Positions 1 to 64,000 of a DNA stretch of 64,000 bases are shown in pieces; the stretch's first letter is position 1; each line of letters begins with the position of its first letter. This DNA is from Pontibacillus chungwhensis (GTDB lineage Bacteria; Bacillota; Bacilli; Bacillales; BH030062). Made by a program: the position numbers and the translations under genes. Under the pieces are notes generated by a model. That model saw only the letters and a list, made by a program, of their open reading frames with translations. It was not told the DNA's origin and did not search any database. Location of the stretch: positions 496,001 to 560,000 of the forward strand of contig NZ_CP126446.1 in assembly GCF_030166655.1 (NCBI RefSeq), written 5' to 3'.

Positions 1-235
1 CCCATGTCCAGAAGATATCTTCCTGAGCATCGTAGACCTTCCCGATTGATAATGGATGATTTCCTTCTTGAACACGCTTGTAATCGTTCAAGAAAGCCTC
101 TTGTTTCTCTTTAGGTAATTGGTCTTTTAATTTATAGGCGAAATGATCGAAGTGGTTGGTGTCTTCGTAAAGAGTCCCATCCAGGTCGAAAATGAGAAGG
201 TGACTTTGGTTCAGAAATGCGTGAGTTGATGCCAT
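1..235 (-). CDS. HAD-family hydrolase, N-terminal part (cut by window edge)
   Basis: Only the first 78 codons are inside the window; the gene continues past position 1. The translation opens MASTHAFLNQSHLLIFDLDG and continues TLYED, so the HAD motif I (DxDGT, catalytic Asp pair) lies at about residues 17-21. That places it among Mg-dependent phosphatases of the haloacid dehalogenase superfamily, probably cytosolic phosphoglycolate- or nucleotidase-like; the substrate cannot be told from this piece. The ATG at 235 follows an AAGGAAG ribosome binding site at good spacing. It is transcribed away from the CAP-domain gene at 397. Confidence 0.85.
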   Translation of the reverse strand, partial: MASTHAFLNQSHLLIFDLDGTLYEDTNHFDHFAYKLKDQLPKEKQEAFLNDYKRVQEGNHPLSIGKVYDAQEDIFWTW

Positions 236-396
236 GGATGATCAGCTTCCTTTCGGGCAATTTGTTTTATTATCTGAGATCGCTCGGAGGATTTCAAGTA
301 AAGAGGGGCGGAAGAACATGTAAAAAAATTGTCGATTCCCTAGGAGAGGTCGCTTGTTTTTAGTAAAATGATAGTAAACGTTCTTAGAGAGGTGTG

Positions 397-2241
397 ATGA
401 ATATGAGCAAACACCGAATTTGGATAGTAGTTGTGCTCATGCTGTTTGTTCTTTCTCCGGGGGTTGTATACGGAGATGAGGATCATGCGGTAGCAGTAGA
501 ATCTACGTCCTATACGATTAGCTATCACGAGAAAGGCTCTCCTAACGGCCTTGTCCCGACAGCATCACCTGTCATCAGCTATTATGTGAAGCTATCAAAC
601 TATGATTTGGCTTATGATATGGAGATGTTGTTGAATGGAGAGAAAGTTTCCGCCTCCTATAATGAAGAATCAGGAATGCTTACATATCAGGCGAAAGGTC
701 TCTCGGGTGAGAATACTGTAACGGTTCGAAGTGTTGTGCACGGCGTGAAGCAACTTGAGCGTACGTGGTCATTTGAAGTCGACCGTCGTAATTTGAATCC
801 TTTCGCTTCAACAGATGAAAGCGTCTTGTCCACAGTTGAAGATGATGCGCTTCAACGTGCGAATGAATACCGTGAACGATTAGGCGCACCTATGCTTAAG
901 CGGAATGATCAACTGAAAAGCGCTGCACAGGCCCATGCCAATTATATTCAGTCCTATACAAAAGGGCACTATGAATCAGCTAGTCATGAAGATTTATTTA
1001 CAGGTAAGAAACCAGCACAGCGTACGGCCTTCTTTGGTTATCCAAAATGGTTCGTAGGGGAAGGAATTACTTATCAAGAGCCTGGTGGACAAGCCTCAAT
1101 TGATCATTTATTTGATGCTCCTTACCACCGCATGAGTTTGATGAACCCTTTCTATAATGAAGCGGGGACGGGATACAATGATGAAGGTGATTTCGTCATG
1201 AATTTTGGCGGAGAGGGTAGCAATGGAGAACACCATGTCATTCAGTACCCTTATGCCAATCAGGAAGATGTGCCAGTATCTTGGTATGCATATGAATCAC
1301 CAAATCCTCTTCGATTCTTTAACCAAGATAAAGTGTGGACAGGTTATCCAATCTCTTATGTGTATTATGGTCCTTCCTCTGATGAACTTCAGGTAGACAA
1401 TGTTGAGTTGACGGACGAAAGTGGTGAAGTGGTAGAGTCCTATACCATCACCCCAGATATGGAAGATGAAGGGGACCATCATGTGTTTATTATTCCACAT
1501 GATAAGCTCTCACCTGGAGAGGAATATAAGGCCAGCGTTCAAGCTCAAGTAACCCCTGGTGATGGAGAGGCCTTTGATGTATCACGTACGTGGTCTTTTA
1601 CAACAGGAGAGAATATTGCCTTTAAGGATATTTACTTTGAGGATCAAAATGATATTCATTTCCTTACCCTTGAGTGGATGAATGGAGAGGATCCTAAAGC
1701 TCAAATAACGTTAGAAAAGAATGGACAAGTTTACTTAGAGAAGAAAGGAAATACTCAGCGTAACGTACGCTCCCTTGAATCAGGGACGTATCAATTGAAG
1801 GTGGACAGCCCTCATTTTGATCAGGAAGAGACGTATACCGTCAAGATTCAGTCAGGTGACATCGCTCACTATGAATCGGGGAGTGAGCTATCGGTTACTA
1901 ACTTCTATCAATCTGATTCCCTTGAGGCCCTCTATCAGAAATATCCAATTTGGGAAGCTGGTGAGAGTGCTTATGGAGCTCATAAAGAGTGGACCATTTC
2001 CTTTAACACTCAGGTCAATAGAAGTTCTGTAAATGGAGAGCAAATCTTCATTGTTAATAGTATAGGAGAAACCATCGCTACTTCTCTTAAGCGCAACGGA
2101 AGAGGAGACTCGATCACAGTCATGCCTCCTGAAAAGGGGTATTCAAATGGAGAGTATCGGCTTATTATTAAACCTCTTGAGAATACAGATGGCCTTATGA
2201 TGGATTCTGGTCTGCAAATGCCATTTACGGTTCAATCGTAG
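397..2241 (+). CDS. Exported CAP-domain (SCP/PR1-like) protein with C-terminal Big_5-like module
   Basis: About 614 residues. A signal peptide (hydrophobic run IWIVVVLMLFVLSPGVVYG) is followed by an Ig-like segment, then a CAP domain at about residues 150-280 (helix ALQRANEYRERLGAP, later DEGDFVMNFGGEG). The C-terminal about 90 residues (EWTISFNTQVNRSSV ... YRLIIKPLENTDG) match the Big_5/SbsA Ig-like type. The same C-terminal module recurs in the transglycosylase at 30197-31432, and a related N-terminal one in the protein at 54824. CAP proteins of bacilli are secreted or wall-associated; the biochemical role of most is unknown. Start is uncertain: ATG 397 sits 4 nt and ATG 403 sits 10 nt after the GAGAGG ribosome binding site. 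A terminator follows at once, so it looks monocistronic. Confidence 0.85.
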   Translation: MNMSKHRIWIVVVLMLFVLSPGVVYGDEDHAVAVESTSYTISYHEKGSPNGLVPTASPVISYYVKLSNYDLAYDMEMLLNGEKVSASYNEESGMLTYQAKGLSGENTVTVRSVVHGVKQLERTWSFEVDRRNLNPFASTDESVLSTVEDDALQRANEYRERLGAPMLKRNDQLKSAAQAHANYIQSYTKGHYESASHEDLFTGKKPAQRTAFFGYPKWFVGEGITYQEPGGQASIDHLFDAPYHRMSLMNPFYNEAGTGYNDEGDFVMNFGGEGSNGEHHVIQYPYANQEDVPVSWYAYESPNPLRFFNQDKVWTGYPISYVYYGPSSDELQVDNVELTDESGEVVESYTITPDMEDEGDHHVFIIPHDKLSPGEEYKASVQAQVTPGDGEAFDVSRTWSFTTGENIAFKDIYFEDQNDIHFLTLEWMNGEDPKAQITLEKNGQVYLEKKGNTQRNVRSLESGTYQLKVDSPHFDQEETYTVKIQSGDIAHYESGSELSVTNFYQSDSLEALYQKYPIWEAGESAYGAHKEWTISFNTQVNRSSVNGEQIFIVNSIGETIATSLKRNGRGDSITVMPPEKGYSNGEYRLIIKPLENTDGLMMDSGLQMPFTVQS

Positions 2242-2264
2242 TAGAAGTTGGATCAAACTAAGTA

Positions 2265-2293
2265 AAAACTCGCCCACTGTGGCGAGTTTTTTT
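2265..2293 (+). terminator. Rho-independent terminator after the CAP-domain gene
   Basis: Ten-base stem AAAACTCGCC / GGCGAGTTTT with a 6-nt loop and trailing T residues. A spurious GTG start for the next gene lies inside it. Confidence 0.85.
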
Positions 2294-2353
2294 AATGCTT
2301 CAAGCTTAAATCTTGTTTACAATGAGAGGAAGGAAATAGGAGGAGGTTATCCT

Positions 2354-2995
2354 ATGGAATCTTTCATTCGAAGCGATCAATTCAATTATATAGAAGAACA
2401 AATTAAACATTTACTGCACAGCCATGCGACTGTCAATGATGCAGGCGTACTTGATGCTTTACGTTCTGTCACGAAAGAGAAGGTACTAGAGAGGTTTGGG
2501 TCGTTAACGGAATACCAGGAAGAACTGATTGTAAAGATTATCGACGTACAAGACCAAGCGGATGCGACGTTGTATTTGTCTAGATTACGTCAGTATGTGC
2601 ATCCTTTCCCAGAGGTTAAAGAGGAAAATGTTCAGCGGGCTTTTCCGGCTTTGAAGAAGGTCAAAGTTCCGTCTCTTGAAAGAGTGGACAACAGAGATCT
2701 TACCTATATAGGATGGGATGATTATGGATCTCGGCAAAAGTTCCTCATGTTTCGAACAGAAGAGGGGTGGACAGGCATTAAAGGTTCTTTCCGGAAAAGC
2801 CAAAGGAATGGGATCTGTTCCATCTGCCATAGTCAGGAGAGAGTTGGGCTGTTCATGGCCGATATTAAAACGGCTGGTGAGTCTGAGCTGAAGCGTGGTC
2901 ATTATATTTGCCAGGATAGTGTGGCGTGTAATCAGAATATCCAAAGGCTAGAACCATTGAACAACTTTATTGAAGCCATGACAAGCGACGATTGA
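2354..2995 (+). CDS. FusB/FusC-family EF-G-binding protein
   Basis: 213 residues. The N-terminal helical half is of the EF-G-binding type, and the C-terminal half (about residues 125-205) is a four-cysteine treble-clef zinc finger, with CSICHS and CQDSVACNQN supplying the metal ligands and FRKSQRNG just before. FusB proteins bind elongation factor G and help it leave the ribosome; acquired versions give fusidic acid resistance, while chromosomal homologues in bacilli are common housekeeping or low-level resistance factors. The ATG at 2354 is chosen because GGAGGAGG at 2338-2346 lies just before it; the longer open frame from 2279 starts inside the preceding terminator. Family assignment is by motif recall. 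Confidence 0.8.
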   Translation: MESFIRSDQFNYIEEQIKHLLHSHATVNDAGVLDALRSVTKEKVLERFGSLTEYQEELIVKIIDVQDQADATLYLSRLRQYVHPFPEVKEENVQRAFPALKKVKVPSLERVDNRDLTYIGWDDYGSRQKFLMFRTEEGWTGIKGSFRKSQRNGICSICHSQERVGLFMADIKTAGESELKRGHYICQDSVACNQNIQRLEPLNNFIEAMTSDD

Positions 2996-3002
2996 CGCGT
3001 TT

Positions 3003-3042
3003 CCCCCTCCTGTGTATTGGGAATTTTAGCATAGGAGGAGGG
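3003..3042 (+). promoter_or_regulatory. Possible ribosome-binding-site-sequestering hairpin
   Basis: CCCTCCT at 3005-3011 can pair with AGGAGGG at 3036-3042, which is the ribosome binding site of the gene at 3050. A 24-nt loop separates them. Pairing is seen in the sequence; a regulatory role is inference and the hairpin may just be chance C-richness. Confidence 0.3.
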
Positions 3043-3049
3043 TTGTTCT

Positions 3050-3496
3050 ATGAGCTTTGACTATGACATGGACTTTGATCAGATTGATTTTCGAAAACGT
3101 CCAGACCTTTACCGGGTGGGCAGGGGAGAGCAAGGCGTGTTAATGGTAGAGCCGTACAAGAGTGAAATTCTGCCCCATTGGCGATTTAAAACACCTGATG
3201 TTGCCCAAGAGTCTGCTGATAAAATCTATGAACTCTTTCAAAAGTATAAAAAAGAAGAAGACATTGTAGGAATGGATATGGCTCGTAAGTATACCCAAAT
3301 GGGATACACACGCGCAAGAAGGTATGCCAACTACAAGGGTGGTAAGAAATATGACAAGGATGGCAATTTGAACGAAAGAGACATTGATGAGGAGAAAGCA
3401 GAATCTGCTCGTATCTTTGAAGAAAAGTGGAAAACAGTACGCAATGATGAGGAGTACTTAGCTTATAAGAAAGAACATCAAAAGAAATATGGATAA
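3050..3496 (+). CDS. DUF4385-family protein
   Basis: 148 residues, hydrophilic, without signal peptide or membrane segment. The N-terminus SFDYDMDFDQIDFRKRPDLY and the motif TRARRYANYKGGKKYD are typical of the DUF4385 family, found in bacilli and some phages; its function is unknown. The segment with many Lys/Arg (residues 80-105) could contact nucleic acid, but that is a guess. Start ATG 3050 follows AGGAGGAGGG closely. It is bounded by its own terminator downstream and appears to be a single-gene unit. Confidence 0.75.
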   Translation: MSFDYDMDFDQIDFRKRPDLYRVGRGEQGVLMVEPYKSEILPHWRFKTPDVAQESADKIYELFQKYKKEEDIVGMDMARKYTQMGYTRARRYANYKGGKKYDKDGNLNERDIDEEKAESARIFEEKWKTVRNDEEYLAYKKEHQKKYG

Positions 3497-3501
3497 ATAC
3501 T

Positions 3502-3530
3502 GCCCCTCTATGCTTGAGAGGGGCTTTTTT
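3502..3530 (+). terminator. Rho-independent terminator after the DUF4385 gene
   Basis: GCCCCTCT / AGAGGGGC stem with a 7-nt loop and six T residues. Confidence 0.9.
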
Positions 3531-3558
3531 CCTTATTTGGATGAACAGAGGTCGTCAG

Positions 3559-3593
3559 AAAAAGCCGCTTCCGGGATGGGAAGCGGCTTTTTT
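3559..3593 (-). terminator. Bidirectional terminator, serves the NRAMP-like gene
   Basis: AAAGCCGCTTCC / GGAAGCGGCTTT stem, flanked by A-run and T-run so that it can act on both strands; it lies 24 nt beyond the stop codon of the minus-strand gene. Confidence 0.85.
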
Positions 3594-3616
3594 GCTCTAT
3601 GCATGTTTACCGGTGT

Positions 3617-4804
3617 TTAAAGCAACGAACTCATTCCTTCAAATAGGGAAATTACACCCATATAAGCCATGGCGACTACGATAAATCCACCGAAGATCGT
3701 TAACCATACGGGATGCTTATAATCACCGACAACAGACTTTTTATGCGCGGCGATCAAGATAACCCCGAGTGATAGTGGTAAGATGAGTCCATTCAATGAG
3801 CCGGCCAAGATCAATAAGCTTACAGGTTTCCCAACTAAGCTAAAGACAAGGGTAGATACGGCAATAAATCCGACGATAATCCATTTTTGATTTCGTTCAA
3901 TGAACGGGCTGAATGTTTTAATGAAGGAAACGGATGTATAGGCAGCTCCAACTACGGACGTTACGGCTGCTGACCACATAATGACGCCGAAAATTTTGTA
4001 CCCAACGTTTCCTGCTGCTGCTTGGAATACGGAAGCGGGTGGGTTGCTTGGGTCCAATGTAATTCCTTGAGCGACTACACCAAGAGCTGCGAGGAACAAA
4101 AAGATTCGCATAATGGATGCAATGCTGATGGCGGAGATCGCGCTTCGATTGACGTAACCAAGTGATTCTTTTCCTTTAATACCTGCTTCAAGAAGGCGGT
4201 GCCCACCTGCGAACGTTATGTATCCTCCAACGGTACCTCCAACGAGTGTTACGATGGCAAGAAAGTTAATTTTCTCAGGTGCGACGGATCGGATTACGGC
4301 TTCTCCGACGGGTGGTTGGGCTGTAAACATCACGTAGATGGTAAGGCCGATCATAATAAATCCTAGAATTTGAGCGAACCGATCCATTAATTTCTCGGCT
4401 TCTCGAACGAGGAAGATTCCGATCGCTACAATCCCGCTAAATAATGCTCCGATCTTAGGAGAAAGGCCAAACAATACATTCGTCCCTAATCCAGCCCCGG
4501 CAATATTACCAATGTTAAAAGCAAGTCCTCCTAGTACAATCAGAATCGAAAGAACGAAGCCGAGCCCTGGGAGGACGCTGTTCGCGATATCCTGTGCGGG
4601 CTTACCGCTTACAGAAATAATGCGCCATATATTAAGTTGAGCGCCAATGTCGATAATAATAGAGATGAGAATAACAAAACCAAAATTTGCTGCGAGTTGT
4701 TCTGTGAATGTGGTGGTTTGAGTGAGGAATCCTGGGCCAATTGCAGAAGTGGCCATCAGAAAAGCTGCTCCAAGAAGCAACCTTAGTCTAGAACGTTGGT
4801 CCAT
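3617..4804 (-). CDS. NRAMP-related transporter (YcsG-like), lacking the canonical metal motif
   Basis: 395 residues with about 11 hydrophobic segments. Overall pattern and the start (LLLGAAFLMATSAIGPGFLT) match the divergent NRAMP branch that includes B. subtilis YcsG. Canonical NRAMP metal transporters carry DPGN in helix 1 and a Met-containing motif in helix 6; here helix 1 reads AIGPGF and the helix 6 region reads GGYITFAGGHRLLE, so the Asp/Asn/Met metal ligands are missing. The substrate may therefore not be Mn or Fe; YcsG in B. subtilis sits beside kipI/pxpA genes, but none is here. ATG 4804 has a strong AAGGAGG site. It is divergent from the SRAP gene. Confidence 0.8.
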   Translation of the reverse strand: MDQRSRLRLLLGAAFLMATSAIGPGFLTQTTTFTEQLAANFGFVILISIIIDIGAQLNIWRIISVSGKPAQDIANSVLPGLGFVLSILIVLGGLAFNIGNIAGAGLGTNVLFGLSPKIGALFSGIVAIGIFLVREAEKLMDRFAQILGFIMIGLTIYVMFTAQPPVGEAVIRSVAPEKINFLAIVTLVGGTVGGYITFAGGHRLLEAGIKGKESLGYVNRSAISAISIASIMRIFLFLAALGVVAQGITLDPSNPPASVFQAAAGNVGYKIFGVIMWSAAVTSVVGAAYTSVSFIKTFSPFIERNQKWIIVGFIAVSTLVFSLVGKPVSLLILAGSLNGLILPLSLGVILIAAHKKSVVGDYKHPVWLTIFGGFIVVAMAYMGVISLFEGMSSLL

Positions 4805-4900
4805 GTTGTGCCTCCTTAATTTCGATGTCTAAAAATTCTATCACTAAAAATATAAAACATCCAGATCATTTCGCCCTCCTTCTAACGGTGGAGCTGCGAG

Positions 4901-4929
4901 TTGAAATCTATTTGTAAAATGCTTACACT
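4901..4929 (+). promoter_or_regulatory. Sigma-A-type promoter for the SRAP gene
   Basis: TTGAAA at 4901-4906, a 17-nt spacer and TACACT at 4924-4929. It ends about 14 nt before the ribosome binding site. Confidence 0.65.
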
Positions 4930-4957
4930 ACCATTAAATAGAAAGGAGCGGTATGGG

Positions 4958-5623
4958 ATGTGTGGTCGATTTACTTTTACAGCAGAAGAGCATGAGATCT
5001 TAAAAGCGTATGGGATCGCTCCTGGTGATTCCTGGATAGAACCGCGATATAACATTGCACCTGGTCAACAAGTCGTAACGGTTGTAAATGACGGAGAGAA
5101 GAACCGGATTGGCCAACTGAAGTGGGGGCTCGTGCCTGTGTGGGCGAAGGATCCTTCTATTGGCTACAAAATGATTAACGCAAGATCTGAAACGGCTCAT
5201 GAAAAACCGAGTTTTAAACGGTTATTAGAAAGAAAAAGGTGCCTGATCTTAGCCGATAGTTTCTATGAATGGAAGAAGGAAAATGGTCAGAAACAACCTT
5301 ATCGTATTTTCCCTGAAGATCGATCCTTCTTTGCGTTTGCTGGTCTATGGGACCGCTTTAAACAAGGGGATGAGGAGCTCGTCACCTGTACAATCTTAAC
5401 GAAGGAAGCGAATGAGTTCATGGAACCGATTCATAGCCGTATGCCTGTTATTTTACCGAGAGAAGATGAGGCATGGTGGATGGAGCAGAAGAAGCGAGAT
5501 GTAAACGAGCTTCATGACTATCTGATTAATCTTCAAATGGACGCTTTAGATGCTTATCCAGTCAGTACGTATGTGAATCATGCGAAGAATGAAGGACCTG
5601 CATGTATCGAATCGTTAACCTAG
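4958..5623 (+). CDS. SRAP / HMCES-YedK family abasic-site shielding protein
   Basis: 221 residues. The start is fixed by the family: Met is removed and Cys2 forms the thiazolidine link to abasic sites in single-stranded DNA, so the true N-terminus is MCGRFTF at 4958, preceded by GAAAGGAGCGG. Other active-site elements are visible: Asn in INARSET (about residue 73), Glu in DSFYEWKK (about 107) and His in PIHSRMPVIL (about 162). The protein protects abasic sites at replication forks. It has its own sigma-A-like promoter; I see no LexA box next to it. A longer in-frame extension upstream is not used. Confidence 0.93.
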   Translation: MCGRFTFTAEEHEILKAYGIAPGDSWIEPRYNIAPGQQVVTVVNDGEKNRIGQLKWGLVPVWAKDPSIGYKMINARSETAHEKPSFKRLLERKRCLILADSFYEWKKENGQKQPYRIFPEDRSFFAFAGLWDRFKQGDEELVTCTILTKEANEFMEPIHSRMPVILPREDEAWWMEQKKRDVNELHDYLINLQMDALDAYPVSTYVNHAKNEGPACIESLT

Positions 5624-5648
5624 ATTGTAGTAAACGAATCATCTTCCA

Positions 5649-5676
5649 AAGCTCAGGATATTATCCTGAGCTTTTT
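5649..5676 (+). terminator. Rho-independent terminator after the SRAP gene
   Basis: AAGCTCAGGATA / TATCCTGAGCTT hairpin followed by TTTTTT. Confidence 0.9.
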
Positions 5677-5726
5677 TGTGCTTTAAGATGCATACGAACG
5701 TCTATTTTAAAAATTTTCCTAAAAAG

Positions 5727-5753
5727 TGTAGGGGATTTCGTGTATGCTTCGTC
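5727..5753 (+). promoter_or_regulatory. Candidate ECF-type promoter (autoregulatory) for the sigma operon
   Basis: TGTAGG at 5727-5732, 17 nt, then CGTC at 5750-5753 followed by TA. CGTC/CGTA minus-10 elements are typical of ECF sigma promoters, and many ECF sigmas transcribe their own operon. The minus-35 match is imperfect. If used, transcription starts near 5760, which would exclude the GTG at 5761 as a normal start and favour the ATT at 5791. Confidence 0.45.
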
Positions 5754-5790
5754 TATAAGGGTGGATTTAAAGAGAAGGGAGGGGAGCTTA

Positions 5791-6324
5791 ATTCAGGATG
5801 AGCGGTTAATTGAAAAGGTAAAAGCAGGTCATCAGCAGGCGCTTAGACTATTGATTGAGCGCTACAAAGGGCACGTGTTCAAAGTGACCTACAGTGTCGT
5901 TCGGGATGAGAAAGAGGCTGAAGATCTGGCGCAGGAGACGTTTATGAAGATGGTAGATGCGCTCCCCTCCTATCAGTCGCAAGGGTTTAAGACCTGGCTA
6001 AGTCGAATTGCGATGAACAAAGCGATTGACTTTAAGAGAAAGAAAGCCAGGCAGAAAGAAGATTTGTCTCATGACGTGCTTGAATATGAGCGAAGCAAAA
6101 GTGCTGAACAAGTTTGGCTTGAACATGAGAAAGTTACGGCTGTGTCCCAGTCGATTCAATCGTTACCTGCAAATTATCAAGGTGTCGTTCAGGCGTATTA
6201 CATAGATGGGAAGTCTTACAGGGAGATCGCCAGAGAGCAGGCGCTGGAAGAGAAAACCGTAGAAATGCGCTTATACCGGGCAAGGAAGTGGATGAAACAA
6301 CATTGGAAGGAGGATGAGTTTTAA
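5791..6324 (+). CDS. ECF-type RNA polymerase sigma factor, probable AUU start
   Basis: About 177 residues. Sigma region 2 (AEDLAQETFMKMVDALPSY; KTWLSRIAMNKAIDFKRKKA) and region 4 (QSLPANYQGVVQAYYIDGKS; YREIAREQ) are clear, so it directs core polymerase to stress-type promoters. The family N-terminus (xDExLIxKVKxGxxxAL) begins exactly at the ATT codon at 5791, which has an excellent GGGAGGGGAG site at 5778-5787. The only nearby conventional start in frame is GTG 5761, which lacks proper spacing and lies at the likely transcription start. It overlaps the anti-sigma gene by one base (TAATG), so the two are translationally coupled. Target regulon unknown. Confidence 0.88.
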   Translation: MQDERLIEKVKAGHQQALRLLIERYKGHVFKVTYSVVRDEKEAEDLAQETFMKMVDALPSYQSQGFKTWLSRIAMNKAIDFKRKKARQKEDLSHDVLEYERSKSAEQVWLEHEKVTAVSQSIQSLPANYQGVVQAYYIDGKSYREIAREQALEEKTVEMRLYRARKWMKQHWKEDEF

Positions 6325-6773
6325 TGAAGCATATTGAGACGACACAATTAGAAGCCTATGTTCTTGATCAACTGGGCGAAAATGAGCGCATGGCCATAGA
6401 GGAACACTTAGACACATGTGATTCTTGCTTTGAAGCTTACATGACGGAACTAGAAAGCTGGACATTGGAACCATCACTCGCTGATGATTTTACTGATCAA
6501 ACGATTGATCAAATTATAGAGAAACAAGTTATGCCTACAGTTGAGGTCAAACGAACCTCTGTTCAAAAGCAAAAACGCACGTTGATGCATTACGGACTCG
6601 CAGCTGGTTTAACGCTTGTTTTGATGGTGTCAGGTGCGTTTGAGCAGGTCATTCATGTATTCGATGAGGATACGTTCAAAGAAAGACCTTCCATCTCAAA
6701 AAATATTGTAAGTGAGACCGATCGCTTACTTCAGAAAGTAAATGAAGAAATGGGGAGTGATGTAGATGAATAA
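6324..6773 (+). CDS. Membrane-anchored zinc-binding anti-sigma factor
   Basis: 149 residues. An N-terminal ZAS-type domain carries HLDTCDSC (His-x3-Cys-x2-Cys, residues 28-35), the motif that clamps ECF sigma regions; a single membrane helix lies at about residues 90-108 (YGLAAGLTLVLMVSGAF), followed by a short extracytoplasmic tail of about 40 residues. It overlaps the sigma gene by one base and the next gene by eight bases. By family it holds the sigma factor inactive at the membrane until a signal triggers release; the signal is not evident from the sequence. Confidence 0.88.
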   Translation: MKHIETTQLEAYVLDQLGENERMAIEEHLDTCDSCFEAYMTELESWTLEPSLADDFTDQTIDQIIEKQVMPTVEVKRTSVQKQKRTLMHYGLAAGLTLVLMVSGAFEQVIHVFDEDTFKERPSISKNIVSETDRLLQKVNEEMGSDVDE

Positions 6774-7851
6774 ATCAATAATTCTAGCCTTCTTTTTATC
6801 GTTCGTTCCAGGGTTTGGGCAGCTTTATCTTGGACGGAAATTGAAAGGATTGATGTTTGGGGGGCTATTCTTTTCTTTGCTAGTGCTTACTGCAGGTGCA
6901 GCTGTGATGACTGGTGACCCATTGTTTCTTGTTCCCTTCTCGTTAGCCTGTCTGGTATGGCTGGCTAACATGGTAGATATGATTTTTGCTATGAGAAGAT
7001 TAGAGAAAGGGGAGAAAGAATCTCATAAAACAGGGTACGAAACAAGTGCCACGCAACCTGAAAGCCAGGAGCGATTGGGCACGATTCTCCTATCTTTTAT
7101 CCCAGGCGTCGGTCACTTTTATCTTGGTTTGAATCAGCGAGGGCTAACCTTTTTAACGGGTTTCCTGGGAGTTGGAACGATGATCTTCTTTGTTACCGCT
7201 ATAACGAGCACAGGAGGTTTCTTAATCTTCCTATTGGCCCTTCCGATTATTTGGATTTACGGATTATTTGATGTGATTCAATTGTTAAACCAAAAAGATA
7301 ATGGAGAGCCGCTAGAGGATCGGACAATTCTAGAAGATTTCGATCGTCATCGCGACAGTGGGAAGAAGAGCCGCGTCATTGCCACGTTGCTTGGGATCTT
7401 CCCTGGTGCGGGTCATATGTACTTAGGGTTACAGCGCAGAGGACTTCAACTGATGGCGGCGTTCTTATTATCGATTTACATTCTCGATGTATTGAATCTA
7501 TCCATTTTCTTATTCCTGATTCCAATTATTTGGTTCTTCAGCTTCTTTGATACTCTTCAGCTTGCTAGCCGATACGAAGATGAAGCGATTGAAGATGTGC
7601 CGGTCATTAAATACTTTATCAATCACCAGCGCTGGATTGGTATTGTGCTTATCCTGCTAGGATTCTTCTACATGTTAGACGATGTGCTCATGCCTGTCTT
7701 AGCGGATGAAATACGAGAGACGTTTCAAGTTAACCTTTACTATTATTATGAACGCTATTTCCAAATGATTATCGTTTGCCTTCTCTTTATAGGCGGAGGA
7801 ATCAAGCTATTACTAGGTTCGAAAGTAAAGAATGAGGAGGTAGGCAAATGA
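6766..7851 (+). CDS. Polytopic membrane protein with three TM2-like modules
   Basis: 361 residues, about eight membrane segments. Three copies of the same hairpin signature are seen: SFVPGFGQLYLGRKLKGL (residues 12-29), SFIPGVGHFYLGLNQRGL (about 109-126) and GIFPGAGHMYLGLQRRGL (about 208-225), each followed by two hydrophobic stretches. This is the PGxGxxYLG motif of TM2-type proteins, here triplicated. Its place inside the sigma/anti-sigma operon suggests it senses or modulates the envelope signal, or is a target of the sigma factor. Start ATG 6766 has GGGGAGTG upstream. Biochemical function is unknown. Confidence 0.75.
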   Translation: MNKSIILAFFLSFVPGFGQLYLGRKLKGLMFGGLFFSLLVLTAGAAVMTGDPLFLVPFSLACLVWLANMVDMIFAMRRLEKGEKESHKTGYETSATQPESQERLGTILLSFIPGVGHFYLGLNQRGLTFLTGFLGVGTMIFFVTAITSTGGFLIFLLALPIIWIYGLFDVIQLLNQKDNGEPLEDRTILEDFDRHRDSGKKSRVIATLLGIFPGAGHMYLGLQRRGLQLMAAFLLSIYILDVLNLSIFLFLIPIIWFFSFFDTLQLASRYEDEAIEDVPVIKYFINHQRWIGIVLILLGFFYMLDDVLMPVLADEIRETFQVNLYYYYERYFQMIIVCLLFIGGGIKLLLGSKVKNEEVGK

Positions 7852-8774
7852 GGAAGTGGAGAGTCGGAACAATATCGATGGGGCTTGCCCTTATCTTTTT
7901 AGGGGCTTTACTTATGGTTGGTCAGTTTACAGAATGGGATCCTGTAACCTTAACGATGTCTTGGTGGCCATTTATTTTAATCGTACTTGGTGTTGAAGTA
8001 TTGGTCTATATTGTCTTATCTAAGAAGGAAAAGCCGGTCGTTCAATATGATATCTTATCGATCTTCTTTATTGGAGTACTCGGAACCGTGGCGATTGGGC
8101 TCTACTTAATGACTTCCCTTGGTTTAGTTAATGAGGTGAAGGGGGCCATGCATACGGACTGGGAGGAAGGTTCTTTGCCGTCTTTCAAGGAGAAGGTGAC
8201 TGAAGAAATTGATACGGTTATTTTAGAAGAATCGTATAATGATCTCGCCATTGAAACGAATAATGCCCGGGAGCTTCATATATTTGGGACGTTCAGATCG
8301 GATTTTCAAAAATCAGCAGATATCGAAAAGAGCGATGTAGCTTCTGTAAATGTAGTGGGAGACAAAATGTATATTCGTTTATTGCAAGGTGCTTCTAAAG
8401 ACGGTCTGTATCACAGTCGAACGTTCTATAATCGAACAATTTCTCTGCCAGAGGATGTGGATGTTGAGATTCGCGGATCCATAGGCGATATAAACCTGAA
8501 TACTGGCACGATTACAGGCGATTGGATGATTGATGAAGCTAGAAGTATGGTGTTAGACCTTCCTGAAGAAGCCAATGTAACGGTTCGTGCTGAAAGTTAT
8601 TCGGAGCAAATTGGCTGGGACGTGAATTGGGATCAGGAAGAAACCATTGGTGGTGAAGAGGAAAAGGGAGAGAAACTTTACTATAAAGAGAAGGTCTTTG
8701 GAGACGGAGAAGCCACCATTCAAGTGAATTTAATTGATCAATTTACGATTAAAGATGTGGGACCTCGGTCTTAA
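7848..8774 (+). CDS. LiaF-like membrane protein with C-terminal beta-repeat domain
   Basis: 308 residues. Three membrane helices in the first 105 residues (TISMGLALIFLGALLMVGQF, then TMSWWPFILIVLGVEVLVYI, then FFIGVLGTVAIGLYLM) match the LiaI/LiaF-type transmembrane region; the rest is a soluble domain rich in alternating beta-like segments and acidic residues, similar in pattern to LiaF C-terminal or DUF4097-type domains. ATG overlaps the previous stop (ATGA). LiaF proteins restrain cell-envelope stress signalling; here the partner would be the ECF sigma/anti-sigma pair, which is inference from the operon. Confidence 0.65.
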   Translation: MRKWRVGTISMGLALIFLGALLMVGQFTEWDPVTLTMSWWPFILIVLGVEVLVYIVLSKKEKPVVQYDILSIFFIGVLGTVAIGLYLMTSLGLVNEVKGAMHTDWEEGSLPSFKEKVTEEIDTVILEESYNDLAIETNNARELHIFGTFRSDFQKSADIEKSDVASVNVVGDKMYIRLLQGASKDGLYHSRTFYNRTISLPEDVDVEIRGSIGDINLNTGTITGDWMIDEARSMVLDLPEEANVTVRAESYSEQIGWDVNWDQEETIGGEEEKGEKLYYKEKVFGDGEATIQVNLIDQFTIKDVGPRS

Positions 8775-8784
8775 GAATTATAGG

Positions 8785-8816
8785 AAAAAAGAGCATCCTT
8801 GGAGGGATGCTCTTTT
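8785..8816 (+). terminator. Terminator of the ECF sigma operon
   Basis: AAAAGAGCATCC / GGATGCTCTTTT hairpin followed by T residues, 11 nt after the last stop codon of the four-gene operon. Confidence 0.9.
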
Positions 8817-8818
8817 TG

Positions 8819-9035
8819 TGTTTCCTTTATCTCGCGCCGGCTCAGTCGAGTCTATACGTTGCTAACCGGGTACTTGCGCTTTTGATTACATCCAGCTCCA
8901 GTGCCCAGCAACTAGTGGACTTCCCTCACCTCTGGTCGATAAGTCAACATCGATTCGCCAAGGCTCATCGTGTTTCCTTTATCTCGCGCTGGTTCAGTCC
9001 AGTCCATACGTTGCTAACCGGGCACTTGTGCTTTT
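8819..9035. repeat. Pair of 65-bp direct repeats with 87-bp spacer
   Basis: Copies at 8819-8883 and 8971-9035 match at 59 of 65 positions and share TTTCCTTTATCTCGCGC and ACGTTGCTAACCGGG. The second copy runs into the 3' end of the minus-strand alanine/glycine symporter gene and supplies its stop codon (TAG at 9016-9014) and last residues. This looks like an intergenic repeat family; I recall similar units in other halotolerant bacilli but cannot verify it here. Confidence 0.8.
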
Positions 9036-10384
9036 GAGTTTGCTTGTCGTTCTTCTTTGGCGACTCTCATGAATCGTTTTGTCTCGGAAACGACAACGCC
9101 AGATAGTCCAAGGAGACCGATTAAGTTTGGTGCAGCCATTAGGCCGTTCATGATATCAGCAAATGTCCAAACGATGTCGATCTTTACGACAGCTCCGACG
9201 AATACAAAGGCAATAAACACAAGACGGTATGCTGGTAGCATTCGTTCTTTTGTTAAATACCCAAAGCATTTCTCCCCGTAGTAGGACCAGCCGACGATGG
9301 TTGAGAATGTAAAGAAGACTAATCCAATTGCGACGATGATCGAACCAGTGTTACCTAAGAATTTCTCGAAAGATGCACTTGTTAGATCGGCGCCGTCAAT
9401 GTTTCCTGTATAAAGGTCCGCCATCACAATAGTGAGTCCAGTAATGGTACAAACCAGAATCGTATCAAGGAAGACCTGTGTCATGGAAACAAGGGCCTGA
9501 CGACCTGGGTAATCTGTTTTGGCAGCAGCGGCCGCTATTGGTGCGGAACCAAGACCTGCTTCATTTGAGAATACTCCTCGTGCTACTCCGTATCGGATTG
9601 CACTCCCGATTGCTCCCCCGACAGCAGCTTCTCCGGTAAAGGCACTTCTAAAGATAGTTGCGAAGGCAGGGCCCACAAGATCTAAATTTAAAATAATAAT
9701 AATAAGACCTGCAATAATGTAGAACACTGCCATTATCGGTACAAAGAAAGAAGTCACTTTTCCGATACTCTTAATTCCACCTAGAACAACAAGGATGGTT
9801 AAAGCTGTTAGGATAATTCCAGTTAGCCAAGTCGGGACATTAAACGTGGTATCTACGGCATCGGCTAACGTGTTAGACTGAGCCATATTCCCGATTCCAA
9901 AAGCGGCGATCGAACCAAAGAAGGCAAATAAAATGCCAAGGGGCTTAGCTTTTAGTCCCTTTTCAAGGTAGTACATAGGACCACCGGACATCTTCCCATC
10001 TTTGTCTGTAACGCGATATTTAACCGCAAGGATTGCCTCTGCGTATTTGGTTGCCATACCAAATAGGGCTGTAATCCACATCCAAAAAATAGCGCCAGGT
10101 CCTCCTAATAATACGGCCCCAGCTACACCAGCGATATTCCCTGTTCCAATGGTAGCCGCTAAAGCGGTCGTTAATGATTGGTAGTGAGAGATATCCCCTT
10201 TTGATTTTTTGTCTTGCTTATTCGGGCTAAAAGCAAGCTGGAGGGCGTAGGGAAGCATACGTAATTGTAAGAAACCTAAGCGAATCGTTAAGTATATTCC
10301 TGTTCCGACTAACAGAACAAGAAGCGGTACTCCCCATACAAATCCACTTATATCTTCCAAGACTTTCAAAACCTTTTCTTGCAT
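9014..10384 (-). CDS. Sodium:alanine/glycine symporter, AGCS family (AlsT-like)
   Basis: 456 residues, about 11 membrane helices. The family signatures TALAATIGTGNIAGVAGA (about residues 75-92) and GVARGVFSNEAGLGSAPIA (about 265-283) are intact, with MSGGPMYYLEKGL between them. AGCS carriers import Ala/Gly (some Gln) with Na+. The start at 10384 (MQEKVLKVLED) follows AAAGGAGGTCAGG; the longer frame to 10471 has no site. The last residues (SKAQVPG) and stop come from a 65-bp intergenic repeat, which suggests the repeat landed in or extended the original 3' end. Single-gene unit. Confidence 0.9.
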   Translation of the reverse strand: MQEKVLKVLEDISGFVWGVPLLVLLVGTGIYLTIRLGFLQLRMLPYALQLAFSPNKQDKKSKGDISHYQSLTTALAATIGTGNIAGVAGAVLLGGPGAIFWMWITALFGMATKYAEAILAVKYRVTDKDGKMSGGPMYYLEKGLKAKPLGILFAFFGSIAAFGIGNMAQSNTLADAVDTTFNVPTWLTGIILTALTILVVLGGIKSIGKVTSFFVPIMAVFYIIAGLIIIILNLDLVGPAFATIFRSAFTGEAAVGGAIGSAIRYGVARGVFSNEAGLGSAPIAAAAAKTDYPGRQALVSMTQVFLDTILVCTITGLTIVMADLYTGNIDGADLTSASFEKFLGNTGSIIVAIGLVFFTFSTIVGWSYYGEKCFGYLTKERMLPAYRLVFIAFVFVGAVVKIDIVWTFADIMNGLMAAPNLIGLLGLSGVVVSETKRFMRVAKEERQANSKAQVPG

Positions 10385-10557
10385 AAGTACCTGACCTCCT
10401 TTTTTTGTATAGTATAAATATTCTGAAAAATTAGCGTGAATGTCAAGGGATCTCGCGTTAAAAATTTTCATAAGTTCACGAAAAGAGCTATGATGTGTAA
10501 TTGGGTAGAGGATTTTATATAATAAAAGAAGAATGAATGAAAGAAGAAGGTGATCGT

Positions 10558-11028
10558 TTGATTAACGTATTGTTTGTATGTCTTGGAAACATTTGTCGCT
10601 CTCCGATGGCTGAGGCGGTGTTTAGAAATTTAACAGAGAAAGAAGGACTGGGGGGACAGTTCCGGATCGACTCAGCTGGTACGGGAAATTGGCATGAGGG
10701 AAAGCCTCCCCATCTGGATACGCGGAGGATGTTAGATCTTGAGGGTGTCTCATATGAAGGAATGACAGCACGACAGGTGGCTATTTCGGATTGGGATGAG
10801 TTTGATTACATTATTGCGATGGATCGTCAGAATTACAGCGACCTCGAGTCGTTAAGGTCATTTGATGAAGGTGTGGTCGTGGCTACGTTTATGGATTACG
10901 TGTATGACAGTGACTCGAAAGATGTACCAGACCCTTACTTTACAGGTAATTTTGAAGAAGTGTATGAGTTAGTTCAAAAAGGCTGTGAGAATCTTTTAGC
11001 TGACATAAAAGAAGCCTATCAGTTATAA
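10558..11028 (+). CDS. yfkJ: Low-molecular-weight protein tyrosine phosphatase
   Basis: 156 residues, the same length as I recall for B. subtilis YfkJ. The P-loop CLGNICRS (Cys nucleophile, residues 7-14) and the acid loop VPDPYF (Asp about 125) are present, so it should be an active cytosolic phosphotyrosine phosphatase. Start chosen as TTG 10558 (MINVLFV) because AAGAAGGTGAT precedes it; the ATG at 10537 would add seven residues and lies upstream of that site. Downstream are a YtxH-like gene (16 nt away) and a YihY/BrkB-family gene, the same order as the B. subtilis yfkJ-yfkI-yfkH stress operon. Confidence 0.9.
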   Translation: MINVLFVCLGNICRSPMAEAVFRNLTEKEGLGGQFRIDSAGTGNWHEGKPPHLDTRRMLDLEGVSYEGMTARQVAISDWDEFDYIIAMDRQNYSDLESLRSFDEGVVVATFMDYVYDSDSKDVPDPYFTGNFEEVYELVQKGCENLLADIKEAYQL

Positions 11029-11044
11029 AATAGGAGGAGATCCC

Positions 11045-11338
11045 ATGGGAGAATCTAAATTAGGTAAAGGTTTATTAGTGGGCGCTTTAGTGGGTGTAGC
11101 ATACGCGCTTTTTGATCAAGATACACGTTCCGAGGCAGTTACATGTGTAAAACAAACGAGTGAGAAGGTAAAAGCCTATGCATCACACCCGTCTGATGCC
11201 GTGCATGACCTTCGTTTGAAATATGAGCATGTGGCGCAAGCTGTAACTACAGGTTCTGAGCAGGCTGTTCGTATCCTGGATCAGTTAAATGACTTTCTAG
11301 AGAAGATCGAAAGCCAAAGCGAAGAATCTACGGAGTAG
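11045..11338 (+). CDS. YtxH-like general stress protein (YfkI-like)
   Basis: 97 residues. A short glycine-rich hydrophobic N-terminus (GKGLLVGALVGVAYALF) is followed by a hydrophilic helical tail with coiled-coil character, the layout of YtxH/gas-vesicle-like stress proteins. Its position between the YfkJ-type phosphatase and the YihY-family gene matches yfkI in B. subtilis; function is unknown. AGGAGGAG lies just before ATG 11045. Confidence 0.7.
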   Translation: MGESKLGKGLLVGALVGVAYALFDQDTRSEAVTCVKQTSEKVKAYASHPSDAVHDLRLKYEHVAQAVTTGSEQAVRILDQLNDFLEKIESQSEESTE

Positions 11339-11376
11339 GAATACTCTATTATTCTCACGTGAGGTAGGGGGATATT

Positions 11377-12192
11377 TTGTCGACTATTATTAGGTTCGGG
11401 AAAGATTTGTTTCATCGCTTCTCAGAGCATGAGGTAGCTGGGCTTGCGGCTCAATTGGCTTATTTCTTTCTGTTATCTATCTTTCCGTTTATGATTTTCT
11501 TAATTGCGTTGATGGCTTATTTACCCATTTCCATTGAAGATATCGTCTTGGCGATGTCTCGGTATATTCCGAGTGAAGCAATGGACTTATTGACTTCGAA
11601 TCTCGAAACGAAAAATTCGGGGTTGTTATCCGTTGGTTTAATTGCAACATTATGGTCTGCTTCGAATGGTACCAATGCTGTAATGCGGGCCTTTAACAGA
11701 GCTTATGAGGTAGATGAGGATCGTTCTTTTATTAAGAGTCGGATGATCGCTATCGTACTAACGATTGCGATGTTTATTGTTATTCTTGTCGCACTAATGC
11801 TTCCGGTATTCGGGAAAGCGATAGGGGTCTATATTTTTTCATGGTTTGGAGTATCTGAGGACTTCTTAGCGATTTGGAACGCCCTTAGGTGGGTGATATC
11901 CTCTACGTTATTTCTACTTGTACTTATGTCTTTATATATCTTGGCACCGAACCACCATGTGAATATCAGACAATCGTTTCTCGGCGCTGTATTTGCGACA
12001 GTGACCTGGCAGGCCGCGTCACTCGGGTTTTCCTTTTATGTGAATTCAGGGGTGAGCAATTATTCAGCTACCTATGGAAGCTTAGGGGCAGTTATTATTC
12101 TTATGATTTGGTTTTACCTTTCGGGGGTTGTCATTATCCTTGGTGGAGAAATCAATGCGATGCTTCGAGAGCGGCAATGGTTTAAACGGTAA
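11377..12192 (+). CDS. YihY/BrkB-family membrane protein (YfkH-like)
   Basis: 271 residues, six membrane helices. Typical family sequence: AAQLAYFFLLSIFPF (about residues 24-38), TLWSASNGTNAVMRAFNRAY and a C-terminal GVVIILGGEINAML. The family was once annotated as ribonuclease BN, which is not supported; members are envelope proteins of unknown function. Start is TTG 11377, six nucleotides after GTAGGGGGA. Third gene of the yfkJ-I-H-like unit. Confidence 0.85.
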   Translation: MSTIIRFGKDLFHRFSEHEVAGLAAQLAYFFLLSIFPFMIFLIALMAYLPISIEDIVLAMSRYIPSEAMDLLTSNLETKNSGLLSVGLIATLWSASNGTNAVMRAFNRAYEVDEDRSFIKSRMIAIVLTIAMFIVILVALMLPVFGKAIGVYIFSWFGVSEDFLAIWNALRWVISSTLFLLVLMSLYILAPNHHVNIRQSFLGAVFATVTWQAASLGFSFYVNSGVSNYSATYGSLGAVIILMIWFYLSGVVIILGGEINAMLRERQWFKR

Positions 12193-12268
12193 CTCCTTCC
12201 TTCGTACATAAAGTACCTCTTAAACGCGCATTCTAAGGAGGACTTCACGAGAGGGAGGTTGATGACGA

Positions 12269-12388
12269 ATGGCTAATAACAAACGTAACCAAAAAGCACG
12301 CAGCGATAAAAACCAGAACAAGCAAACGTCTGATGACTCAAAGCACAAAACAAGCAGTTCTGCGAACAAAAAGAATAACTTCCATTAA
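12269..12388 (+). CDS. Small Lys/Asn/Ser-rich hydrophilic protein
   Basis: A 39-residue frame, MANNKRNQKARSDKNQNKQT and onward to a KKNNFH end, with a GAGGGAGG site 9 nt before ATG 12269 and a terminator 42 nt after the stop. Composition (no aromatic residue except the final Phe, many Lys, Asn, Ser, Gln) resembles minor small acid-soluble spore proteins, but I cannot match it to a named family. It follows the yfkH-like gene by 76 nt and could be co-transcribed. Confidence 0.6.
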   Translation: MANNKRNQKARSDKNQNKQTSDDSKHKTSSSANKKNNFH

Positions 12389-12430
12389 AAATAGAGGGTG
12401 AGCCTGAAAAATAGGCTTCTCTCCTATAAG

Positions 12431-12465
12431 AAAAGCCCTGCTACAAAACGTAGCAGGGCTTTTTC
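12431..12465. terminator. Bidirectional terminator between small protein gene and pfeT-like gene
   Basis: AAAAGCCCTGCTA / TAGCAGGGCTTTTT hairpin with 7-nt loop, ending 3 nt from the stop codon of the convergent minus-strand gene. Confidence 0.9.
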
Positions 12466-12468
12466 GTA

Positions 12469-14397
12469 TTAAGATCGTAATAACCTTAGTCCGTTTAATA
12501 TAACGAGAATGGTGCTTCCTTCATGACCTACCACACCAAGAGGGAGGTTGAGAAACTGTAGGAAATTCGAAATAATTAAAAGCATAATAACCAGGATCGA
12601 GAAAATCACATTTTGTTTAACGATTCGGTTCATTTTTGTGGAAAGGTTTAGAGCGTTTGAGATTTTAGGTAAATCGTTTTTCATAAGAACAACATCGGCT
12701 GTTTCAAGCGCGACGTCTGTTCCTTCTCCCATCGCAATCCCAACGTTAGCTGTGGCAAGGGCAGGTGCGTCATTAATCCCATCTCCAACCATCGCCACTT
12801 GATCAAATGATTGACGAAGGAGTTTAACTTGTTCGACTTTGTCTTCAGGGAGACACTCAGCTACATAATTATCAATACCACATTCGGCAGCGATCGCTTT
12901 GGCCGTTGTCTCGTGGTCCCCAGTCAGCATCACTGTATAGATCCCGTTTTGGCGTAATGTTTGAATAGCGCGTTTTGTATCTTGTCGGATGGTATCTTTA
13001 AGGGCGACAAGACCTGCAATGCCGTCTTCATCGGCGATAAAGGTTAACGTTTTTCCTTCTTTAGCGAGAGTCTCTGCTATGCCATCTTGGAAGCGAAATG
13101 CTTCTTCTTCTCCCACGAAAGCAGCTTTCCCGATCTTCCATTCTTTTCCGAATACTTTAGCTGTTACACCACTACCTGATACATCGGTCATATCGAACAC
13201 TTCGAGATGCTCTTTTGCCCCATTTGTTTCTCCGTATTTCACAATGGCTTGAGCAAGAGGGTGATTCGATTCTCGTTCGATCGACGTTAAGACAGGAAGA
13301 AGGTCTTCCGTTTCTGAGCGGAAATACGTGTCTGTTACGACTGGCTTTCCGTTCGTTAAAGTGCCCGTTTTGTCGAAAGCAATGGCCTGTAGGTGAGATA
13401 AGTTCTCCAGGTGGACACCGCCTTTAAACAGGATTCCGTGTCGCGCTCCGTTTGAAATGGCAGATAGTGTTGCTGGCATGATCGATGCGACAAGCGCACA
13501 AGGTGACGCAACAACAAGGAGAATCATCGCTCTATAAATCGTGTCTTGCCAGCTCCACCCAAAAGCATAATGGGGGATAAACATCATAAGAGCTACTGCC
13601 ACTAACACAACCTTCACGTAGGTTCCTTCAAAACGCTCAATGAAAAGCTGAGAAGGGGATTTTTCACTTTGAGCAGACTGAACAAGTTGGATGATTTTCT
13701 GGAAAAGCGTTTCATTAGATGGTTTTGTAATCTGAACGGTAATACTTCCGTTTATGTTCACTGTTCCAGCAAAAACTTCTGCACCAATTTCTTTAGACAC
13801 AGGCACGGATTCACCTGTAATGGCTGCTTCGTCTAGTGAGGTGTTTCCTTTTATAATTTCTCCATCAGAAGGGACGCGCTCTCCTGCTTTAACAAGGATA
13901 TGGTCTCCAACTGCAAGTTCTGATACGTGAACCAGCTCTTGTTTCCCGCTTCGGACGCGAAGGGCCTCTTCTGGCTGAAGGTCCATTAAAGAGGAAATCT
14001 CTCGCTGGCTTTTGTTCATCGTATACGTCTCAAGTGCCCCGCTCATGGCGAAGATAAAGATTAAAACAGCCCCTTCAGTCCAATAGCCGATGGAAGCTGA
14101 CCCAATTGCTGCAAAGATCATCAGCATTTCAACATTCAAGTCCCGGTCCTCGATTGTTTCTTCTATGCCTTCTTTTGCTTTAGCGAAACCGCCAATAATA
14201 AAGGCGATCACATACAAACTAACGGTAACAGGTTGGCTAAATGTGCTTTCAGAAAGCCACGCAGTCAGAATAATGATTCCGCTTAGAATCGCTGCAATTA
14301 ACTCACCATGTTCTTTTAACGTATTCATAAAAGTTGGTAAGCCCACTGAGGTATGGGTGGTGGAGGAGGCGCTCATTGGTTTAGATTCGGCTGACAT
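12469..14397 (-). CDS. pfeT: P1B-type metal-transporting ATPase, Fe(II)-efflux type (PfeT/ZosA-like)
   Basis: 642 residues. Order: membrane pair at the N-terminus without a CxxC metal-binding domain, actuator TGESVPVSKE, ion motif SPC in ASPCALVASIMPATLS, phosphorylation site DKTGTLTNG, HP motif (NHPLAQAI) and hinge MVGDGINDAPALA. SPC instead of CPC is the mark of the P1B4 group (Fe2+/Co2+ and, earlier claims, Zn2+), which includes B. subtilis PfeT, about the same length. It should pump excess cytosolic ferrous iron out. A near-perfect Per box and a Fur-like box lie upstream, as known for pfeT. Start ATG 14397 has AAAAGGAGAG before it. Confidence 0.85.
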   Translation of the reverse strand: MSAESKPMSASSTTHTSVGLPTFMNTLKEHGELIAAILSGIIILTAWLSESTFSQPVTVSLYVIAFIIGGFAKAKEGIEETIEDRDLNVEMLMIFAAIGSASIGYWTEGAVLIFIFAMSGALETYTMNKSQREISSLMDLQPEEALRVRSGKQELVHVSELAVGDHILVKAGERVPSDGEIIKGNTSLDEAAITGESVPVSKEIGAEVFAGTVNINGSITVQITKPSNETLFQKIIQLVQSAQSEKSPSQLFIERFEGTYVKVVLVAVALMMFIPHYAFGWSWQDTIYRAMILLVVASPCALVASIMPATLSAISNGARHGILFKGGVHLENLSHLQAIAFDKTGTLTNGKPVVTDTYFRSETEDLLPVLTSIERESNHPLAQAIVKYGETNGAKEHLEVFDMTDVSGSGVTAKVFGKEWKIGKAAFVGEEEAFRFQDGIAETLAKEGKTLTFIADEDGIAGLVALKDTIRQDTKRAIQTLRQNGIYTVMLTGDHETTAKAIAAECGIDNYVAECLPEDKVEQVKLLRQSFDQVAMVGDGINDAPALATANVGIAMGEGTDVALETADVVLMKNDLPKISNALNLSTKMNRIVKQNVIFSILVIMLLIISNFLQFLNLPLGVVGHEGSTILVILNGLRLLRS

Positions 14398-14488
14398 TTT
14401 CTCAACTCTCCTTTTTTAATTGAGAATGAAAACTCTTTTCATTTATCTCATATGGATTTTTTATGTTTATGAAAGGCTTAATTAATAG

Positions 14489-14503
14489 TGATAATGATTC
14501 TTA
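14489..14503. promoter_or_regulatory. Fur-box-like site
   Basis: TGATAATGATTCTTA fits the 7-1-7 Fur consensus TGATAATnATTATCA at 12 of 14 defined positions. It adjoins the Per box upstream of the Fe-efflux ATPase. In B. subtilis Fur activates pfeT; the same role here is inference. Confidence 0.5.
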
Positions 14504-14504
14504 T

Positions 14505-14519
14505 TTAGAATTATTATAA
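14505..14519. promoter_or_regulatory. Per box (PerR operator)
   Basis: TTAGAATTATTATAA matches the Per box TTATAATTATTATAA at 14 of 15 bases. It lies 10-24 nt downstream of the predicted transcription start for the pfeT-like gene, a position that suits repression. Confidence 0.75.
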
Positions 14520-14535
14520 TGTAGTATGTAATTTA

Positions 14536-14563
14536 ATAGTAGCACGTTTTTGATCGAAGTCAA
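14536..14563 (-). promoter_or_regulatory. Candidate promoter of the pfeT-like gene
   Basis: Read on the minus strand: TTGACT at 14563-14558, 16-nt spacer, TACTAT at 14541-14536. Start of transcription would be near 14529, just ahead of the Per box. Confidence 0.5.
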
Positions 14564-14657
14564 GGTTTATATTTGAAATAGGCTTGGGCCTATAAATGAG
14601 TGGTGAATTTGCCTTGAATTCAGTAGGGGTGGTTGCTATATTTAGTGGGATGACATC

Positions 14658-15512
14658 ATGAGGAGTGACAACAAATTGAAACGCTTATTGTACGGAGCTT
14701 TGTTATGCTTCGCCTTTTTCTTATCGGGTTGTGCTGAAAACCCGAGTGAACCCACGAAATGGGAACAGGTAAAGGAAGAAGGGAAGCTTGTGGTTGGGAC
14801 TTCCGGAACACTGGTGGGGGTTTCCTATACCCCGGAAGATTCTGATGAACTGACAGGTTATGATGTGGAAGTGATGGAGGCCCTGGGTGAACAATTGGGT
14901 ATTGAGATCGTCTTTAAAGAAATGGGAGTCGATGATATGTTCGCAGCAATTAAAAGCGGTAAGGTAGATGCTGCCATCAATGACTTCCAAATTAATGAGG
15001 ATCGAAAAGAGAACTATTTATTTACCAATCCTTATAAATATTCTTATACAACGATGATTGTACGCGAAGAGAACCTTAGCGGAATTGAGACTGTAGAAGA
15101 CCTCGATGAGAAAAAAGCCGGCGGGGAAGCTACGACGACATTTAGTGAGATTGCCAGGTATTATGGAGCAAGAGTGGTTACATATGATAATGTTTCAAAC
15201 GAAATTTATTTGAAGGATGTTCACAGAGGAATCCTCGATGTTATTATCAATGACTACTATTTATCCAAGCTCGGACTTCAGGCATACCCTCAGTATGATC
15301 TGGTCTTACACCCTGATATTAAACTGAATCCAACCGAACATGGAATTCTACTGAAAAAAGAGGACTATTCTTTACAAGAAAACCTGAATGAAGCCTTGAT
15401 TGAGTTGAGAAGAAAGGGAACACTGACTCGGCTTTCCGAAAAATTCTTTGGGGAAGATGCGTCCGTTAAACCTACTGAACCCATCCAGCCAAGCCCTGTT
15501 GCCTGGCAATAA
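14658..15512 (+). CDS. Amino-acid-type ABC transporter substrate-binding lipoprotein (orphan)
   Basis: 284 residues. The signal sequence ends in a lipobox LSGC (Cys 25), so it is a lipoprotein on the outer face of the membrane. The rest is a family 3 solute-binding fold: KLVVGTSGT, TGYDVEVMEALGEQLGI and DAAINDFQINEDRKENYLF. These bind polar amino acids or similar small ligands. No permease or ATPase gene is next to it, which is unusual. The ribosome binding site before ATG 14658 is weak (GTGGGATG). The C-terminus ends in a Pro-rich tail. A strong terminator begins at its stop codon. Confidence 0.85.
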   Translation: MRSDNKLKRLLYGALLCFAFFLSGCAENPSEPTKWEQVKEEGKLVVGTSGTLVGVSYTPEDSDELTGYDVEVMEALGEQLGIEIVFKEMGVDDMFAAIKSGKVDAAINDFQINEDRKENYLFTNPYKYSYTTMIVREENLSGIETVEDLDEKKAGGEATTTFSEIARYYGARVVTYDNVSNEIYLKDVHRGILDVIINDYYLSKLGLQAYPQYDLVLHPDIKLNPTEHGILLKKEDYSLQENLNEALIELRRKGTLTRLSEKFFGEDASVKPTEPIQPSPVAWQ

Positions 15513-15548
15513 AAAAGAGCCATCCCGATGTAATCGGGATGGCTCTTT
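15511..15548 (+). terminator. Terminator after the substrate-binding protein gene
   Basis: Sixteen-base-pair perfect stem (AAAGAGCCATCCCGAT and its complement) with a 3-nt loop. Confidence 0.9.
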
Positions 15549-15567
15549 CGTGCTGTACCAGAACGAA

Positions 15568-15620
15568 GCGTGCCAGACACCATTTAGTGCTTTAGTGTGC
15601 TGCTGTGTGTCTGACACCGT
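15568..15620. repeat. GTGTCTGACAC hairpin repeat, copy A
   Basis: GTGCCAGACACC at the left end and GTGTCTGACACC at the right end, about 30 nt apart. Related copies occur at 18435-18487 and 22858-22913, all just beside gene ends or terminators. Confidence 0.7.
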
Positions 15621-15628
15621 TTAACCCT

Positions 15629-16816
15629 TTACTGTGTTGAAGGGACTCTCGAGTGTTGCTTGGAGAGTGGTTTTTCTTTTTTGAGCGAGATTGGAATCAG
15701 AATCAGGATGAGCATTGTTGTGATAATGTGGAAGAAAGATGCTTCTGGGAACAGGTCTATAAAGATCCCACCTGTGTAAGGTCCGATAATGCTCCCAATA
15801 CTAAAGGCAATCCCGCACATAATGTTCCCAGCAGGCAATAAGCTCCTCGGTAAGATATCAGTCATGTAGGAGATCCCTAAAGAGAAGATAGATCCTACAA
15901 AGATACCTGAAAGTGTAAATAAAACAAATAGCCAGCCCACCGAATCTTCAAAGATGGATGCCAGGAAGAAACAAACGACTCCCGCAAGAATAACGCCGAC
16001 AAGCACGTTCTTTCGGCCGACTTTATCACTAAGCACGCCAAGTGGCAGTTGAGAAAGGATGCTCCCCACGGCAAACATTGGAATAATGAGGGATAAGATG
16101 TCTACGTCATGTCCGATCCGCATGCCATACACAGGGAAGTTTCCATGCAAAGTCGCTTCTAGGAAACCGTAACCAAACGGGGGCAAAAAGGCTACCCACG
16201 CCAGTTTCCCGGCCTTAAAGAACCGTGAGAAGGAGCTAGAAGAAGAGGTATAGCCCCCATCATCTTCTGGAAACTGATTTCGAACAAATAGCATAAGGGA
16301 CCAGACGAGTACGCTAAGTCCTGCTGATAGTAAGAACGGTAAAGCGATATGAATGTCGACAAGTCGTGTCATAAGCGGCCCGATTGCGAATCCTACCCCG
16401 AAGAACAACCCGTATAATGCAATATTCCGGCCCCGTCTTTCTTCAGGAGAGGTTGTGGTGATCCAGGTTTGCGTACCGAAGTGGAGCATATGGTCTCCTA
16501 TTCCGATCGTTACACGCAAGATAAACCAAAACCAAAGAGATTCCCAAAAAGGGAAGAAGGCCATCGATACAAAAACGAGCCCACCTCCGATTAAGATCAT
16601 CGGCTTAAATCCGATTCGCTGTAGCGGTTTCTCCATGAAAGGTGATGCTAGTAAAACACCGATATATAAACCAGTGGCGTGAAGGCCGTTAATGGAAGAA
16701 GATACGCCGTTTTGTTCTAAAATGACGGCGATTAACGGTAAAAGCATCCCCTGGGTAAAGCCTGATATAGAAACCAAAAGAATGAGTACTGTAAAACGAA
16801 AACGTGTTGAATGCAT
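15629..16816 (-). CDS. Major facilitator superfamily transporter
   Basis: 395 residues, 12 membrane helices. The loop 2-3 region (KPLQRIGFKPMILIGG) and its second-half counterpart (GVLSDKVGRKNVLVG) are MFS hallmarks. Substrate unknown; a drug or sugar efflux role is possible. Start ATG 16816 (MHSTRFRF) is chosen because GGAGG lies 8 nt upstream; the longer version from 16831 would start inside that site. Its place between yfkH-like and yfkD-like genes suggests it may match B. subtilis yfkF, also an MFS gene, but this is from synteny only. Confidence 0.8.
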   Translation of the reverse strand: MHSTRFRFTVLILLVSISGFTQGMLLPLIAVILEQNGVSSSINGLHATGLYIGVLLASPFMEKPLQRIGFKPMILIGGGLVFVSMAFFPFWESLWFWFILRVTIGIGDHMLHFGTQTWITTTSPEERRGRNIALYGLFFGVGFAIGPLMTRLVDIHIALPFLLSAGLSVLVWSLMLFVRNQFPEDDGGYTSSSSSFSRFFKAGKLAWVAFLPPFGYGFLEATLHGNFPVYGMRIGHDVDILSLIIPMFAVGSILSQLPLGVLSDKVGRKNVLVGVILAGVVCFFLASIFEDSVGWLFVLFTLSGIFVGSIFSLGISYMTDILPRSLLPAGNIMCGIAFSIGSIIGPYTGGIFIDLFPEASFFHIITTMLILILIPISLKKEKPLSKQHSRVPSTQ

Positions 16817-17026
16817 GATGTCATCCTCCAAAAAGTGTTCATCTGTTTATGCTACTAACGGTTATTGGAAATAGCAAGAAAAAACCAATCATTCTCTTGT
16901 TTCACATAAATGGCTGTAGCACAGTTATGAAGGGTAAATGTAAGCAAAATACGTTATCAATCCCTTAAGATCGGTTACACTATAAGTATCAACGAATTTA
17001 ACTGTATGGATAAGGAGTGAAGCTTA

Positions 17027-17425
17027 ATGACACAACTACAATTTCATTTGAAAAACGAAGGTATTCGTACCTCAACAGAATTCGGTCAATTAGATATTTC
17101 ACCAGATGAAGAAAAAGGGTTTCGCCCATTCCAGTTAATGGTGTCTTCCATTGCGAGCTGCAGTCTTTCTGTATATCGTAAGATTCTGGATAAGCAGCGA
17201 GTTGGATATGAGGATATTCAGGTAACGGCTGATGTGACACGTAACGAAGCAGAAGCGAATCGTATTGAGAAGATTCACTTGCACTTCGTCGTGAAAGGCT
17301 CTCACCTAGATGAAGCAAAGCTTTCAAAGAATCTGGAGCTATCCAGCAAGAATTGTTCAATGGTTCAGTCCGTAAAAGGTAGCATTGAGATTGAGGAAAC
17401 GGTTGAAGCGATTGAATTAAATTAA
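17027..17425 (+). CDS. OsmC/Ohr-family protein
   Basis: 132 residues. Two conserved cysteines lie in the OsmC positions: SIASCSLSVY (about residue 46) and SSKNCSMVQSV (about 109), with FRPFQLMVSS ahead of the first. OsmC-type proteins reduce organic hydroperoxides through this cysteine pair; this one is closest in pattern to the short OsmC-like group rather than to OhrA. TAAGGAGTG precedes ATG 17027 by the right distance. Own terminator downstream. Confidence 0.82.
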   Translation: MTQLQFHLKNEGIRTSTEFGQLDISPDEEKGFRPFQLMVSSIASCSLSVYRKILDKQRVGYEDIQVTADVTRNEAEANRIEKIHLHFVVKGSHLDEAKLSKNLELSSKNCSMVQSVKGSIEIEETVEAIELN

Positions 17426-17436
17426 GTTGAATTTTT

Positions 17437-17477
17437 AAAGAGCTTTACTGCCAAAGAGCAGTGGAGCTCTTTTTTTA
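17437..17477 (+). terminator. Terminator after the OsmC-family gene
   Basis: AAAGAGCT and ACTGC pair with GCAGT and AGCTCTTT, with a short internal bulge, followed by a T-run. Confidence 0.85.
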
Positions 17478-17609
17478 TATCTGTTGGAAGAAATGCTCCC
17501 GTTTTTCCTACATTGAGGACTTCTTTTGTTCAATGAAAAATAGCGCAATAGATGCATACAAACCCTGATCGACGATCAAACTAAGCAAAAATCGAAAGGA
17601 AAGTGACCG

Positions 17610-18419
17610 ATGAAAATAGATATGAAACAATTCCTTGCTCTTATTGTCGCTATTGTTTTACTTGTTCCGGGGTTTGCAAATGCTGCTGAGAAGAAGGCGC
17701 CAGAAGGAAACCAAGAGGAAAGAGGGAAAATCCCAAGTCATGTGTTAAATATCTCTAAAGAGAATACCTACCCAAATTCAACACAAGACCAAATGACGTT
17801 AGAGCCAAGTGAGCTAACAAGAGAACTGATTGAAGGGTCAGAAGTAAAAATTGAAAACCCTCAATTGATTAAGATGTTAAATGAAACGAACCTACGCCCC
17901 TCTCCTGTTGCGATTGGGTATCGTGGGATGATTTATATGGGACATTGGCCCCTTCAATATGAGTCGCAAGAAACAAGCATCAACTGGCAGTATCAAAAGA
18001 TTAACCAAAATCAATTAAACAATCTAGGTGGAAAAGAAACGCAAAAGCTTAATTACAATCAAGAAGCTGAAAAGCACATTAAAGGTGGGTTAACAGCTAA
18101 GATTGATAAGACTGAAGATATCAAGAAGATGATGCTTCTTGAAGCACAAGATAACACTGACTTACCCCTTTCTTTCCATACCGTATTTGGTAAAGGAACA
18201 AAGAAAGACAATTCATACGGCATCCCGCCTAAGAAGATCGGGACACTAAGTGCATTTGCACCAGCCGTAAATGAAAAAGGTAAAGTTACGTTCGGTGAAG
18301 TTTACATTGAGCTTAAAGGTTCAAAGAAATACCTGGTCGTTAAAAACGTAACCAAACAAGGAATCGGAGCCTGGATCCCAATCCAAGACCACATCTCCTT
18401 CAACTTTAGCATCCAATAA
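17610..18419 (+). CDS. yfkD: YfkD-family exported protein
   Basis: 269 residues. A signal peptide (LALIVAIVLLVPGFANA, cut after about residue 25) leads into a hydrophilic domain with SPVAIGYRGMIYMGHWPL (about residues 97-114), the conserved core of the YfkD-like family of Bacillaceae. Function unknown; exported. AAAGGAAAGTGA precedes ATG 17610. The convergent neighbour is a YfkC-type MscS channel, as in B. subtilis where yfkD and yfkC adjoin, which supports the naming. Confidence 0.8.
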   Translation: MKIDMKQFLALIVAIVLLVPGFANAAEKKAPEGNQEERGKIPSHVLNISKENTYPNSTQDQMTLEPSELTRELIEGSEVKIENPQLIKMLNETNLRPSPVAIGYRGMIYMGHWPLQYESQETSINWQYQKINQNQLNNLGGKETQKLNYNQEAEKHIKGGLTAKIDKTEDIKKMMLLEAQDNTDLPLSFHTVFGKGTKKDNSYGIPPKKIGTLSAFAPAVNEKGKVTFGEVYIELKGSKKYLVVKNVTKQGIGAWIPIQDHISFNFSIQ

Positions 18420-18434
18420 CTTTAGCATGATAAA

Positions 18435-18487
18435 GCGTGCCAGACACCAAGCGTTGCTTCACAGTGATAAAGGGTGTCTGACACGCG
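18435..18487. repeat. GTGTCTGACAC hairpin repeat, copy B
   Basis: GTGCCAGACACC at the left, GGGTGTCTGACACGC at the right, with CTTCACAGTGATAAA in between that resembles copy C. Lies between yfkD and its terminator. Confidence 0.75.
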
Positions 18488-18508
18488 GTAGTTCTTTGCA
18501 GCATTAAA

Positions 18509-18541
18509 GAATGCCTGCCCCATGTTTTGGGCAGGCATTTT
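18509..18541. terminator. Bidirectional terminator between yfkD and yfkC
   Basis: ATGCCTGCCC / GGGCAGGCAT stem with 8-nt loop, flanked by A/T-rich ends on both sides; overlaps the stop codon of the minus-strand gene. Confidence 0.85.
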
Positions 18542-19424
18542 ATTGGTTTTGTTCAGTGGATGGTGGTGAGGGGATGTCGATGTGTTGGAGTGACATTTGA
18601 ATACCAGCATCAAATAGGCGCTCTGCAATCATCCTTCTGGCCTCTTTCGCTGCGGTCCAGTAGACAAGGTCTTCTGTTAATCCGACAATGGTATACTCGT
18701 ACCCTCTGTGGTCTTTATTTAGAGAAGTCATTCCGTACACTTGGAAAGGTTGAATTGGTTTATCGGTTAAATCTTTCTTGAGGTATTGTCCAAGTTCCTC
18801 ATTAAGCTGTTCGCACGTTTCTTCTAAGAGGGAGAAGACGCGCTTAGGGTCTTCTGTGAAGCTGACTGTAATGGCTTCAATGACACGCATATGGTCTATA
18901 TTATAGTTTTGAATAGAAGATACTTGTCCATTACTGATTGTCAGTAGTTTCCCGCTCCACTGCCTGATTTTTAAGAAACGTAGTCCAATGTCTTCAACCG
19001 TTCCAATAAATTTGTCGTTAATCGAGACAAAATCACCTTTGTGTAACTGCTTCTCATAGATGAAGAAGATACCAGAAAGTATATCCCGTATAAGACTCTG
19101 GGCACCGAAACCGAGAATAATACCAATCACACCAGCCCCTGCCAGCATACTGCCAACAGGTACGCCGTATACCGAGAGAACATAAATAATAATTCCAATG
19201 GTAGCTGTATAGGAAACGATAGAATTGATCATCGATTCAAGCGTCTTTTCTTTTCGTTCTTCTATGAAAGATGTCCGGTCAAAGAAGGATCTAATTGACC
19301 GTCTTATGAATCGAACGCCGATGAAAACGAGCAGAACGGCTACAATTACTTGAACAATTTTATAATCAAATATTTGAATGAATGTGTCATACCAGCCTTG
19401 TGCATTGCTTACCCAATCGTTCAT
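18540..19424 (-). CDS. yfkC: Small-conductance mechanosensitive channel, MscS family (YfkC-like)
   Basis: 294 residues. Three membrane helices in the first about 130 residues; the pore helix region reads AGAGVIGIILGFGAQSLIRD, as in MscS TM3, followed by the beta domain KGDFVSINDKFIGTVEDIGL. It should open under hypo-osmotic shock and release solutes. ATG 19424 (MNDWVSN) is 7 nt after GGAGGTTT; the TTG two codons upstream is unlikely. Convergent with yfkD. Confidence 0.88.
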   Translation of the reverse strand: MNDWVSNAQGWYDTFIQIFDYKIVQVIVAVLLVFIGVRFIRRSIRSFFDRTSFIEERKEKTLESMINSIVSYTATIGIIIYVLSVYGVPVGSMLAGAGVIGIILGFGAQSLIRDILSGIFFIYEKQLHKGDFVSINDKFIGTVEDIGLRFLKIRQWSGKLLTISNGQVSSIQNYNIDHMRVIEAITVSFTEDPKRVFSLLEETCEQLNEELGQYLKKDLTDKPIQPFQVYGMTSLNKDHRGYEYTIVGLTEDLVYWTAAKEARRMIAERLFDAGIQMSLQHIDIPSPPSTEQNQ

Positions 19425-19569
19425 AACCAAACCTCCGTCATGCCTTATAATGGCTCTATTATAGCATGGACTGAAGAGAGGCTCTATAAACGCTCGGCGC
19501 CATTAGACAAAATACGACTTTTCTAATAGGATAGAGCTACATGAATTCAACCGAAAAAGGAGCGCACCC

Positions 19570-19716
19570 ATGAGTAACGAAGCTAGAATTGACGAACTGA
19601 AATTACGTCTGAATACATTCATGACAAAGATTGACGAGTTAGACCCTGAGCATACATCTGTTGAAGATGTGGATCGTTTAATTAAAATGCTAGAAGAATT
19701 AGAAGATCGTATGTAG
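19570..19716 (+). CDS. SE1561-family small protein
   Basis: 48 residues, acidic and helical: RIDELKLRLNTFMTKIDELD then EDVDRLIKMLEELEDRM. Heptad spacing of Leu/Ile suggests a short coiled coil. This is the pattern of the uncharacterised SE1561 family of Bacillales. AAAAAGGAG lies at the right distance before ATG 19570, and a terminator follows the stop. Confidence 0.75.
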   Translation: MSNEARIDELKLRLNTFMTKIDELDPEHTSVEDVDRLIKMLEELEDRM

Positions 19717-19721
19717 GGAAG

Positions 19722-19747
19722 AGGCACCTTTTAAGGTGTCTTTTTTT
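19722..19747 (+). terminator. Terminator after the SE1561-family gene
   Basis: AGGCACCTT / AAGGTGTC hairpin (one wobble) and seven T residues. Confidence 0.8.
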
Positions 19748-20065
19748 ATAGTCATATAAGGAATTACGTGCGTGGGTATAATCGACCATGTGAGTAAAGG
19801 GAGAAGTTTTAGGGTACTGATGTAGGAGGGTTTGTAGATTTTCTTGATTTTTCTATAAATTCTTGATTTTTAAACATTTAGAATGGTAAAAATTCCATTT
19901 TTATATTAAGATGATAACTAAGATAGTTAAAGAGAATCATTGACAATGTAGAAATGTGAAAAAGGACACCGTATAAATGAACCTCATAAAGCAACTAGAA
20001 TTCCGGCATCTTGTTTGAAGACTATCAGATGTGAATTCAATCTTCTATATAAGGGGATTAAGCAT
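19748..20065 (+). other. AT-rich upstream region of the AimR-like gene
   Basis: No gene of its own is evident. Two TTCTTGATTTTT direct repeats lie at 19841-19852 and 19860-19871. A 13-codon frame (ATG 19977, with AAAAAGGA 10 nt upstream; MNLIKQLEFRHLV) ends at TGA 20016-20018, just where the receptor frame becomes open. It could be a leader peptide or the displaced original N-terminus of the receptor. ACTATCAGAT at 20021-20030 recurs at 21327-21336 downstream of the peptide gene. I found no convincing sigma-A promoter. Confidence 0.4.
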
Positions 20066-21154
20066 ATGCGAAATGAAGAAACCGGTCCAGTCTGTTCTTC
20101 TGAGCAATTAGAATCGGTCCGGCAGCTAGTGGGTCCTGATGAACCCGCGCTGTTTACCGTGTTGCAGCAGTTAACTAAGGAATACGATGAGATCACGACT
20201 ATACAGTTAACGAAAGAATTTTGTTTTCATTGCCAAACTGACGAAAATAAGCGAGTCGGTTTGGAGTATTTGTATATGAATGGATTGCTAGACGAAGTAC
20301 AAGAACTAGTTAAAATAAATGAAGAATCAGCAAATCAAATTAATCGGGAGTGGGCTTATCTCTATCAATTCTTCTTGGATAGAAAATTGAGGAATGCTGA
20401 GATTGATGACTTTGAGGCATTCTTCTCTAGATTTCAGACTTCAGACCCAGAGTTAGAATGCTTGATAATTTTCACTAAGATTTACGTGCACTGTGACAAG
20501 TTCGATTTTAAAGTTATAGATAATTATAGAGGGATTTTAACTAAACAGTTATTGAAAATAAATAATACTTTGTTAAGAATATACTTTCAGTTAAGGGAAA
20601 ATGAAATGTTGTTCGTTCACCATTTTAAACGAAATGACATAGAGGCAGCTAGAAACTATGGGCGAAATTTAATAGAAAACTCTTTAATAAATTATGCAAA
20701 AAAATGTTATGTTACTGCTAATTTAGCGGAAACTTATGTATTTGATGATTTTGAAAAAGCGAAAGTATACATCAAAGAGGCTAAAGACATAGCCATTAAG
20801 TACGATTTATCCTACTTTCTAGGGGTAATTAATAATAGAATTGTGCCTTTTATGCATGCGGTAAACAATGATTGTGACGGTATAGAAACTAATGATATAC
20901 CTGAAGCGGCGCATTTAGAAGCGGTAAAAGGTAACGCTGAAGAGGCGGTTCGTTTATTGAATTCTCTAGAGGAACTAACTCCTTATCAAGAGTATTATTT
21001 AGGTTTAGCTACAGGGGATGAAAAAGTATTATATAACTCTTATCAAAGGCTGCTGAAGGAAAAGAAAGATTTTTTCTTCTCGAAGCTGCCGTTAAGGGAA
21101 TTGCAAAAAAGGGGGTGGAATAGCATTGAAGAAGAGAACGCTAATGCTCATTAG
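20066..21154 (+). CDS. AimR-like (arbitrium-type) peptide-pheromone receptor
   Basis: 362 residues from ATG 20066, which has AAGGGG 9 nt upstream. All-helical with TPR-like repeats. Segments characteristic of AimR lysis-lysogeny receptors are visible: ETYVFDDFEKAKVYIKEAKD (about residues 223-242), then YQEYYLGLATGDEKVLYNSY (about 310-329) and FFFSKLPLRELQKRGW near the end. AimR proteins are RRNPP-type DNA-binding regulators that bind a hexapeptide. The N-terminus before residue 30 is short for an AimR DNA-binding domain; the frame is open back to TTG 20015 and a 13-codon frame in another phase precedes it, so the start or a frameshift needs checking. A pro-peptide gene overlaps its 3' end. 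No phage genes are nearby. Codon use is more AT-rich than its neighbours, suggesting transfer. Confidence 0.82.
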   Translation: MRNEETGPVCSSEQLESVRQLVGPDEPALFTVLQQLTKEYDEITTIQLTKEFCFHCQTDENKRVGLEYLYMNGLLDEVQELVKINEESANQINREWAYLYQFFLDRKLRNAEIDDFEAFFSRFQTSDPELECLIIFTKIYVHCDKFDFKVIDNYRGILTKQLLKINNTLLRIYFQLRENEMLFVHHFKRNDIEAARNYGRNLIENSLINYAKKCYVTANLAETYVFDDFEKAKVYIKEAKDIAIKYDLSYFLGVINNRIVPFMHAVNNDCDGIETNDIPEAAHLEAVKGNAEEAVRLLNSLEELTPYQEYYLGLATGDEKVLYNSYQRLLKEKKDFFFSKLPLRELQKRGWNSIEEENANAH

Positions 21155-21275
21155 TGCGGTTGCAATAGCAATTACACTTCAAGTAGGACATGCGGATTAC
21201 AAACAAAATAATAGTGTAGAGACTGCACCCCAAATTATTCAATTTAGTGATCCAGATATAAAAGGTATGGGTTAA
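21126..21275 (+). CDS. AimP-like secreted pro-peptide (candidate pheromone precursor)
   Basis: 49 residues, overlapping the receptor gene by 29 bases in another frame. TTG start at 21126 sits 7 nt after AAGGGGGTGG, a near-perfect ribosome binding site inside the receptor gene. The N-terminus is a Sec signal (MKKRTLMLISAVAIAITLQ), then a polar linker (DYKQNNSVETAPQIIQFSD) and the C-terminus PDIKGMG. AimP precursors are of this size and layout and release their last six residues, which here would be DIKGMG. Known mature AimP peptides mostly end in GA or GG, so the fit of the final residues is partial. A terminator follows. Confidence 0.75.
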   Translation: MKKRTLMLISAVAIAITLQVGHADYKQNNSVETAPQIIQFSDPDIKGMG

Positions 21276-21288
21276 TTATTATTCAGCT

Positions 21289-21318
21289 AAGGAAGCATCC
21301 CAATGCTTCCTTTTTTTT
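21289..21318 (+). terminator. Terminator after the receptor-peptide pair
   Basis: AAGGAAGCAT / ATGCTTCCTT stem, 4-nt loop and eight T residues, 13 nt after the peptide stop codon. Confidence 0.9.
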
Positions 21319-21469
21319 ATTCAAAAACTATCAGATATTCCCACCTCCCTTTTTTTAATCAAGAGGGTTGATTTTTTTGCGTTAGTCCTTTACCATATTA
21401 AATTGTTAACGAACTAATACGATGACGTAAAATATATAAATTCTTGAGGTTTTAGGAGGTTCATAAATC

Positions 21470-22789
21470 ATGCTTGCTTGGTCAGTGGTTGTTTCGGTTC
21501 TAGTTATGACTGTATTAAGTCTGCTCAGAGTGAACGTCATTATTGCTATACTTGCTGCCGGACTTACAGCAGGTCTAATGACAGGAGCTAGCTTAACTGA
21601 AACATTGGATTTAATTATTAAAGGTATGGGAGGACAAGCGGAAGTCGCCTTGAGCTATATTTTGTTAGGAGCTTTTGCCGTCACAATTGCCTACTCAGGT
21701 ATTACAGGAATTCTTGTTCAGAACTTATTAAAGGTGATGAAAGGGAAGCGATCCATTCTGCTACTTGTTATTGCAGGTGTCGCATCTTTATCTCAAAACC
21801 TTGTGCCGATCCACATTGCTTTTATTCCAATTCTCATTCCGCCTTTATTAAAGCTCTTTAACGAAATGAAAATCGACCGACGTGGTGTAGCAACAGCATT
21901 AACGTTTGGTTTAAAAGCACCATATTTAATGATTCCTGCTGGATTCGGTCTGATTTTCCACAAAACCATTCAGGACTCCATGAAGGAAAATGGGGCAGCC
22001 GTCTCTGTTCCAGAAATTGCTCAAGCTATGCTTGTTCCTGGATTAGGGATGATTGTTGGTTTACTCATTGCGGTATTCATAACGTACCGTAAGCCGCGTG
22101 ACCCGAAGGAAGTTATTCATGTTGATTCTGAAACAGCGGAGGTCGCAGCTACTGAAGAAAAGGCTGAACCATTTGGCTTCAACCACGCTTTAACTATCCT
22201 GGCGATTCTCTTTGCTTTAGGCATCCAGTGGTATACAGGAAGCATGGTGTTAGGAGCGCTTGTTGGCCTTGTTTCAATGTTTGTCTTCCGTGTTGTTCCT
22301 TTCAAACGAGGCGATCAAGTTGTCTCTGAAGGAATCGGAATGATGGGGACGATCGCGTTTGTGATGTTAATTGCGTCTGGATTCGCGAATGTCATTCAGA
22401 AGACAGGAGCTGTGAATGCCCTTGTTGAGCAAACATCTGGGCAACTAGGGGATAACAAAATGGTTATCGCCTTCCTTCTTCTCGTTGTAGGACTTGTTAT
22501 TACAATGGGAATTGGTTCTTCCTTTGGTACTATTCCGATCTTAGCCGCTCTTTATGTACCGATTTGTATGGCAGTTGGGTTCTCTCCACTTGCTACAGCC
22601 GCGCTAATTGGTACAGCCGGAGCGCTCGGGGATGCAGGTTCTCCTGCTTCTGACAGTACACTTGGCCCGACATCAGGCTTAAATGCCGATGGGCGTCACA
22701 ACCACATTTGGGACACATGCGTACCAACATTCATACACTACAACATTCCATTGTTTGTGTTCGGTTGGGTCGCAGCGATTATCTTATAA
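21470..22789 (+). CDS. Na+/H+-antiporter-family membrane transporter (YuiF-like)
   Basis: 439 residues, about 11-12 membrane helices. The N-terminus (SLLRVNVIIAILAAGLTAGL) and the discontinuous helix regions SFGTIPILAALYVPICMAV and GAGDAGSPASD-like ALGDAGSPASDSTLGPTSG match the antiporter-family/NhaC-like group with B. subtilis YuiF. Members exchange cations or carry amino acids; the substrate cannot be told here. TTTAGGAGGT precedes ATG 21470. Own terminator downstream. Confidence 0.75.
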   Translation: MLAWSVVVSVLVMTVLSLLRVNVIIAILAAGLTAGLMTGASLTETLDLIIKGMGGQAEVALSYILLGAFAVTIAYSGITGILVQNLLKVMKGKRSILLLVIAGVASLSQNLVPIHIAFIPILIPPLLKLFNEMKIDRRGVATALTFGLKAPYLMIPAGFGLIFHKTIQDSMKENGAAVSVPEIAQAMLVPGLGMIVGLLIAVFITYRKPRDPKEVIHVDSETAEVAATEEKAEPFGFNHALTILAILFALGIQWYTGSMVLGALVGLVSMFVFRVVPFKRGDQVVSEGIGMMGTIAFVMLIASGFANVIQKTGAVNALVEQTSGQLGDNKMVIAFLLLVVGLVITMGIGSSFGTIPILAALYVPICMAVGFSPLATAALIGTAGALGDAGSPASDSTLGPTSGLNADGRHNHIWDTCVPTFIHYNIPLFVFGWVAAIIL

Positions 22790-22808
22790 ATCAATACATG
22801 TTCCATTA

Positions 22809-22840
22809 GCCTGCCCCGCTACACCGGGGCAGGCTTTTTT
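22809..22840 (+). terminator. Terminator after the YuiF-like gene
   Basis: GCCTGCCCCG / CGGGGCAGGC stem with short loop and TTTTTT. Confidence 0.9.
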
Positions 22841-22857
22841 ATGCTTTAAAGAAGTAC

Positions 22858-22913
22858 AGGGTGTCAGACACCCTGAAGATCTTTACAGCGCTAAAGGGTG
22901 TCTGACACGCTTT
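22858..22913. repeat. GTGTCTGACAC hairpin repeat, copy C
   Basis: GTGTCAGACACCC on the left pairs with GGGTGTCTGACAC on the right; each arm is itself nearly palindromic. The middle (CTTTACAGCGCTAAA) resembles copy B. Confidence 0.8.
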
Positions 22914-22976
22914 AGTTCTGTGATGTATATTTCGTGGGTGGTGATGGAGACTAATGTAAAAAGGTGGTGTGTGCTT

Positions 22977-23771
22977 GTGAGGATTTGTTTACTCATTAGT
23001 ATGGTAGTGATGAGTTTGTTGTATGCTCCGGATGTGAGTGCTCACGGTAGTTATGGGTGGGGATTCAGTAGAGGCGGTGAGGGAGAGGCGCCTGATGTTG
23101 GGAAATATGGTCCTTTGCTTGAGAAGTACGGTGGGTATTACATGGATAAGACCGATGAGAAAGTGGTGTATTTAACGTTTGATAATGGATACGAGCAAGG
23201 ATACACGGATGAGATTTTAGATGTGCTGAAGGACAAAGAAGTACCGGCCACGTTTTTTGTGACAGGGCATTACGTAAACAGTGCTTCGGACCTTGTGAAG
23301 CGAATGGTGAAGGAAGGCCATATAGTCGGCAACCATTCCTGGAGTCATCCTGATTTCTCCAAAACGTCTCCCGAGAAGATTAAGAAGGAATTAAAACGGG
23401 TCGAAGATGCTGTGGCTAAGATAACAGATCAAGACTCGATGCAATACCTACGTCCGCCTAGAGGGACGTTTAGTGAGAATAGTCTTGCTGCTACTCAAGA
23501 ATTAGGCTATATTACGATGTTCTGGTCACTTGCCTTCGTTGATTGGCATACAGATGGACAAAAAGGGTGGGAGTACGCATACCGAAGTGTGATGCAACAA
23601 GTCCACCCAGGGGCCATTATCTTATTGCACACCGTTTCAGAAGATAACGCGCTGGCTCTTGAACATATGATCGATGAGCTTCATAAGAGAGGCTATACAT
23701 TTAAAAGCTTGGATGATCTCGTGTTAAAACAGATGTTACCTGATCCGTTGCAGACGCTATCAGGACTATAA
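22977..23771 (+). CDS. pdaA: Polysaccharide deacetylase, muramic-delta-lactam type (PdaA-like)
   Basis: 264 residues, about the length of B. subtilis PdaA. Signal peptide (ICLLISMVVMSLLYAPDVSA), then an NodB-type fold: motif 1 LTFDNGYEQGYT (catalytic Asp and the PdaA-type non-canonical second position), motif 2 NHSWSHPDF (His metal ligands), motif 3 LRPPRGTF and a late LLHTVSEDNA. PdaA makes the delta-lactam of spore cortex peptidoglycan, needed for germination, which implies a spore former. Start is GTG 22977 (or 22971), after AAAAAGGTGG; the open frame extends far upstream but into the previous gene. In B. subtilis pdaA (yfjS) also lies near the yfk genes. Confidence 0.87.
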   Translation: MRICLLISMVVMSLLYAPDVSAHGSYGWGFSRGGEGEAPDVGKYGPLLEKYGGYYMDKTDEKVVYLTFDNGYEQGYTDEILDVLKDKEVPATFFVTGHYVNSASDLVKRMVKEGHIVGNHSWSHPDFSKTSPEKIKKELKRVEDAVAKITDQDSMQYLRPPRGTFSENSLAATQELGYITMFWSLAFVDWHTDGQKGWEYAYRSVMQQVHPGAIILLHTVSEDNALALEHMIDELHKRGYTFKSLDDLVLKQMLPDPLQTLSGL

Positions 23772-23772
23772 A

Positions 23773-23805
23773 AAATAGCGAGCCTTTACTAAAGGCTCGC
23801 TATTT
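23773..23805. terminator. Terminator between pdaA and methyltransferase gene
   Basis: AAATAGCGAGCCTTT / AAAGGCTCGCTATTT perfect 15-bp stem with 3-nt loop; symmetrical A/T flanks allow action on both strands, and it reaches the end of the convergent gene. Confidence 0.9.
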
Positions 23806-24423
23806 CTTTAAGGTAATACAAGAATAGCTCGTTTCTACTTCCATAAAATTAGTCTCGTGTACACGTTGATCATTTTGAAAAAACGTTTTTTCACGTTCGG
23901 AGGAAGATGGGAGGGGCTGAACTTGCCACTGATCTTTGATCTGCCATTTTGTTTCTTGCCATTCTTTGCTCCATACCTCTGGGAAATGGGGGAGAATTTT
24001 GGTTTGACGCTCGGCCGAATGCATGGCTTCCTGTGCGATGAAAAGGAGACCCTTGTCATTTAGGACACGACTGACTTCGCTTAATACTTTAGGGCGGTCA
24101 AATAAGTGCCATACCCCAAATGCCACCACGATATCGAAACTGTCCTTTTCAAATGGGAGGTGCTCTGCATCTCCTTTGCGATAAATAATCTTTTCATTTT
24201 GGCTTTTGGCCACTTTAAGTTTCTCCTCAGAACGATCAAGCCCTGTAACATGCACTTGATGTTGGGAGAGAGCGTTTGTGAACGAGCCGCTTCCGCATCC
24301 TAGAACTAAGACGTTCTTGTTAACGAAACAGGTGCCATTTCTTTCACACGTTTGAATAAAATGATGATATCCTTTGGGGGAATCTGGATAAGAATGAACC
24401 GCCCCCATTTGCTCGGAGCTCAT
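23800..24423 (-). CDS. Class I SAM-dependent methyltransferase
   Basis: 207 residues. Motif I VLVLGCGSGSFTNAL (about residues 38-52), acidic end of strand 2 (GLDRS), motif DAEHLPFEKDSFDIVVAFGV and HLFDRPKVLSEVSRVLNDKG are standard for the Methyltransf_11 type. Small-molecule target unknown. TAGGAGT lies before ATG 24423. It follows the VOC-family gene by 11 nt on the same strand, so the two form an operon. Confidence 0.82.
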   Translation of the reverse strand: MSSEQMGAVHSYPDSPKGYHHFIQTCERNGTCFVNKNVLVLGCGSGSFTNALSQHQVHVTGLDRSEEKLKVAKSQNEKIIYRKGDAEHLPFEKDSFDIVVAFGVWHLFDRPKVLSEVSRVLNDKGLLFIAQEAMHSAERQTKILPHFPEVWSKEWQETKWQIKDQWQVQPLPSSSEREKTFFQNDQRVHETNFMEVETSYSCITLKK

Positions 24424-24434
24424 GAAATCAACTC

Positions 24435-24836
24435 CTATTCATTTGCGTGGTTCGTGGAACTCATGGATAGCCAGTGCTCATCAGGATCTTGGAAGTAAAA
24501 AGCTTTCCCGCGATCGGCTTCTTCAATATTGGTTACCGAGAGGCTCACATCGTGGAAGAAGTGATGGCAGGCATGAATATCCGTTGTATAAAAATCTATG
24601 ACAGGATTGTGCTCAATATTCTCGTTTGAGTTAGAAAAATATAAAGGTGAAACCTGATCTGTTTCCGTTAATTTAATGGTTGCTGTTCCCTTTTCGCCGA
24701 AAGAAAGGTAACAAACATGGTCTTTCTTCTCTACTGTGTGTAGCCCGAGTATTTCAGTATAAAACTCTTGTGACTTGTCCAAGTCTGAAACTGGGATTTC
24801 AATGGTTGCAATTTTAACGATTAATTTGTCATCCAT
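24435..24836 (-). CDS. VOC-family (glyoxalase/bleomycin-resistance fold) protein
   Basis: 133 residues. Two beta-alpha-beta-beta-beta halves: IATIEIPVSDLDKSQEFYTE at the start and VIDFYTTDIHACHHFFHD in the middle, with FYFQDPDEHWLSM at the end where the last Glu metal ligand is expected. These are metal-dependent lyases, dioxygenases or binding proteins; the substrate is not evident. Start ATG 24836 has AGAGGTG upstream; the GTG at 24845 is within that site. First gene of a two-gene unit with a methyltransferase. Confidence 0.8.
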   Translation of the reverse strand: MDDKLIVKIATIEIPVSDLDKSQEFYTEILGLHTVEKKDHVCYLSFGEKGTATIKLTETDQVSPLYFSNSNENIEHNPVIDFYTTDIHACHHFFHDVSLSVTNIEEADRGKAFYFQDPDEHWLSMSSTNHANE

Positions 24837-24989
24837 TATGTTCACCTCTTCGCATTGTTTACGTTCTGTTGCTTTTTCTTTTCCTTTTTTAAGGGAAGGG
24901 TAAACAAGAAAACCTTATTGATTTACAATAGGAAGGTTTTTAGGTAGCGTAATAAGAAATCAGATCGTCGAAGAAGGGAGAGGGTTCAG

Positions 24990-25859
24990 GTGTGGGAGGA
25001 AACCGTTCGGTTATCAACCCCTTATGATTTTGACTATACGCTGATTCGCTTTAGTCTTGATCCATTAAGTCATTTAAGCAAAGAAGAAAGATGGGTTCTT
25101 ATTCCTGTACAACTAGGGGATGAACAACACGTTGTGCATGTGGAAGCTAGAGGAACAAGAGAAGAGCCTGAGTTTGTCATTAGGGGCGACTCCGAGGATA
25201 GAAAAAAAGAGTTGCTTCACCGGATCCATGATTTATTTCAGTGGGATATTGACCTTGGGGTGATTCAAGAGCACTTTATGCATACGAATCTTGCTCAATT
25301 ATTTACTGATCACCCTCATACGCCGATTGTCAAAGACTATCATCCTTATGACTGCCTGATGAAAACGATTATTCATCAGCAACTCAATATGAAGTTTGCC
25401 TATACATTGAGTACTCGGTTTGTGAAGACTTATGGGAATGAAATTGATGGAGTATGGTTCTATCCAACCCCTGAACGTGTAGCAGATATTCCGTATGAAG
25501 AACTTAGGGAGCTACAGTTCAGTCAACGAAAAGCGGAATATGTAATCGATACCTCGAGGAAGATTGTTAATGGAGAGCTAGACCTAAATGAGCTCACTGG
25601 GCTTGGGAATGAAGAGGTCATGAAGAAGCTCACGAAGATCCGCGGGATTGGCCCCTGGACAGTTGAGAATTGGCTATTATTTGGTGCAGGACGAGCAGAC
25701 TTTTTACCAAAAGCTGATATCGGGATTCAAAATGCACTGAAGCGATACTTTGAGTTAGAGTCAAAGCCAAAGCATGACCAAATAGATGCCATGAGTCCAG
25801 AGTGGACCCCATACAAAAGTTATGCCTCACTTACTCTATGGAGAAGTATAGAAGGATAG
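24990..25859 (+). CDS. yfjP: DNA-3-methyladenine glycosylase, AlkA type (YfjP-like)
   Basis: 289 residues. The helix-hairpin-helix KLTKIRGIGPWTVENWLLFG (about residues 212-231) and the following ADFLPKADIGIQ, which carries the catalytic Asp of the HhH-GPD fold, are intact; the N-terminal about 100 residues form the AlkA-like beta domain. It removes alkylated purines from DNA to start base excision repair. GTG start at 24990 follows GGGAGAGGG by 5 nt. B. subtilis yfjP lies near pdaA too, so synteny agrees. Confidence 0.85.
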   Translation: MWEETVRLSTPYDFDYTLIRFSLDPLSHLSKEERWVLIPVQLGDEQHVVHVEARGTREEPEFVIRGDSEDRKKELLHRIHDLFQWDIDLGVIQEHFMHTNLAQLFTDHPHTPIVKDYHPYDCLMKTIIHQQLNMKFAYTLSTRFVKTYGNEIDGVWFYPTPERVADIPYEELRELQFSQRKAEYVIDTSRKIVNGELDLNELTGLGNEEVMKKLTKIRGIGPWTVENWLLFGAGRADFLPKADIGIQNALKRYFELESKPKHDQIDAMSPEWTPYKSYASLTLWRSIEG

Positions 25860-25861
25860 AG

Positions 25862-25896
25862 AAAAGCCTGACCACAAGCGTGGTTGGGCTTTTTTA
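25862..25896 (+). terminator. Terminator after the AlkA-type gene
   Basis: AAGCC..GACCAC pairs with GTGGTT..GGCTT (one mismatch inside), then TTTTTT. Confidence 0.8.
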
Positions 25897-26001
25897 TGCT
25901 ACCGGAAAAGCGTCATGTTTCTTCAACCTGTGCATACATTTTTCTATATGCCTTTTAGACTGTTAAGCGTCTGTTAGAAGATGAATGTAAGGAGAGGGAA
26001 T

Positions 26002-27441
26002 ATGAACGTATTACACATTGCTTCAGAATGCATGCCTTTTTGTAAAACAAATGAAGTAGCTGACCTTCTTGGGTCCTTACCGAAGGCCCTTCAAGAGAAG
26101 GGTGTTGAAGTAAGTGTCATACTCCCTTTATATAAAGCAATTCCATCTCATTTCCGTACCGTGATGGATACCAGGGCAACATGCCGTGTCAGGCTAGGAT
26201 GGAGAGAGAAGGGTTTTCATTTGAAGGAAGCCGTGTTTGATGGAATCCGTTATTATTTTGTCGAACAAGAAGAGTATTTTGGTGAGGAAGAAATTTACGG
26301 AGACCCTCAGTCTTTTCATGAAGCTGAGCGTTTTGCATTCTTTAGTCAGGCTGTTCTTGAAGTATTACCAGAACTTAAGCATAAGCCTGACCTCCTCCAT
26401 TGTCATGATTGGCGAACAGGCTTTATTCCGTATTTGTTGAGTGAAGCCTATTCCCATGATCCTTATTATGACTCGTTAAAAACCGTCTTTACCATTCATC
26501 AAATGAATGAACAAGGTGTCTATCCTTCTGGAACATTCCATGATCTGATGGGGTGTGAAGAAGCGCGGTGTGAATTCTATGGAGGAGTGAACGTCACGAA
26601 AGGAGCTTTAGTTTACAGTGATCATCTAACCACTTTGAGTGAAACGTTTGCTTCTGAGATAGGGGACCCTTACTTTGGGTGTGGGTTAGACGGCGTGATC
26701 AGAGAACAACAAGCTAAGCTGACTGGAATTCAGATTGGAATGGATGGTTCGGTTTATGACCCTTATACTGACCCGTCTCTTGTATGTCATCCTCCTCTGA
26801 AAGAATGGAAATCAGTTAATAAAAGAGTCCTTCAGGAACAGCTTCATCTGCCCGTCAGAGAAGTACCGGTCTTTTTGTTGGATACTCCATTAGTGGGGGA
26901 TAAAGGAATGGACCTTATCGTACATGTCTTCGATGAGATGATGGAAGAAGACGTACAAGTTCTTGTAATTGGAAAAGGAGATCCAATATTCGAGGAGAAA
27001 CTAAAGGCTTTTGAAGAGACGTATAGAGGGAAAATGTTTGTTCATTTAGGTTCAGATGAAGAGTTGTTGAGGCAAATGTATGCGGCTTCTGACATTTCTC
27101 TGTTGCCCTCTAAGTATGAACCAGGGACTAGTAAAACTCTCATGGCTTTTCGGTATGAAGTAGTGCCCCTTGTTCGGGAAACGGGTGGTTTGCGAGATAC
27201 GGTCGTGTCTTTCAATGAATTCACAGGGGAAGGAACCGGATTTTCTTTCACATGCTACAACGCTCACGACATGCTTCACACATTCAGAAGGGCGCTTCAC
27301 TTCTATGATGACCCATTACTATGGTGGCGCATTACTCAAAATATCAAAGCTTGCGATTGCGGATGGCATCAACCATCTGCCGCATACGTAAACTTGTATC
27401 AAAAGCTTCTATTATATACTGACCAGGAGGTGCGGTTATAA
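26002..27441 (+). CDS. glgA: Glycogen synthase homologue with degenerate active site (GlgA-like)
   Basis: 479 residues, a full GT5-type two-domain protein. It aligns along its length with bacterial GlgA (VLHIASECMPFCK at the start, HDWRTG about residue 137, RETGGLRDTV about 397), but several key residues differ: the ADP-glucose loop KTGGL reads KTNEV (residues 15-19), the catalytic Arg of RLxxQKG is replaced (TPLVGDKG), and EPCGL reads EPGTS. The Lys of the loop, the HDW His and the Glu of EP are kept. It may be a weak enzyme, use another donor, or serve as a partner of GlgP. AAGGAGAGGG precedes ATG 26002. glgB, glgC and glgD are not here. It is coupled to glgP by TAATG. Confidence 0.8.
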   Translation: MNVLHIASECMPFCKTNEVADLLGSLPKALQEKGVEVSVILPLYKAIPSHFRTVMDTRATCRVRLGWREKGFHLKEAVFDGIRYYFVEQEEYFGEEEIYGDPQSFHEAERFAFFSQAVLEVLPELKHKPDLLHCHDWRTGFIPYLLSEAYSHDPYYDSLKTVFTIHQMNEQGVYPSGTFHDLMGCEEARCEFYGGVNVTKGALVYSDHLTTLSETFASEIGDPYFGCGLDGVIREQQAKLTGIQIGMDGSVYDPYTDPSLVCHPPLKEWKSVNKRVLQEQLHLPVREVPVFLLDTPLVGDKGMDLIVHVFDEMMEEDVQVLVIGKGDPIFEEKLKAFEETYRGKMFVHLGSDEELLRQMYAASDISLLPSKYEPGTSKTLMAFRYEVVPLVRETGGLRDTVVSFNEFTGEGTGFSFTCYNAHDMLHTFRRALHFYDDPLLWWRITQNIKACDCGWHQPSAAYVNLYQKLLLYTDQEVRL

Positions 27442-29864
27442 TGTTTCGAAACGTGGATGCTTTTAAAGACGCTTATCTTGAGAGGCTTGTGAACATGCAT
27501 GGAAAAGGAGTGGAGGAGACGACACTCGCTGATCAATATATGACGCTTGGGTCAATGGTTCGGGAACACGTGAGCCGAAGTTGGATTACGACGAACAACC
27601 AATACCGGGATAAGGGTGAGAAGCAAGTCTATTACCTGTCTATGGAATTCCTGCTCGGTAAATTATTAAAAAGCAATTTAATGAACCTTGGCATCCGTGA
27701 GTTGTGTGAACAAGGGTTAGAAGAATTGGGGATCGATTTAGACCGAATTGAAGAGCAAGAACCAGATGCAGGACTCGGAAATGGTGGATTGGGGCGTCTT
27801 GCTGCAGACTTCCTCGATTCGATGGCTTCCCTTCGTCTTCCAGGGCACGGGTGCGGAATTCGATACAAATATGGCTTGTTTGAACAAAAGATTGTCGATG
27901 GTTATCAAGTAGAAATTCCGGATTATTGGCTCAGAGAAGGAAATGTGTGGGAGCTTCGGAAATCTGATAAAGCAGTAGAAGTTCGCTTCGGAGGGCGTGT
28001 TACTTCTTATGAAAAAGACGGGGGTCTGACCTTTGTTCATGAGGATTACGAACCGGTTCTGGCTGTCCCTTACGATATGCCTGTAGTAGGCTATCAAAAC
28101 CAAACGGTAAACTCTCTTCGCTTATGGAGCGCAGAATCGGCGATTAAAGATTTCGATTTCAACCAAATGAATGACCACAACTATCATCGTCTTATAGAAT
28201 ACAAGAAAGCCACAGAAGCCATATCCGAATTCTTATACCCTGATGATTCTACAGAGGAGGGCAAACGACTTCGGTTAAAACAACAATACTTCCTCGTATC
28301 AGCCAATCTTCAAAGTATTCTGTGCCGATTCAAAAGAATGCACAATGACTTATCGGAGCTTCCTAACAAAGTCGCGATTCATACAAATGATACTCATCCG
28401 GTCCTGGCGATCCCAGAGTTAATGCGCCTTTTAATGGATCAGGAAGGACTAGGTTGGGATGAAGCGTGGTCCATTACAAAGAAAACAATCTCTTATACGA
28501 ATCACACGCTTATGGCAGAAGCGCTTGAGAGATGGTCTGTTGATTTGATGCAAACGCTTCTCCCGAGGATCTATATGATCATCGATGAGATCAATGAGCG
28601 TTTCTGCAAAACGCTTTGGGAAACATATCCCGGGGAGTGGGAGAAGATTCACCATATGGCTATTATCGCGGATGGGTATGTGAATATGGCGAATTTAGCT
28701 GTGGTTGGAAGCTATAGTGTGAACGGTGTATCGAAGCTTCATAGTAATATCTTAAAGAAAGAGTTGATGAAATCATTCTATGAGTGGGCTCCTCATAAGT
28801 TTAATAATAAGACAAACGGCATTACTCATAGACGATGGCTTATGTATGCGAATTCGGATCTGTCTAAAGTCATTACAGAAGCGATCGGTTCAACTTGGTT
28901 AAAAAATCCGAGTGACCTTATGAATCTGCAGCCTCTTACAAATGATCCGGCCCTCCAAGAGGCAAGTGCTTATGTAAAGCGCCATAACAAAGAAAGGCTG
29001 TCGAATCATATTGCTGATCATTACGGTATTGCTGTGGACCCTGACTCGATCTTTGATGTACAAATCAAGCGGATGCATGCGTACAAACGTCAGTTATTAA
29101 ATGTGTTTCATATTATGGACCTTTATCATCGCCTTAAAGAAAATCCGAAGGCAAGAATTACGCCGCGAACGTTTATCTTTGGAGGGAAAGCGGCTCCTAG
29201 TTATCACTTAGCCAAAAGTGTTGTGAAGCTGATTCATACCATTGCGGATGTCATTAACAATGATCCTTCTATTGACGATCAAATTAAAGTTGTCTTTATT
29301 CGAAACTACGGTGTATCTGATTCTGAGCGGATCATTCCTGCCTCTGATATTAGTGAACAAATTTCAACAGCCAGTAAGGAAGCTTCAGGGACGGGGAACA
29401 TGAAGTTCATGATGAATGGGGCTGTAACAATCGGGACCCATGATGGAGCTAATATAGAAATGGCTGAAGCGGTAGGGGAGGAGAATATCTTTTTATTCGG
29501 TCTCAAACCGCACGAGGTGCTGTCTTATTATGAAAAAGGTGGCTACCATGCAAGGGAGATGTACAATCAAGATCCTAGGTTAAAGCGGATACTAGATCAA
29601 CTGATGAATGGAACGTTTGTAAAAGAGGATGTCGACTTTAAGTCGATTTACTATAGTCTGATTGACCATGATGAATTTTTCGTGCTGAAAGATTTTTCTG
29701 CTTATATTGATACGCAGCAGCGTATTGCAAAAGCTTATGCGGATCAACAAGAATGGCGTCGTATGAGTTTGCATAATATTGCTCATTCCGGGAAGTTTTC
29801 GAGTGATCGAACGATTCATGAGTATGCGAGCGGTATCTGGCAGCTTGAGCCAGTCTTTATTTAA
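27441..29864 (+). CDS. glgP: Glycogen/maltodextrin phosphorylase
   Basis: 807 residues, full length for the GT35 family. The pyridoxal-phosphate site EASGTGNMKFMMNGAVTIGT (about residues 650-669, with the Schiff-base Lys) and the GNGGLGRLAADF loop near residue 113 are intact, so it should release glucose-1-phosphate from alpha-glucans. Its ATG overlaps the glgA stop and GGAGGTGCGG precedes it. In B. subtilis glgA-glgP are the last two genes of glgBCDAP; only this pair is kept here. No terminator hairpin with a T-run is seen right after it; the large repeat at 29903 follows. Confidence 0.95.
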   Translation: MFRNVDAFKDAYLERLVNMHGKGVEETTLADQYMTLGSMVREHVSRSWITTNNQYRDKGEKQVYYLSMEFLLGKLLKSNLMNLGIRELCEQGLEELGIDLDRIEEQEPDAGLGNGGLGRLAADFLDSMASLRLPGHGCGIRYKYGLFEQKIVDGYQVEIPDYWLREGNVWELRKSDKAVEVRFGGRVTSYEKDGGLTFVHEDYEPVLAVPYDMPVVGYQNQTVNSLRLWSAESAIKDFDFNQMNDHNYHRLIEYKKATEAISEFLYPDDSTEEGKRLRLKQQYFLVSANLQSILCRFKRMHNDLSELPNKVAIHTNDTHPVLAIPELMRLLMDQEGLGWDEAWSITKKTISYTNHTLMAEALERWSVDLMQTLLPRIYMIIDEINERFCKTLWETYPGEWEKIHHMAIIADGYVNMANLAVVGSYSVNGVSKLHSNILKKELMKSFYEWAPHKFNNKTNGITHRRWLMYANSDLSKVITEAIGSTWLKNPSDLMNLQPLTNDPALQEASAYVKRHNKERLSNHIADHYGIAVDPDSIFDVQIKRMHAYKRQLLNVFHIMDLYHRLKENPKARITPRTFIFGGKAAPSYHLAKSVVKLIHTIADVINNDPSIDDQIKVVFIRNYGVSDSERIIPASDISEQISTASKEASGTGNMKFMMNGAVTIGTHDGANIEMAEAVGEENIFLFGLKPHEVLSYYEKGGYHAREMYNQDPRLKRILDQLMNGTFVKEDVDFKSIYYSLIDHDEFFVLKDFSAYIDTQQRIAKAYADQQEWRRMSLHNIAHSGKFSSDRTIHEYASGIWQLEPVFI

Positions 29865-29902
29865 CTGTCCTCCTATATAGTGGACTCGGATCTAGCGAGA
29901 AT

Positions 29903-30081
29903 GTTTCCTTTAACTTTAGTTGAGTATAAGGTGGGCCTGGAAACCACTCGCTTTCCTGTGGGGAGCTGGTGAGCCTCCTCAGCCGGCAAAGCCGGCCTCC
30001 GGGGTCTCACCTAGGCTCTTCTGCCCACGGGAGTCTCGCAGTTTCCAGGCCCACCTTTGCCGTAATAGGAAGAAAGGAAAC
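29903..30081. repeat. Large hairpin repeat, copy 1
   Basis: Outer arms GTTTCCTTT (29903-29911) / AAAGGAAAC (30073-30081) and inner arms of 17 bp (29928-29944 with 30041-30057) pair perfectly. The core shares CTCGCTTTCC, GCCTCC, GGGGTCT, CCTAGGCTC and GGAGTCTCGCA with copies at 43183-43425 and 52737-52912. It fills most of the 332-nt gap between glgP and the next gene. Confidence 0.85.
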
Positions 30082-30158
30082 AAGCCATATTAGAATGTTG
30101 AATGTTAAACGTCTACGGCTCTATTCTTAAAAAATTTTTTCAACATCGAAGGTTCAAC

Positions 30159-30192
30159 AAAAAAGGGATGACGCTTAGCGTCATCCTTTTTG
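30159..30192. terminator. Terminator for the transglycosylase gene
   Basis: GGATGACGC / GCGTCATCC stem with TTA loop and A-run/T-run on both sides; it lies 5 nt beyond the stop codon of the minus-strand gene. Confidence 0.85.
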
Positions 30193-30196
30193 CTCT

Positions 30197-31432
30197 TTAC
30201 TGAACGGTAAAGGTCATTTGTATAGGTTCTTTGATGTCTACCCCTTTGGCGGATTGAATATCTTTGATGTAAAGGTGGTACGTGCCAGGGTCTAGGTCTT
30301 TTGTGGGGTTGATGGTAACGGCTTTTAGGTCATCGGTTAGTGAGACGGTGGAGCTTATGCCGACTCCGTTTTCACTTACGATATATAGGTTTCTTGGTGT
30401 GACGGTGTCACGTTCAATTTTCGTGTTAAATGAAACGGTCCAGGTTTTCTGTGGAGAGACGGCTTTGCTTGGTTGTAGGGATTCTTTCTTCAAGAAAACC
30501 GTTTGAAAGCTGTCGTCATCTCTCAGGTTTGCTGATGCGATGTATCCATTAATGCCGTTTCCTTTCACTTCGTAGGTTATGAAATGATTATCTCGTTTCT
30601 GGTCGTTTGTGAAGTGAGGGCCGCTTACAATGGTAAGTTGTGTATAGTAAGGAACTTCTTCAACAACGGGTGCTCCATCTTCAAGAGAAGTTCTTAGGTT
30701 GCCGTAAGCAGGGCTGAAATTTTCATTAAAGTTAGAAGCATTCATTAGGACCACGTTGTCCCCTTTAGAGAACATCTGGCTAGAGTAGGTGTTGGCTTGA
30801 TCCCATTGGTAGTGCATGGTTGGGAATTTGAGTTCACCTTCTTCGTTGTAATTAAAGTCGAGTTCTGGAAGAGGAGAGATATTAATTAAGCTGCTCTTTT
30901 CGATGCGGTCATAAATCCCTTCCTGATAGGTTAGCCCAACTTGTTCAGATGGGTCATTTCTTTTTGAAGCACCGTTATAAGCCATGATTGGGAAATACCA
31001 GTGCTCCAGGATTTTGGGATTGCTTTCATTAATAGATGGGAGTCCTCTTTTGTCGTTTGCTTCCATCCAGTTCCATTTGTCTTTTAAGATTTCAGCGCCT
31101 ATTTTTATGTTGTAAGCTGTATCGGTTTTAAGTCGATTCTCATCAACTTCACCGTCGTAATTGGTGACTTGCATGATCCCGATTCCTTTGTCGTTTGTTT
31201 CAATCGGGGTACCGTCTTCGTTAAACTGCATCATGCGGGTTTCTTCATAAGCAATAGCCTTTAAGATCTCTGGTGGAATTCCATAATCCAGTGCTGTTAA
31301 GGTTAAGATTTCTTTCTTTTCAGCCATCGTGAGTTCCTTAGATGTCGAAGGCTGAGCGGTAGCAGGGGAATAGGACATGACCATCAGCATCATAACCATA
31401 ACCATCGATAGGGCGATCTTCCATGTTCTCAA
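30197..31432 (-). CDS. Exported lytic-transglycosylase-like protein with C-terminal Big_5-like module
   Basis: 411 residues. Signal peptide (IALSMVMVMMLMVMSYSPATA), then a lysozyme-like SLT domain: IPPEILKAIAYEETRM (catalytic-type Glu about residue 67), DKGIGIMQVTNYDG and WYFPIMAYNGA. A middle SH3-like stretch follows, and the last about 90 residues (TWTVSFNTKIERDTV ... YHLYIKDIQSAKG) form a Big_5-like Ig domain like that of the CAP protein at 397. It probably cuts peptidoglycan at the cell surface. Start is TTG 31432, 9 nt after GGAGGTATT; no in-frame ATG fits better. Confidence 0.8.
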   Translation of the reverse strand: MRTWKIALSMVMVMMLMVMSYSPATAQPSTSKELTMAEKKEILTLTALDYGIPPEILKAIAYEETRMMQFNEDGTPIETNDKGIGIMQVTNYDGEVDENRLKTDTAYNIKIGAEILKDKWNWMEANDKRGLPSINESNPKILEHWYFPIMAYNGASKRNDPSEQVGLTYQEGIYDRIEKSSLINISPLPELDFNYNEEGELKFPTMHYQWDQANTYSSQMFSKGDNVVLMNASNFNENFSPAYGNLRTSLEDGAPVVEEVPYYTQLTIVSGPHFTNDQKRDNHFITYEVKGNGINGYIASANLRDDDSFQTVFLKKESLQPSKAVSPQKTWTVSFNTKIERDTVTPRNLYIVSENGVGISSTVSLTDDLKAVTINPTKDLDPGTYHLYIKDIQSAKGVDIKEPIQMTFTVQ

Positions 31433-31576
31433 GTGATAATACCTCCAAAATTTCTAGTATTTTCTTCTATTATAAGTCTAGCATACTTGTAAAATGAATC
31501 GTTCATTTGGACTAGTATAAAAGAAAGGAAGTGAGATATAATGGAAGAGAGGCTACATTTAGGAGGGGAAGAAACT

Positions 31577-31954
31577 ATGGAAAGAGCGAAACGCTTCGTC
31601 GTTGTACAAACCCCTGATTGCTTTTTTATATTGTCGAGCTATGATTATCAAGGACTCCAGAAGGTTTGGGGATATGTTGATGTTGTAGCAGCCTTTCCTA
31701 CAAGGAAGCAGGCCCGGAGGTATATAGAGAAGCGAATGCAGCAAGGAAATATTCAATTGGATACACAAGGCTATGCTGTCTATCGCGATGAGTCAGGCCA
31801 ATTAAAGTACATCGATCTTGAAGCTGTTCAAGGTTTGAGACAACGCTTTGGATGGTTCCCAATAGAAGGTAAATTTTCAACAGAAAAGGAAGCGCTTTCT
31901 TATATTATCCACACCCAATCTACGAATCCACCCTCATTGCCACACACTTCCTAG
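31577..31954 (+). CDS. Hypothetical protein
   Basis: 125 residues from ATG 31577, which has a strong AGGAGGGG site 9 nt upstream; ATG 31541 in the same frame would add 12 residues. No signal peptide or membrane segment. Sequence such as RFVVVQTPDCFFILSSYDYQ and FPTRKQARRYIEKRMQQGN gives no family I recognise; aromatic-rich, probably a small globular cytosolic protein. It precedes the SRPBCC gene by 62 nt on the same strand. Confidence 0.6.
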   Translation: MERAKRFVVVQTPDCFFILSSYDYQGLQKVWGYVDVVAAFPTRKQARRYIEKRMQQGNIQLDTQGYAVYRDESGQLKYIDLEAVQGLRQRFGWFPIEGKFSTEKEALSYIIHTQSTNPPSLPHTS

Positions 31955-32016
31955 ATTACAAACCCTCCCCATTTGATATAATAGAGGAACTAGAACGTTT
32001 GGGGAGGAGACTAATT

Positions 32017-32457
32017 GTGAGTGCTTTTACAGATGAAGTTGTAATTGAACGCCCGTGTGAAGAGGTTTTTTCTTTTACGACGGACCCTGACCATTTTAAA
32101 GATATGATGCCAAATGTCGTGGAGGCCCAAAAGGTTACAGAAGGCGAGTTTGGCATTGGGACTAAAATAAGTGAAACAAGGGAAATCAGAGGTAGAAAAG
32201 TCACCTCGACTATTGAAGTAATTGATTTCGTACCCAATGAGCGCTACTCTGTGCGAAGTGCCCTTGAAGGGTTAGAAACGATTTACCATTATGCCTTTCA
32301 TAGCCAGGGAGATTCAGAAACGAAGGTTACATTCGAGTGTGAACTTAAAGCTTCTACGTTAAAGATGAAAATGATCAAGCCGATGTTTAAGAAGACTCTT
32401 CAAAAAGAAGATGGGGATCATCTCCAACTTATTAAACGCGCGCTAGAAGATAAATAA
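32017..32457 (+). CDS. SRPBCC (START-like) family protein
   Basis: 146 residues. Begins with FTDEVVIERPCEEVFSFTTD and ends with a long helix (MFKKTLQKEDGDHLQLIKRA), the helix-grip layout of polyketide-cyclase/SRPBCC proteins, which bind hydrophobic ligands. Ligand unknown. The GTG at 32017 is preceded 8 nt upstream by GGGGAGGAG; the TTG at 31999 lies before that site. Own terminator downstream. Confidence 0.78.
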   Translation: MSAFTDEVVIERPCEEVFSFTTDPDHFKDMMPNVVEAQKVTEGEFGIGTKISETREIRGRKVTSTIEVIDFVPNERYSVRSALEGLETIYHYAFHSQGDSETKVTFECELKASTLKMKMIKPMFKKTLQKEDGDHLQLIKRALEDK

Positions 32458-32473
32458 AGCAGGATGTTCAAAG

Positions 32474-32506
32474 AAGGCTTAGAGCAAAGTGGCTCTAAGC
32501 CTTTTT
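32474..32506 (+). terminator. Terminator after the SRPBCC gene
   Basis: GGCTTAGAGC / GCTCTAAGCC stem, 6-nt loop, TTTTTT. Confidence 0.9.
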
Positions 32507-32549
32507 TATGTGTGTATTAAGTTCTTTATAATTGTTAGAAAATTAGTTT

Positions 32550-32566
32550 AAGTAAACGCTTTCTAA
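32550..32566. promoter_or_regulatory. Candidate cre site (CcpA operator) upstream of yitT-like gene
   Basis: AAGTAAACGCTTTCTAA fits the cre pattern WTGNAARCGNWWWCAWW at 15 of 17 positions. It sits in a hairpin-forming inverted repeat (GTTAGAAA at 32534 and TTTCTAAC at 32560). Binding is inferred from the consensus only. Confidence 0.4.
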
Positions 32567-32719
32567 CGCCTTTGTATCAGCGGATGGAGCTGTCTGTAGA
32601 TTTTTTGTAAAAAGTTATATTTATCTGTTTACACCGTCTTATTTGCGTCTTATAATTTCAGATTGTACTACAATTTTGGTCGACAATACGAAAACAATTT
32701 GAAGTAAAGGAAGATGCGT

Positions 32720-33568
32720 ATGTTCAAAAAAGTCCTTTCTTTTTTAATTATCAATCTGGGTGTATTTTGTTTAGCGGTAAATGTTCACTTTTTCCTATCT
32801 CCTAACAACCTGGCAACAGGCGGGGTAAGTGGTCTTTCAATCGTTCTTCACAATATTTATCCAGATATTTCTCTTGGACTTGTTATGTTAATTTTAAACG
32901 TTTTTTGTTTCATATTAGGGTTCATCTTTATCGGATTTAACTTCGGGGCGAAAACGATCTATACAAGCTTTGCAGTATCTTTTATGGTTTGGGCTTTAGA
33001 GGAACTAGCGCCTTTAAGTCAGCCGTTATCTGATGATATTCTAATTCAACTTATTATTGGTCAAATGATTGCAGCCGCTGGTATTGCAATGGTCTTTCAC
33101 CAGGGAGCGTCTACTGGTGGTACGGATATTGTTGCTATGATTATTAATAAATTCTTCTCCTTAGAACTTGGGAAAGCTGTATTACTATCTGATATTGCGA
33201 TTGCCACGTCATCTGTATTCCTATTTGGACCACAAATTGGGCTTTATGCTTTCTTTGGTGTCATTCTGAATGGAATTGTGATCGACTACGCACTACAGCA
33301 ATTCGATAATAATAAAGAGATTGTCATCATTAGTCGTGAGAGTGAACGCGTTCAAGAATTTATAGTAAATGAACTTGGAAAAGGGGCCACGATTCATACA
33401 GCGAAAGGTGCCTTTACACAAGACTCAAAAGAAGTAATTACAACAATTCTGAAGCGTAAGGATTATACGCGTCTCAAAAAATATATTGCAGAAATTGATC
33501 ATACAGCGTTTATTACGGTTCATTCCATGAATGAAATTATTGGAGAGAACTTCAAACGCTTAGCGTAA
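32720..33568 (+). CDS. YitT-family membrane protein
   Basis: 282 residues. About six membrane helices (FFLSPNNLATGGVSGLSIVL in the first loop, VFHQGASTGGTDIVAMII in the middle) followed by a cytoplasmic DUF2179 domain (IISRESERVQEFIVNELGKG, GKGATIHTAKGAF). Family function is unknown. ATG 32720 is 8 nt after AAAGGAAG; the ATG at 32714 is too close. The GntR regulator follows within 70 nt and may be co-transcribed. Confidence 0.85.
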   Translation: MFKKVLSFLIINLGVFCLAVNVHFFLSPNNLATGGVSGLSIVLHNIYPDISLGLVMLILNVFCFILGFIFIGFNFGAKTIYTSFAVSFMVWALEELAPLSQPLSDDILIQLIIGQMIAAAGIAMVFHQGASTGGTDIVAMIINKFFSLELGKAVLLSDIAIATSSVFLFGPQIGLYAFFGVILNGIVIDYALQQFDNNKEIVIISRESERVQEFIVNELGKGATIHTAKGAFTQDSKEVITTILKRKDYTRLKKYIAEIDHTAFITVHSMNEIIGENFKRLA

Positions 33569-33634
33569 GAGAGAAATGGACACGGAATAAACTTGTCACA
33601 AAAGAACTTGTTTATAAAGGATGTATCAGTCACC

Positions 33635-34324
33635 ATGAGTGAGAAAAAATCAATGATCGATCACGTTCATCAATCGCTGAAAGAAGCCATTCTTTACAGA
33701 AGGATTGCTCCTGGAACGCAGCTCGTTGAAAAGACGATTGCTGAGCAACTGAGTGTCTCGAGAACGCCGATTCGCCATGCCATGATTCGCTTGGAGCAAG
33801 AAGGTCTTGTCACCATTGTGCCAAACCGCGGGGCTTTTGTCGTTCAACCTAACGTTGAGGAAATTAAACAAGCCTTTGTTATGAGGAAAGAATTAGAGAG
33901 CACAGCAGCGCGCTTAGCAATCGATTTCGTAACGGATGAAGATCTTAAAGCCATGAAGGATTTAATCTCTGAAGAGAAAGAAACGTATGAGCGTGTAGAC
34001 ATTTTACACTATATTAACGTCAATAAATCTTTTCATATGTATTTGGCGCAAAAAACCAGGAACAGCTTTTTGCAAGAATATATGGAACGAATTCTTGACC
34101 AAATGAACGTGTATCTAGTTTTGTTTGACGGATTCTATGATCGGGATTCTTCTATAGAGGGGAATACTCGTATTATTGAACACGAGCATATTATAGAAGC
34201 GCTCGACAACCGGGACCTTGACCGTCTGTTGTATTTAATTGATCGCCATATGGAATTTAGCTTGGAATCTATGAACTTACAGAAGACAACTTATCGTTCC
34301 TTAGAGAACGTTCTTAAAGACTGA
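33635..34324 (+). CDS. GntR-family transcriptional regulator, FCD (FadR-like) subgroup
   Basis: About 229 residues. N-terminal winged helix (LVEKTIAEQLSVSRTPIRHA; LEQEGLVTIVPNRGAFV) and C-terminal all-helical FCD domain with the metal-ligand pattern (NVNKSFHMYLA, EHEHIIEALDNRD, IDRHMEF). Such proteins sense small carboxylates or sugar acids. The start is uncertain: ATG 33635 has AAAGG about 14 nt upstream, and TTG 33593 in frame would add 14 residues. Lies between the YitT-family gene and two YczE-like genes, any of which it may control. Confidence 0.82.
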   Translation: MSEKKSMIDHVHQSLKEAILYRRIAPGTQLVEKTIAEQLSVSRTPIRHAMIRLEQEGLVTIVPNRGAFVVQPNVEEIKQAFVMRKELESTAARLAIDFVTDEDLKAMKDLISEEKETYERVDILHYINVNKSFHMYLAQKTRNSFLQEYMERILDQMNVYLVLFDGFYDRDSSIEGNTRIIEHEHIIEALDNRDLDRLLYLIDRHMEFSLESMNLQKTTYRSLENVLKD

Positions 34325-34364
34325 TCAGTTGGGTGGTTTATCATCACAACGATCAGTCTTTTTT
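34316..34364 (+). terminator. Terminator after the GntR gene
   Basis: AAGACTGATC / GATCAGTCTT arms with a GTTG/CAAC extension, a loop of about 17 nt and TTTTTT. The left arm overlaps the stop codon. Confidence 0.7.
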
Positions 34365-34440
34365 AGTGTAGGTTTAATATTTAGGTCGAAATTATACTTA
34401 TCTAAAAATTATGAAATATATCGAGGAACATCAATATAAA

Positions 34441-34457
34441 AAAGATAACGTTTACAT
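34441..34457. promoter_or_regulatory. Candidate cre site (CcpA operator) upstream of YczE-like gene 1
   Basis: On the minus strand ATGTAAACGTTATCTTT fits the cre pattern at 16 of 17 positions. It lies 145 nt before the first YczE-like start. Confidence 0.5.
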
Positions 34458-34601
34458 TTCCCTTTATCATAGAAATTTAAACTATTTTTGGCAAAAAATC
34501 TAGTAAATTCATTGACTCTAGAAGTGGTAGATTTTACAATTATCAATGGTTTAAAAATAAAGGTCATCTTAGCCATCGGAACTAAGAAAGGGGACCCTTC
34601 A

Positions 34602-35237
34602 TTGTCATATAGAATTACGGTTTATCTAATTGGGATGTTTGTTAATTTCTTTGGTGTAGCCTTGATTGTTAATGCAGCATTAGGAGCTGGGTTTTGGGCT
34701 TCTTTCTTTATAGGTCTTTCTGATTTATTTGGATTTACGGTCGGAACTTGGACCGGGATCTTTCAATTCTTAATTATCTTTTTAAATGCTTGGCTTGTAA
34801 GACAAGCTCCAGAATATAAAGCGATTATTCCAGTCGTATTAGAGAGTTTAATATTAGATTTCTGGTTAGAAGTCGTTTTCTCTAACTTTAATTTTGCAAC
34901 TGCACCATATGCCGTACAGATCGTCATGTTAATCGCTGGCGTCATCTTTTGTGGACTCGGTGTTGCGATCTATATCCTGCCTGAATTTCCGCGTGGACCA
35001 ATGAATCAATTGTTCCTTGCCATTGGAAAACGTTTTAATGTAAGTCTTGGAACAGGGCAAACGATCGTAGCTGTTATTGTAACGATTAGCGCGTATCTGA
35101 TTGGAGGTCCCGTTGGCATTGGGACGTTAGCGAATATGCTATTCCTTGGCCCTGGTATTCAGTTCTGGTACACGCATGCTTATCCGGTTTATTATAGGTT
35201 ACATCCTCAATATCAAGATGAACTTGAATTAGTATAG
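34602..35237 (+). CDS. YczE/YyaS-type membrane protein, tandem copy 1
   Basis: 211 residues, five to six membrane helices. Start is taken as TTG 34602 (MSYRITVYLIGMFVN), 8 nt after AAAGGGG, because it then matches the start of the neighbour at 35539 (MLYRVTVYLLGMFVN) residue for residue; the longer open frame to 34488 has no site. Family function is unknown; it is sometimes annotated with YitT because of a weak resemblance. It and the next gene are clear tandem duplicates (shared FGVALI, FWLE, LGVAIYI, EFPR and IGGPVG). Confidence 0.8.
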   Translation: MSYRITVYLIGMFVNFFGVALIVNAALGAGFWASFFIGLSDLFGFTVGTWTGIFQFLIIFLNAWLVRQAPEYKAIIPVVLESLILDFWLEVVFSNFNFATAPYAVQIVMLIAGVIFCGLGVAIYILPEFPRGPMNQLFLAIGKRFNVSLGTGQTIVAVIVTISAYLIGGPVGIGTLANMLFLGPGIQFWYTHAYPVYYRLHPQYQDELELV

Positions 35238-35241
35238 ATGA

Positions 35242-35305
35242 AAAAGAACCTGAGAGCTTCCTTCTCTATGGTAGAGAAGGAAGCACCCTCAGGTTCTTTT
35301 TTATT
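35242..35305 (+). terminator. Long terminator between the two YczE-like genes
   Basis: AAAGAACCTGAG / CTCAGGTTCTTT outer stem plus GCTTCCTTCTC / GAGAAGGAAGC inner stem, then T-run. Confidence 0.9.
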
Positions 35306-35538
35306 TTGAAGTTGTTCCTTTTCGTATATAGATAACGGAAACGAAGTGGGAGTTTAAGAGTTCCTGAGGAAAGGTTGATGTCTCTTTCATGGTAAGTGTT
35401 AGTTTGTTAAAAATCGTTAATAAATAACTGATGCACACGTATTGACCAGTGGTTTTAGCGGGTGTAGAATGTTTTCAGGATTTTTGATTGGCCCTAGAGC
35501 TTAGTAAAAGATTACATCAAAGAAAGGGGGAAATCGTC

Positions 35539-36177
35539 ATGTTATACAGAGTAACGGTTTACCTTCTTGGAATGTTTGTCAATTTCTTTGGTGTAGCATT
35601 AATTATTAATGCCACACTTGGCGCAGGTTTCTGGACTTCTTTTTTCATTGGGATGTCTGACCTGTTCGGTTTTACGGTAGGTACGTGGTATGCTATCTTT
35701 CAATTTCTTATTATCTTTTTAAATGGATGGCTAGTTAAACAAGCACCTGAATTTCGGGCAGTGATTCCCGTTTTACTAGAAGGATTCATTCTAGACTTCT
35801 GGCTTGAGATCGTATTTGGACATTTAGATTTCGCAGCAGCTCCGTTTCTGTTGCAAGTGATCATGCTCATATCAGGCGTTCTGATTACAGGGCTTGGTGT
35901 GGCGATCTACATTGTGCCCGAATTCCCGCGTGCACCAGTGGATCAGCTCTTCTTAACTGTAAGTCATCGTTTTAACCTAAGCTTACGTATGGGGCAAACG
36001 GTCGTAGCTGTTGTAATGGCTACTAGTGCATTTCTAATCGGAGGTCCAGTTGGTCTTGGGACGTTAGCTGGCATCCTCTTCTTAGGCCCAGCTATTCAAT
36101 TCTGGTATATGAGGACCTATCCGATGTATTATCGCTTTCACCCTAGCTATCAAGATGAGGTTGAACTCATTTCATAA
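35539..36177 (+). CDS. YczE/YyaS-type membrane protein, tandem copy 2
   Basis: 212 residues, the duplicate of the preceding gene (about 70 percent identical by eye; not computed). ATG 35539 has AGAAAGGGGG upstream. Differences concentrate in the mid loops (QAPEFRAVIPVLLEGF against QAPEYKAIIPVVLESL). It has its own terminators on each side, so the two copies appear to be separately transcribed, which may indicate different control rather than dosage. Confidence 0.8.
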   Translation: MLYRVTVYLLGMFVNFFGVALIINATLGAGFWTSFFIGMSDLFGFTVGTWYAIFQFLIIFLNGWLVKQAPEFRAVIPVLLEGFILDFWLEIVFGHLDFAAAPFLLQVIMLISGVLITGLGVAIYIVPEFPRAPVDQLFLTVSHRFNLSLRMGQTVVAVVMATSAFLIGGPVGLGTLAGILFLGPAIQFWYMRTYPMYYRFHPSYQDEVELIS

Positions 36178-36180
36178 TAG

Positions 36181-36230
36181 GCACGAGGTTCTTTGCTTCT
36201 ATTAGTAGAAGAAAGACCTCGTGCTTTTTT
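36181..36230 (+). terminator. Terminator after YczE-like copy 2
   Basis: GCACGAGGT / CCTCGTGC with CTTT..CTTCT / AGAAG..AAAG inside; ends in TTTTTT. Confidence 0.9.
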
Positions 36231-36290
36231 ATGTTTAGTAGAGGAGAAGGAAGAGCAGAAGGATCACTCTTCCTTAATTGTTAGAAAATT

Positions 36291-36299
36291 TGGTATAAT
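36291..36299 (+). promoter_or_regulatory. Extended minus-10 promoter for the acyl-CoA synthetase gene
   Basis: TGGTATAAT is a TGnTATAAT extended minus-10 element 35 nt before the start codon; no good minus-35 at standard spacing. Confidence 0.5.
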
Positions 36300-36333
36300 G
36301 AAGGTGATTGATTTGCTGAAAGGGGATGTCAGG

Positions 36334-37917
36334 ATGAAACGTGAGGATCTTATTGCTCCAGAACAGTATAATGTTGTTAGTGAAGTAGAACGATTTGCTA
36401 AAGACCCGAATCATACAGCCCTTCACTGGGAAGATGATTCAGGGAATGCTCGTGAGATTACGTATCGGAAATTGAGTAAACGTGCAAGTAAAATTGGTAA
36501 CGCTTTCTTGGAGCAGGGCCTTAAGAAAGGAGATAAAGTGCTCGTTATGGTGCCTCGGCTCATTGAAGCGTATGAAGTTTATCTTGGTGCTTTAAAAGCT
36601 GGACTAGTGGTTATACCAAGTTCAGAAATGCTTCGGGCAAAAGATCTGCAGTATCGAATTAGACATGGCGAGGCAAAGGCCGTTGTTAGCTATTATCCTT
36701 ATGTCGATCAATTTGCTGATGTAGATGTTATTGATCAAGTTACTAAATTTGTTGTCGGTCATGAAGCTGAAGGATGGCTTTATTTAGATTACTTAATGGA
36801 CCAAGAGAATGATGAGCTTGAGTTAGCCCCTACTGCTAGGGATGATATGGCTTTTCTTTCTTATACATCAGGAACAACGGGTAACCCTAAAGGAGTTGTC
36901 CATACTCATGGATGGGGGTACGCTCACCTTCGCACAGCTGCTTATAAGTGGCTGGCCATTGAGGAAGGTGATAAGGTTTGGGCAACAGCGGGACCTGGTT
37001 GGCAGAAGTGGATATGGAGTCCGTTTTTATCTGTACTAGGGACTGGTGCAACCGGGTTTGTATACCAAGGAAAGTTCGATCCAAAGCGCTACCTGACCCT
37101 ATTGGACAACCACAACATTAATGTATTGTGTTGTACGCCAACAGAATATCGATTGATGGCCAAACAAGATGGATTAGACCAGTATGATCTTTCGCATTTA
37201 CATAGTGCAGTATCTGCTGGTGAGCCTTTAAACCGCGAAGTTATCGACATCTTCCAAAATCATTTTGGGGTTACGGTACGAGATGGCTATGGGCAGACGG
37301 AGAACACACTCTTAGTCGGTATCCTTAAAGGAATGGAAGTCAAACCTGGGTCTATGGGGAAACCGACCCCTGGTAATGAGGTAGCGATCATTGATGAAGA
37401 AGGGAATCCTCTAGGTGCTGGGGAGATAGGTGATATTGCTGTTCATTTGAATACACCTGCTTTATTTAAAGAATATTATAAAGATCCTGAGCGTACGAAG
37501 ATGTCCTATCGAGGAGATTATTATCTTACGGGAGATCAGGCTAGCATGGATGAGGATGGCTATTTCTGGTTTGAGGGCCGTAGTGATGATATTATTATCA
37601 GTTCTGGTTACACAATCGGACCATTTGAGGTTGAGGACGCTCTTGTGAAGCACCCATCGGTTCAGGAATGTGCGGTTGTGGCGAGTCCTGATGAAATCAG
37701 AGGGAATATTGTGAAAGCATTCGTGGTGCTGAAACCAAATATAGAGGTTAATCATGAAGAACTGACTCAAGAGCTTCAGCAACATGTTAAAGATCATACA
37801 GCCCCATACAAGTATCCGAGGAAAATTGAGTATCTTGATGAGTTACCAAAGACCACATCGGGTAAAATTCGTCGAGTTGAACTTCGGAATCAAGAGAAGC
37901 AGTCTGAACGCGCCTAG
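36334..37917 (+). CDS. Acyl-CoA synthetase, AMP-forming (MbcS/YtcI-like)
   Basis: 527 residues. All core motifs of the ANL superfamily are present: SYTSGTTGNPKGVVHTHG (about residues 171-188), YGQTEN (about 319), YLTGDQA with the Asp of motif A8, and C-terminal KTTSGKIRR with the catalytic Lys. It converts a short or branched acid to its CoA ester through an acyl-adenylate; methylbutyrate/acetate-type substrates are likely from resemblance to MbcS. ATG 36334 is 9 nt after AAAGGGG; the longer frame to 36193 starts in the previous terminator. Confidence 0.85.
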   Translation: MKREDLIAPEQYNVVSEVERFAKDPNHTALHWEDDSGNAREITYRKLSKRASKIGNAFLEQGLKKGDKVLVMVPRLIEAYEVYLGALKAGLVVIPSSEMLRAKDLQYRIRHGEAKAVVSYYPYVDQFADVDVIDQVTKFVVGHEAEGWLYLDYLMDQENDELELAPTARDDMAFLSYTSGTTGNPKGVVHTHGWGYAHLRTAAYKWLAIEEGDKVWATAGPGWQKWIWSPFLSVLGTGATGFVYQGKFDPKRYLTLLDNHNINVLCCTPTEYRLMAKQDGLDQYDLSHLHSAVSAGEPLNREVIDIFQNHFGVTVRDGYGQTENTLLVGILKGMEVKPGSMGKPTPGNEVAIIDEEGNPLGAGEIGDIAVHLNTPALFKEYYKDPERTKMSYRGDYYLTGDQASMDEDGYFWFEGRSDDIIISSGYTIGPFEVEDALVKHPSVQECAVVASPDEIRGNIVKAFVVLKPNIEVNHEELTQELQQHVKDHTAPYKYPRKIEYLDELPKTTSGKIRRVELRNQEKQSERA

Positions 37918-37934
37918 TATCAGAAGACAAAACG

Positions 37935-37970
37935 AAAGACTGGTCATCAAGTGTGATGACCAGTCTTTTA
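37935..37970. terminator. Bidirectional terminator between acyl-CoA synthetase and GNAT genes
   Basis: AAAGACTGGTCATCA / TGATGACCAGTCTTT perfect stem with 4-nt loop, overlapping the stop of the convergent gene. Confidence 0.9.
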
Positions 37971-38519
37971 TGATTGCATGAGTTTATACTCTTCTTTTAA
38001 CAAACTGTATACCACATGGTCAACGTAGCGGTCATTGACCCATTCACATTGCCGGATCGTTCCTTCTTTCGTAAAGCCGAGGCGTTCAGGTATGGCCTGG
38101 CTCTTTTTGTTACGCTTGGCACACCGAATTTCTACACGATTGAACCCGCGTGTTTCAAATAAATAGTGCAAATAAGTGGTGGCGGCTTTCGTGACGATCC
38201 CTTTCCCTTGGAAGTTTTCGCCTAACCAGTAACCGATGCTTGTCTTCTTATTCTGATGGTCCAGTTCATGGACGCCAATAACGCCGGCTAACTCTCCTTT
38301 ATAATAAATCCCTGTTTCAAACCCTTTATTATCCGCAAATTTCTGCATCGTACTTTCTATAAAACGTTTTGTATCTTCAGGCTTCTCTGTAACATCGACC
38401 CAGGGCAGCCATTTACGCAAATGTCTGCGATTGGAATTAACTAAACGAAATAAACGGTCTATATCAGTGACGTCTAGTAATTTTAAATGTAGCTCTTTAT
38501 TTATTTGATAGATAAACAT
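37968..38519 (-). CDS. GNAT-family acetyltransferase, RimJ/RimL type
   Basis: 183 residues. The acetyl-CoA site NFQGKGIVTKAATTYLHYLF (Q/RxxGxG, about residues 104-123) and the following VEIRCAKRNKKSQAIPERLG are typical of ribosomal-protein-serine/alanine acetyltransferases such as YdaF. Likely acetylates an amino group of a protein N-terminus or small molecule. ATG 38519 follows AGAGGAGGATC; the frame to 38585 is an unused extension. Confidence 0.85.
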   Translation of the reverse strand: MFIYQINKELHLKLLDVTDIDRLFRLVNSNRRHLRKWLPWVDVTEKPEDTKRFIESTMQKFADNKGFETGIYYKGELAGVIGVHELDHQNKKTSIGYWLGENFQGKGIVTKAATTYLHYLFETRGFNRVEIRCAKRNKKSQAIPERLGFTKEGTIRQCEWVNDRYVDHVVYSLLKEEYKLMQS

Positions 38520-38653
38520 CGTCTGATCCTCCTCTTGTTGAAGGTTACCAAATATTCTACCAAAAGTTTCGCCAAAACGATACAAGAGGGGGAAGCGTTA
38601 GAATGTTTCATCCATTCTGGCGAGTGGAATAGATTAACAATCGATTAAAGGGG

Positions 38654-39991
38654 ATGGGAGGGAAAATCATCGATACCGAGGTTTTAGTGAATGGTGGAGG
38701 TGTTGGGGGACTAGCACTTGCCGTCAAATTAGCTAGCCGGGGTGTTCAGGTTACAGTTGTGGAACAGCTAAAGGCCGAATCCCCTCAATATAAGGGGGAG
38801 TTGTTGCAGCCTAAAACATTAGCGATCCTGGAGGACTTGGAGATAATTGACCGCGTATTAGCGAATGGCCACTCCTTCTCTTCCTTAGAATTTATTGAGT
38901 TAGAGAGGCAAATCTCTGAACCTCCCAGGAAAGTCGGAGAATCGTGTATGGATTATGAATCCTTAGCGACTCCGTATAATTACGCTCTAATGATTCCTCA
39001 TGAGACCTTAAAAGCCATATTGCTTGATAAATTAAAGCAATATGAGGGGAGCTTCCGGTACATCCAGCCCGCCCGTTTTACCGGATTTAAAGATGGTAAA
39101 GCGCTCATACGCCACACCAAAGATCAATCTATTGAACCCATACATGCGAGATTTTACATAGGAGCAGAAGGACGCAATTCTCCGACACGGAATGCGATGG
39201 GACTTAAAGCGAATAATCGAACGTACAATCATCATTTCCTTACGGTGACGATTCCGAGACCCGCTGATTTCACAACAGGTAAGATTGTTACAACCAATCA
39301 CCGATTCCTGGGGTTGTTTCCGCTACCTGACAACAAGATTAGAACCGTTTTCCTTATTAAAGCAGGGACTTACAAGAGTATGAAGGAAGAAGGGATTGAG
39401 TACTTTCACCGGGCTTACGAGGAATTGTGTCCGGAGCTTGGTGAACATGTTGCTTCCCTTGAAAGTTGGAAGGACATTCAATTAATGATCCCTACGATGT
39501 ATCATGTGAATCGATATGTAGTTGAAAACTTAGCTTTAATTGGGGATGCGGCCCACGCTGTACATCCTATGGCTGGGGAGGGGATGAACCTGGCCATTCA
39601 AGATGCAGATGTGCTTGGAGAACTCATTGCATGGATGAAACGGAAGGGTCATTTCGATAATCGTCTATTAAAATGGTATGAAGAAGTTCGGATGCCAAGA
39701 GCCAAATTCTTATTAGGATTAAGTCACTTGTCGGCGTTAGCTTATTCTTTTCCTTACCCGTGGTGGAGGAGAATTCGAATTAAAAGTATTGAACAAATGG
39801 AACAAGATCCAGCCCTCCATGTTAAGCAAATGCTAAACATCTCAGGGCTTGGTCGATGGGATAATACTGTACTGGATCGGCTCATTCAAATTGGAGCTTT
39901 TCCTAAGAGGAAACACACTGTCTCAAGGTCAAAACAGCTGCAATACTTTTTTGAACGTACTGAAGATTATCCATGGGAGAAAGAGGAGTGA
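38654..39991 (+). CDS. FAD-dependent monooxygenase (PHBH fold)
   Basis: 445 residues. Dinucleotide site NGGGVGGLALAVKLASRG (residues 13-30) with VVEQ at the end of strand 2, and the second FAD motif LALIGDAAHAVHPMAGEGMN (about residues 295-314). This is the aromatic hydroxylase / epoxidase group that uses NAD(P)H and O2. ATG 38654 is the only in-frame start (TAG 24 nt upstream), but its AAAGGGG site is only 0-2 nt away, so translation may be weak. The next gene, a methyltransferase, starts 6 nt after its stop, so together they could hydroxylate and then methylate one substrate. Confidence 0.83.
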   Translation: MGGKIIDTEVLVNGGGVGGLALAVKLASRGVQVTVVEQLKAESPQYKGELLQPKTLAILEDLEIIDRVLANGHSFSSLEFIELERQISEPPRKVGESCMDYESLATPYNYALMIPHETLKAILLDKLKQYEGSFRYIQPARFTGFKDGKALIRHTKDQSIEPIHARFYIGAEGRNSPTRNAMGLKANNRTYNHHFLTVTIPRPADFTTGKIVTTNHRFLGLFPLPDNKIRTVFLIKAGTYKSMKEEGIEYFHRAYEELCPELGEHVASLESWKDIQLMIPTMYHVNRYVVENLALIGDAAHAVHPMAGEGMNLAIQDADVLGELIAWMKRKGHFDNRLLKWYEEVRMPRAKFLLGLSHLSALAYSFPYPWWRRIRIKSIEQMEQDPALHVKQMLNISGLGRWDNTVLDRLIQIGAFPKRKHTVSRSKQLQYFFERTEDYPWEKEE

Positions 39992-39997
39992 AGGGAT

Positions 39998-41056
39998 ATG
40001 AACATTGTCCAAACGGCATTAAAGGCAAGGAACTGGATGAAGCGAAATGAATCTTTTTTACCTACATGGCATGCGTACGTAGGGTATGAGCTTGATTTAT
40101 TTAAAACGTTTCGGAACCCGAAGACAGTAGATGAAGTCGCGCAGGAAACAGGTTACAGTCAAGATCTGCTCCAATGTTGGGTGGATGTAGGCGCGTCGAT
40201 TAAACATCTACGAAAACGCCCAAGAGGAAGGTATCGTACGTCAAAGCACCATTGTGGTGAATTCCTTGAAGAGGATTCAAGGGGAGTAGGTGCCCTGTTG
40301 AAAGAAATGATGGAACTCCATATCCCAACCCTTCTTTCTTATCCGGAGTACATGAGATCGAATGAACGTGCTGTATTTAATCATGAGAAGTTTGGTGATG
40401 TAGTAGCTGAAACATCTACATTATTAGAACATTTCGCTATTCGCCGAATCAAAAAGATGATGAAGGATCAAGAGGTTCAAACCGTCATCGATCTCGGGTG
40501 TGGTCACGGAGGATATTTGCGTAAGTTAGCTAAAGATTTCCCGGAAGTAAGAATGATAGGTGTCGATGTAAACGAACAGGTCGTTGAGTCTGCACAAAAA
40601 GCTTCCGAAGGATATGAGAATATTGAATTTATCGTAGCGGATGCGAGTGACTGGCGTCCTGAAGAAGGTCAGGAAGCTGACTTAATCTTATTACACAATG
40701 TCTTTCACTACTTAGCTCCGGTGGAACGAGAGGAACTATTAAGCAATTTATCGACCTGGCTTTCTGAAGATGGACGCATTTCAGTTATTACACCAGTGAA
40801 TGAAGCAGCGCAAGGACAAGCATTCTCAAGTGCCTTTAACAGCTTCTTTACAGCCCATTCGAATTTATATGCTCTCCCGTCTTCTGAAGATATTGAAGAG
40901 CTTGCCGAAACATCTGGGCTTACCTTATCCGCCTATAATTCGATCATTAAAGAAGGTGGCTGGTACGCGTTTTGGCTTATGCCACAAACGGAACCGAAAT
41001 CAGAAATGCATCCAGACCGGGAAACGGAGACTCTTATTGCATCAGGGAAATACTGA
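39998..41056 (+). CDS. SAM-dependent (O-)methyltransferase, two-domain
   Basis: 352 residues. N-terminal about 120 residues look like the winged-helix dimerisation domain of plant-type/actinobacterial O-methyltransferases (YELDLFKTFRNPKTVDEVAQ), followed by a Rossmann domain with VIDLGCGHGGYLRKLA (about residues 164-179), GVDVNEQVVESAQ and LLHNVFHYLAP. Small-molecule target unknown. GAGTGAAGGGAT precedes ATG 39998. Forms an operon with the FAD monooxygenase; no polyketide synthase or other biosynthetic gene lies next to them. Confidence 0.8.
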   Translation: MNIVQTALKARNWMKRNESFLPTWHAYVGYELDLFKTFRNPKTVDEVAQETGYSQDLLQCWVDVGASIKHLRKRPRGRYRTSKHHCGEFLEEDSRGVGALLKEMMELHIPTLLSYPEYMRSNERAVFNHEKFGDVVAETSTLLEHFAIRRIKKMMKDQEVQTVIDLGCGHGGYLRKLAKDFPEVRMIGVDVNEQVVESAQKASEGYENIEFIVADASDWRPEEGQEADLILLHNVFHYLAPVEREELLSNLSTWLSEDGRISVITPVNEAAQGQAFSSAFNSFFTAHSNLYALPSSEDIEELAETSGLTLSAYNSIIKEGGWYAFWLMPQTEPKSEMHPDRETETLIASGKY

Positions 41057-41082
41057 TCTACATATGTAGATCAGTATTTTTA
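41048..41082 (+). terminator. Terminator of the monooxygenase-methyltransferase operon
   Basis: Fully palindromic AAATACTGATCTACAT and its complement, followed by T residues; the left arm overlaps the stop codon. Confidence 0.85.
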
Positions 41083-41158
41083 TGGGAACGTATGAAGAGG
41101 GGCTGAGTTAGGGAAGGGGCTTGAGAAGAGAAACTATTTCTTTGGCAAGATATAAATA

Positions 41159-41196
41159 AGAAGAGGCTGTCCTGGCGTTGGGGCAGCCTCTTCTTA
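41159..41196 (-). terminator. Terminator for the cupin gene
   Basis: AAGAAGAGGCTG / CAGCCTCTTCTT stem; lies 18 nt beyond the minus-strand stop codon. Confidence 0.75.
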
Positions 41197-41213
41197 TATG
41201 TATCGTGCTAGGA

Positions 41214-41720
41214 TTACTCGCTCCAGAATGGTAAGAACACAAGGTCGTCTCCGAACACGGGATCTGTGGAAGGGAGGGGGACCTCTTTAATATTGTGTAA
41301 CACTTCAGGTCTTTCTTTCGAATCTCCAGTTCGCATATCTTTAAACTGGCCGTCTGGATAGGCTCCTACGACAAGGAAATCCTTTGAACCGTGCAATTGC
41401 TTGTGGCCAACGCCTGCTGGGATAATTAGTACATCACCTGGGGTTACTTCTAATTTTCGACCACATTGCCCTCCAAATTGGATTGTAGCTTCGCCGCTTA
41501 ACACTCCGAGAACTTCATGAGCCGTACTGTGATAATGATGATGGGTGAAGACCGAACCAATCCACGTGCTATGCCAACCTTTTTGTAAAAAGATCTCGTC
41601 CATTTGGTCAATATATTCATTGAGCACTCCTGGATACACAAGAAGCGGCAAAGTGTTATTCGGGATTTCTCCATCGTCTTCGAAGTAGTAGGTTTTAACT
41701 TGATCAGAAAATGCATGCAT
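41214..41720 (-). CDS. yjlB: Cupin-fold protein (YjlB-like)
   Basis: 168 residues, a single cupin barrel: motif 1 FTHHHYHSTAHEVLGVLSGE (metal ligands His, His, Glu, about residues 58-77) and motif 2 PGDVLIIPAGVGHKQL (His about 106). The size and order match B. subtilis YjlB, a cupin of unknown substrate. Metal-dependent enzymes or binding proteins share this fold. ATG 41720 follows AGGAGGAAAG. Confidence 0.8.
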   Translation of the reverse strand: MHAFSDQVKTYYFEDDGEIPNNTLPLLVYPGVLNEYIDQMDEIFLQKGWHSTWIGSVFTHHHYHSTAHEVLGVLSGEATIQFGGQCGRKLEVTPGDVLIIPAGVGHKQLHGSKDFLVVGAYPDGQFKDMRTGDSKERPEVLHNIKEVPLPSTDPVFGDDLVFLPFWSE

Positions 41721-41816
41721 AAGACTTTCCTCCTATATCCAATTCCTTACATAGTTACCCTCGCCTAGTTATAATTAAACCATAAAATATGAAGAAAAAG
41801 GAAAATAAAAGCAAAA

Positions 41817-41848
41817 AAAGACTCAAGCATCATTATACCTGAGTCTTT
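41817..41848 (-). terminator. Terminator for the RsbR-type gene
   Basis: AAAGACTCA / TGAGTCTTT arms with a 14-nt loop that may pair partly; 12 nt beyond the stop codon on the minus strand, with an A-run on the plus strand that reads as T on the transcript. Confidence 0.7.
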
Positions 41849-41859
41849 AGGTTCTGTAG

Positions 41860-42702
41860 TTAGTGTCTGTTTTGGAAGAAGGAGATCTCGTCCAGTGCAT
41901 GATATAAGGTGCTCTTAATCGGAACGTTTGAGAAATGGATACCGAGCTGAATAGCCACTTGAGCAACTCTTGGATTCATTCCACAAATTACTGATTTTAC
42001 CCCTAATAAATCGAGTGACTGAATGAGCTGATATAAATGGTGAGCAACAAGTGTGTCAATGTTCTGGACACCAGACATATCCAGGAAGAGCGTTTCGTAT
42101 GGATGCTGATTGCATTGGGCTAGAGTATGTTCTTGTATATGCTTGGTGCGTTCAGGATCTAAATCACCGATAAGAGGGATGATCGCTTCTTGGTCTGTAA
42201 TAGGGATAACGGGTGCGCTTAATTCATTAATCAGTTGTTGTTGAGTATGGATTTGGCGAATGCTCGTTTCGTAATAATGTTTGGAAAATTGATAGATGAC
42301 ATAGTCTTGCGCATTATTACACATTTGTCCGATGTCCATCGCTTGGTCAAGGGAAAGGTCACTTTCTATGGCAAAGCCTTTCACATAGTCCCATAGAACT
42401 TTCCGGAAATTTGAGAACTGCTCCAATACTTGGTGAATCGGAACTTGCTCCCCTGCTCGTTTCTCTGATATACGTTCTGCCCAATCTTTCAATTCAAGGT
42501 TTGGGTCTGTCTTTTCTGAAATGAAAACTTTAGATAACGATTGAATCAATTCAAAGTTTTCCTCTCTTAACTGTTCTGTACTTGCTGAACTCTTTGAAGA
42601 ATAGTAGGAAGTAACATCTTCTCCTCTCATATATAGCCATTGGTCTGTAATTTCATTTGTATGACGTTTTATGTAATCATGAAGTTCATGATATAAATTC
42701 AT
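41860..42702 (-). CDS. RsbR-family stressosome co-antagonist (RsbRD/YqhA-like)
   Basis: 280 residues. N-terminal about 150 residues are the all-helical sensor-like domain; the C-terminal about 120 form a STAS domain (PYETLFLDMSGVQNIDTLVA, LLGVKSVICGMNPRVAQVAI). RsbR proteins form the stressosome with RsbS and feed the sigma-B cascade through RsbT. The phosphorylatable residue of the first loop appears as Ser in DMSGV, and the second position, usually Thr in LTGI, reads ICGM, so the phosphorylation pattern may differ. GGTGGAGGTGG precedes ATG 42702. It is away from any rsb operon, as for the B. subtilis paralogues. Confidence 0.82.
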   Translation of the reverse strand: MNLYHELHDYIKRHTNEITDQWLYMRGEDVTSYYSSKSSASTEQLREENFELIQSLSKVFISEKTDPNLELKDWAERISEKRAGEQVPIHQVLEQFSNFRKVLWDYVKGFAIESDLSLDQAMDIGQMCNNAQDYVIYQFSKHYYETSIRQIHTQQQLINELSAPVIPITDQEAIIPLIGDLDPERTKHIQEHTLAQCNQHPYETLFLDMSGVQNIDTLVAHHLYQLIQSLDLLGVKSVICGMNPRVAQVAIQLGIHFSNVPIKSTLYHALDEISFFQNRH

Positions 42703-43122
42703 TTGGCTTCCACCTCCACCTTAAATGTGCTTATTCCATCATATCGGACCAAAAAGGGGAATGAAAACAATAACTAGTAATTTCTTATAATTCTTGTTTG
42801 GATTATTGAGAAAATAAAAACATCTTGATTTCCGAGTATTTTATGTTGCTGAAAGCATTTTCAACTTGGTACATTGGTATAGGTCAAACGCCATTGACCA
42901 CCTTTTACCCATAAAAAAGCCGTCAAACGCCCCCCTTTCGTTGTCGTCGATTGCGCCAGGTTAAAACGATATCCTTTGGCTTATTGAACTCCGTGTCCCA
43001 CAAATGTTTAACCGGTTAAGATAGAAAGGTTTGGCGGCTTTTTTCCCTTTGTGCAATTGGAGATTCTTTTACCCCGTGTGCATTGTAAAAAGACTCCTAA
43101 ATTGTAAAAACCACTCCCATAA
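42703..43122. other. Gene-free region with candidate structured transcript
   Basis: No coding frame is convincing. GGTCAA/TTGACC forms a hairpin at 42882-42899. AAAAAAGCCG..CAAAC (from 42913) pairs with GTTTG.CGGCTTTTTT (to about 43043), enclosing about 100 nt with further pairing such as an AACCGGTT palindrome. Read on either strand the closing stem ends in a T-run, like the terminator of a small RNA. Identity unknown. Confidence 0.4.
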
Positions 43123-43167
43123 GAGAAAGCTAGCACCTTGGAAACGAGCTGCTAGCTTTCTTTTTTT
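43123..43167 (+). terminator. Terminator with no gene upstream
   Basis: AAAGCTAGCA / TGCTAGCTTT stem (loop 14 nt) and seven T residues on the plus strand. The nearest plus-strand gene upstream is more than 2 kb away, so it may end a small RNA from the preceding region. Confidence 0.7.
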
Positions 43168-43182
43168 ATGCCTTCAGAGAAT

Positions 43183-43425
43183 GTTTCCGTTAGCGATAGC
43201 CTGAGCGGAAGGTGGTTCGGGAAATCACTCGCTTTCCGCGGCCCCACACGAGGTGGGGTCGTTCGACGTTGTCACAGGACGTGACGGTCTTAGTCGAACT
43301 TCATTATTCCCTTAAAAGCCTCCTCGTTCGCTTCGCTCTCTGTGGGGTCTCCCCTAGGCTCCTTCTGCCGCAGGAGTCTCGCAATTTCCCGAACCACCTT
43401 TGCTATATTTAGAGAAAACGGAAAC
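43183..43425. repeat. Large hairpin repeat, copy 2 (with internal insertion)
   Basis: Outer arms GTTTCCGTT (43183-43191) / AACGGAAAC (43417-43425); inner 17-bp arms 43209-43225 / 43384-43400 pair perfectly. The core matches copies 1 and 3 but holds about 75 extra bases (43240-43316) with their own hairpins (GCCCCAC/GTGGGGT, GTTCGAC/GTCGAAC). Two open frames on opposite strands here are by-products of the repeat. Confidence 0.85.
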
Positions 43426-43594
43426 ACGTCATATGAAGCATATCTGCCACTTCCGTTCACTCTGAAGACATTGGGCCGTTTATAAAAATTATAGCTAGGG
43501 GTGTCTCGGGAACGAGGAGGCTCGACAGCTCGCCAGGGGCCCAGACATTTCAACCACTCATCAAACATGACGGCCTCTACTGAAAGAAAGCATC
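43426..43594. other. Gene-free stretch before the preQ1 leader
   Basis: No gene, terminator or recognised site is seen; several short GC-rich inverted motifs (GGGCCGTT, CTCGACAGCTCG) have no clear role. Confidence 0.3.
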
Positions 43595-43623
43595 TTACGT
43601 TTTGGGGTGGGGTGTGTTACAAT
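43595..43623 (+). promoter_or_regulatory. Promoter for the queCDE operon
   Basis: TTACGT, 17-nt spacer, TACAAT; about 45 nt before the riboswitch. Confidence 0.55.
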
Positions 43624-43666
43624 CGTTAAAGATAAAATTGAATGTAAATCTGCACAGGTGATGCAG

Positions 43667-43739
43667 GAGAGGTTCTAGCTACACCCTCTATAAAAAACTA
43701 AGGATCGAACTATACCTTCCTTAGGTATGGTTTTTTTAT
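43667..43739 (+). promoter_or_regulatory. PreQ1-I riboswitch with transcription terminator
   Basis: The aptamer AGAGGTTCTAGCTAC then ACCCTCTATAAAAAACTAA (43668-43700) is essentially the canonical class I preQ1 aptamer: P1 AGAGG/CCTCT, loop CTAGCTACA and an A-rich tail that forms the pseudoknot. Downstream ACTATACC / GGTATGGT (43711-43733) and a T-run form the terminator. CTAAGG (43698-43703) can pair with CCTTAG (about 43720), giving an antiterminator that competes with the aptamer. High preQ1 should therefore stop queCDE transcription. Confidence 0.95.
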
Positions 43740-43802
43740 TTAGTTCGGAAAGAAGTATGGGTGTGTAGAATTCTCTTTTTCTATTGAAAGGAGAATTTTT
43801 TT

Positions 43803-44468
43803 ATGGATAAAAAGAAAGCTTTAGTCGTATTTAGTGGAGGGCAAGATAGTACAACTTGTTTGTTCTGGGCGATGAAGCATTTTGATGAAGTGGAAGCGGT
43901 GACGTTTGATTATAACCAGCGTCACGATGAAGAAATAGAAGTGGCTAAAGAAATCGCGGAAGATCTTGGGGTGAAGCATACGATTCTTGATATGTCTTTA
44001 TTGAGTCAATTAGCTCCGAATGCTCTAACGCGTGATGATATTGAAGTGAAAGATGGGGAGAATGGAGATTTGCCATCTACATTTGTGCCGGGACGTAATC
44101 TATTATTCTTATCATTTGCATCTATAATGGGGAAACAGATCGGTGCTCAGCATATTGTTACAGGGGTATGCGAGACGGACTTTAGTGGATATCCGGATTG
44201 CCGTGATGTATTCATAAAGTCGCTTAATGTGACGCTTAACCTGTCGATGGATGATCAGTTTGTGGTTCATACGCCACTTATGTGGTTAGATAAAGCCCAG
44301 ACGTGGGGACTAGCGGATGATTTAGATGCTTTAACTTATGTAAAGGAACGGACGTTAACGTGTTACCACGGGGTGCGAGGTTCAGGTTGTGGGGAGTGCC
44401 CATCTTGTAAATTGCGCCAAAACGGCTTAGACACCTATATGAAACAAAAAGAAGGAGCGAACGCATAA
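43803..44468 (+). CDS. queC: 7-cyano-7-deazaguanine synthase
   Basis: 221 residues. N-type ATP pyrophosphatase motif [12 protein letters not shown] (residues 8-19) and four zinc cysteines near the end ([17 protein letters not shown]). It converts 7-carboxy-7-deazaguanine to preQ0 with ATP and ammonia, in queuosine biosynthesis. AAAGGAGAA precedes ATG 43803. Overlaps queD by one base (TAATG) and is under the preQ1 riboswitch. Confidence 0.96.
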
Positions 44469-44944
44469 TGGCTATGGATCAATATGGATTTCGCATCGTA
44501 GAAGATTTACAAAAAATTGACCAGGATATTAAGCGTAGTGACCTTAAGTATCATAAGAAACGCGTTATGGTAAGTAAAGAGTTTACGTTTGATGCTGCTC
44601 ACCACTTACATTGTTATGAAGGGAAGTGTAAGAACCTTCATGGACACACGTATCGCGTCGTGTTTGGAATTAGTGGGTATACGGATGAAATCGGAATTGT
44701 AATGGACTTTGGGGATATTAAGCAAATTTGGAAAGAACAAATTGAAGTTCATCTGGACCATCGCTATATTAACGAAACCCTTCCTTTAATGAACACCACA
44801 GCTGAGAATATGGTGGTGTGGATTTATGAGAAGATGGCAGGAGCCATCCCTCAGGATGAACAATCCCTTCGCGTGGAGTTTGTGAAGCTTTATGAAACGC
44901 CAACTAGCTTTGCAGAGGCAAGAAGGGAGTGGATGGAGCTTTGA
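44468..44944 (+). CDS. queD: 6-carboxy-5,6,7,8-tetrahydropterin synthase
   Basis: 158 residues. Zinc-binding histidines in FDAAHHLHCYEGKCKNLHGH (residues 37-56, with the catalytic Cys in CKNLHGH), VMDFGDIK and LDHRYIN are all present. It makes 6-carboxytetrahydropterin from dihydroneopterin triphosphate, the first dedicated queuosine step. GAAGGAGCG lies before ATG 44468; a second ATG two codons on is also possible. Middle gene of queCDE. Confidence 0.95.
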   Translation: MAMDQYGFRIVEDLQKIDQDIKRSDLKYHKKRVMVSKEFTFDAAHHLHCYEGKCKNLHGHTYRVVFGISGYTDEIGIVMDFGDIKQIWKEQIEVHLDHRYINETLPLMNTTAENMVVWIYEKMAGAIPQDEQSLRVEFVKLYETPTSFAEARREWMEL

Positions 44945-45657
44945 GTAAGCTTCCAGTTCTAGAGGTATTTGGACCGACCATCCAAGGGGAAGGGATGGTT
45001 GTTGGGCGAAAGACCATGTTTGTTAGGACAGCTGGGTGTGATTACAGTTGTGCTTGGTGCGACTCAGCGTTTACTTGGGATGGAAGTGCGAAAGAGGACA
45101 TTCGTCTATTAACGGCGGATGAAATCTTTGAAGAGCTACGAGATGTTGGTGGTGATGCTTTTGATCACGTTACAATCTCTGGCGGAAATCCTGGGTTGTT
45201 GAAACATATGGGTACCCTTGTTGATCTCTTGCATGAGAATGGGTGTGAAGTGGCCCTTGAGACGCAGGGGAGCAAGTGGCAAGACTGGTTCAAGAATATT
45301 GATGACTTAACGATCTCGCCTAAACCTCCAAGTTCCTTGATGAAGACGGATTGGCATAAACTTGATGAAATTATTGCGGAGCTTAACCCGCTTACGACGA
45401 GCTTAAAAGTGGTCGTGTTTGATAAAGAAGATTTGGAATATGCCAAAGGAATCCATAAGCGCTACCCGAACATTCCGTTCTTTGTACAAGTAGGGAATGA
45501 TGATACAGAAGAAGTGGACGATACGAAGTTGATGCATCATTTACTTGGTAAATATGAATGGCTTATTGACCAGGTGATGGCTTCAACTGAATTGAACCGC
45601 GTGCGCGTCCTTCCGCAAGTTCATGCGCTCTTATGGGGTAATAGAAGAGGTGTATAG
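44941..45657 (+). CDS. queE: 7-carboxy-7-deazaguanine synthase, radical SAM
   Basis: About 238 residues. Radical SAM cluster ligands in CDYSCAWCDSAF (Cys-x3-Cys-x2-Cys), preceded by FGPTIQGEGMVVGRKTMF as in QueE. It rearranges carboxytetrahydropterin to carboxydeazaguanine. Start is TTG 44941 overlapping the queD stop (TTGA), giving a length like B. subtilis QueE; ATG 44929 with AAGGGAG just before it is the alternative. queF, which usually follows in B. subtilis, is not downstream, so preQ0 reductase must be elsewhere or absent. Confidence 0.93.
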   Translation: MSKLPVLEVFGPTIQGEGMVVGRKTMFVRTAGCDYSCAWCDSAFTWDGSAKEDIRLLTADEIFEELRDVGGDAFDHVTISGGNPGLLKHMGTLVDLLHENGCEVALETQGSKWQDWFKNIDDLTISPKPPSSLMKTDWHKLDEIIAELNPLTTSLKVVVFDKEDLEYAKGIHKRYPNIPFFVQVGNDDTEEVDDTKLMHHLLGKYEWLIDQVMASTELNRVRVLPQVHALLWGNRRGV

Positions 45658-45664
45658 GTTGTAG

Positions 45665-45700
45665 AAAGCCGTATTCCAGTGAAGGGATACGGCTTTTTTT
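45665..45700 (+). terminator. Terminator of queCDE
   Basis: AAGCCGTATTCC / GGGATACGGCTT hairpin and T-run. Confidence 0.9.
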
Positions 45701-45708
45701 GATGAAGA

Positions 45709-45744
45709 AAAAAGCTGCTCCTGTTTATCAGGAGCAGCTTTTCT
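45709..45744 (-). terminator. Terminator of the BCCT gene
   Basis: AAAAGCTGCTCCTG / CAGGAGCAGCTTTT perfect stem, 20 nt beyond the minus-strand stop codon. Confidence 0.85.
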
Positions 45745-45763
45745 TTCTATATTAATAGGGGGG

Positions 45764-47395
45764 TTAACTTACTTGAGAGTCTTCTTGTTCTTGCTCTTTT
45801 TGAAGACGTTTCTTACGTTTTAAGCGTCGTTTGATTTGTTTAGAATCTAAGTTAATCGTTTTTGGTTGATAGTCATCAGAGGCTACGATATCTTCGGTCG
45901 AAGCTTTCATAAATGACCAGGCCAACATCACCATGATGAATAGTAATGGTGTTCCGCCAACGATACTGGCTGTTTGCAATGTGCCTAATCCGCCTAGAAT
46001 CATTAACGTTAATGGAAGTAAGCAAAGAGCAAATGCCCAGAATAGGCGGTTCCAGCGTAGTGGCTCATCTTCAACGTAATTCTGTACAACAGAAGCCAGG
46101 ATATACGAACTGGAGTCAAATGTTGTGGCTAGGAAGATAATAGCCAATACGGTGAAGGTTGCAATCATAATTGGAGCCATTGGAAGCTGAGCAATAACGC
46201 TAATAATGGCAGCCGGTGCCCCTTGAGTATTTAAAACATTAATAACATCAAACTGACCTGTTAGTTGCATGTACATTCCGAAGTTTCCGATTATCCCGAA
46301 GAATAAGATGCTTCCAAGCGTGCCGTATAACATTGTTCCAAGAACCATCTGTTTAATTGTACGACCTCGGGAAATTCTGGCGATAAAGAGTCCTACGAAC
46401 GGTGCATAAACAAGCCACCAAGCCCAGTAGAAGACTGTCCAGGATTCAGGGAAGTTCGTTTCAGCAAATGTGCTTAGACCAGCAAACGATTCTGTCCACG
46501 TACTCATGCGGAAGAAGTTATCTGCTAATAATCCAAGACTATTAAACGTTGTTTCAGAGATAAATTTAGTTGGTCCGAAAATAAATACAAAAGCAAGTAA
46601 GAAAAGTGATAACCATAAGTTCACATCACTTAGAACTTTAATCCCTTTTTTCAATCCGGAGTATGCACTAATGGCAAAGATAACTGTACAAACTAACAGT
46701 ATACCCACTTTTAGTTTAAGTGTAACTTCAATTCCAGTAAGGCTTGAAATACCTTGTGCGATCATTGGTGTACCAAGCGCAAGGGTTGTCCCAGCACCGC
46801 CCATTAAACCGAACATGAATAGAACATCAATAATCGTACCAAGTGGCCCGTCTGCTCGTTTCCCGATAACAGGGCGACAAGCTTCACTGATCTTTAATAC
46901 TGGCTTTTTACGAACATAATAGAAATAAGCAATAGGTAAAGCAGGTAATGTATAAATGGCCCAAGCGATTGGTCCCCAGTGGAAGATGCCGTATACGCTT
47001 GCCCATTGAATCGCTTCCTGTGTGCCACCTTCAGCGGCGAATGGGGGAGATTGGTAGTAATAAGCCCATTCAATTGTACCCCAGTATAGAATACTAGAAC
47101 CGATACCGGCACAGAAAAGCATGGCTGCCCAGGAGAAGTTACTAAATTCTTGTTTTTCACCTTTGTCTCCTAGTTTTACTTGACCGTTTTTACTAAATGC
47201 GACATAGAGGAGGAATAAGAAAATGCCGAGGCCAACAATCATGAAGACAACCCCGAAGTTAGTGGTAATGAAATCTTGGGTTTTGTCCACAACTACTTGA
47301 CCTTTTTGAGGAAATAAAATGAGTGGAATGGTAACTGCTAATAGTAGGAATAATGCCCCTGCAAATGTGGGCCAATCCATTATTTTTTTATTCAT
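45764..47395 (-). CDS. BCCT-family compatible-solute transporter
   Basis: 543 residues, 12 membrane helices. The family signature WAWWLVYAPFVGLFIARISR with GRTIK (about residues 318-342) is perfect. The substrate/Na+ segment reads CAGIGSSILYWGTIEW where betaine carriers usually have GMGIGxxFWGVAEP, so the ligand could be carnitine, choline or another quaternary ammonium compound. The long charged C-terminus (KQIKRRLKRKKRLQKEQEQE) resembles osmosensing tails. Uptake protects against salt stress. AGAAAGGACG precedes ATG 47395; a TTGTACA repeat upstream may be an operator. Confidence 0.9.
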   Translation of the reverse strand: MNKKIMDWPTFAGALFLLLAVTIPLILFPQKGQVVVDKTQDFITTNFGVVFMIVGLGIFLFLLYVAFSKNGQVKLGDKGEKQEFSNFSWAAMLFCAGIGSSILYWGTIEWAYYYQSPPFAAEGGTQEAIQWASVYGIFHWGPIAWAIYTLPALPIAYFYYVRKKPVLKISEACRPVIGKRADGPLGTIIDVLFMFGLMGGAGTTLALGTPMIAQGISSLTGIEVTLKLKVGILLVCTVIFAISAYSGLKKGIKVLSDVNLWLSLFLLAFVFIFGPTKFISETTFNSLGLLADNFFRMSTWTESFAGLSTFAETNFPESWTVFYWAWWLVYAPFVGLFIARISRGRTIKQMVLGTMLYGTLGSILFFGIIGNFGMYMQLTGQFDVINVLNTQGAPAAIISVIAQLPMAPIMIATFTVLAIIFLATTFDSSSYILASVVQNYVEDEPLRWNRLFWAFALCLLPLTLMILGGLGTLQTASIVGGTPLLFIMVMLAWSFMKASTEDIVASDDYQPKTINLDSKQIKRRLKRKKRLQKEQEQEDSQVS

Positions 47396-47773
47396 CTAAT
47401 CGTCCTTTCTTTAAAGTACATAGTTAATCATAATAGATTACTAACTTTTTGTACAGAACAAATTGTACAATCTATTCAAATAATCCAAAAAGAACGAGAT
47501 GATCAAACTGGACAAACTTACCGTTATTGTTGGGTTGAAGAAGGATTTAGATTTGTCGAAAAAAATATAAAAAAACCGATTTCTTTCGACATTTATCGGG
47601 TAAATGACTACGTTGTTGGTTTGCGTTTCTTAAATATATGTTTTTACAAAATATAGTGTTATGTAAGATGTTGCAAAAGTAGAAAGAGGTAGGGATATTG
47701 TTACAAAAAGAGCTGCAAATTTGATATGCTTATGAGTAGTCAAACAATTCATAACCTTTAAAGGAGGGCTTAT
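47396..47773. other. Divergent intergenic region between BCCT and aminopeptidase genes
   Basis: AT-rich, no gene. It holds the TTGTACA repeat at 47449-47470; no other recognised site apart from the ribosome binding sites at each end. Confidence 0.4.
47449..47470. promoter_or_regulatory. TTGTACA repeat, candidate operator of the BCCT gene
   Basis: TTGTACA at 47449-47455 and TTGTACAA at 47463-47470, 14 bases apart start to start, each half nearly palindromic. It lies about 55-75 nt upstream of the BCCT start codon. A role for a GbsR/OpcR-type repressor is a guess. Confidence 0.4.
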
Positions 47774-49012
47774 ATGCCTACAAATGAACAGTTAGAAAAG
47801 TATGCGGAATTAGCCATACATAAAGGGGTAAACTTACAGAAAGATCAAATTCTTATGTTGAATGCTCCTGTTGATGGTGCTGATTTTGCGCGAATTGTAG
47901 CTAAGAAAGCGTATGAAGCTGGTGCTAAAGATGTTCACATCAATTGGGCTGATGACGTCTTGCAACGCCTTTATTTCGAACATGCGTCACAAGATGTTCT
48001 AGAAACAGTACCTCAATGGAAAGTAGATCAATATGACTACTTTGCAGAAAATGGTGCTGCAGTATTGTCTATTCGTTCAACGGATCCTGATAACCTGAAT
48101 GGGATTGATTCTTCTCGAATTGCGGCTGCTAGTAAAGCAAGCGGAGAAGCGATGAAGAACTTTAGAAAGTACACGATGAATGACAAGATCACTTGGTCAA
48201 TTGTCGCCATACCTAATCCAGAATGGGCTAAAAAGGTGTTTCCTGATGTACCAGAACAAGAAGCAGTTTCTAAGCTTTGGGACCAGATCTTTACGATTAC
48301 GCGTGTAGACCAAGAGGATCCTTTAAAAGCGTGGGATGAACACAACGAAACGTTAGGGAAAGCACGTGATTATCTTAATAAAAAGCAATTTAAAAAGCTT
48401 ATTTATAAATCACCGGGGACGGATCTTGAGGTAGAACTACCAGAGGGGCATATCTGGAAGGGTGGCGCTTCTAAGTCTGAGCAAGGCATTTCGTTCAACG
48501 CTAATATGCCTACCGAAGAAGTGTTTACCCTGCCTCACAAATATGGTGTAAACGGAACTGTGACAAGCACAAAGCCTCTTAGCTACGGTGGAAATTTAAT
48601 AGAAAACTTCTCATTAACTTTTAAAGATGGGAAAGTGGTCGATTTCACTGCTGAACAAGGGTATAGCACGCTAGAACAGTTGTTGAATATGGATGAAGGA
48701 GCTCGTCACTTAGGAGAGCTTGCAATTGTCCCTCATCAGTCGCCGATTTCTCAAAGCGGTGTTATCTTCTATAATACATTGTACGATGAGAATGCTTCCT
48801 GCCACCTTGCGTTAGGGAAAGCTTACCCTAGCAGTATTGAAGGGGGAGCGAAAATGGACGACAATCAGCTTGATGAAAATGGTGTTAACAACAGTCTCGT
48901 TCACGTCGACTTTATGATGGGATCCGGTGAACTAGATATTGATGGAATTACATCAACTGGTGAAACAGAACCTGTTTTCCGTAATGGAAACTGGGCATTT
49001 GATTTTTCGTAA
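47774..49012 (+). CDS. M29-family aminopeptidase (AmpS-like)
   Basis: 412 residues, full length for the family. Metal-ligand regions are visible: FNANMPTEEVFTLPHKYGVN (Glu about residue 252), FTAEQGYSTLEQLL, NASCHLALGKAYPSSIEGGA (His about 346) and SLVHVDFMMGSGELDIDGI (His 377, Asp 388). It removes N-terminal residues from peptides in the cytosol using two metal ions. AAAGGAGGGC lies before ATG 47774. Single-gene unit with a terminator. Confidence 0.93.
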   Translation: MPTNEQLEKYAELAIHKGVNLQKDQILMLNAPVDGADFARIVAKKAYEAGAKDVHINWADDVLQRLYFEHASQDVLETVPQWKVDQYDYFAENGAAVLSIRSTDPDNLNGIDSSRIAAASKASGEAMKNFRKYTMNDKITWSIVAIPNPEWAKKVFPDVPEQEAVSKLWDQIFTITRVDQEDPLKAWDEHNETLGKARDYLNKKQFKKLIYKSPGTDLEVELPEGHIWKGGASKSEQGISFNANMPTEEVFTLPHKYGVNGTVTSTKPLSYGGNLIENFSLTFKDGKVVDFTAEQGYSTLEQLLNMDEGARHLGELAIVPHQSPISQSGVIFYNTLYDENASCHLALGKAYPSSIEGGAKMDDNQLDENGVNNSLVHVDFMMGSGELDIDGITSTGETEPVFRNGNWAFDFS

Positions 49013-49019
49013 CCTATTC

Positions 49020-49054
49020 AAAAGGAGAGCTCTACTAGAGCTCTCCTTTTTTTG
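49020..49054 (+). terminator. Terminator after the aminopeptidase gene
   Basis: AAAAGGAGAGCTCTA and its near-complement, a 2-3 nt loop, then TTTTTTT. Confidence 0.9.
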
Positions 49055-49169
49055 ATTACAAGCTCCATTATTCTTTTTGGCATCGGTGGTTTCTCTTTTC
49101 CAATGGTTAAAGTAGAGAGAAGTTTGGTATAATGGTGTGCAAACAAACGTTCTGTGCGGAGGTATCGAT

Positions 49170-51338
49170 ATGGAAGTGGATGGAATCTTTAATGGGCTGA
49201 ACGAACAGCAGCAAAAGGCGGTTACGACTACTGAAGGTGCTGTAAGAGTTATAGCTGGAGCTGGTTCTGGGAAGACGAGGACTCTTACAAATCGGTATGC
49301 CTATTTAGTGAGTGAATTAGGGCTTGAGCCCTCTAATTTGCTTTGTGTCACATTTACGAACAAAGCAGCACAAGAAATGAGAAGAAGAGTGAAGAAGTTA
49401 GTCGGAGGAGAACGTGATACGGGGTATATTAGTACGTATCATGGCTTTTGTGTACGTATATTGCGGGAAGACATTCACCATCTATTTTACCCGAAACAAT
49501 TTCTTATTCTGGATACGGAAGATCAAAAGTCGATCTTAAGAGAAATCTACGAAGAGCTTGGCTTAAAAGTGAATGATCATAAGTTTGCTAGGATCTTAAA
49601 AAAGATTGGTGAGATGAAAGCAGATACTGGCTATGTCTTTGACCTGATATCAAGAGAGAAAACACTGGACCCAGAACGGGTAGAGGATCTGGACCGTAAA
49701 ATTATTCTGTCCTACTTAAAGAAACAAAAGAAGGTATATGGCCTTGATTTCGATGATCTTCTAAATTTCACACTCGTTCTTTTCGGTGAGTACCCGCGTG
49801 TATTGGAGAAGTGGCAGGAAAGACTCTACTATATTCAAGTTGATGAATTTCAAGATAGCAGTCCGAAACAATTCGAACTGATTCGGCTACTCAGTAAAGG
49901 ACATCAAAATGTATTTGTGGTTGGCGACCCAGACCAAACCATTTATGAATGGCGAGGTGCGGATCCGAAATTTATGGTGAATTTCGATCAGTGGTTTCCT
50001 CAGTGTCAAACGATTGTGTTAAACGAGAATTATCGTTCCACTCCGCAAATATTAAATGTTGGCAATGCCCTTATTAAGCAAAATAAGCTGAGAGTAGATA
50101 AAGATATGGTTACAGAGAACCCTGATGGCGTGAATGTCATTCATTATCATGGGAAGTCTGAGCAAGAAGAAGCGAAATGGATCGTTTCACGTATACAAAT
50201 GCTACAGAAGGAACATGGAGCTTCGTTAAATGATGTGGCTATTTTATATCGCGCCAATTACTTGTCTCGATTTGTGGAACAAGAACTCATTCATGAAAAC
50301 ATGGAGTACAGCATTTTCGGAGGGTTTAAATTCTTTGAGAGGAAAGAAATTAAGGATGCCCTTGCCCACCTCAGATTGTTGGCATTTGAAGATGACTTGT
50401 CATTTATGAGGGTTATTAATACACCAAGACGTCAGATGGGGAAGAAACGCATTGCTTTTTTAAGGGAGCGTGCTGAACAAGAAGGGGCTTCGCTTTATCA
50501 AACGCTTTGCAATCATATCGAGGATCCGGTCTTTAATCGAACAAAAGCCAAGGAATTCATTGAAGCGATTGAAGCAATGAAAGTAAAACGTCATGAACTT
50601 TCCGTTTCAGATTTGTTGCAGGATACGCTGCAGGCAACGGGGTATGAAGCTTTGATTCGGGAAGACGGAGATCATGAGAGGTTAGATAATCTGATGGAAT
50701 TGAAGCATTCGGTTGTGCAGTATGAAGAGGGGATGGGTGAACAAATCTCGCTTGAATACTATTTACAAATGCTTACGCTTTATACGGAGAATGATCGAGA
50801 GGATGAGCGGGAAGCCGTCAAATTGATGACCATTCATACTTCAAAGGGGTTAGAGTATCCCTATGTATTCTTAGTTGGGTTTAATGATCGGATCTTGCCC
50901 AATGAGCGTTCTCTCAGAGATCGGAAAGAGTACGCGCTTGAAGAAGAGAGGCGCCTAGCTTATGTAGCAATGACAAGGGCAGAGCGGGAACTTTACTTAA
51001 CGGAATCTGAGGGAGGAAACGGACGGGGCGAAAAGAAATACCCCTCTCGTTTTCTGTTTGAACTTGATGAAAGACTATATGAGCGTATTGGGTTTATTGA
51101 AAAAGAATTTGAGAAAGAAGCGAAAGAAGTTATACGAATGAACGCTCAACTCGATCAGACCCATACCTCTGAAGCTGATTTTAAGGAAGGACAGGTTGTA
51201 GAGCACCCTGTGTTTGGGATGGGAACGATAGAAGAAGTTGATGAGCGAAAAAGGATGTATAAAATCTACTTTGAAGAAATGGAGGTTACACGCCCCATTA
51301 GTTGGAATTTCAAGCGATTAAGAGGATTGAATAAATAA
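49170..51338 (+). CDS. UvrD/PcrA-family DNA helicase (YjcD-like)
   Basis: 722 residues. All SF1A helicase motifs in order: Q motif LNEQQQKAV, Walker A IAGAGSGKTRTL (about residues 30-41), CVTFTNKAAQEM, Walker B IQVDEFQDSS, GDPDQTIYEWRGAD, LMTIHTSKGLEYPYVF and YVAMTRAERELYL. The C-terminal HPVFGMGTIEEVDERKRMYK resembles the PcrA tail. Overall size and spacing fit the YjcD paralogue rather than PcrA itself, which is linked to ligA. A 3'-5' helicase in repair or replication-transcription conflicts is likely. ATG 49170 follows GCGGAGGTATC; the GTG at 49137 is unlikely. Confidence 0.88.
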   Translation: MEVDGIFNGLNEQQQKAVTTTEGAVRVIAGAGSGKTRTLTNRYAYLVSELGLEPSNLLCVTFTNKAAQEMRRRVKKLVGGERDTGYISTYHGFCVRILREDIHHLFYPKQFLILDTEDQKSILREIYEELGLKVNDHKFARILKKIGEMKADTGYVFDLISREKTLDPERVEDLDRKIILSYLKKQKKVYGLDFDDLLNFTLVLFGEYPRVLEKWQERLYYIQVDEFQDSSPKQFELIRLLSKGHQNVFVVGDPDQTIYEWRGADPKFMVNFDQWFPQCQTIVLNENYRSTPQILNVGNALIKQNKLRVDKDMVTENPDGVNVIHYHGKSEQEEAKWIVSRIQMLQKEHGASLNDVAILYRANYLSRFVEQELIHENMEYSIFGGFKFFERKEIKDALAHLRLLAFEDDLSFMRVINTPRRQMGKKRIAFLRERAEQEGASLYQTLCNHIEDPVFNRTKAKEFIEAIEAMKVKRHELSVSDLLQDTLQATGYEALIREDGDHERLDNLMELKHSVVQYEEGMGEQISLEYYLQMLTLYTENDREDEREAVKLMTIHTSKGLEYPYVFLVGFNDRILPNERSLRDRKEYALEEERRLAYVAMTRAERELYLTESEGGNGRGEKKYPSRFLFELDERLYERIGFIEKEFEKEAKEVIRMNAQLDQTHTSEADFKEGQVVEHPVFGMGTIEEVDERKRMYKIYFEEMEVTRPISWNFKRLRGLNK

Positions 51339-51370
51339 GAAAACGAGGCTCTACAGAGCCTCGTTTTCTT
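51337..51370. terminator. Bidirectional terminator between helicase and AraC-family genes
   Basis: AAGAAAACGAGGCTCT / AGAGCCTCGTTTTCTT perfect stem. Confidence 0.85.
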
Positions 51371-51423
51371 ATTTTCTAGTCATGTATAGCTTGTGTATGC
51401 TTGGGCGCCTTGCGCTATTGTTC

Positions 51424-52629
51424 TTAACTTCGATTTTGTTTTCGGTATTCGCTTGGAGAAGTTCCTTCATACTTCTTGAAGATACGTGAAAAATGAGACG
51501 CACTCTTATACCCGAATTGTTCGGCGACAGAAAGAATAGAACCATTTTGTTTAAGTAATGCTTTTTTTACTTCTTTCATCTTTTGGCGATGAATGTACTG
51601 CTGAAGAGACAGGCCTACTTCCCTTTTAAAGAGGGAAGAAAGATGCTCTGATCGGACCCCTAACTCTTTTGCCATCTTCTCGATCGTGATGGGTTTATGA
51701 AGGTTAGCCTGAACTTTTTCAAGGCATGCTTGCATGAGCGGGGAGTGTCCTTCTTTTTCTTGTTTTTGAATTTTAGACAAATAATCGTGGACCATAATCT
51801 TCTCTAAATGAAGAAGGTCTTCAATTCGATCCTTTTGCTCGATTTCATGCATGTAATAATAAGAAATGGATAAGGACTCGGTTTCATCCATGCCAACGTC
51901 AATGGCCGTGCGAGCTACTAACGTAACCGTTGCAATCAATCGATTCTTATAAGATCGCAGTATATTTTCCTTGCCATAAGCAGGAGTTGGATAGTATTTA
52001 GCGTGACTCAGTTCATCAATAGCGGATGGGTCTCCATTTCGCAGTTTGTGTAGGAATTTCTTCTCTAACTGATACGAACGCGCTAAGAATTGTCCATCTT
52101 CTTTGGTCGTTTCTCTTTTCTTTGGAATAAAGGTGAATTGATCAAACGTTTGATCAATAACGGGTGTAGTCCAATCATTCGCCAATAATGCGAGCAAGAT
52201 CTGCCCGTAGTAAAGGACTTGTTTCGTATGAACCACAGGAAGCTCTTTGTAATAAGCGAGTACCTTTCTTGAAACATAGATCGATTCTCTTTGTTTTTGA
52301 AAAGCCTTTTGAATGTCTTGGTTGTTTAAGTCCTCGTATAGAAAGGGACCTATACAGAAATAACCTGTAGGAATCGAGGCAAATGACTCGGTGTTAATGG
52401 CTAAAAAGTGGCGGTGGAATGGGTCCGTAATGTGATGGATACGGCCTTTTTGCTTCATTTTTTCTTGGATAAGCTTTCTTTCCTCTTGTTGTAGACGCTC
52501 TAATGGTGTTGGGATCTCTCCCAATGAAGTTTTATTCTGTGTATCGTACTCGAAGAAATAGACGGGTACTCTAGTCGAATAATGAAAGGTGAACAGAGCG
52601 CGTAGGGAGCTATCTGTTTTCATCTCCAT
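51424..52629 (-). CDS. AraC-family transcriptional regulator with long N-terminal domain
   Basis: 401 residues. The last 100 hold two helix-turn-helix units: ITIEKMAKELGVRSEHLSSL and ILSVAEQFGYKSASHFSRIF, ending YEGTSPSEYRKQ, the family signature. The first about 280 residues (FHYSTRVPVYFFEYD, YFCIGPFLYEDLNNQDIQKA) have no obvious cupin fold and look like the PocR/GAF-like sensory part seen in long AraC regulators of Firmicutes. Ligand and targets unknown; no adjacent operon points to a pathway. AAAAGGAGATT precedes ATG 52629. Confidence 0.82.
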   Translation of the reverse strand: MEMKTDSSLRALFTFHYSTRVPVYFFEYDTQNKTSLGEIPTPLERLQQEERKLIQEKMKQKGRIHHITDPFHRHFLAINTESFASIPTGYFCIGPFLYEDLNNQDIQKAFQKQRESIYVSRKVLAYYKELPVVHTKQVLYYGQILLALLANDWTTPVIDQTFDQFTFIPKKRETTKEDGQFLARSYQLEKKFLHKLRNGDPSAIDELSHAKYYPTPAYGKENILRSYKNRLIATVTLVARTAIDVGMDETESLSISYYYMHEIEQKDRIEDLLHLEKIMVHDYLSKIQKQEKEGHSPLMQACLEKVQANLHKPITIEKMAKELGVRSEHLSSLFKREVGLSLQQYIHRQKMKEVKKALLKQNGSILSVAEQFGYKSASHFSRIFKKYEGTSPSEYRKQNRS

Positions 52630-52736
52630 TACTATAATCTCCTTTTATTGTAGTCTATTCGTTTACATATAATAGCATTAAATTGCAAAGATGTATAAGG
52701 AATATGTGTTTTTTGTACAATTTTTTTAGGAGGTTG
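52630..52736. other. Promoter-proximal region of the AraC-family gene
   Basis: AT-rich. Contains a TTGTACAA palindrome (52713-52720) like the one near the BCCT gene; short palindrome, so weak evidence. Confidence 0.25.
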
Positions 52737-52912
52737 GGTCCGTTATGTTGATTGAGCGGTTGGGCTTGCTCGGGGACAACTCGCTTTCCTGCGGGGAGCT
52801 GGGAAGCCTCCTCGTTCGCTATCGCTCTCTGTGGGGTCTTCCCTAGGCTCCTTACCCCGCGGGAGTCTCGCAGTCCCCGAGCAAGCCCTGGCTGTAAGAA
52901 GAGGAACGGACC
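52737..52912. repeat. Large hairpin repeat, copy 3
   Basis: Outer arms GGTCCGTT (52737-52744) / AACGGACC (52905-52912); inner 16-bp arms 52762-52777 / 52873-52888 pair perfectly. Core shares CTCGCTTTCCTG, GCCTCCTCGTTCGC, CTCTGTGGGGTCT, CCTAGGCTCCTT and GGGAGTCTCGCAG with the other copies. Confidence 0.85.
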
Positions 52913-53010
52913 TGCCATCAGCTTCTGAAAGGAGGGGGGCGTTCATCCATACACTCCAACAAAGCTAAGGGTAAGGATCCAAAGTTTTCATATAAAAGTG
53001 GACTGTGACA

Positions 53011-53055
53011 AAAAAATCCCCCTTGCGACCGGAGAGGTGCAAGGGGGATTTTTTG
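53011..53055 (-). terminator. Terminator of pbuG
   Basis: AAAAAATCCCCCTTGC / GCAAGGGGGATTTTTT stem with 12-nt loop, ending 1 nt before the stop of the minus-strand gene; usable on both strands. Confidence 0.9.
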
Positions 53056-54366
53056 TTAAGCGCTATAGATTAAATACGGGATAAATAGGATGAATAGGAC
53101 GTACATCATGGGATGCATGTCTTTGTGTTGTTTGGATGCAATCATCGTAATAGGGTACAGGATAAAACCAAGTGCGATTCCTGTGGCTACACTACTTGTG
53201 AATGGCATCATCAGAATTGTGATAAAGGATGGGATCGCGATTTCTAGGCGATTCCATTCAATGGCTTTGGCTTCTGTTGCCATCATGGCACCTACAATGA
53301 TAAGAGCTGGTGCTGTAAGGGTGATCGGTACGATTGAGAGTACAGGTTCAAAGAATATGGCGATGGCAAAACAGATGCTCATAATGACTGATGTGAAGCC
53401 TGTACGTCCTCCTGCTCCGATACCGGCTGAGGATTCAACCATGGAAGCTGTTGTTGATGTTCCAAGTACGGCACCTACCATAGAAGCTGTACTGTCTGAT
53501 AGTAAAGCACGACCAGCATTTGGTACTTTATTGTCTTTCATTAAGCCAGCTTGAGAAGCAATGGCGATCAGCGTACCAGCTGTATCAAAGAAGGCCACAA
53601 ATAGGAATGTGAAGATAACAGGTAACACGGCCGGTGAAAGGGCGTTCGCTATATTGTCAGGTTGAAGGGCTACGCCTAGCGTTGGCTCAAGGCTTGGAAT
53701 GCCACCAATAATAGCTTCAGGCTTTTCAATCATTCCTGTTACTAAACCGACAACGGTCGTAATGATAATTCCATAGAAGATGGCGCCTTTCCAACCGTAT
53801 ACGAGCATGATAATCGTAATAATAAATCCAAAAACAGCTAGAAGCGTGCTCGCATCTGTTAAATCTCCGAATGCCACAATGGTGTCTGGATTGCTAACGA
53901 TTAAGTTAGAATTCTTTAAACCAATAAAAGCAATGAAAAAGCCAATTCCTGCAGATACGGCGTGCTTTAAGTTTTTAGGAATGGCGTTAATGATTTTCTC
54001 TCGAATTTTCAACAAGCTTAAAATCGTAAATAAAATTGCAGCGATGAATACGCCTGTAATTGCTGTTTCCCACGGGATGCCCATTGTGTTTACAACGGCA
54101 AATGTGAAGAAAGAGTTAAGCCCCATACTCGGCGCAATTCCGATTGGGTAGTTGGCAATCAGGCCAATCATAAGTGTACCGAATATAATCGTTAAGGCTG
54201 TAGCGGTAAACACAGCACCTTTATCCATGCCAGCTTGGCTTAAGATCGCTGGATTTACGATTAGAATATAAGCAAGCGCAAGAAAAGTTGTCATCCCAGC
54301 GATGGTTTCTTGTCTGAAGTTGGTTTCTCGTTCTCTGAACTGAAAGAACTCTTGTATGCGGTTCAT
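53056..54366 (-). CDS. pbuG: Hypoxanthine/guanine permease, NCS2 AzgA-type
   Basis: 436 residues, about 13-14 membrane segments. Typical sequence: RQETIAGMTTFLALAYILIV (start), PIGIAPSMGLNSFFTFAVV and VFFDTAGTLIA-like FLFVAFFDTAGTLIAIASQA, with GTSTTASMVESSAGIGAGG. Imports oxopurines with protons. Preceded by a purine riboswitch with a C at the specificity position, as for B. subtilis pbuG, which supports the guanine/hypoxanthine assignment over adenine (PbuO-type paralogues exist). GGGAGGATC precedes ATG 54366. Confidence 0.92.
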   Translation of the reverse strand: MNRIQEFFQFRERETNFRQETIAGMTTFLALAYILIVNPAILSQAGMDKGAVFTATALTIIFGTLMIGLIANYPIGIAPSMGLNSFFTFAVVNTMGIPWETAITGVFIAAILFTILSLLKIREKIINAIPKNLKHAVSAGIGFFIAFIGLKNSNLIVSNPDTIVAFGDLTDASTLLAVFGFIITIIMLVYGWKGAIFYGIIITTVVGLVTGMIEKPEAIIGGIPSLEPTLGVALQPDNIANALSPAVLPVIFTFLFVAFFDTAGTLIAIASQAGLMKDNKVPNAGRALLSDSTASMVGAVLGTSTTASMVESSAGIGAGGRTGFTSVIMSICFAIAIFFEPVLSIVPITLTAPALIIVGAMMATEAKAIEWNRLEIAIPSFITILMMPFTSSVATGIALGFILYPITMIASKQHKDMHPMMYVLFILFIPYLIYSA

Positions 54367-54389
54367 AGTTGATCCTCCCTTTATGCATT

Positions 54390-54552
54390 AAAAAAAGCCT
54401 CGGATAGGGTACTCTACCGAAGCTTACGTTCTACAAAGGGATCGCGTATCAAACCCTGAAATAGGTGAATGGATAAACGAAATCCCTTGTAGCCTAGCTA
54501 TTTACGGTAGCTTAGTAGATACGTTCGAGCCCTATTCTCGAACTTATACAAG
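54390..54552 (-). promoter_or_regulatory. Guanine-type purine riboswitch with terminator
   Basis: Minus strand. Aptamer 54552-54486: P1 CTTGTA/TACAAG, P2 GTTCGAG/CTCGAAC, junction GTATCTAC and L3 CCGTAAA are hallmarks; the residue matching position 74 is C (GGCTAC), which selects guanine/hypoxanthine. The expected A before that C is G, a small deviation. ATCCCTTGTAG (54483-54493, aptamer 3' side) can pair with CTACAAAGGGAT (54431-54442), giving an antiterminator-type alternative. The terminator lies at 54424-54390 with a seven-T run. Confidence 0.93.
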
Positions 54553-54823
54553 GAAATGAAGTGAAGTGTAGTGTATAATTTCATTTAATTGATGGCTTTA
54601 TCGCCACTTAAGCAACTTTAGCAGTATAGGGTAGTACCGTCAATACTCTTATTATTTTCGAAAAATTAAGTGTTTAAACAACAAGAAATAAGTTAAATGA
54701 ATAATTTTCCTTTACGAATGAGACAGGAGATAAGAAAATAGGAGATGAATGTGTTTCCAGTGGTTCCAATTAATAGAATAGATGATAAAATGGTAGAAAA
54801 TAGAAGAGTAAGGGAGGGGTCCT

Positions 54824-55783
54824 ATGGCGAAGCGCTGGATCCTATTGGTGGTTATGGTAATAGGCTTTGTGCATATTAAACCCGCACTCGTTCATGCGGA
54901 TGATCCGTTACTTGTATCACCTCGTAAAGAGTGGAGGATTGTCTTTAATACACCGCTTGATAGTGGGACAGTTTCGGAAGATTCGGTATACATAACAAGG
55001 TCAAGTGATGGAGAACGTATGAAGGTGCAAGTCAGTTTAAGCGATAATAAGAGAAAAGTCTTCGTTACACCACTTGTTCCCTATAAGTCTGACGAAACGT
55101 ATACGCTTCACGTTTCAAGTTCAATCACTTCTTTGCAAGGAGTAGCCATGAAAGCTCCTCAGACATTAGATTTTCAGGCGAAGGAAGGGATGAAGTATAC
55201 AGATCAATCGATTGAATACTTCCAGGAAATTGCATTCGGTGCCGAGTTTAACTCCGACGCCCTCCCCATTCGTAAATGGGAGATTAATCCACGTATTCAA
55301 GTTCATGGATCGCCTACAGATGAAGATATGAATGCGGTGAAATCTACCATTGAAGATGTGAATACCCTTCAATCTGCTATTGATGTAAAGCTCGTAGATA
55401 AAGATGCGAATATCAATATTTACTATGTTCCGATTGAGGAGTTTGGAAATTACGTGGACAACCCTCGTGAGGGGAATTGGGGATTGTTTTATTACTCCTG
55501 GGAAGCGGGGTATAAAATTACGAATGCGACGATCCTCATCTCAACAGACAAGCCATCTCAAGAGGGGAAGAGCCACTTAGTTCGTGAAGAAATTACCCAA
55601 TCTCTAGGATTACCTAGAGATTCATATAGCTATCCTGACAGTATATTCTTCCAGGATTACACCACTACTCAAGGGTTTACGGATCTTGATGCCACCCTTA
55701 TTCAAATGCTTTATGAAGATGAAGTTGAGCCGGGTATGGCACCTGACGAGGCGATTGATATTTTAATTAGTTTAAAGCCCTGA
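54824..55783 (+). CDS. Exported Big_5-module protein with DUF2927-like domain
   Basis: 319 residues. Signal peptide (WILLVVMVIGFVHIKPALVHA), Big_5-like Ig domain at about residues 30-125 (EWRIVFNTPLDSGTVSEDSV, YTLHVSSSITSLQG), then a domain with LVREEITQSLGLPRDSYSYP (about residues 250-270), which resembles the EExxQxLG core of DUF2927 proteins, probably metalloprotease-like. The Ig module is related to those in the proteins at 397 and 30197. AGGGAGGGG precedes ATG 54824. Single gene with a bidirectional terminator. Confidence 0.7.
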   Translation: MAKRWILLVVMVIGFVHIKPALVHADDPLLVSPRKEWRIVFNTPLDSGTVSEDSVYITRSSDGERMKVQVSLSDNKRKVFVTPLVPYKSDETYTLHVSSSITSLQGVAMKAPQTLDFQAKEGMKYTDQSIEYFQEIAFGAEFNSDALPIRKWEINPRIQVHGSPTDEDMNAVKSTIEDVNTLQSAIDVKLVDKDANINIYYVPIEEFGNYVDNPREGNWGLFYYSWEAGYKITNATILISTDKPSQEGKSHLVREEITQSLGLPRDSYSYPDSIFFQDYTTTQGFTDLDATLIQMLYEDEVEPGMAPDEAIDILISLKP

Positions 55784-55813
55784 ATGGACATTCTATAACG
55801 AATTCTAAATGGC

Positions 55814-55857
55814 AAAAAAAGCGGAGAACCTTTTCTTTAAGGTCTCCGCTTTTTTAT
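55814..55857. terminator. Bidirectional terminator
   Basis: AAAAAAGCGGAGA / TCTCCGCTTTTTT with AACC/GGT next to the loop; between two convergent genes. Confidence 0.85.
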
Positions 55858-55895
55858 TATTTAGTACCTTTCTTAAAGAGTGCTTAATGAGCCTG

Positions 55896-57437
55896 TTAGA
55901 TTTGTGCTTGAAGCGTTTCAGCCTGAAGGAGCTTTTGCAATTCTGATTTGTTTTTCTTCGAGACCAGAATATACAAGATATCGCCTTCTTGGATGACGGT
56001 TTGCCCATAAGGGGTAACAATATCACCCCTTCGTATAATGGCGTTTATGAGCGTGCCTTCAGGAAATTCAATGGACTCAAGACTTTGTCCGTTTATGGAC
56101 GTAGTAGGTGTCACTTCATATTCGACAAGCTCCACGTTAGCTTTCCCGATGGATATGAGTTCGAGGGAATGAACAGGGTTTTCACGTGCTTCCCCAGCAA
56201 GCTTGAACTTCTTCGCCAGTGGTGTAATGGTAGCCCCTTGAAGCAGTGTGGATGTAAGTACAATAAAGAATACGACGTTAAAGATCAGCTGGCTATCGTC
56301 AAGGTCTGCCATTAAAGGGAAAGTGGCTAACACAATGGGAACGGCTCCTCTGAGACCTGCCCAGGATAAGAAAAGCTTTTCTTTAATAGAAAACGGAAAT
56401 GTTCCGAGTGATAAGAAGACAGCAACGGGACGCGCGATAAAAATGAGGATGACAGAAAGCAATATTCCTTTCCCTACAACATCTGAAGTAAATAGTTGAG
56501 AAGGGAAAACGAGCAATCCTAGTATGACAAACATGGAAATTTGCATCATCCATGTGAAGCCTTCATTGAATCGCAAGATAGAGTGACGATAGGTTAATTC
56601 AGAATTGCCGATTACAAGAGCTGCCGCATACACAGCCAATAAACCACTGGCTTGCATGAGAGAACTTACACTGTACGTAAGTAAGGCAAATGAAAGGGCA
56701 AATAAAGGATACAGTCCTCCTGAGTCTAGATTAATTCGGTTAATCGACATGCTTCCAATTTTTCCAATTGCGAGCCCAACCGCTAATCCGATTCCCATCT
56801 GCCAGAAGAAAGAGCCGGCAAGCATGAAAACATTTGCTTCTGGTTGTTGAATGAGTTCGATAAATGAAATGGTTAAAAATACAGCCATCGGATCATTAGA
56901 ACCCGACTCGGCTTCAAGCGTTGCTTCAATGTTTCCTTTGACGTTCTTTCCCCTTAATACCGCAAATACAGCTGCGGCATCTGTTGAGCCTACAATAGAC
57001 CCAAAAAGGAACGCCTCTAGCCAAGAGATATCAAAAATAAACTTGGAAGCCACGCCTACAAGACCTGCTGTGATTAACACACCGACTGTTGCTAAAAGCA
57101 GGGCAGGGAACGCAACTTTCTTAATTACGCCCCATTTGGTTTCGAGACCACCCTCAAACAAAATAACGACAAGGGCAAAGGTCCCAACTGTTTGAGCAAG
57201 CCCTGCATTGTCAAAATACACAAAACCCAGGCCGTCACTCCCAACAAGCATCCCGACCCCTATAAATAAGACAAGGGAAGGGACGCCGAGTCGCGTAGAG
57301 AACTTTGTGACTAATACGCTTGTGATTAATAAAATAGCTATTAACATTATGGTTTGATTGGATTGAAATAGCTCTTCGATACAGAATCCCGTCCTTTTCC
57401 AACAACGCCTTTTAAACGCTCTTACTATCTTACCCAT
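55896..57437 (-). CDS. Monovalent cation:H+ antiporter, CPA1/NhaP2-CvrA type with RCK_C domain
   Basis: Up to 513 residues. About 12 membrane helices with VGSTDAAAVFAVLRGKNVKG and the ion-site region EAESGSNDPMAVFLTISFIE (about residues 175-194), then a C-terminal TrkA_C/RCK_C domain (about 425-505: YEVTPTTSINGQSLESIEFP, QEGDILYILV). Such proteins exchange K+ or Na+ for protons, gated by a nucleotide. The start is unclear: ATG 57437 has only a weak AAAAGAA site and adds a basic, membrane-free stretch; family N-termini begin near FQSNQTIMLIA (about residue 24). Confidence 0.85.
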   Translation of the reverse strand: MGKIVRAFKRRCWKRTGFCIEELFQSNQTIMLIAILLITSVLVTKFSTRLGVPSLVLFIGVGMLVGSDGLGFVYFDNAGLAQTVGTFALVVILFEGGLETKWGVIKKVAFPALLLATVGVLITAGLVGVASKFIFDISWLEAFLFGSIVGSTDAAAVFAVLRGKNVKGNIEATLEAESGSNDPMAVFLTISFIELIQQPEANVFMLAGSFFWQMGIGLAVGLAIGKIGSMSINRINLDSGGLYPLFALSFALLTYSVSSLMQASGLLAVYAAALVIGNSELTYRHSILRFNEGFTWMMQISMFVILGLLVFPSQLFTSDVVGKGILLSVILIFIARPVAVFLSLGTFPFSIKEKLFLSWAGLRGAVPIVLATFPLMADLDDSQLIFNVVFFIVLTSTLLQGATITPLAKKFKLAGEARENPVHSLELISIGKANVELVEYEVTPTTSINGQSLESIEFPEGTLINAIIRRGDIVTPYGQTVIQEGDILYILVSKKNKSELQKLLQAETLQAQI

Positions 57438-57575
57438 TTATTTCTTTTGTACTTCAGGTACATGGAAAGCTTGAAGTATAGGAAGATGTTGTATATTTAC
57501 TCATTTATTATTATATAAAAAAGACGTTCTGATCTCCAATTAAAGCTTCTGTTTATCGGTTAGACAGCTGTCCGA

Positions 57576-57604
57576 TTGACATGTAGGAAGGCATGTATTA
57601 CACT
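57576..57604 (+). promoter_or_regulatory. trp operon promoter
   Basis: TTGACA (57576-57581), 17-nt spacer, TACACT (57599-57604): a strong sigma-A promoter. Transcription would start near 57611, so the whole repeat array below lies in the leader RNA. Confidence 0.8.
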
Positions 57605-57617
57605 AGTTTACAAGTTT

Positions 57618-57776
57618 TAGAAGAGTTTAGTTTAGAGTATTTATTTTGAGATTTTAGACGTATGTAGAGTAGAGTTTATTCGTAGAATTAGTAACAGATG
57701 AGATTAGTTAGTTTAGATGAGTTGAGAATGAGATAGGTGAGTTGAGGAGTTTTTAGTTGAGTAGAGTTGAGCATAG
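57618..57776 (+). promoter_or_regulatory. TRAP-type (G/U)AG repeat array in the trp leader
   Basis: I count 26 non-overlapping GAG or TAG triplets. From 57700 to 57776 they run almost without a break at a 5-nt period (57700, 57705, 57709, 57714, 57719, 57724, 57730, 57734, 57739, 57744, then 57754, 57759, 57764, 57769, 57774). Four more at 57618-57635 are also 5 nt apart, with a looser stretch between. B. subtilis TRAP (mtrB) is an 11-mer that wraps 11 such triplets; this leader has more than twice that. mtrB is not in this window. Confidence 0.9.
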
Positions 57777-57825
57777 GTCCATCAAAGAAGATGGTTCCCC
57801 ATATATTTATCCTCAGACCATTTCA

Positions 57826-57848
57826 TTCTCCATAACGAATATGGAGAG
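57826..57848 (+). promoter_or_regulatory. Hairpin over the trpE ribosome binding site
   Basis: TCTCCATA (57827-57834) pairs with TATGGAGA (57840-57847) around a 5-nt loop and takes in GGAGAGG at 57843-57849, the trpE ribosome binding site. No terminator T-run is seen between the (G/U)AG array and trpE, so TRAP may act here mainly on translation. Confidence 0.6.
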
Positions 57849-57857
57849 GTGAGATTC

Positions 57858-59384
57858 ATGAAAGAACTACTTCAATTTTTACAGGAGTCGTCTACCCATA
57901 AGACGGTTCCAGTTACCTATCAGTGCTATAGTGATACGGTAACCCCCATTCAAATGTATGAACGCTTGCGCGAAGAAGCGGTTTATTTATTAGAAAGCGG
58001 AGACCATACCTCCTCTTGGTCTCGATATTCCTTTATTGGTTTACACCCATTTATTACGATGACAGAACACAATGGCCTTATTTCGTTTTATGACGAAGAC
58101 AGGCAAGAAACAACAGAAGCGAGCTCTCTTCGGGATGGATTTGATCAAATCTTCGATCGTCTACAGGTGAAGTTGCCTGACGTACCATTGCCATTTCACG
58201 GCGGAGGGGTCGGATTTGTATCTTATGATGCCATTTCAGACATGGAGAAGATCAAAGAGCCTCGCTTTGATGATTTGAATATGCCTCACTATCACTTTCT
58301 GTTTTGCCGAACGTTATTGGCTTATGATCATCAGTCAAATGAATTAACGCTCGTTCGGTTCGTTCGAAATGACGGAGAGGATGATGAAAATACGCTTCGT
58401 CACAAATACGATCAAGCTGTATCAGAAGTAAACCAGTTGTTGTCGAAGTTATCCTCAACCCATGAGGCTCAACCATTTTTAGCTTTTCATAAAGGAAAGA
58501 ATGCCAGTAGTCTCGAGGGTGTCGAGACGAACTATGAAAAGGAACAGTTCAAAGAAGATGTAGAGAAGATAAAGGAATACATTCGCGCAGGAGACATATT
58601 TCAATCCGTACTATCCCAACGATTTTCAAAGAAAGTTACCGTTGATGGGCTTCAGCTTTACCGTGTATTACGTCACGTGAACCCGTCACCTTACATGTTT
58701 TATATCAATTATCACGATTATGAACTTATTGGAAGCTCCCCTGAGCGTTTAATCCAAGTAGCTGATGATGAAATTGAGATTCATCCGATTGCAGGAACCA
58801 GAAAGCGTGGTGAAAGTGAGGAAGAAGATGATCAATTAGCACAAGAGCTCTTACAAGATGAGAAGGAAAAAGCGGAACACTATATGTTAGTGGACTTAGC
58901 CAGGAATGATGTCGGTCGAGTGGCTTCATTTGGCACTGTAGAAACGCCGGTCCTTGCTGAAATCATGAAGTTTTCAAGAGTGATGCATATGATCAGCAAA
59001 GTGACAGGCCATTTAAACCCTGGAACCCACCCGATTGAAGCCTTTCAATCTGCCTTTCCGGCAGGGACGCTTTCAGGAGCCCCGAAGATTAGAGCAATGG
59101 AAATTCTGCAAGAAACAGAACCTACAGCCCGTAATGTTTATGGCGGTGGCGTCGTTTACTTTGGTTTTGATGGAAACCTTGACTCATGTATTGCAATCAG
59201 AACAATTCTACTGAAAGATCAAGTCGCTCACGTTCAGGCAGGAGCAGGTGTAGTTGCTGATTCTGACCCTGAGAAGGAGTGGCAGGAAACGGTGAACAAA
59301 GCAAGTGCTTTGTTACAAACGATCGATCAGGCCGAAGAACTGTTTGGAACGACTTCACATGAGGAGGAGAAAAATTATGCTTAA
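57858..59384 (+). CDS. trpE: Anthranilate synthase component I
   Basis: 508 residues. Chorismate-binding signatures: HPIAGTRKRG, EKAEHYMLVDLARNDVGRV and FPAGTLSGAPKIRAMEIL. The tryptophan feedback site is likely kept (YLLESGDHTSSWSRYSFIGL near residue 36). Makes anthranilate from chorismate with TrpG. ATG 57858 follows GGAGAGGTGAG, which can be hidden in a hairpin. Overlaps trpD by 8 bases. Confidence 0.97.
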   Translation: MKELLQFLQESSTHKTVPVTYQCYSDTVTPIQMYERLREEAVYLLESGDHTSSWSRYSFIGLHPFITMTEHNGLISFYDEDRQETTEASSLRDGFDQIFDRLQVKLPDVPLPFHGGGVGFVSYDAISDMEKIKEPRFDDLNMPHYHFLFCRTLLAYDHQSNELTLVRFVRNDGEDDENTLRHKYDQAVSEVNQLLSKLSSTHEAQPFLAFHKGKNASSLEGVETNYEKEQFKEDVEKIKEYIRAGDIFQSVLSQRFSKKVTVDGLQLYRVLRHVNPSPYMFYINYHDYELIGSSPERLIQVADDEIEIHPIAGTRKRGESEEEDDQLAQELLQDEKEKAEHYMLVDLARNDVGRVASFGTVETPVLAEIMKFSRVMHMISKVTGHLNPGTHPIEAFQSAFPAGTLSGAPKIRAMEILQETEPTARNVYGGGVVYFGFDGNLDSCIAIRTILLKDQVAHVQAGAGVVADSDPEKEWQETVNKASALLQTIDQAEELFGTTSHEEEKNYA

Positions 59385-60402
59385 AACCACGTTAAATCGT
59401 TTGCTAAACGAGGAAACCTTAACAGAGCAGGAAGCTTTCGAAGTGATGGACTTAATTATGCAAGGTGAAGTTGGGACGGAACAGCTATCTAGCTTCCTAT
59501 CGATCTTACGCTTCCGCGGGGAGACCGTTGATGAGCTTGTAGGGTTTACAAAAGGGATGCGAAAACACATGCGTACCATTCAGCATACAGAAGAGATTGT
59601 GGTTGATACGTGCGGAACAGGTGGGGATGGCTTATCTACCTTTAATATATCGACAGCGGTCGCTATTGTATTAGCCTCCTTGGATGTGAAGGTGGCTAAG
59701 CATGGGAATCGAAAAGTGTCCTCTGCGAGCGGAAGTGCTGATGTCTTAGAATACTTGGGAGTGCCGGTTAATACCACGGCTGAACAAGCAGCACACATGC
59801 TTTCTCACACAGGCATGACCTTCTTATTTGCTCCTAATTATCATCAAGCGATGAAGCATGCCGTAACTGCAAGACGAGAACTGGGTTTTCGAACGGCATT
59901 TAATGTTCTGGGCCCTTTATCGAATCCTGCAAATGCGAGACATCAAGTCATCGGAATTTATGATACCGCACTAGGTGAGAAATTGGCTCGTGCGCTCCAT
60001 GAACTAGGTTCACAGCATGTGCTCCTTGTAACAGGAAAAGACGGCTTAGACGAACTGTCTATTTCTGAACAAACAGACGTGGTTGAACTGAAAGACGGGA
60101 AAGTTACGAGAACAACAGTGGAACCCGAACAATTTGGTTTAAAGCGGGGGCAACTAAAAGATATTCAAGTTCAAAATTCACTGCAAAGCGCTAAGCTTAT
60201 TCAGGCAGTATTTGAAGGAACAGCGAATGACAGTGCAAGAGATATCGTTATCCTCAATGCCGGAGCCGGATTATTTGTGGGAGGTAAAGCTTCTTCAATT
60301 GAAGAGGGCGTAGAGCAAGTGAAGACAGCGTTAGAAGATGGAACGGTACACCATTATTATCAATCGTTACGACATACGTTGGAGGGAGCTCATTATGCTT
60401 GA
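59377..60402 (+). CDS. trpD: Anthranilate phosphoribosyltransferase
   Basis: 341 residues. [17 protein letters not shown] (PRPP site, about residues 77-93) and [18 protein letters not shown] (about 107-124) are intact. Transfers phosphoribose to anthranilate. ATG 59377 has GAGGAGGAG just upstream within the end of trpE; overlap of 8 bases suggests coupling. Longer frame to 59305 is not used. Confidence 0.97.
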
Positions 60403-61156
60403 TCGAATCATTGAAACGAAAAAGGAAGAAGTGAAACATCTTACACTACCAGAAGCAGAATCAGTGGAAAAGCGTTCCTTCTATGAAGCTTTGAACTCTG
60501 GGGGAGATGCCATTTCCCTAATTGCAGAAGTGAAAAAGGCGTCCCCTTCTAAAGGCGTAATTCGTGAAGATTTCAGGCCTCTTGAAATAGCAGGGGTCTA
60601 TAATGAAGCAGGTGCAAGCGCAATCTCTGTGCTTACCGATCAAACGTATTTTCAAGGGAAACGTGAAGATTTAACAGCTGTTAAGAAACATGTTTCTATC
60701 CCGGTATTACGAAAAGACTTTATTATCGATGAGTTGCAGATTGAAGAGAGTGCAAGGATTGGTGCTGATGCGATCTTGCTTATTGGAGAAGTACTTGAAC
60801 CGACTAAGCTTTACGCTCTTTATCAAAAAGCCACAGAGTTAGGGTTGGATGCCCTTGTGGAAGTTCATGCAGCAGAAACGCTTGAGCGTATTCTTGATGT
60901 GTTTCAACCTAAGATTATTGGAATCAATAATAGAGATTTAACAACTTTTAAGACCACGTTAGATCAAACAGAAAAGATTGCTAGCTTAATTCCTGCGGGT
61001 AGTCTTGTTGTCAGCGAAAGTGGCTTGTTTACCTTTGAAGACGTAAAACGGGTCAAGGAGGCTGGAGCCAAAGCGATCCTTGTAGGAGAGGCTCTTATGC
61101 GTGAGAACAATGCGACAAAACAAATCCACAATATGTTAGGACGTGTTACTTCATGA
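60395..61156 (+). CDS. trpC: Indole-3-glycerol-phosphate synthase
   Basis: 253 residues, single-domain TIM barrel. [15 protein letters not shown] (catalytic Lys), [13 protein letters not shown] and [10 protein letters not shown] (Asn of the active site) are typical. GGAGGGAGC precedes ATG 60395, which overlaps trpD by 8 bases. Confidence 0.97.
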
Positions 61157-61812
61157 GTAAAACTGCGCTTAAATTTTGCGGAAACCGAAGCTTTGAAGAT
61201 CTCAAATATTCAATAGAGTCAGGCGTTCCTTATGTTGGGGTTATATTTGCTGAAAGTAAACGACAAGTCCTTCCGGAGCAGGTGTCAAGCTGGTTAGAAC
61301 GCGCTCCATTAGGAGAGGGACAACAGATTGTAGGGGTGTTTGTTAACCCTTCTGTGGCTGAGATTGAAGAAGCACTTCATCTTACCCATCTAGATATTAT
61401 TCAGTTACATGGGACAGAAACGTTATCAGAAGTGTTAGCTATTAAAGAGCGATTTAAGAAGCCTGTTTGGAAGGCGATTCACCACTCTGAAGACGCCCTT
61501 GAACGAATGGGATTGTTTCAAGGGGTAGTGGATGGGTATGTCGTCGATTCCAAAGTAAAGGGACACTGGGGCGGTTCAGGTGTTCGTTTTGATTGGGGTC
61601 AGGCACCATTCTATATTGAAGAAGGAAAAAGGCAAGGCGTTCCGTGCTTTATTGCTGGTGGCGTTACCGATGAGAATGTGAGTGAACTATTGAAGCTGAA
61701 ACCTAAGGGGATTGACGTATCCTCTGGGATTGAAACAGACGAAGCAAAAGACGTTGATAAAATGAACAATTTCGTGAGGGGGACACAACATGTCAGTCGT
61801 ATATCCGGATAA
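61153..61812 (+). CDS. trpF: Phosphoribosylanthranilate isomerase
   Basis: 219 residues. Catalytic Cys in [12 protein letters not shown] (residue 8) and the Asp/phosphate loop [17 protein letters not shown]. The usual CGxx motif reads CGNR, a small variation. Separate from trpC, as in B. subtilis. ATG overlaps the trpC stop (ATGA); overlaps trpB by 23 bases. Confidence 0.95.
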
Positions 61813-63001
61813 CCGAGGACGTTATGGTGAATATGGAGGCCAATTTGTTCCTGAAACCTTGATGGCCCCGTTAAAAGAGATCGAAGACGCACTTGATGAA
61901 GCCATGAAAGATGAGAGTTTCCAAGAAGAATATCGTCATGAATTAGAGCACTATAGCGGAAGACCTACAGCGCTAACATACGCGAATCAGCTTACGAAGA
62001 AGCTGGGCGGCGCTCATATTTATTTAAAACGAGAAGATTTAAACCATACAGGGGCTCATAAGCTGAATAACGCGATCGGTCAGGCTCTTCTTGCTAAGCG
62101 AATGGGAAAGAAAAAAATCATTGCTGAAACAGGTGCTGGTCAGCACGGTGTTGCCTCAGCAACTGTAGCAGCAAAGCTCGGATTAGAATGTAAAGTATTC
62201 ATGGGAGAAAAGGATATTGAACGTCAGCAGCTAAACGTATTTCGTATGCAATTGTTAGGGGCTGAAGTGATCTCGGTTTCTTCTGGTGATAAGACGCTGA
62301 AAGATGCTACAAATGAAGCGATCCGTTACTGGGTTGCCCATTGTGATGATCATTACTACTTAATTGGATCTGTGGTAGGGCCACACCCGTACCCGAAAAT
62401 GGTTCGTGATTTTCAACGAGTCATTGGGGATGAGACGAAGCGCCAGTTCAAAGAGAAAGAAGGCAAACTTCCTGACCGTATTTACGCATGTGTAGGTGGC
62501 GGAAGCAATGCAATTGGAATGTTCTACCCATTCTTACAAGATCATGTTGAGCTTGTTGGAGTTGAGGCAGCTGGTAAGGGGATCGATACACCAGATCACG
62601 CAGCAACGCTTCTTAATGGAACGCAAGGTATTATTCATGGGTCTATGACGTATTTGATTCAAGATGACCACGGACAGATTGTGGAGCCTTATTCCATTTC
62701 AGCCGGATTAGATTATCCTGGTATAGGACCTGAGCACGCATACCTGCATAGCTCTGGGCGCGTTCGTTATGAGTCTATTACAGATAGTGAGGCACTAGAA
62801 GCTGTTAAGACTCTTTCTCAAACGGAAGGGATTATCCCGGCCATTGAAAGTGCTCATGCCATTGCTCAAGCAGTGAAAGAGGCACAACAAATGGATCAGA
62901 GTGAAACGATTGTGATTAATGTGTCCGGTCGAGGAGATAAAGATATGAATACCATTATGGAACAATTTCAGGAGGGGGAGCACAATGAAACAAATGGTTG
63001 A
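61790..63001 (+). CDS. trpB: Tryptophan synthase beta chain
   Basis: 403 residues. PLP-binding Lys in [15 protein letters not shown] (about residue 93), [12 protein letters not shown], and the phosphate loop [10 protein letters not shown]. Joins indole and serine in complex with TrpA. GAGGGGGAC precedes ATG 61790 within trpF. Confidence 0.97.
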
Positions 63002-63803
63002 TCAAACACGTTTTCAAAAACGATTGAAGCGCGAAAAGGATTTATTCATTCCGTTTATCATGAGCGGTGACCCGACTCCTGAAGCAACTGTTGAGATTGC
63101 CTTAACGATGCAGCAAAGCGGGGCTGATGTATTGGAGTTAGGTGTTCCCTATTCAGATCCTTTAGCAGATGGACCTACCATTCAAGAAGCAGCAGGTCGT
63201 GCGTTAGCGCAAGGTATGAATCTGACAGAAGCTATGAAACTCGTTCCTAAAATGAGGGAGCGAGGGGTGACAATTCCGATCGTTTTATTCACGTATTATA
63301 ACCCTGTGCTGCGCTATGGACTCGAGGCATTCGCTGAAGCCATGAAAGAGAATGATGTAGATGGTTTACTGATCCCGGATATTCCATTGGAAGAAAGTGA
63401 AGAGATCCGTGGTTTTACAGAGCAATACGGGGTTGAGCTCATTTCACTTGTAGCGCCTAACTCTGAAGAACGCATCAAACGTATTGCAGAGCAGGCAAAG
63501 GGCTTCTTATACTGTGTTTCTTCTCTTGGTGTAACAGGAGAGCGTAAGGATATGAATCCTGATATTGCTTCGTTTCTAGAGAAAGTAAAGCAGTATAGCC
63601 AGGTCCCTGTAGCAGTAGGCTTCGGGATATCAAGTTATGAACAAGTTAAGCTTGTGCAGGGGTATAGTGACGGTGTTATTATTGGCAGTAAAATTATAAA
63701 GTTAATTGATTCACATCATGAAGAGTTAACAAATGAAGGTACAAGAGCCGAGGCGTTGCAAGCCTTACAAAAGGACGTAGAGAAGTTAGTTAAAGGGGAA
63801 TAA
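62985..63803 (+). CDS. trpA: Tryptophan synthase alpha chain
   Basis: 272 residues. Catalytic Glu in [19 protein letters not shown] (with the Asp of SDPLADGP), then [13 protein letters not shown] and SSLGVTGER. Releases indole from indole-glycerol phosphate and passes it to TrpB. CAGGAGGGGGAG precedes ATG 62985, 17 bases inside trpB. Followed by a second TRAP-type array and trpG. Confidence 0.97.
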
Positions 63804-63811
63804 TGATTCCC

Positions 63812-63841
63812 GAGAGCTGAGATTAGTAGAGAAGAGGAGAG
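63812..63841 (+). promoter_or_regulatory. TRAP-type (G/U)AG array over the trpG ribosome binding site
   Basis: GAG 63814, GAG 63819, TAG 63824, GAG 63829, GAG 63834 and GAG 63839 fall at an exact 5-nt period, with extra triplets at 63812, 63827 and 63837. The last ones form the ribosome binding site (GAAGAGGAGAG) of the gene at 63847. In B. subtilis TRAP blocks trpG translation by binding triplets over its ribosome binding site; the same is inferred here. Confidence 0.85.
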
Positions 63842-63846
63842 TCTAT

Positions 63847-64000
63847 ATGATCCTAATGATTGATAACTATGATTCTTTCACATACAATTTAGTTCAATAT
63901 GTAGGAGAGATTTATGGAGATATTACCGTAAGAAGGAACGACGAAGTGACGATTGATGAAATTCGTGAGATGGATCCTGATGCTATTCTTTTATCACCAG
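63847..64000 (+). CDS. trpG: Anthranilate/aminodeoxychorismate synthase glutamine amidotransferase, N-terminal part
   Basis: The first 51 codons are inside the window. The translation begins MILMIDNYDSFTYNLVQYVG and reaches DAILLSP, the class I glutamine amidotransferase start; the catalytic Cys lies past the edge. TrpG supplies ammonia to TrpE and, in many bacilli, also to PabB. In B. subtilis it sits in the folate operon (pabA); here it follows trpA by 43 nt, with a TRAP-type site between them. Confidence 0.93.
   Translation, partial: MILMIDNYDSFTYNLVQYVGEIYGDITVRRNDEVTIDEIREMDPDAILLSP

Follow-up and report, generated by a model that had tools for sequence, protein, structure and literature searches.

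The window analysed here, a stretch of 64,000 nucleotides from Pontibacillus chungwhensis, carries a gene pair that is probably a peptide-signalling system of the host, with a receptor from the AimR branch of the RRNPPA proteins that would act by altering a protein-protein contact. Profile matches and the predicted fold place the receptor in the AimR family. It is under purifying selection and, to judge from alignment and structure models, is without the N-terminal helix-turn-helix (HTH) of AimR. It is followed by an overlapping gene for a secreted pro-peptide, and sequence comparison appears to place the pair in a clade of HTH-less AimR proteins that is chromosomal and widespread. A preliminary description of this DNA had proposed the receptor and pro-peptide pair, and had overlooked both the missing HTH and the large chromosomal clade. 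The features of the locus are given below in window coordinates.

19851–19969, + strand: upstream block with many columns invariant in six aligned orthologs, probable control region
20050–20057, + strand: ribosome binding site (RBS) of the receptor gene, TAAGGGGA, ahead of the ATG start
20066–21154, + strand: AimR-family receptor gene, 362 aa, predicted nine-TPR-type fold without N-terminal HTH (profiles, model)
20096–20179, + strand: receptor residues 11–38, where an HTH and the first part of TPR1 would lie (ortholog conservation)
21108–21118, + strand: RBS of the pro-peptide gene, AAAGGGGGTGG
21126–21275, + strand: pro-peptide gene, 49 codons, TTG start, Sec-type signal, DP...G tail
21249–21272, + strand: predicted mature signal DPDIKGMG, last eight codons (homology of DP tails)
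21289–21312, + strand: terminator-like hairpin after the pair, 10 pairs, 4-base loop and T run

Assignment of the receptor to the AimR family

The 362-residue protein matched the Pfam AimR profile PF22871 with an E value of 1.6e-62 (211.9 bits, cut-off 26.7) and the NCBIfam profile NF038310 (lysogeny_AimR) with 177 bits (cut-off 70), and PHROG 1728 was also matched. RapH_N gave no match to the receptor at E values up to 10, and a Rap or NprR identity was rejected on this ground; the single RapH_N match in the same genome lay below the cut-off and belonged to a separate, NprR-like protein of 430 aa with HTH_3 and TPRs. A phmmer search with the single receptor protein found no relative in the PDB, whereas a family profile built from 37 relatives recovered SPbeta AimR (6hp3) with an E value of 1.8e-25. 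When the AF2 model of the receptor (pLDDT 91.5, pTM 0.86) was used as a Foldseek query, 16 AimR chains ranked first (TM 0.69–0.78 by query) and Rap came after them with an E value of 4.6e-3. The preliminary description had called the protein AimR-like and had named a better match to Rap or PlcR as the result that would speak against it; no such match was obtained, and AimR surpassed Rap by both profile and fold. The idea that an HTH-less AimR replaces Rap was also dropped, since RapH_N exceeded its cut-off in only 12 of 61 genomes (six of them, on our reading, in Rap-sized frames) and the absence of Rap beside AimR therefore means little.

A 379-aa version of the receptor that begins at a TTG, present in the list of open reading frames, was not adopted as the gene because TATATAAGGGGA and the receptor ATG were identical in all six aligned orthologs (six aligned of eight). 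No convincing match to a promoter type was found upstream of the receptor in the window or in the six aligned orthologs. In four ortholog pairs the dN/dS of the receptor was 0.11–0.23, with dS values of 0.8–3.2 that are near saturation.

Absence of the helix-turn-helix

The family profile aligned with SPbeta AimR only from AimR residue 43 onward, and AimR residues 1–42, recognition helix included, had no counterpart in the receptor. The AimR DNA-binding domain is given as residues 1–48 (PMC6536502) or, if its last helix is counted in TPR1, as residues 1–59 (PMC6458997), and the residues that contact bases are N30, N32 and Y35. The model of the window receptor contained one short helix (residues 12–19) ahead of the first TPR helix (residues 29–39), and the model of L064, a relative from the spoIIQ locus, contained no HTH (pLDDT 92.0, residues 1–13 under 50). 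These two clade members were modelled and the others were judged by alignment and length. PMC10075063 warns that the AimR HTH can escape public models. We relied on the profile alignment together with the models because start-codon choice inflates some N-terminal lengths, and on both the recognition helix with N30, N32 and Y35 appears to be without a counterpart in this receptor.

Residues 11–38 were the most conserved 28-residue stretch in the eight orthologs, where 16 of 28 positions are invariant (63 of 312 over residues 39–350), and this segment, part of TPR1 included, is a candidate partner-binding element. Two SPbeta peptide contacts, E300 and D360 (PMC6458997), have counterparts that are kept, E280 in 37/37 relatives and a nearly invariant D335. 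The SPbeta anchors N202, N206, T236, N239 and R228 were not conserved in the profile alignment, which counts against our preferred reading.

The pro-peptide gene and its predicted signal

The pro-peptide gene overlaps the 3' end of the receptor gene by 29 bases. A small Sec-like open reading frame was found at the receptor 3' end in 8/8 orthologs, and the P. salipaludis and P. chungwhensis relatives have an ATG at the position of the TTG. A strict rule (Sec-like, RBS-like and [DN]P near the C-terminus) was passed by seven of the eight orthologs and by none of 629 controls, which were the other mechanical open reading frames in these loci with a length of 250 aa or more, antisense frames included. 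Looser rules were passed by more of these controls (Sec-like alone, 147/629; Sec-like with RBS, 9/629), so that the Sec-like rule alone is weak evidence. The one ortholog that failed, by elimination, was that of G008, in which the first ATG is without an RBS and the peptide ends in DPTVGGVG. For the strict-rule counts L017, L020, L135 and L136 were removed as duplicates (114 to 110 rows) and three more rows were without a flank. A chance small frame was ruled out by the comparison with control frames, and sequence conservation indicates that the overlapping 49-codon Sec pro-peptide gene is real. The earlier proposal of such a gene, translated from a TTG with a good RBS and followed by a terminator of its own, was thus upheld, and the loss of the small gene in relatives that it had named as contrary evidence was not seen, the gene being present in all eight genomes with an orthologous receptor.

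The eight ortholog tails read SDPDIKGMG (window), SDPYIDGMG, YDPHVVGIG, YDPTVGGVG, QDPTVGGVG, YDPNITVVG, YNPYISVVG and YDPDINPGIG, with DP kept in seven and NP in that of G001. In relatives DP units are repeated within the pro-peptide: L061 has five DPVMGDLD units, L087 two DPGLGDMD units and L014 two DPGDPGMG units. Since DP is conserved in the tails and DP units are repeated, an eight-residue product that starts at DP is the likely signal, and the mature peptide is likely to be nearer DPDIKGMG than the DIKGMG first suggested, which probably lacks the first two residues. The genome of the window has no further copy of the pro-peptide. Constraint on the pro-peptide was weak (pooled pN/pS 0.79 against 0.43 for the receptor), and we count this against the preferred reading.

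A conserved host locus

Orthologs were searched in 61 genomes (the genome of the window and 60 others). An orthologous receptor was present in 7/8 genomes of the genus, its own included, and in one genome of another genus of the same family (G008), at 46–68% identity outside its own genome; the closest named relatives were from Pontibacillus salipaludis (68%), P. chungwhensis (53%), P. yanchengensis (46%) and P. marinus (46%). SE1561 and yuiF flank the pair in 8/8 orthologs from the two genera, and the eight receptors of this locus form one tree group (support 99/98). The eighth genome of the genus, G004, had no AimR match and an empty site, with SE1561 and yuiF 134 bp apart.

None of the 10 flanking window proteins scanned (15632–25856) matched a PHROG of phage structure or integration, four of the 10 matched PHROGs of unknown function or class 'other', and no aimX-type or integrase gene was found beside the pair. 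The statement that there is no phage around the pair was therefore borne out. The best phage match to the receptor had 26% identity (E 1e-5), and identity to arbitrium AimR was about 23–28%. Phage records with a match at E values up to 1 numbered 23, 21 of them from Bacillus phages, and six plasmid matches had 24–27% identity. Viral contigs scanned with clade-specific patterns contained no relative, a result that speaks only about the clade because ordinary phage AimRs are not recovered by these patterns. The pair is a normal part of the chromosome in a salt-loving host, at a conserved host locus.

The window also contains pairs of the palindrome GTGTCWGACAC at 15570–15617, 18437–18484 and 22861–22908, each with 37 bases from start to start; with up to one mismatch there were six matches against 0.45 expected in shuffles. 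Similar palindrome repeats occur around the other two AimR loci of the same genome.

The chromosomal clade

A scan of contigs from named genomes, limited by the patterns used, yielded 36 loci. Among these spoIIID adjoined 31, with spoIIQ on the other side in 30 and the remaining one (L063) cut by a contig end; the other loci were four Pontibacillus pairs at yuiF and one elsewhere (Amphibacillus, L084). The SpoIIQ and SpoIIID copies of the window's own genome scored 328.8 and 150.5 bits with NCBIfam models, both over cut-off. Genera with a receptor between spoIIQ and spoIIID include Virgibacillus and Oceanobacillus of the Bacillaceae, and further Lentibacillus, Sediminibacillus, Aquibacillus, Paucisalibacillus, Ornithinibacillus, Natronobacillus and Terrihalobacillus. 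In each of the eight genomes that carry the pair at yuiF, a further receptor copy adjoins spoIIID; in G000, G005, G006 and G008 this copy was without a pro-peptide under the strict rule. At the spoIIQ-spoIIID locus of G003 (L049) and G002 (L050), the pro-peptide encoded at the receptor 3' end contains several units that resemble DPVEPPIK or DPVEPPLP.

The strict rule was passed at 22 of the 42 spoIIQ/spoIIID-locus receptors scanned (31/42 for the Sec-like rule) and at 9/38 receptors at other places. The 20/42 at spoIIQ/spoIIID without a strict-rule pro-peptide count against our reading; the rule also misses some pro-peptides that are seen in relatives. Receptors occur as well at a third locus, beside speB, in numbers from one to four; with one further genome (G066) counted in, none of the 19 had a strict-rule pro-peptide, which likewise counts against the reading. 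L039, L040, L041 and L042 are tandem arrays beside speB of three or four HTH-less AimR-like genes with no recognisable pro-peptide gene, and are possible eavesdroppers on other loci. Beside the speB-locus receptor of the window's own genome (L002:553-1248) there is a repetitive stretch with near-identical amino acid repeats in open frames on both strands.

In a midpoint-rooted tree with long branches, from which L017 and L020 were left out, 86 rows (45 spoIIQ/spoIIID, 19 speB, 8 yuiF and 14 other) clustered together (98/96), separate from the phage AimRs. One HTH-size receptor (G041), on a very long branch, joined the base of the clade under this rooting. An AimR match over cut-off was present in 79/397 genomes of the order, HTH-size and HTH-less receptors taken together. 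Three short AimR-like receptors of 341–347 aa (L138:4980-6002, L139 and L143:4921-5961) fall in the phage-like part of the tree and likewise appear to be without an HTH, and the pro-peptide beside L138 repeats SPRIQSEP; this group is a possible second, independent HTH loss. The notion that HTH-bearing AimRs are always in phages was dropped on the HTH-size receptor L144 of G044. The neighbours of L144 we take to be ordinary genes.

Discussion

By analogy with AimP and Phr practice, from which export, trimming, import and peptide binding are all inferred, the small gene would yield a pro-peptide that is exported by Sec and cut down to its last eight or so residues (DPDIKGMG). This peptide would then be re-imported, presumably by an oligopeptide permease, and would bind in the groove that the receptor TPRs form. 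Since the receptor is without an HTH, action on a partner protein is more probable than a grip on DNA, and the bound peptide would most likely shift the contact of the receptor with that partner, as in Rap/Phr. The partner could be a stationary-phase or sporulation regulator, a suggestion made because spoIIQ and spoIIID flank most of the chromosomal relatives that were found. A role in sporulation timing rests on gene location and is speculative; the window locus itself is not beside spoIIQ and spoIIID, which counts against the link, and G004 keeps SpoIIID without any AimR, so that the system is not needed for having spoIIID.

The pair shares with arbitrium AimR/AimP of SPbeta phages the AimR profile and fold, the order of receptor and Sec pro-peptide gene, a C-terminal signal and some peptide-contact positions (the E300 and D360 counterparts), and differs from it in the lack of an HTH and in its host locus. 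Its tail is a DP octapeptide, whereas AimP ends in a C-terminal hexapeptide that mostly closes with RGA; the view that the peptide end is unusual among AimP was correct. With Rap/Phr it shares an HTH-less TPR receptor, an overlapping or adjacent pro-peptide gene, a chromosomal place and an expected action on proteins; it is unlike Rap in lacking RapH_N, in its weaker fold match and in having a short N-terminal segment in place of the Rap three-helix bundle. The candidate RRNPP subfamily 21, described in PMC12700828 as chromosomal Alkalihalobacilli systems that branch within AimR in the sequence tree, is alike by that description and may belong to the same clade. According to PMC9765709, 87% of AimR matches lie in mobile elements, 11% of the AimRs found outside prophages and plasmids have a pro-peptide candidate, and Rap is the sole RRNPPA family without an HTH; the HTH-less AimR clade contradicts the last statement. 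The chromosomal AimR eavesdroppers of the same paper, as there described, bear an HTH, unlike the window receptor, which is HTH-less and has its own pro-peptide. No description of an HTH-less AimR, or of an AimR between spoIIQ and spoIIID, was found in searches of the open-access literature.

The preliminary description had left a choice between a phage relic and a take-over by the host. That the pair is a decaying AimR-AimP left by a lost SPbeta-type prophage would fit the fact that such pairs are best known from SPbeta-group phages, and the empty site in G004, but is very improbable given the same flanks in all eight orthologs, the low dN/dS of the receptor, the absence of phage structural or integration genes among the flanking proteins, the distance of the best phage match, the lack of a relative in viral contigs under clade-specific patterns and the absence of the HTH also in relatives at a quite different locus. 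The relic was accordingly given up and the host system retained, although not as a recent take-over of an intact switch, which is at odds with a widespread clade without the AimR HTH. A host system could also serve against phages, the HTH-less receptor dimerising with incoming AimR or soaking up phage peptides and so disturbing the lysis-lysogeny switch. The family profile does match the C-terminal part with the AimR dimer contacts (PMC6458997), and chromosomal AimRs are proposed as eavesdroppers in PMC9765709; we nevertheless regard a decoy as improbable, since the pair encodes a peptide of its own that differs from the RGA-type peptides of phages, and no resident HTH partner was found, the three AimR matches of the same genome all being HTH-less in length.

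A receptor that still directs genes, either by a divergent contact with DNA or by way of a partner protein with an HTH, is quite improbable: AimR TPR residues also touch the DNA backbone (PMC6536502, PMC6458997), and the conserved N-terminal helix 12–19 could form part of a contact, but the recognition helix has no evident counterpart and the start of the protein in relatives is disordered and unconserved. We give the least credence, and very little of it, to the small gene being a by-product without a signal, with the receptor binding another ligand. The variable pro-peptide and the several AimR peptide anchors that are not conserved would agree with this; the small gene is, however, kept in one layout in all eight orthologs, DP-tail pro-peptides accompany about half of the spoIIQ/spoIIID-locus relatives and none of the controls, and DP units are repeated within pro-peptides.

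Beyond the preferred reading of a host signalling pair, we tentatively put forward a wider scheme, which we hold to be possible and somewhat short of an even chance. A large AimR host branch would have been kept vertically and have lost its HTH independently of Rap, would serve, from its place between spoIIQ and spoIIID, as a population-density input to sporulation in halophilic Bacillaceae, and would share with phage arbitrium descent from one dormancy-control receptor. The Pontibacillus pair would then be a channel that arose by duplication, took on a new target and acquired an octapeptide of its own.

If a family best known for phage lysis-lysogeny control includes a second HTH-less branch, host cells may have put the arbitrium scaffold to use in protein-mediated signalling of their own. 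The clade offers a reason for AimRs outside phages and names their likely signals, the DP octapeptides. Across many genera it lies between spoIIQ and spoIIID, which suggests a possible input to sporulation, and whether arbitrium is of host or phage origin becomes a testable question.
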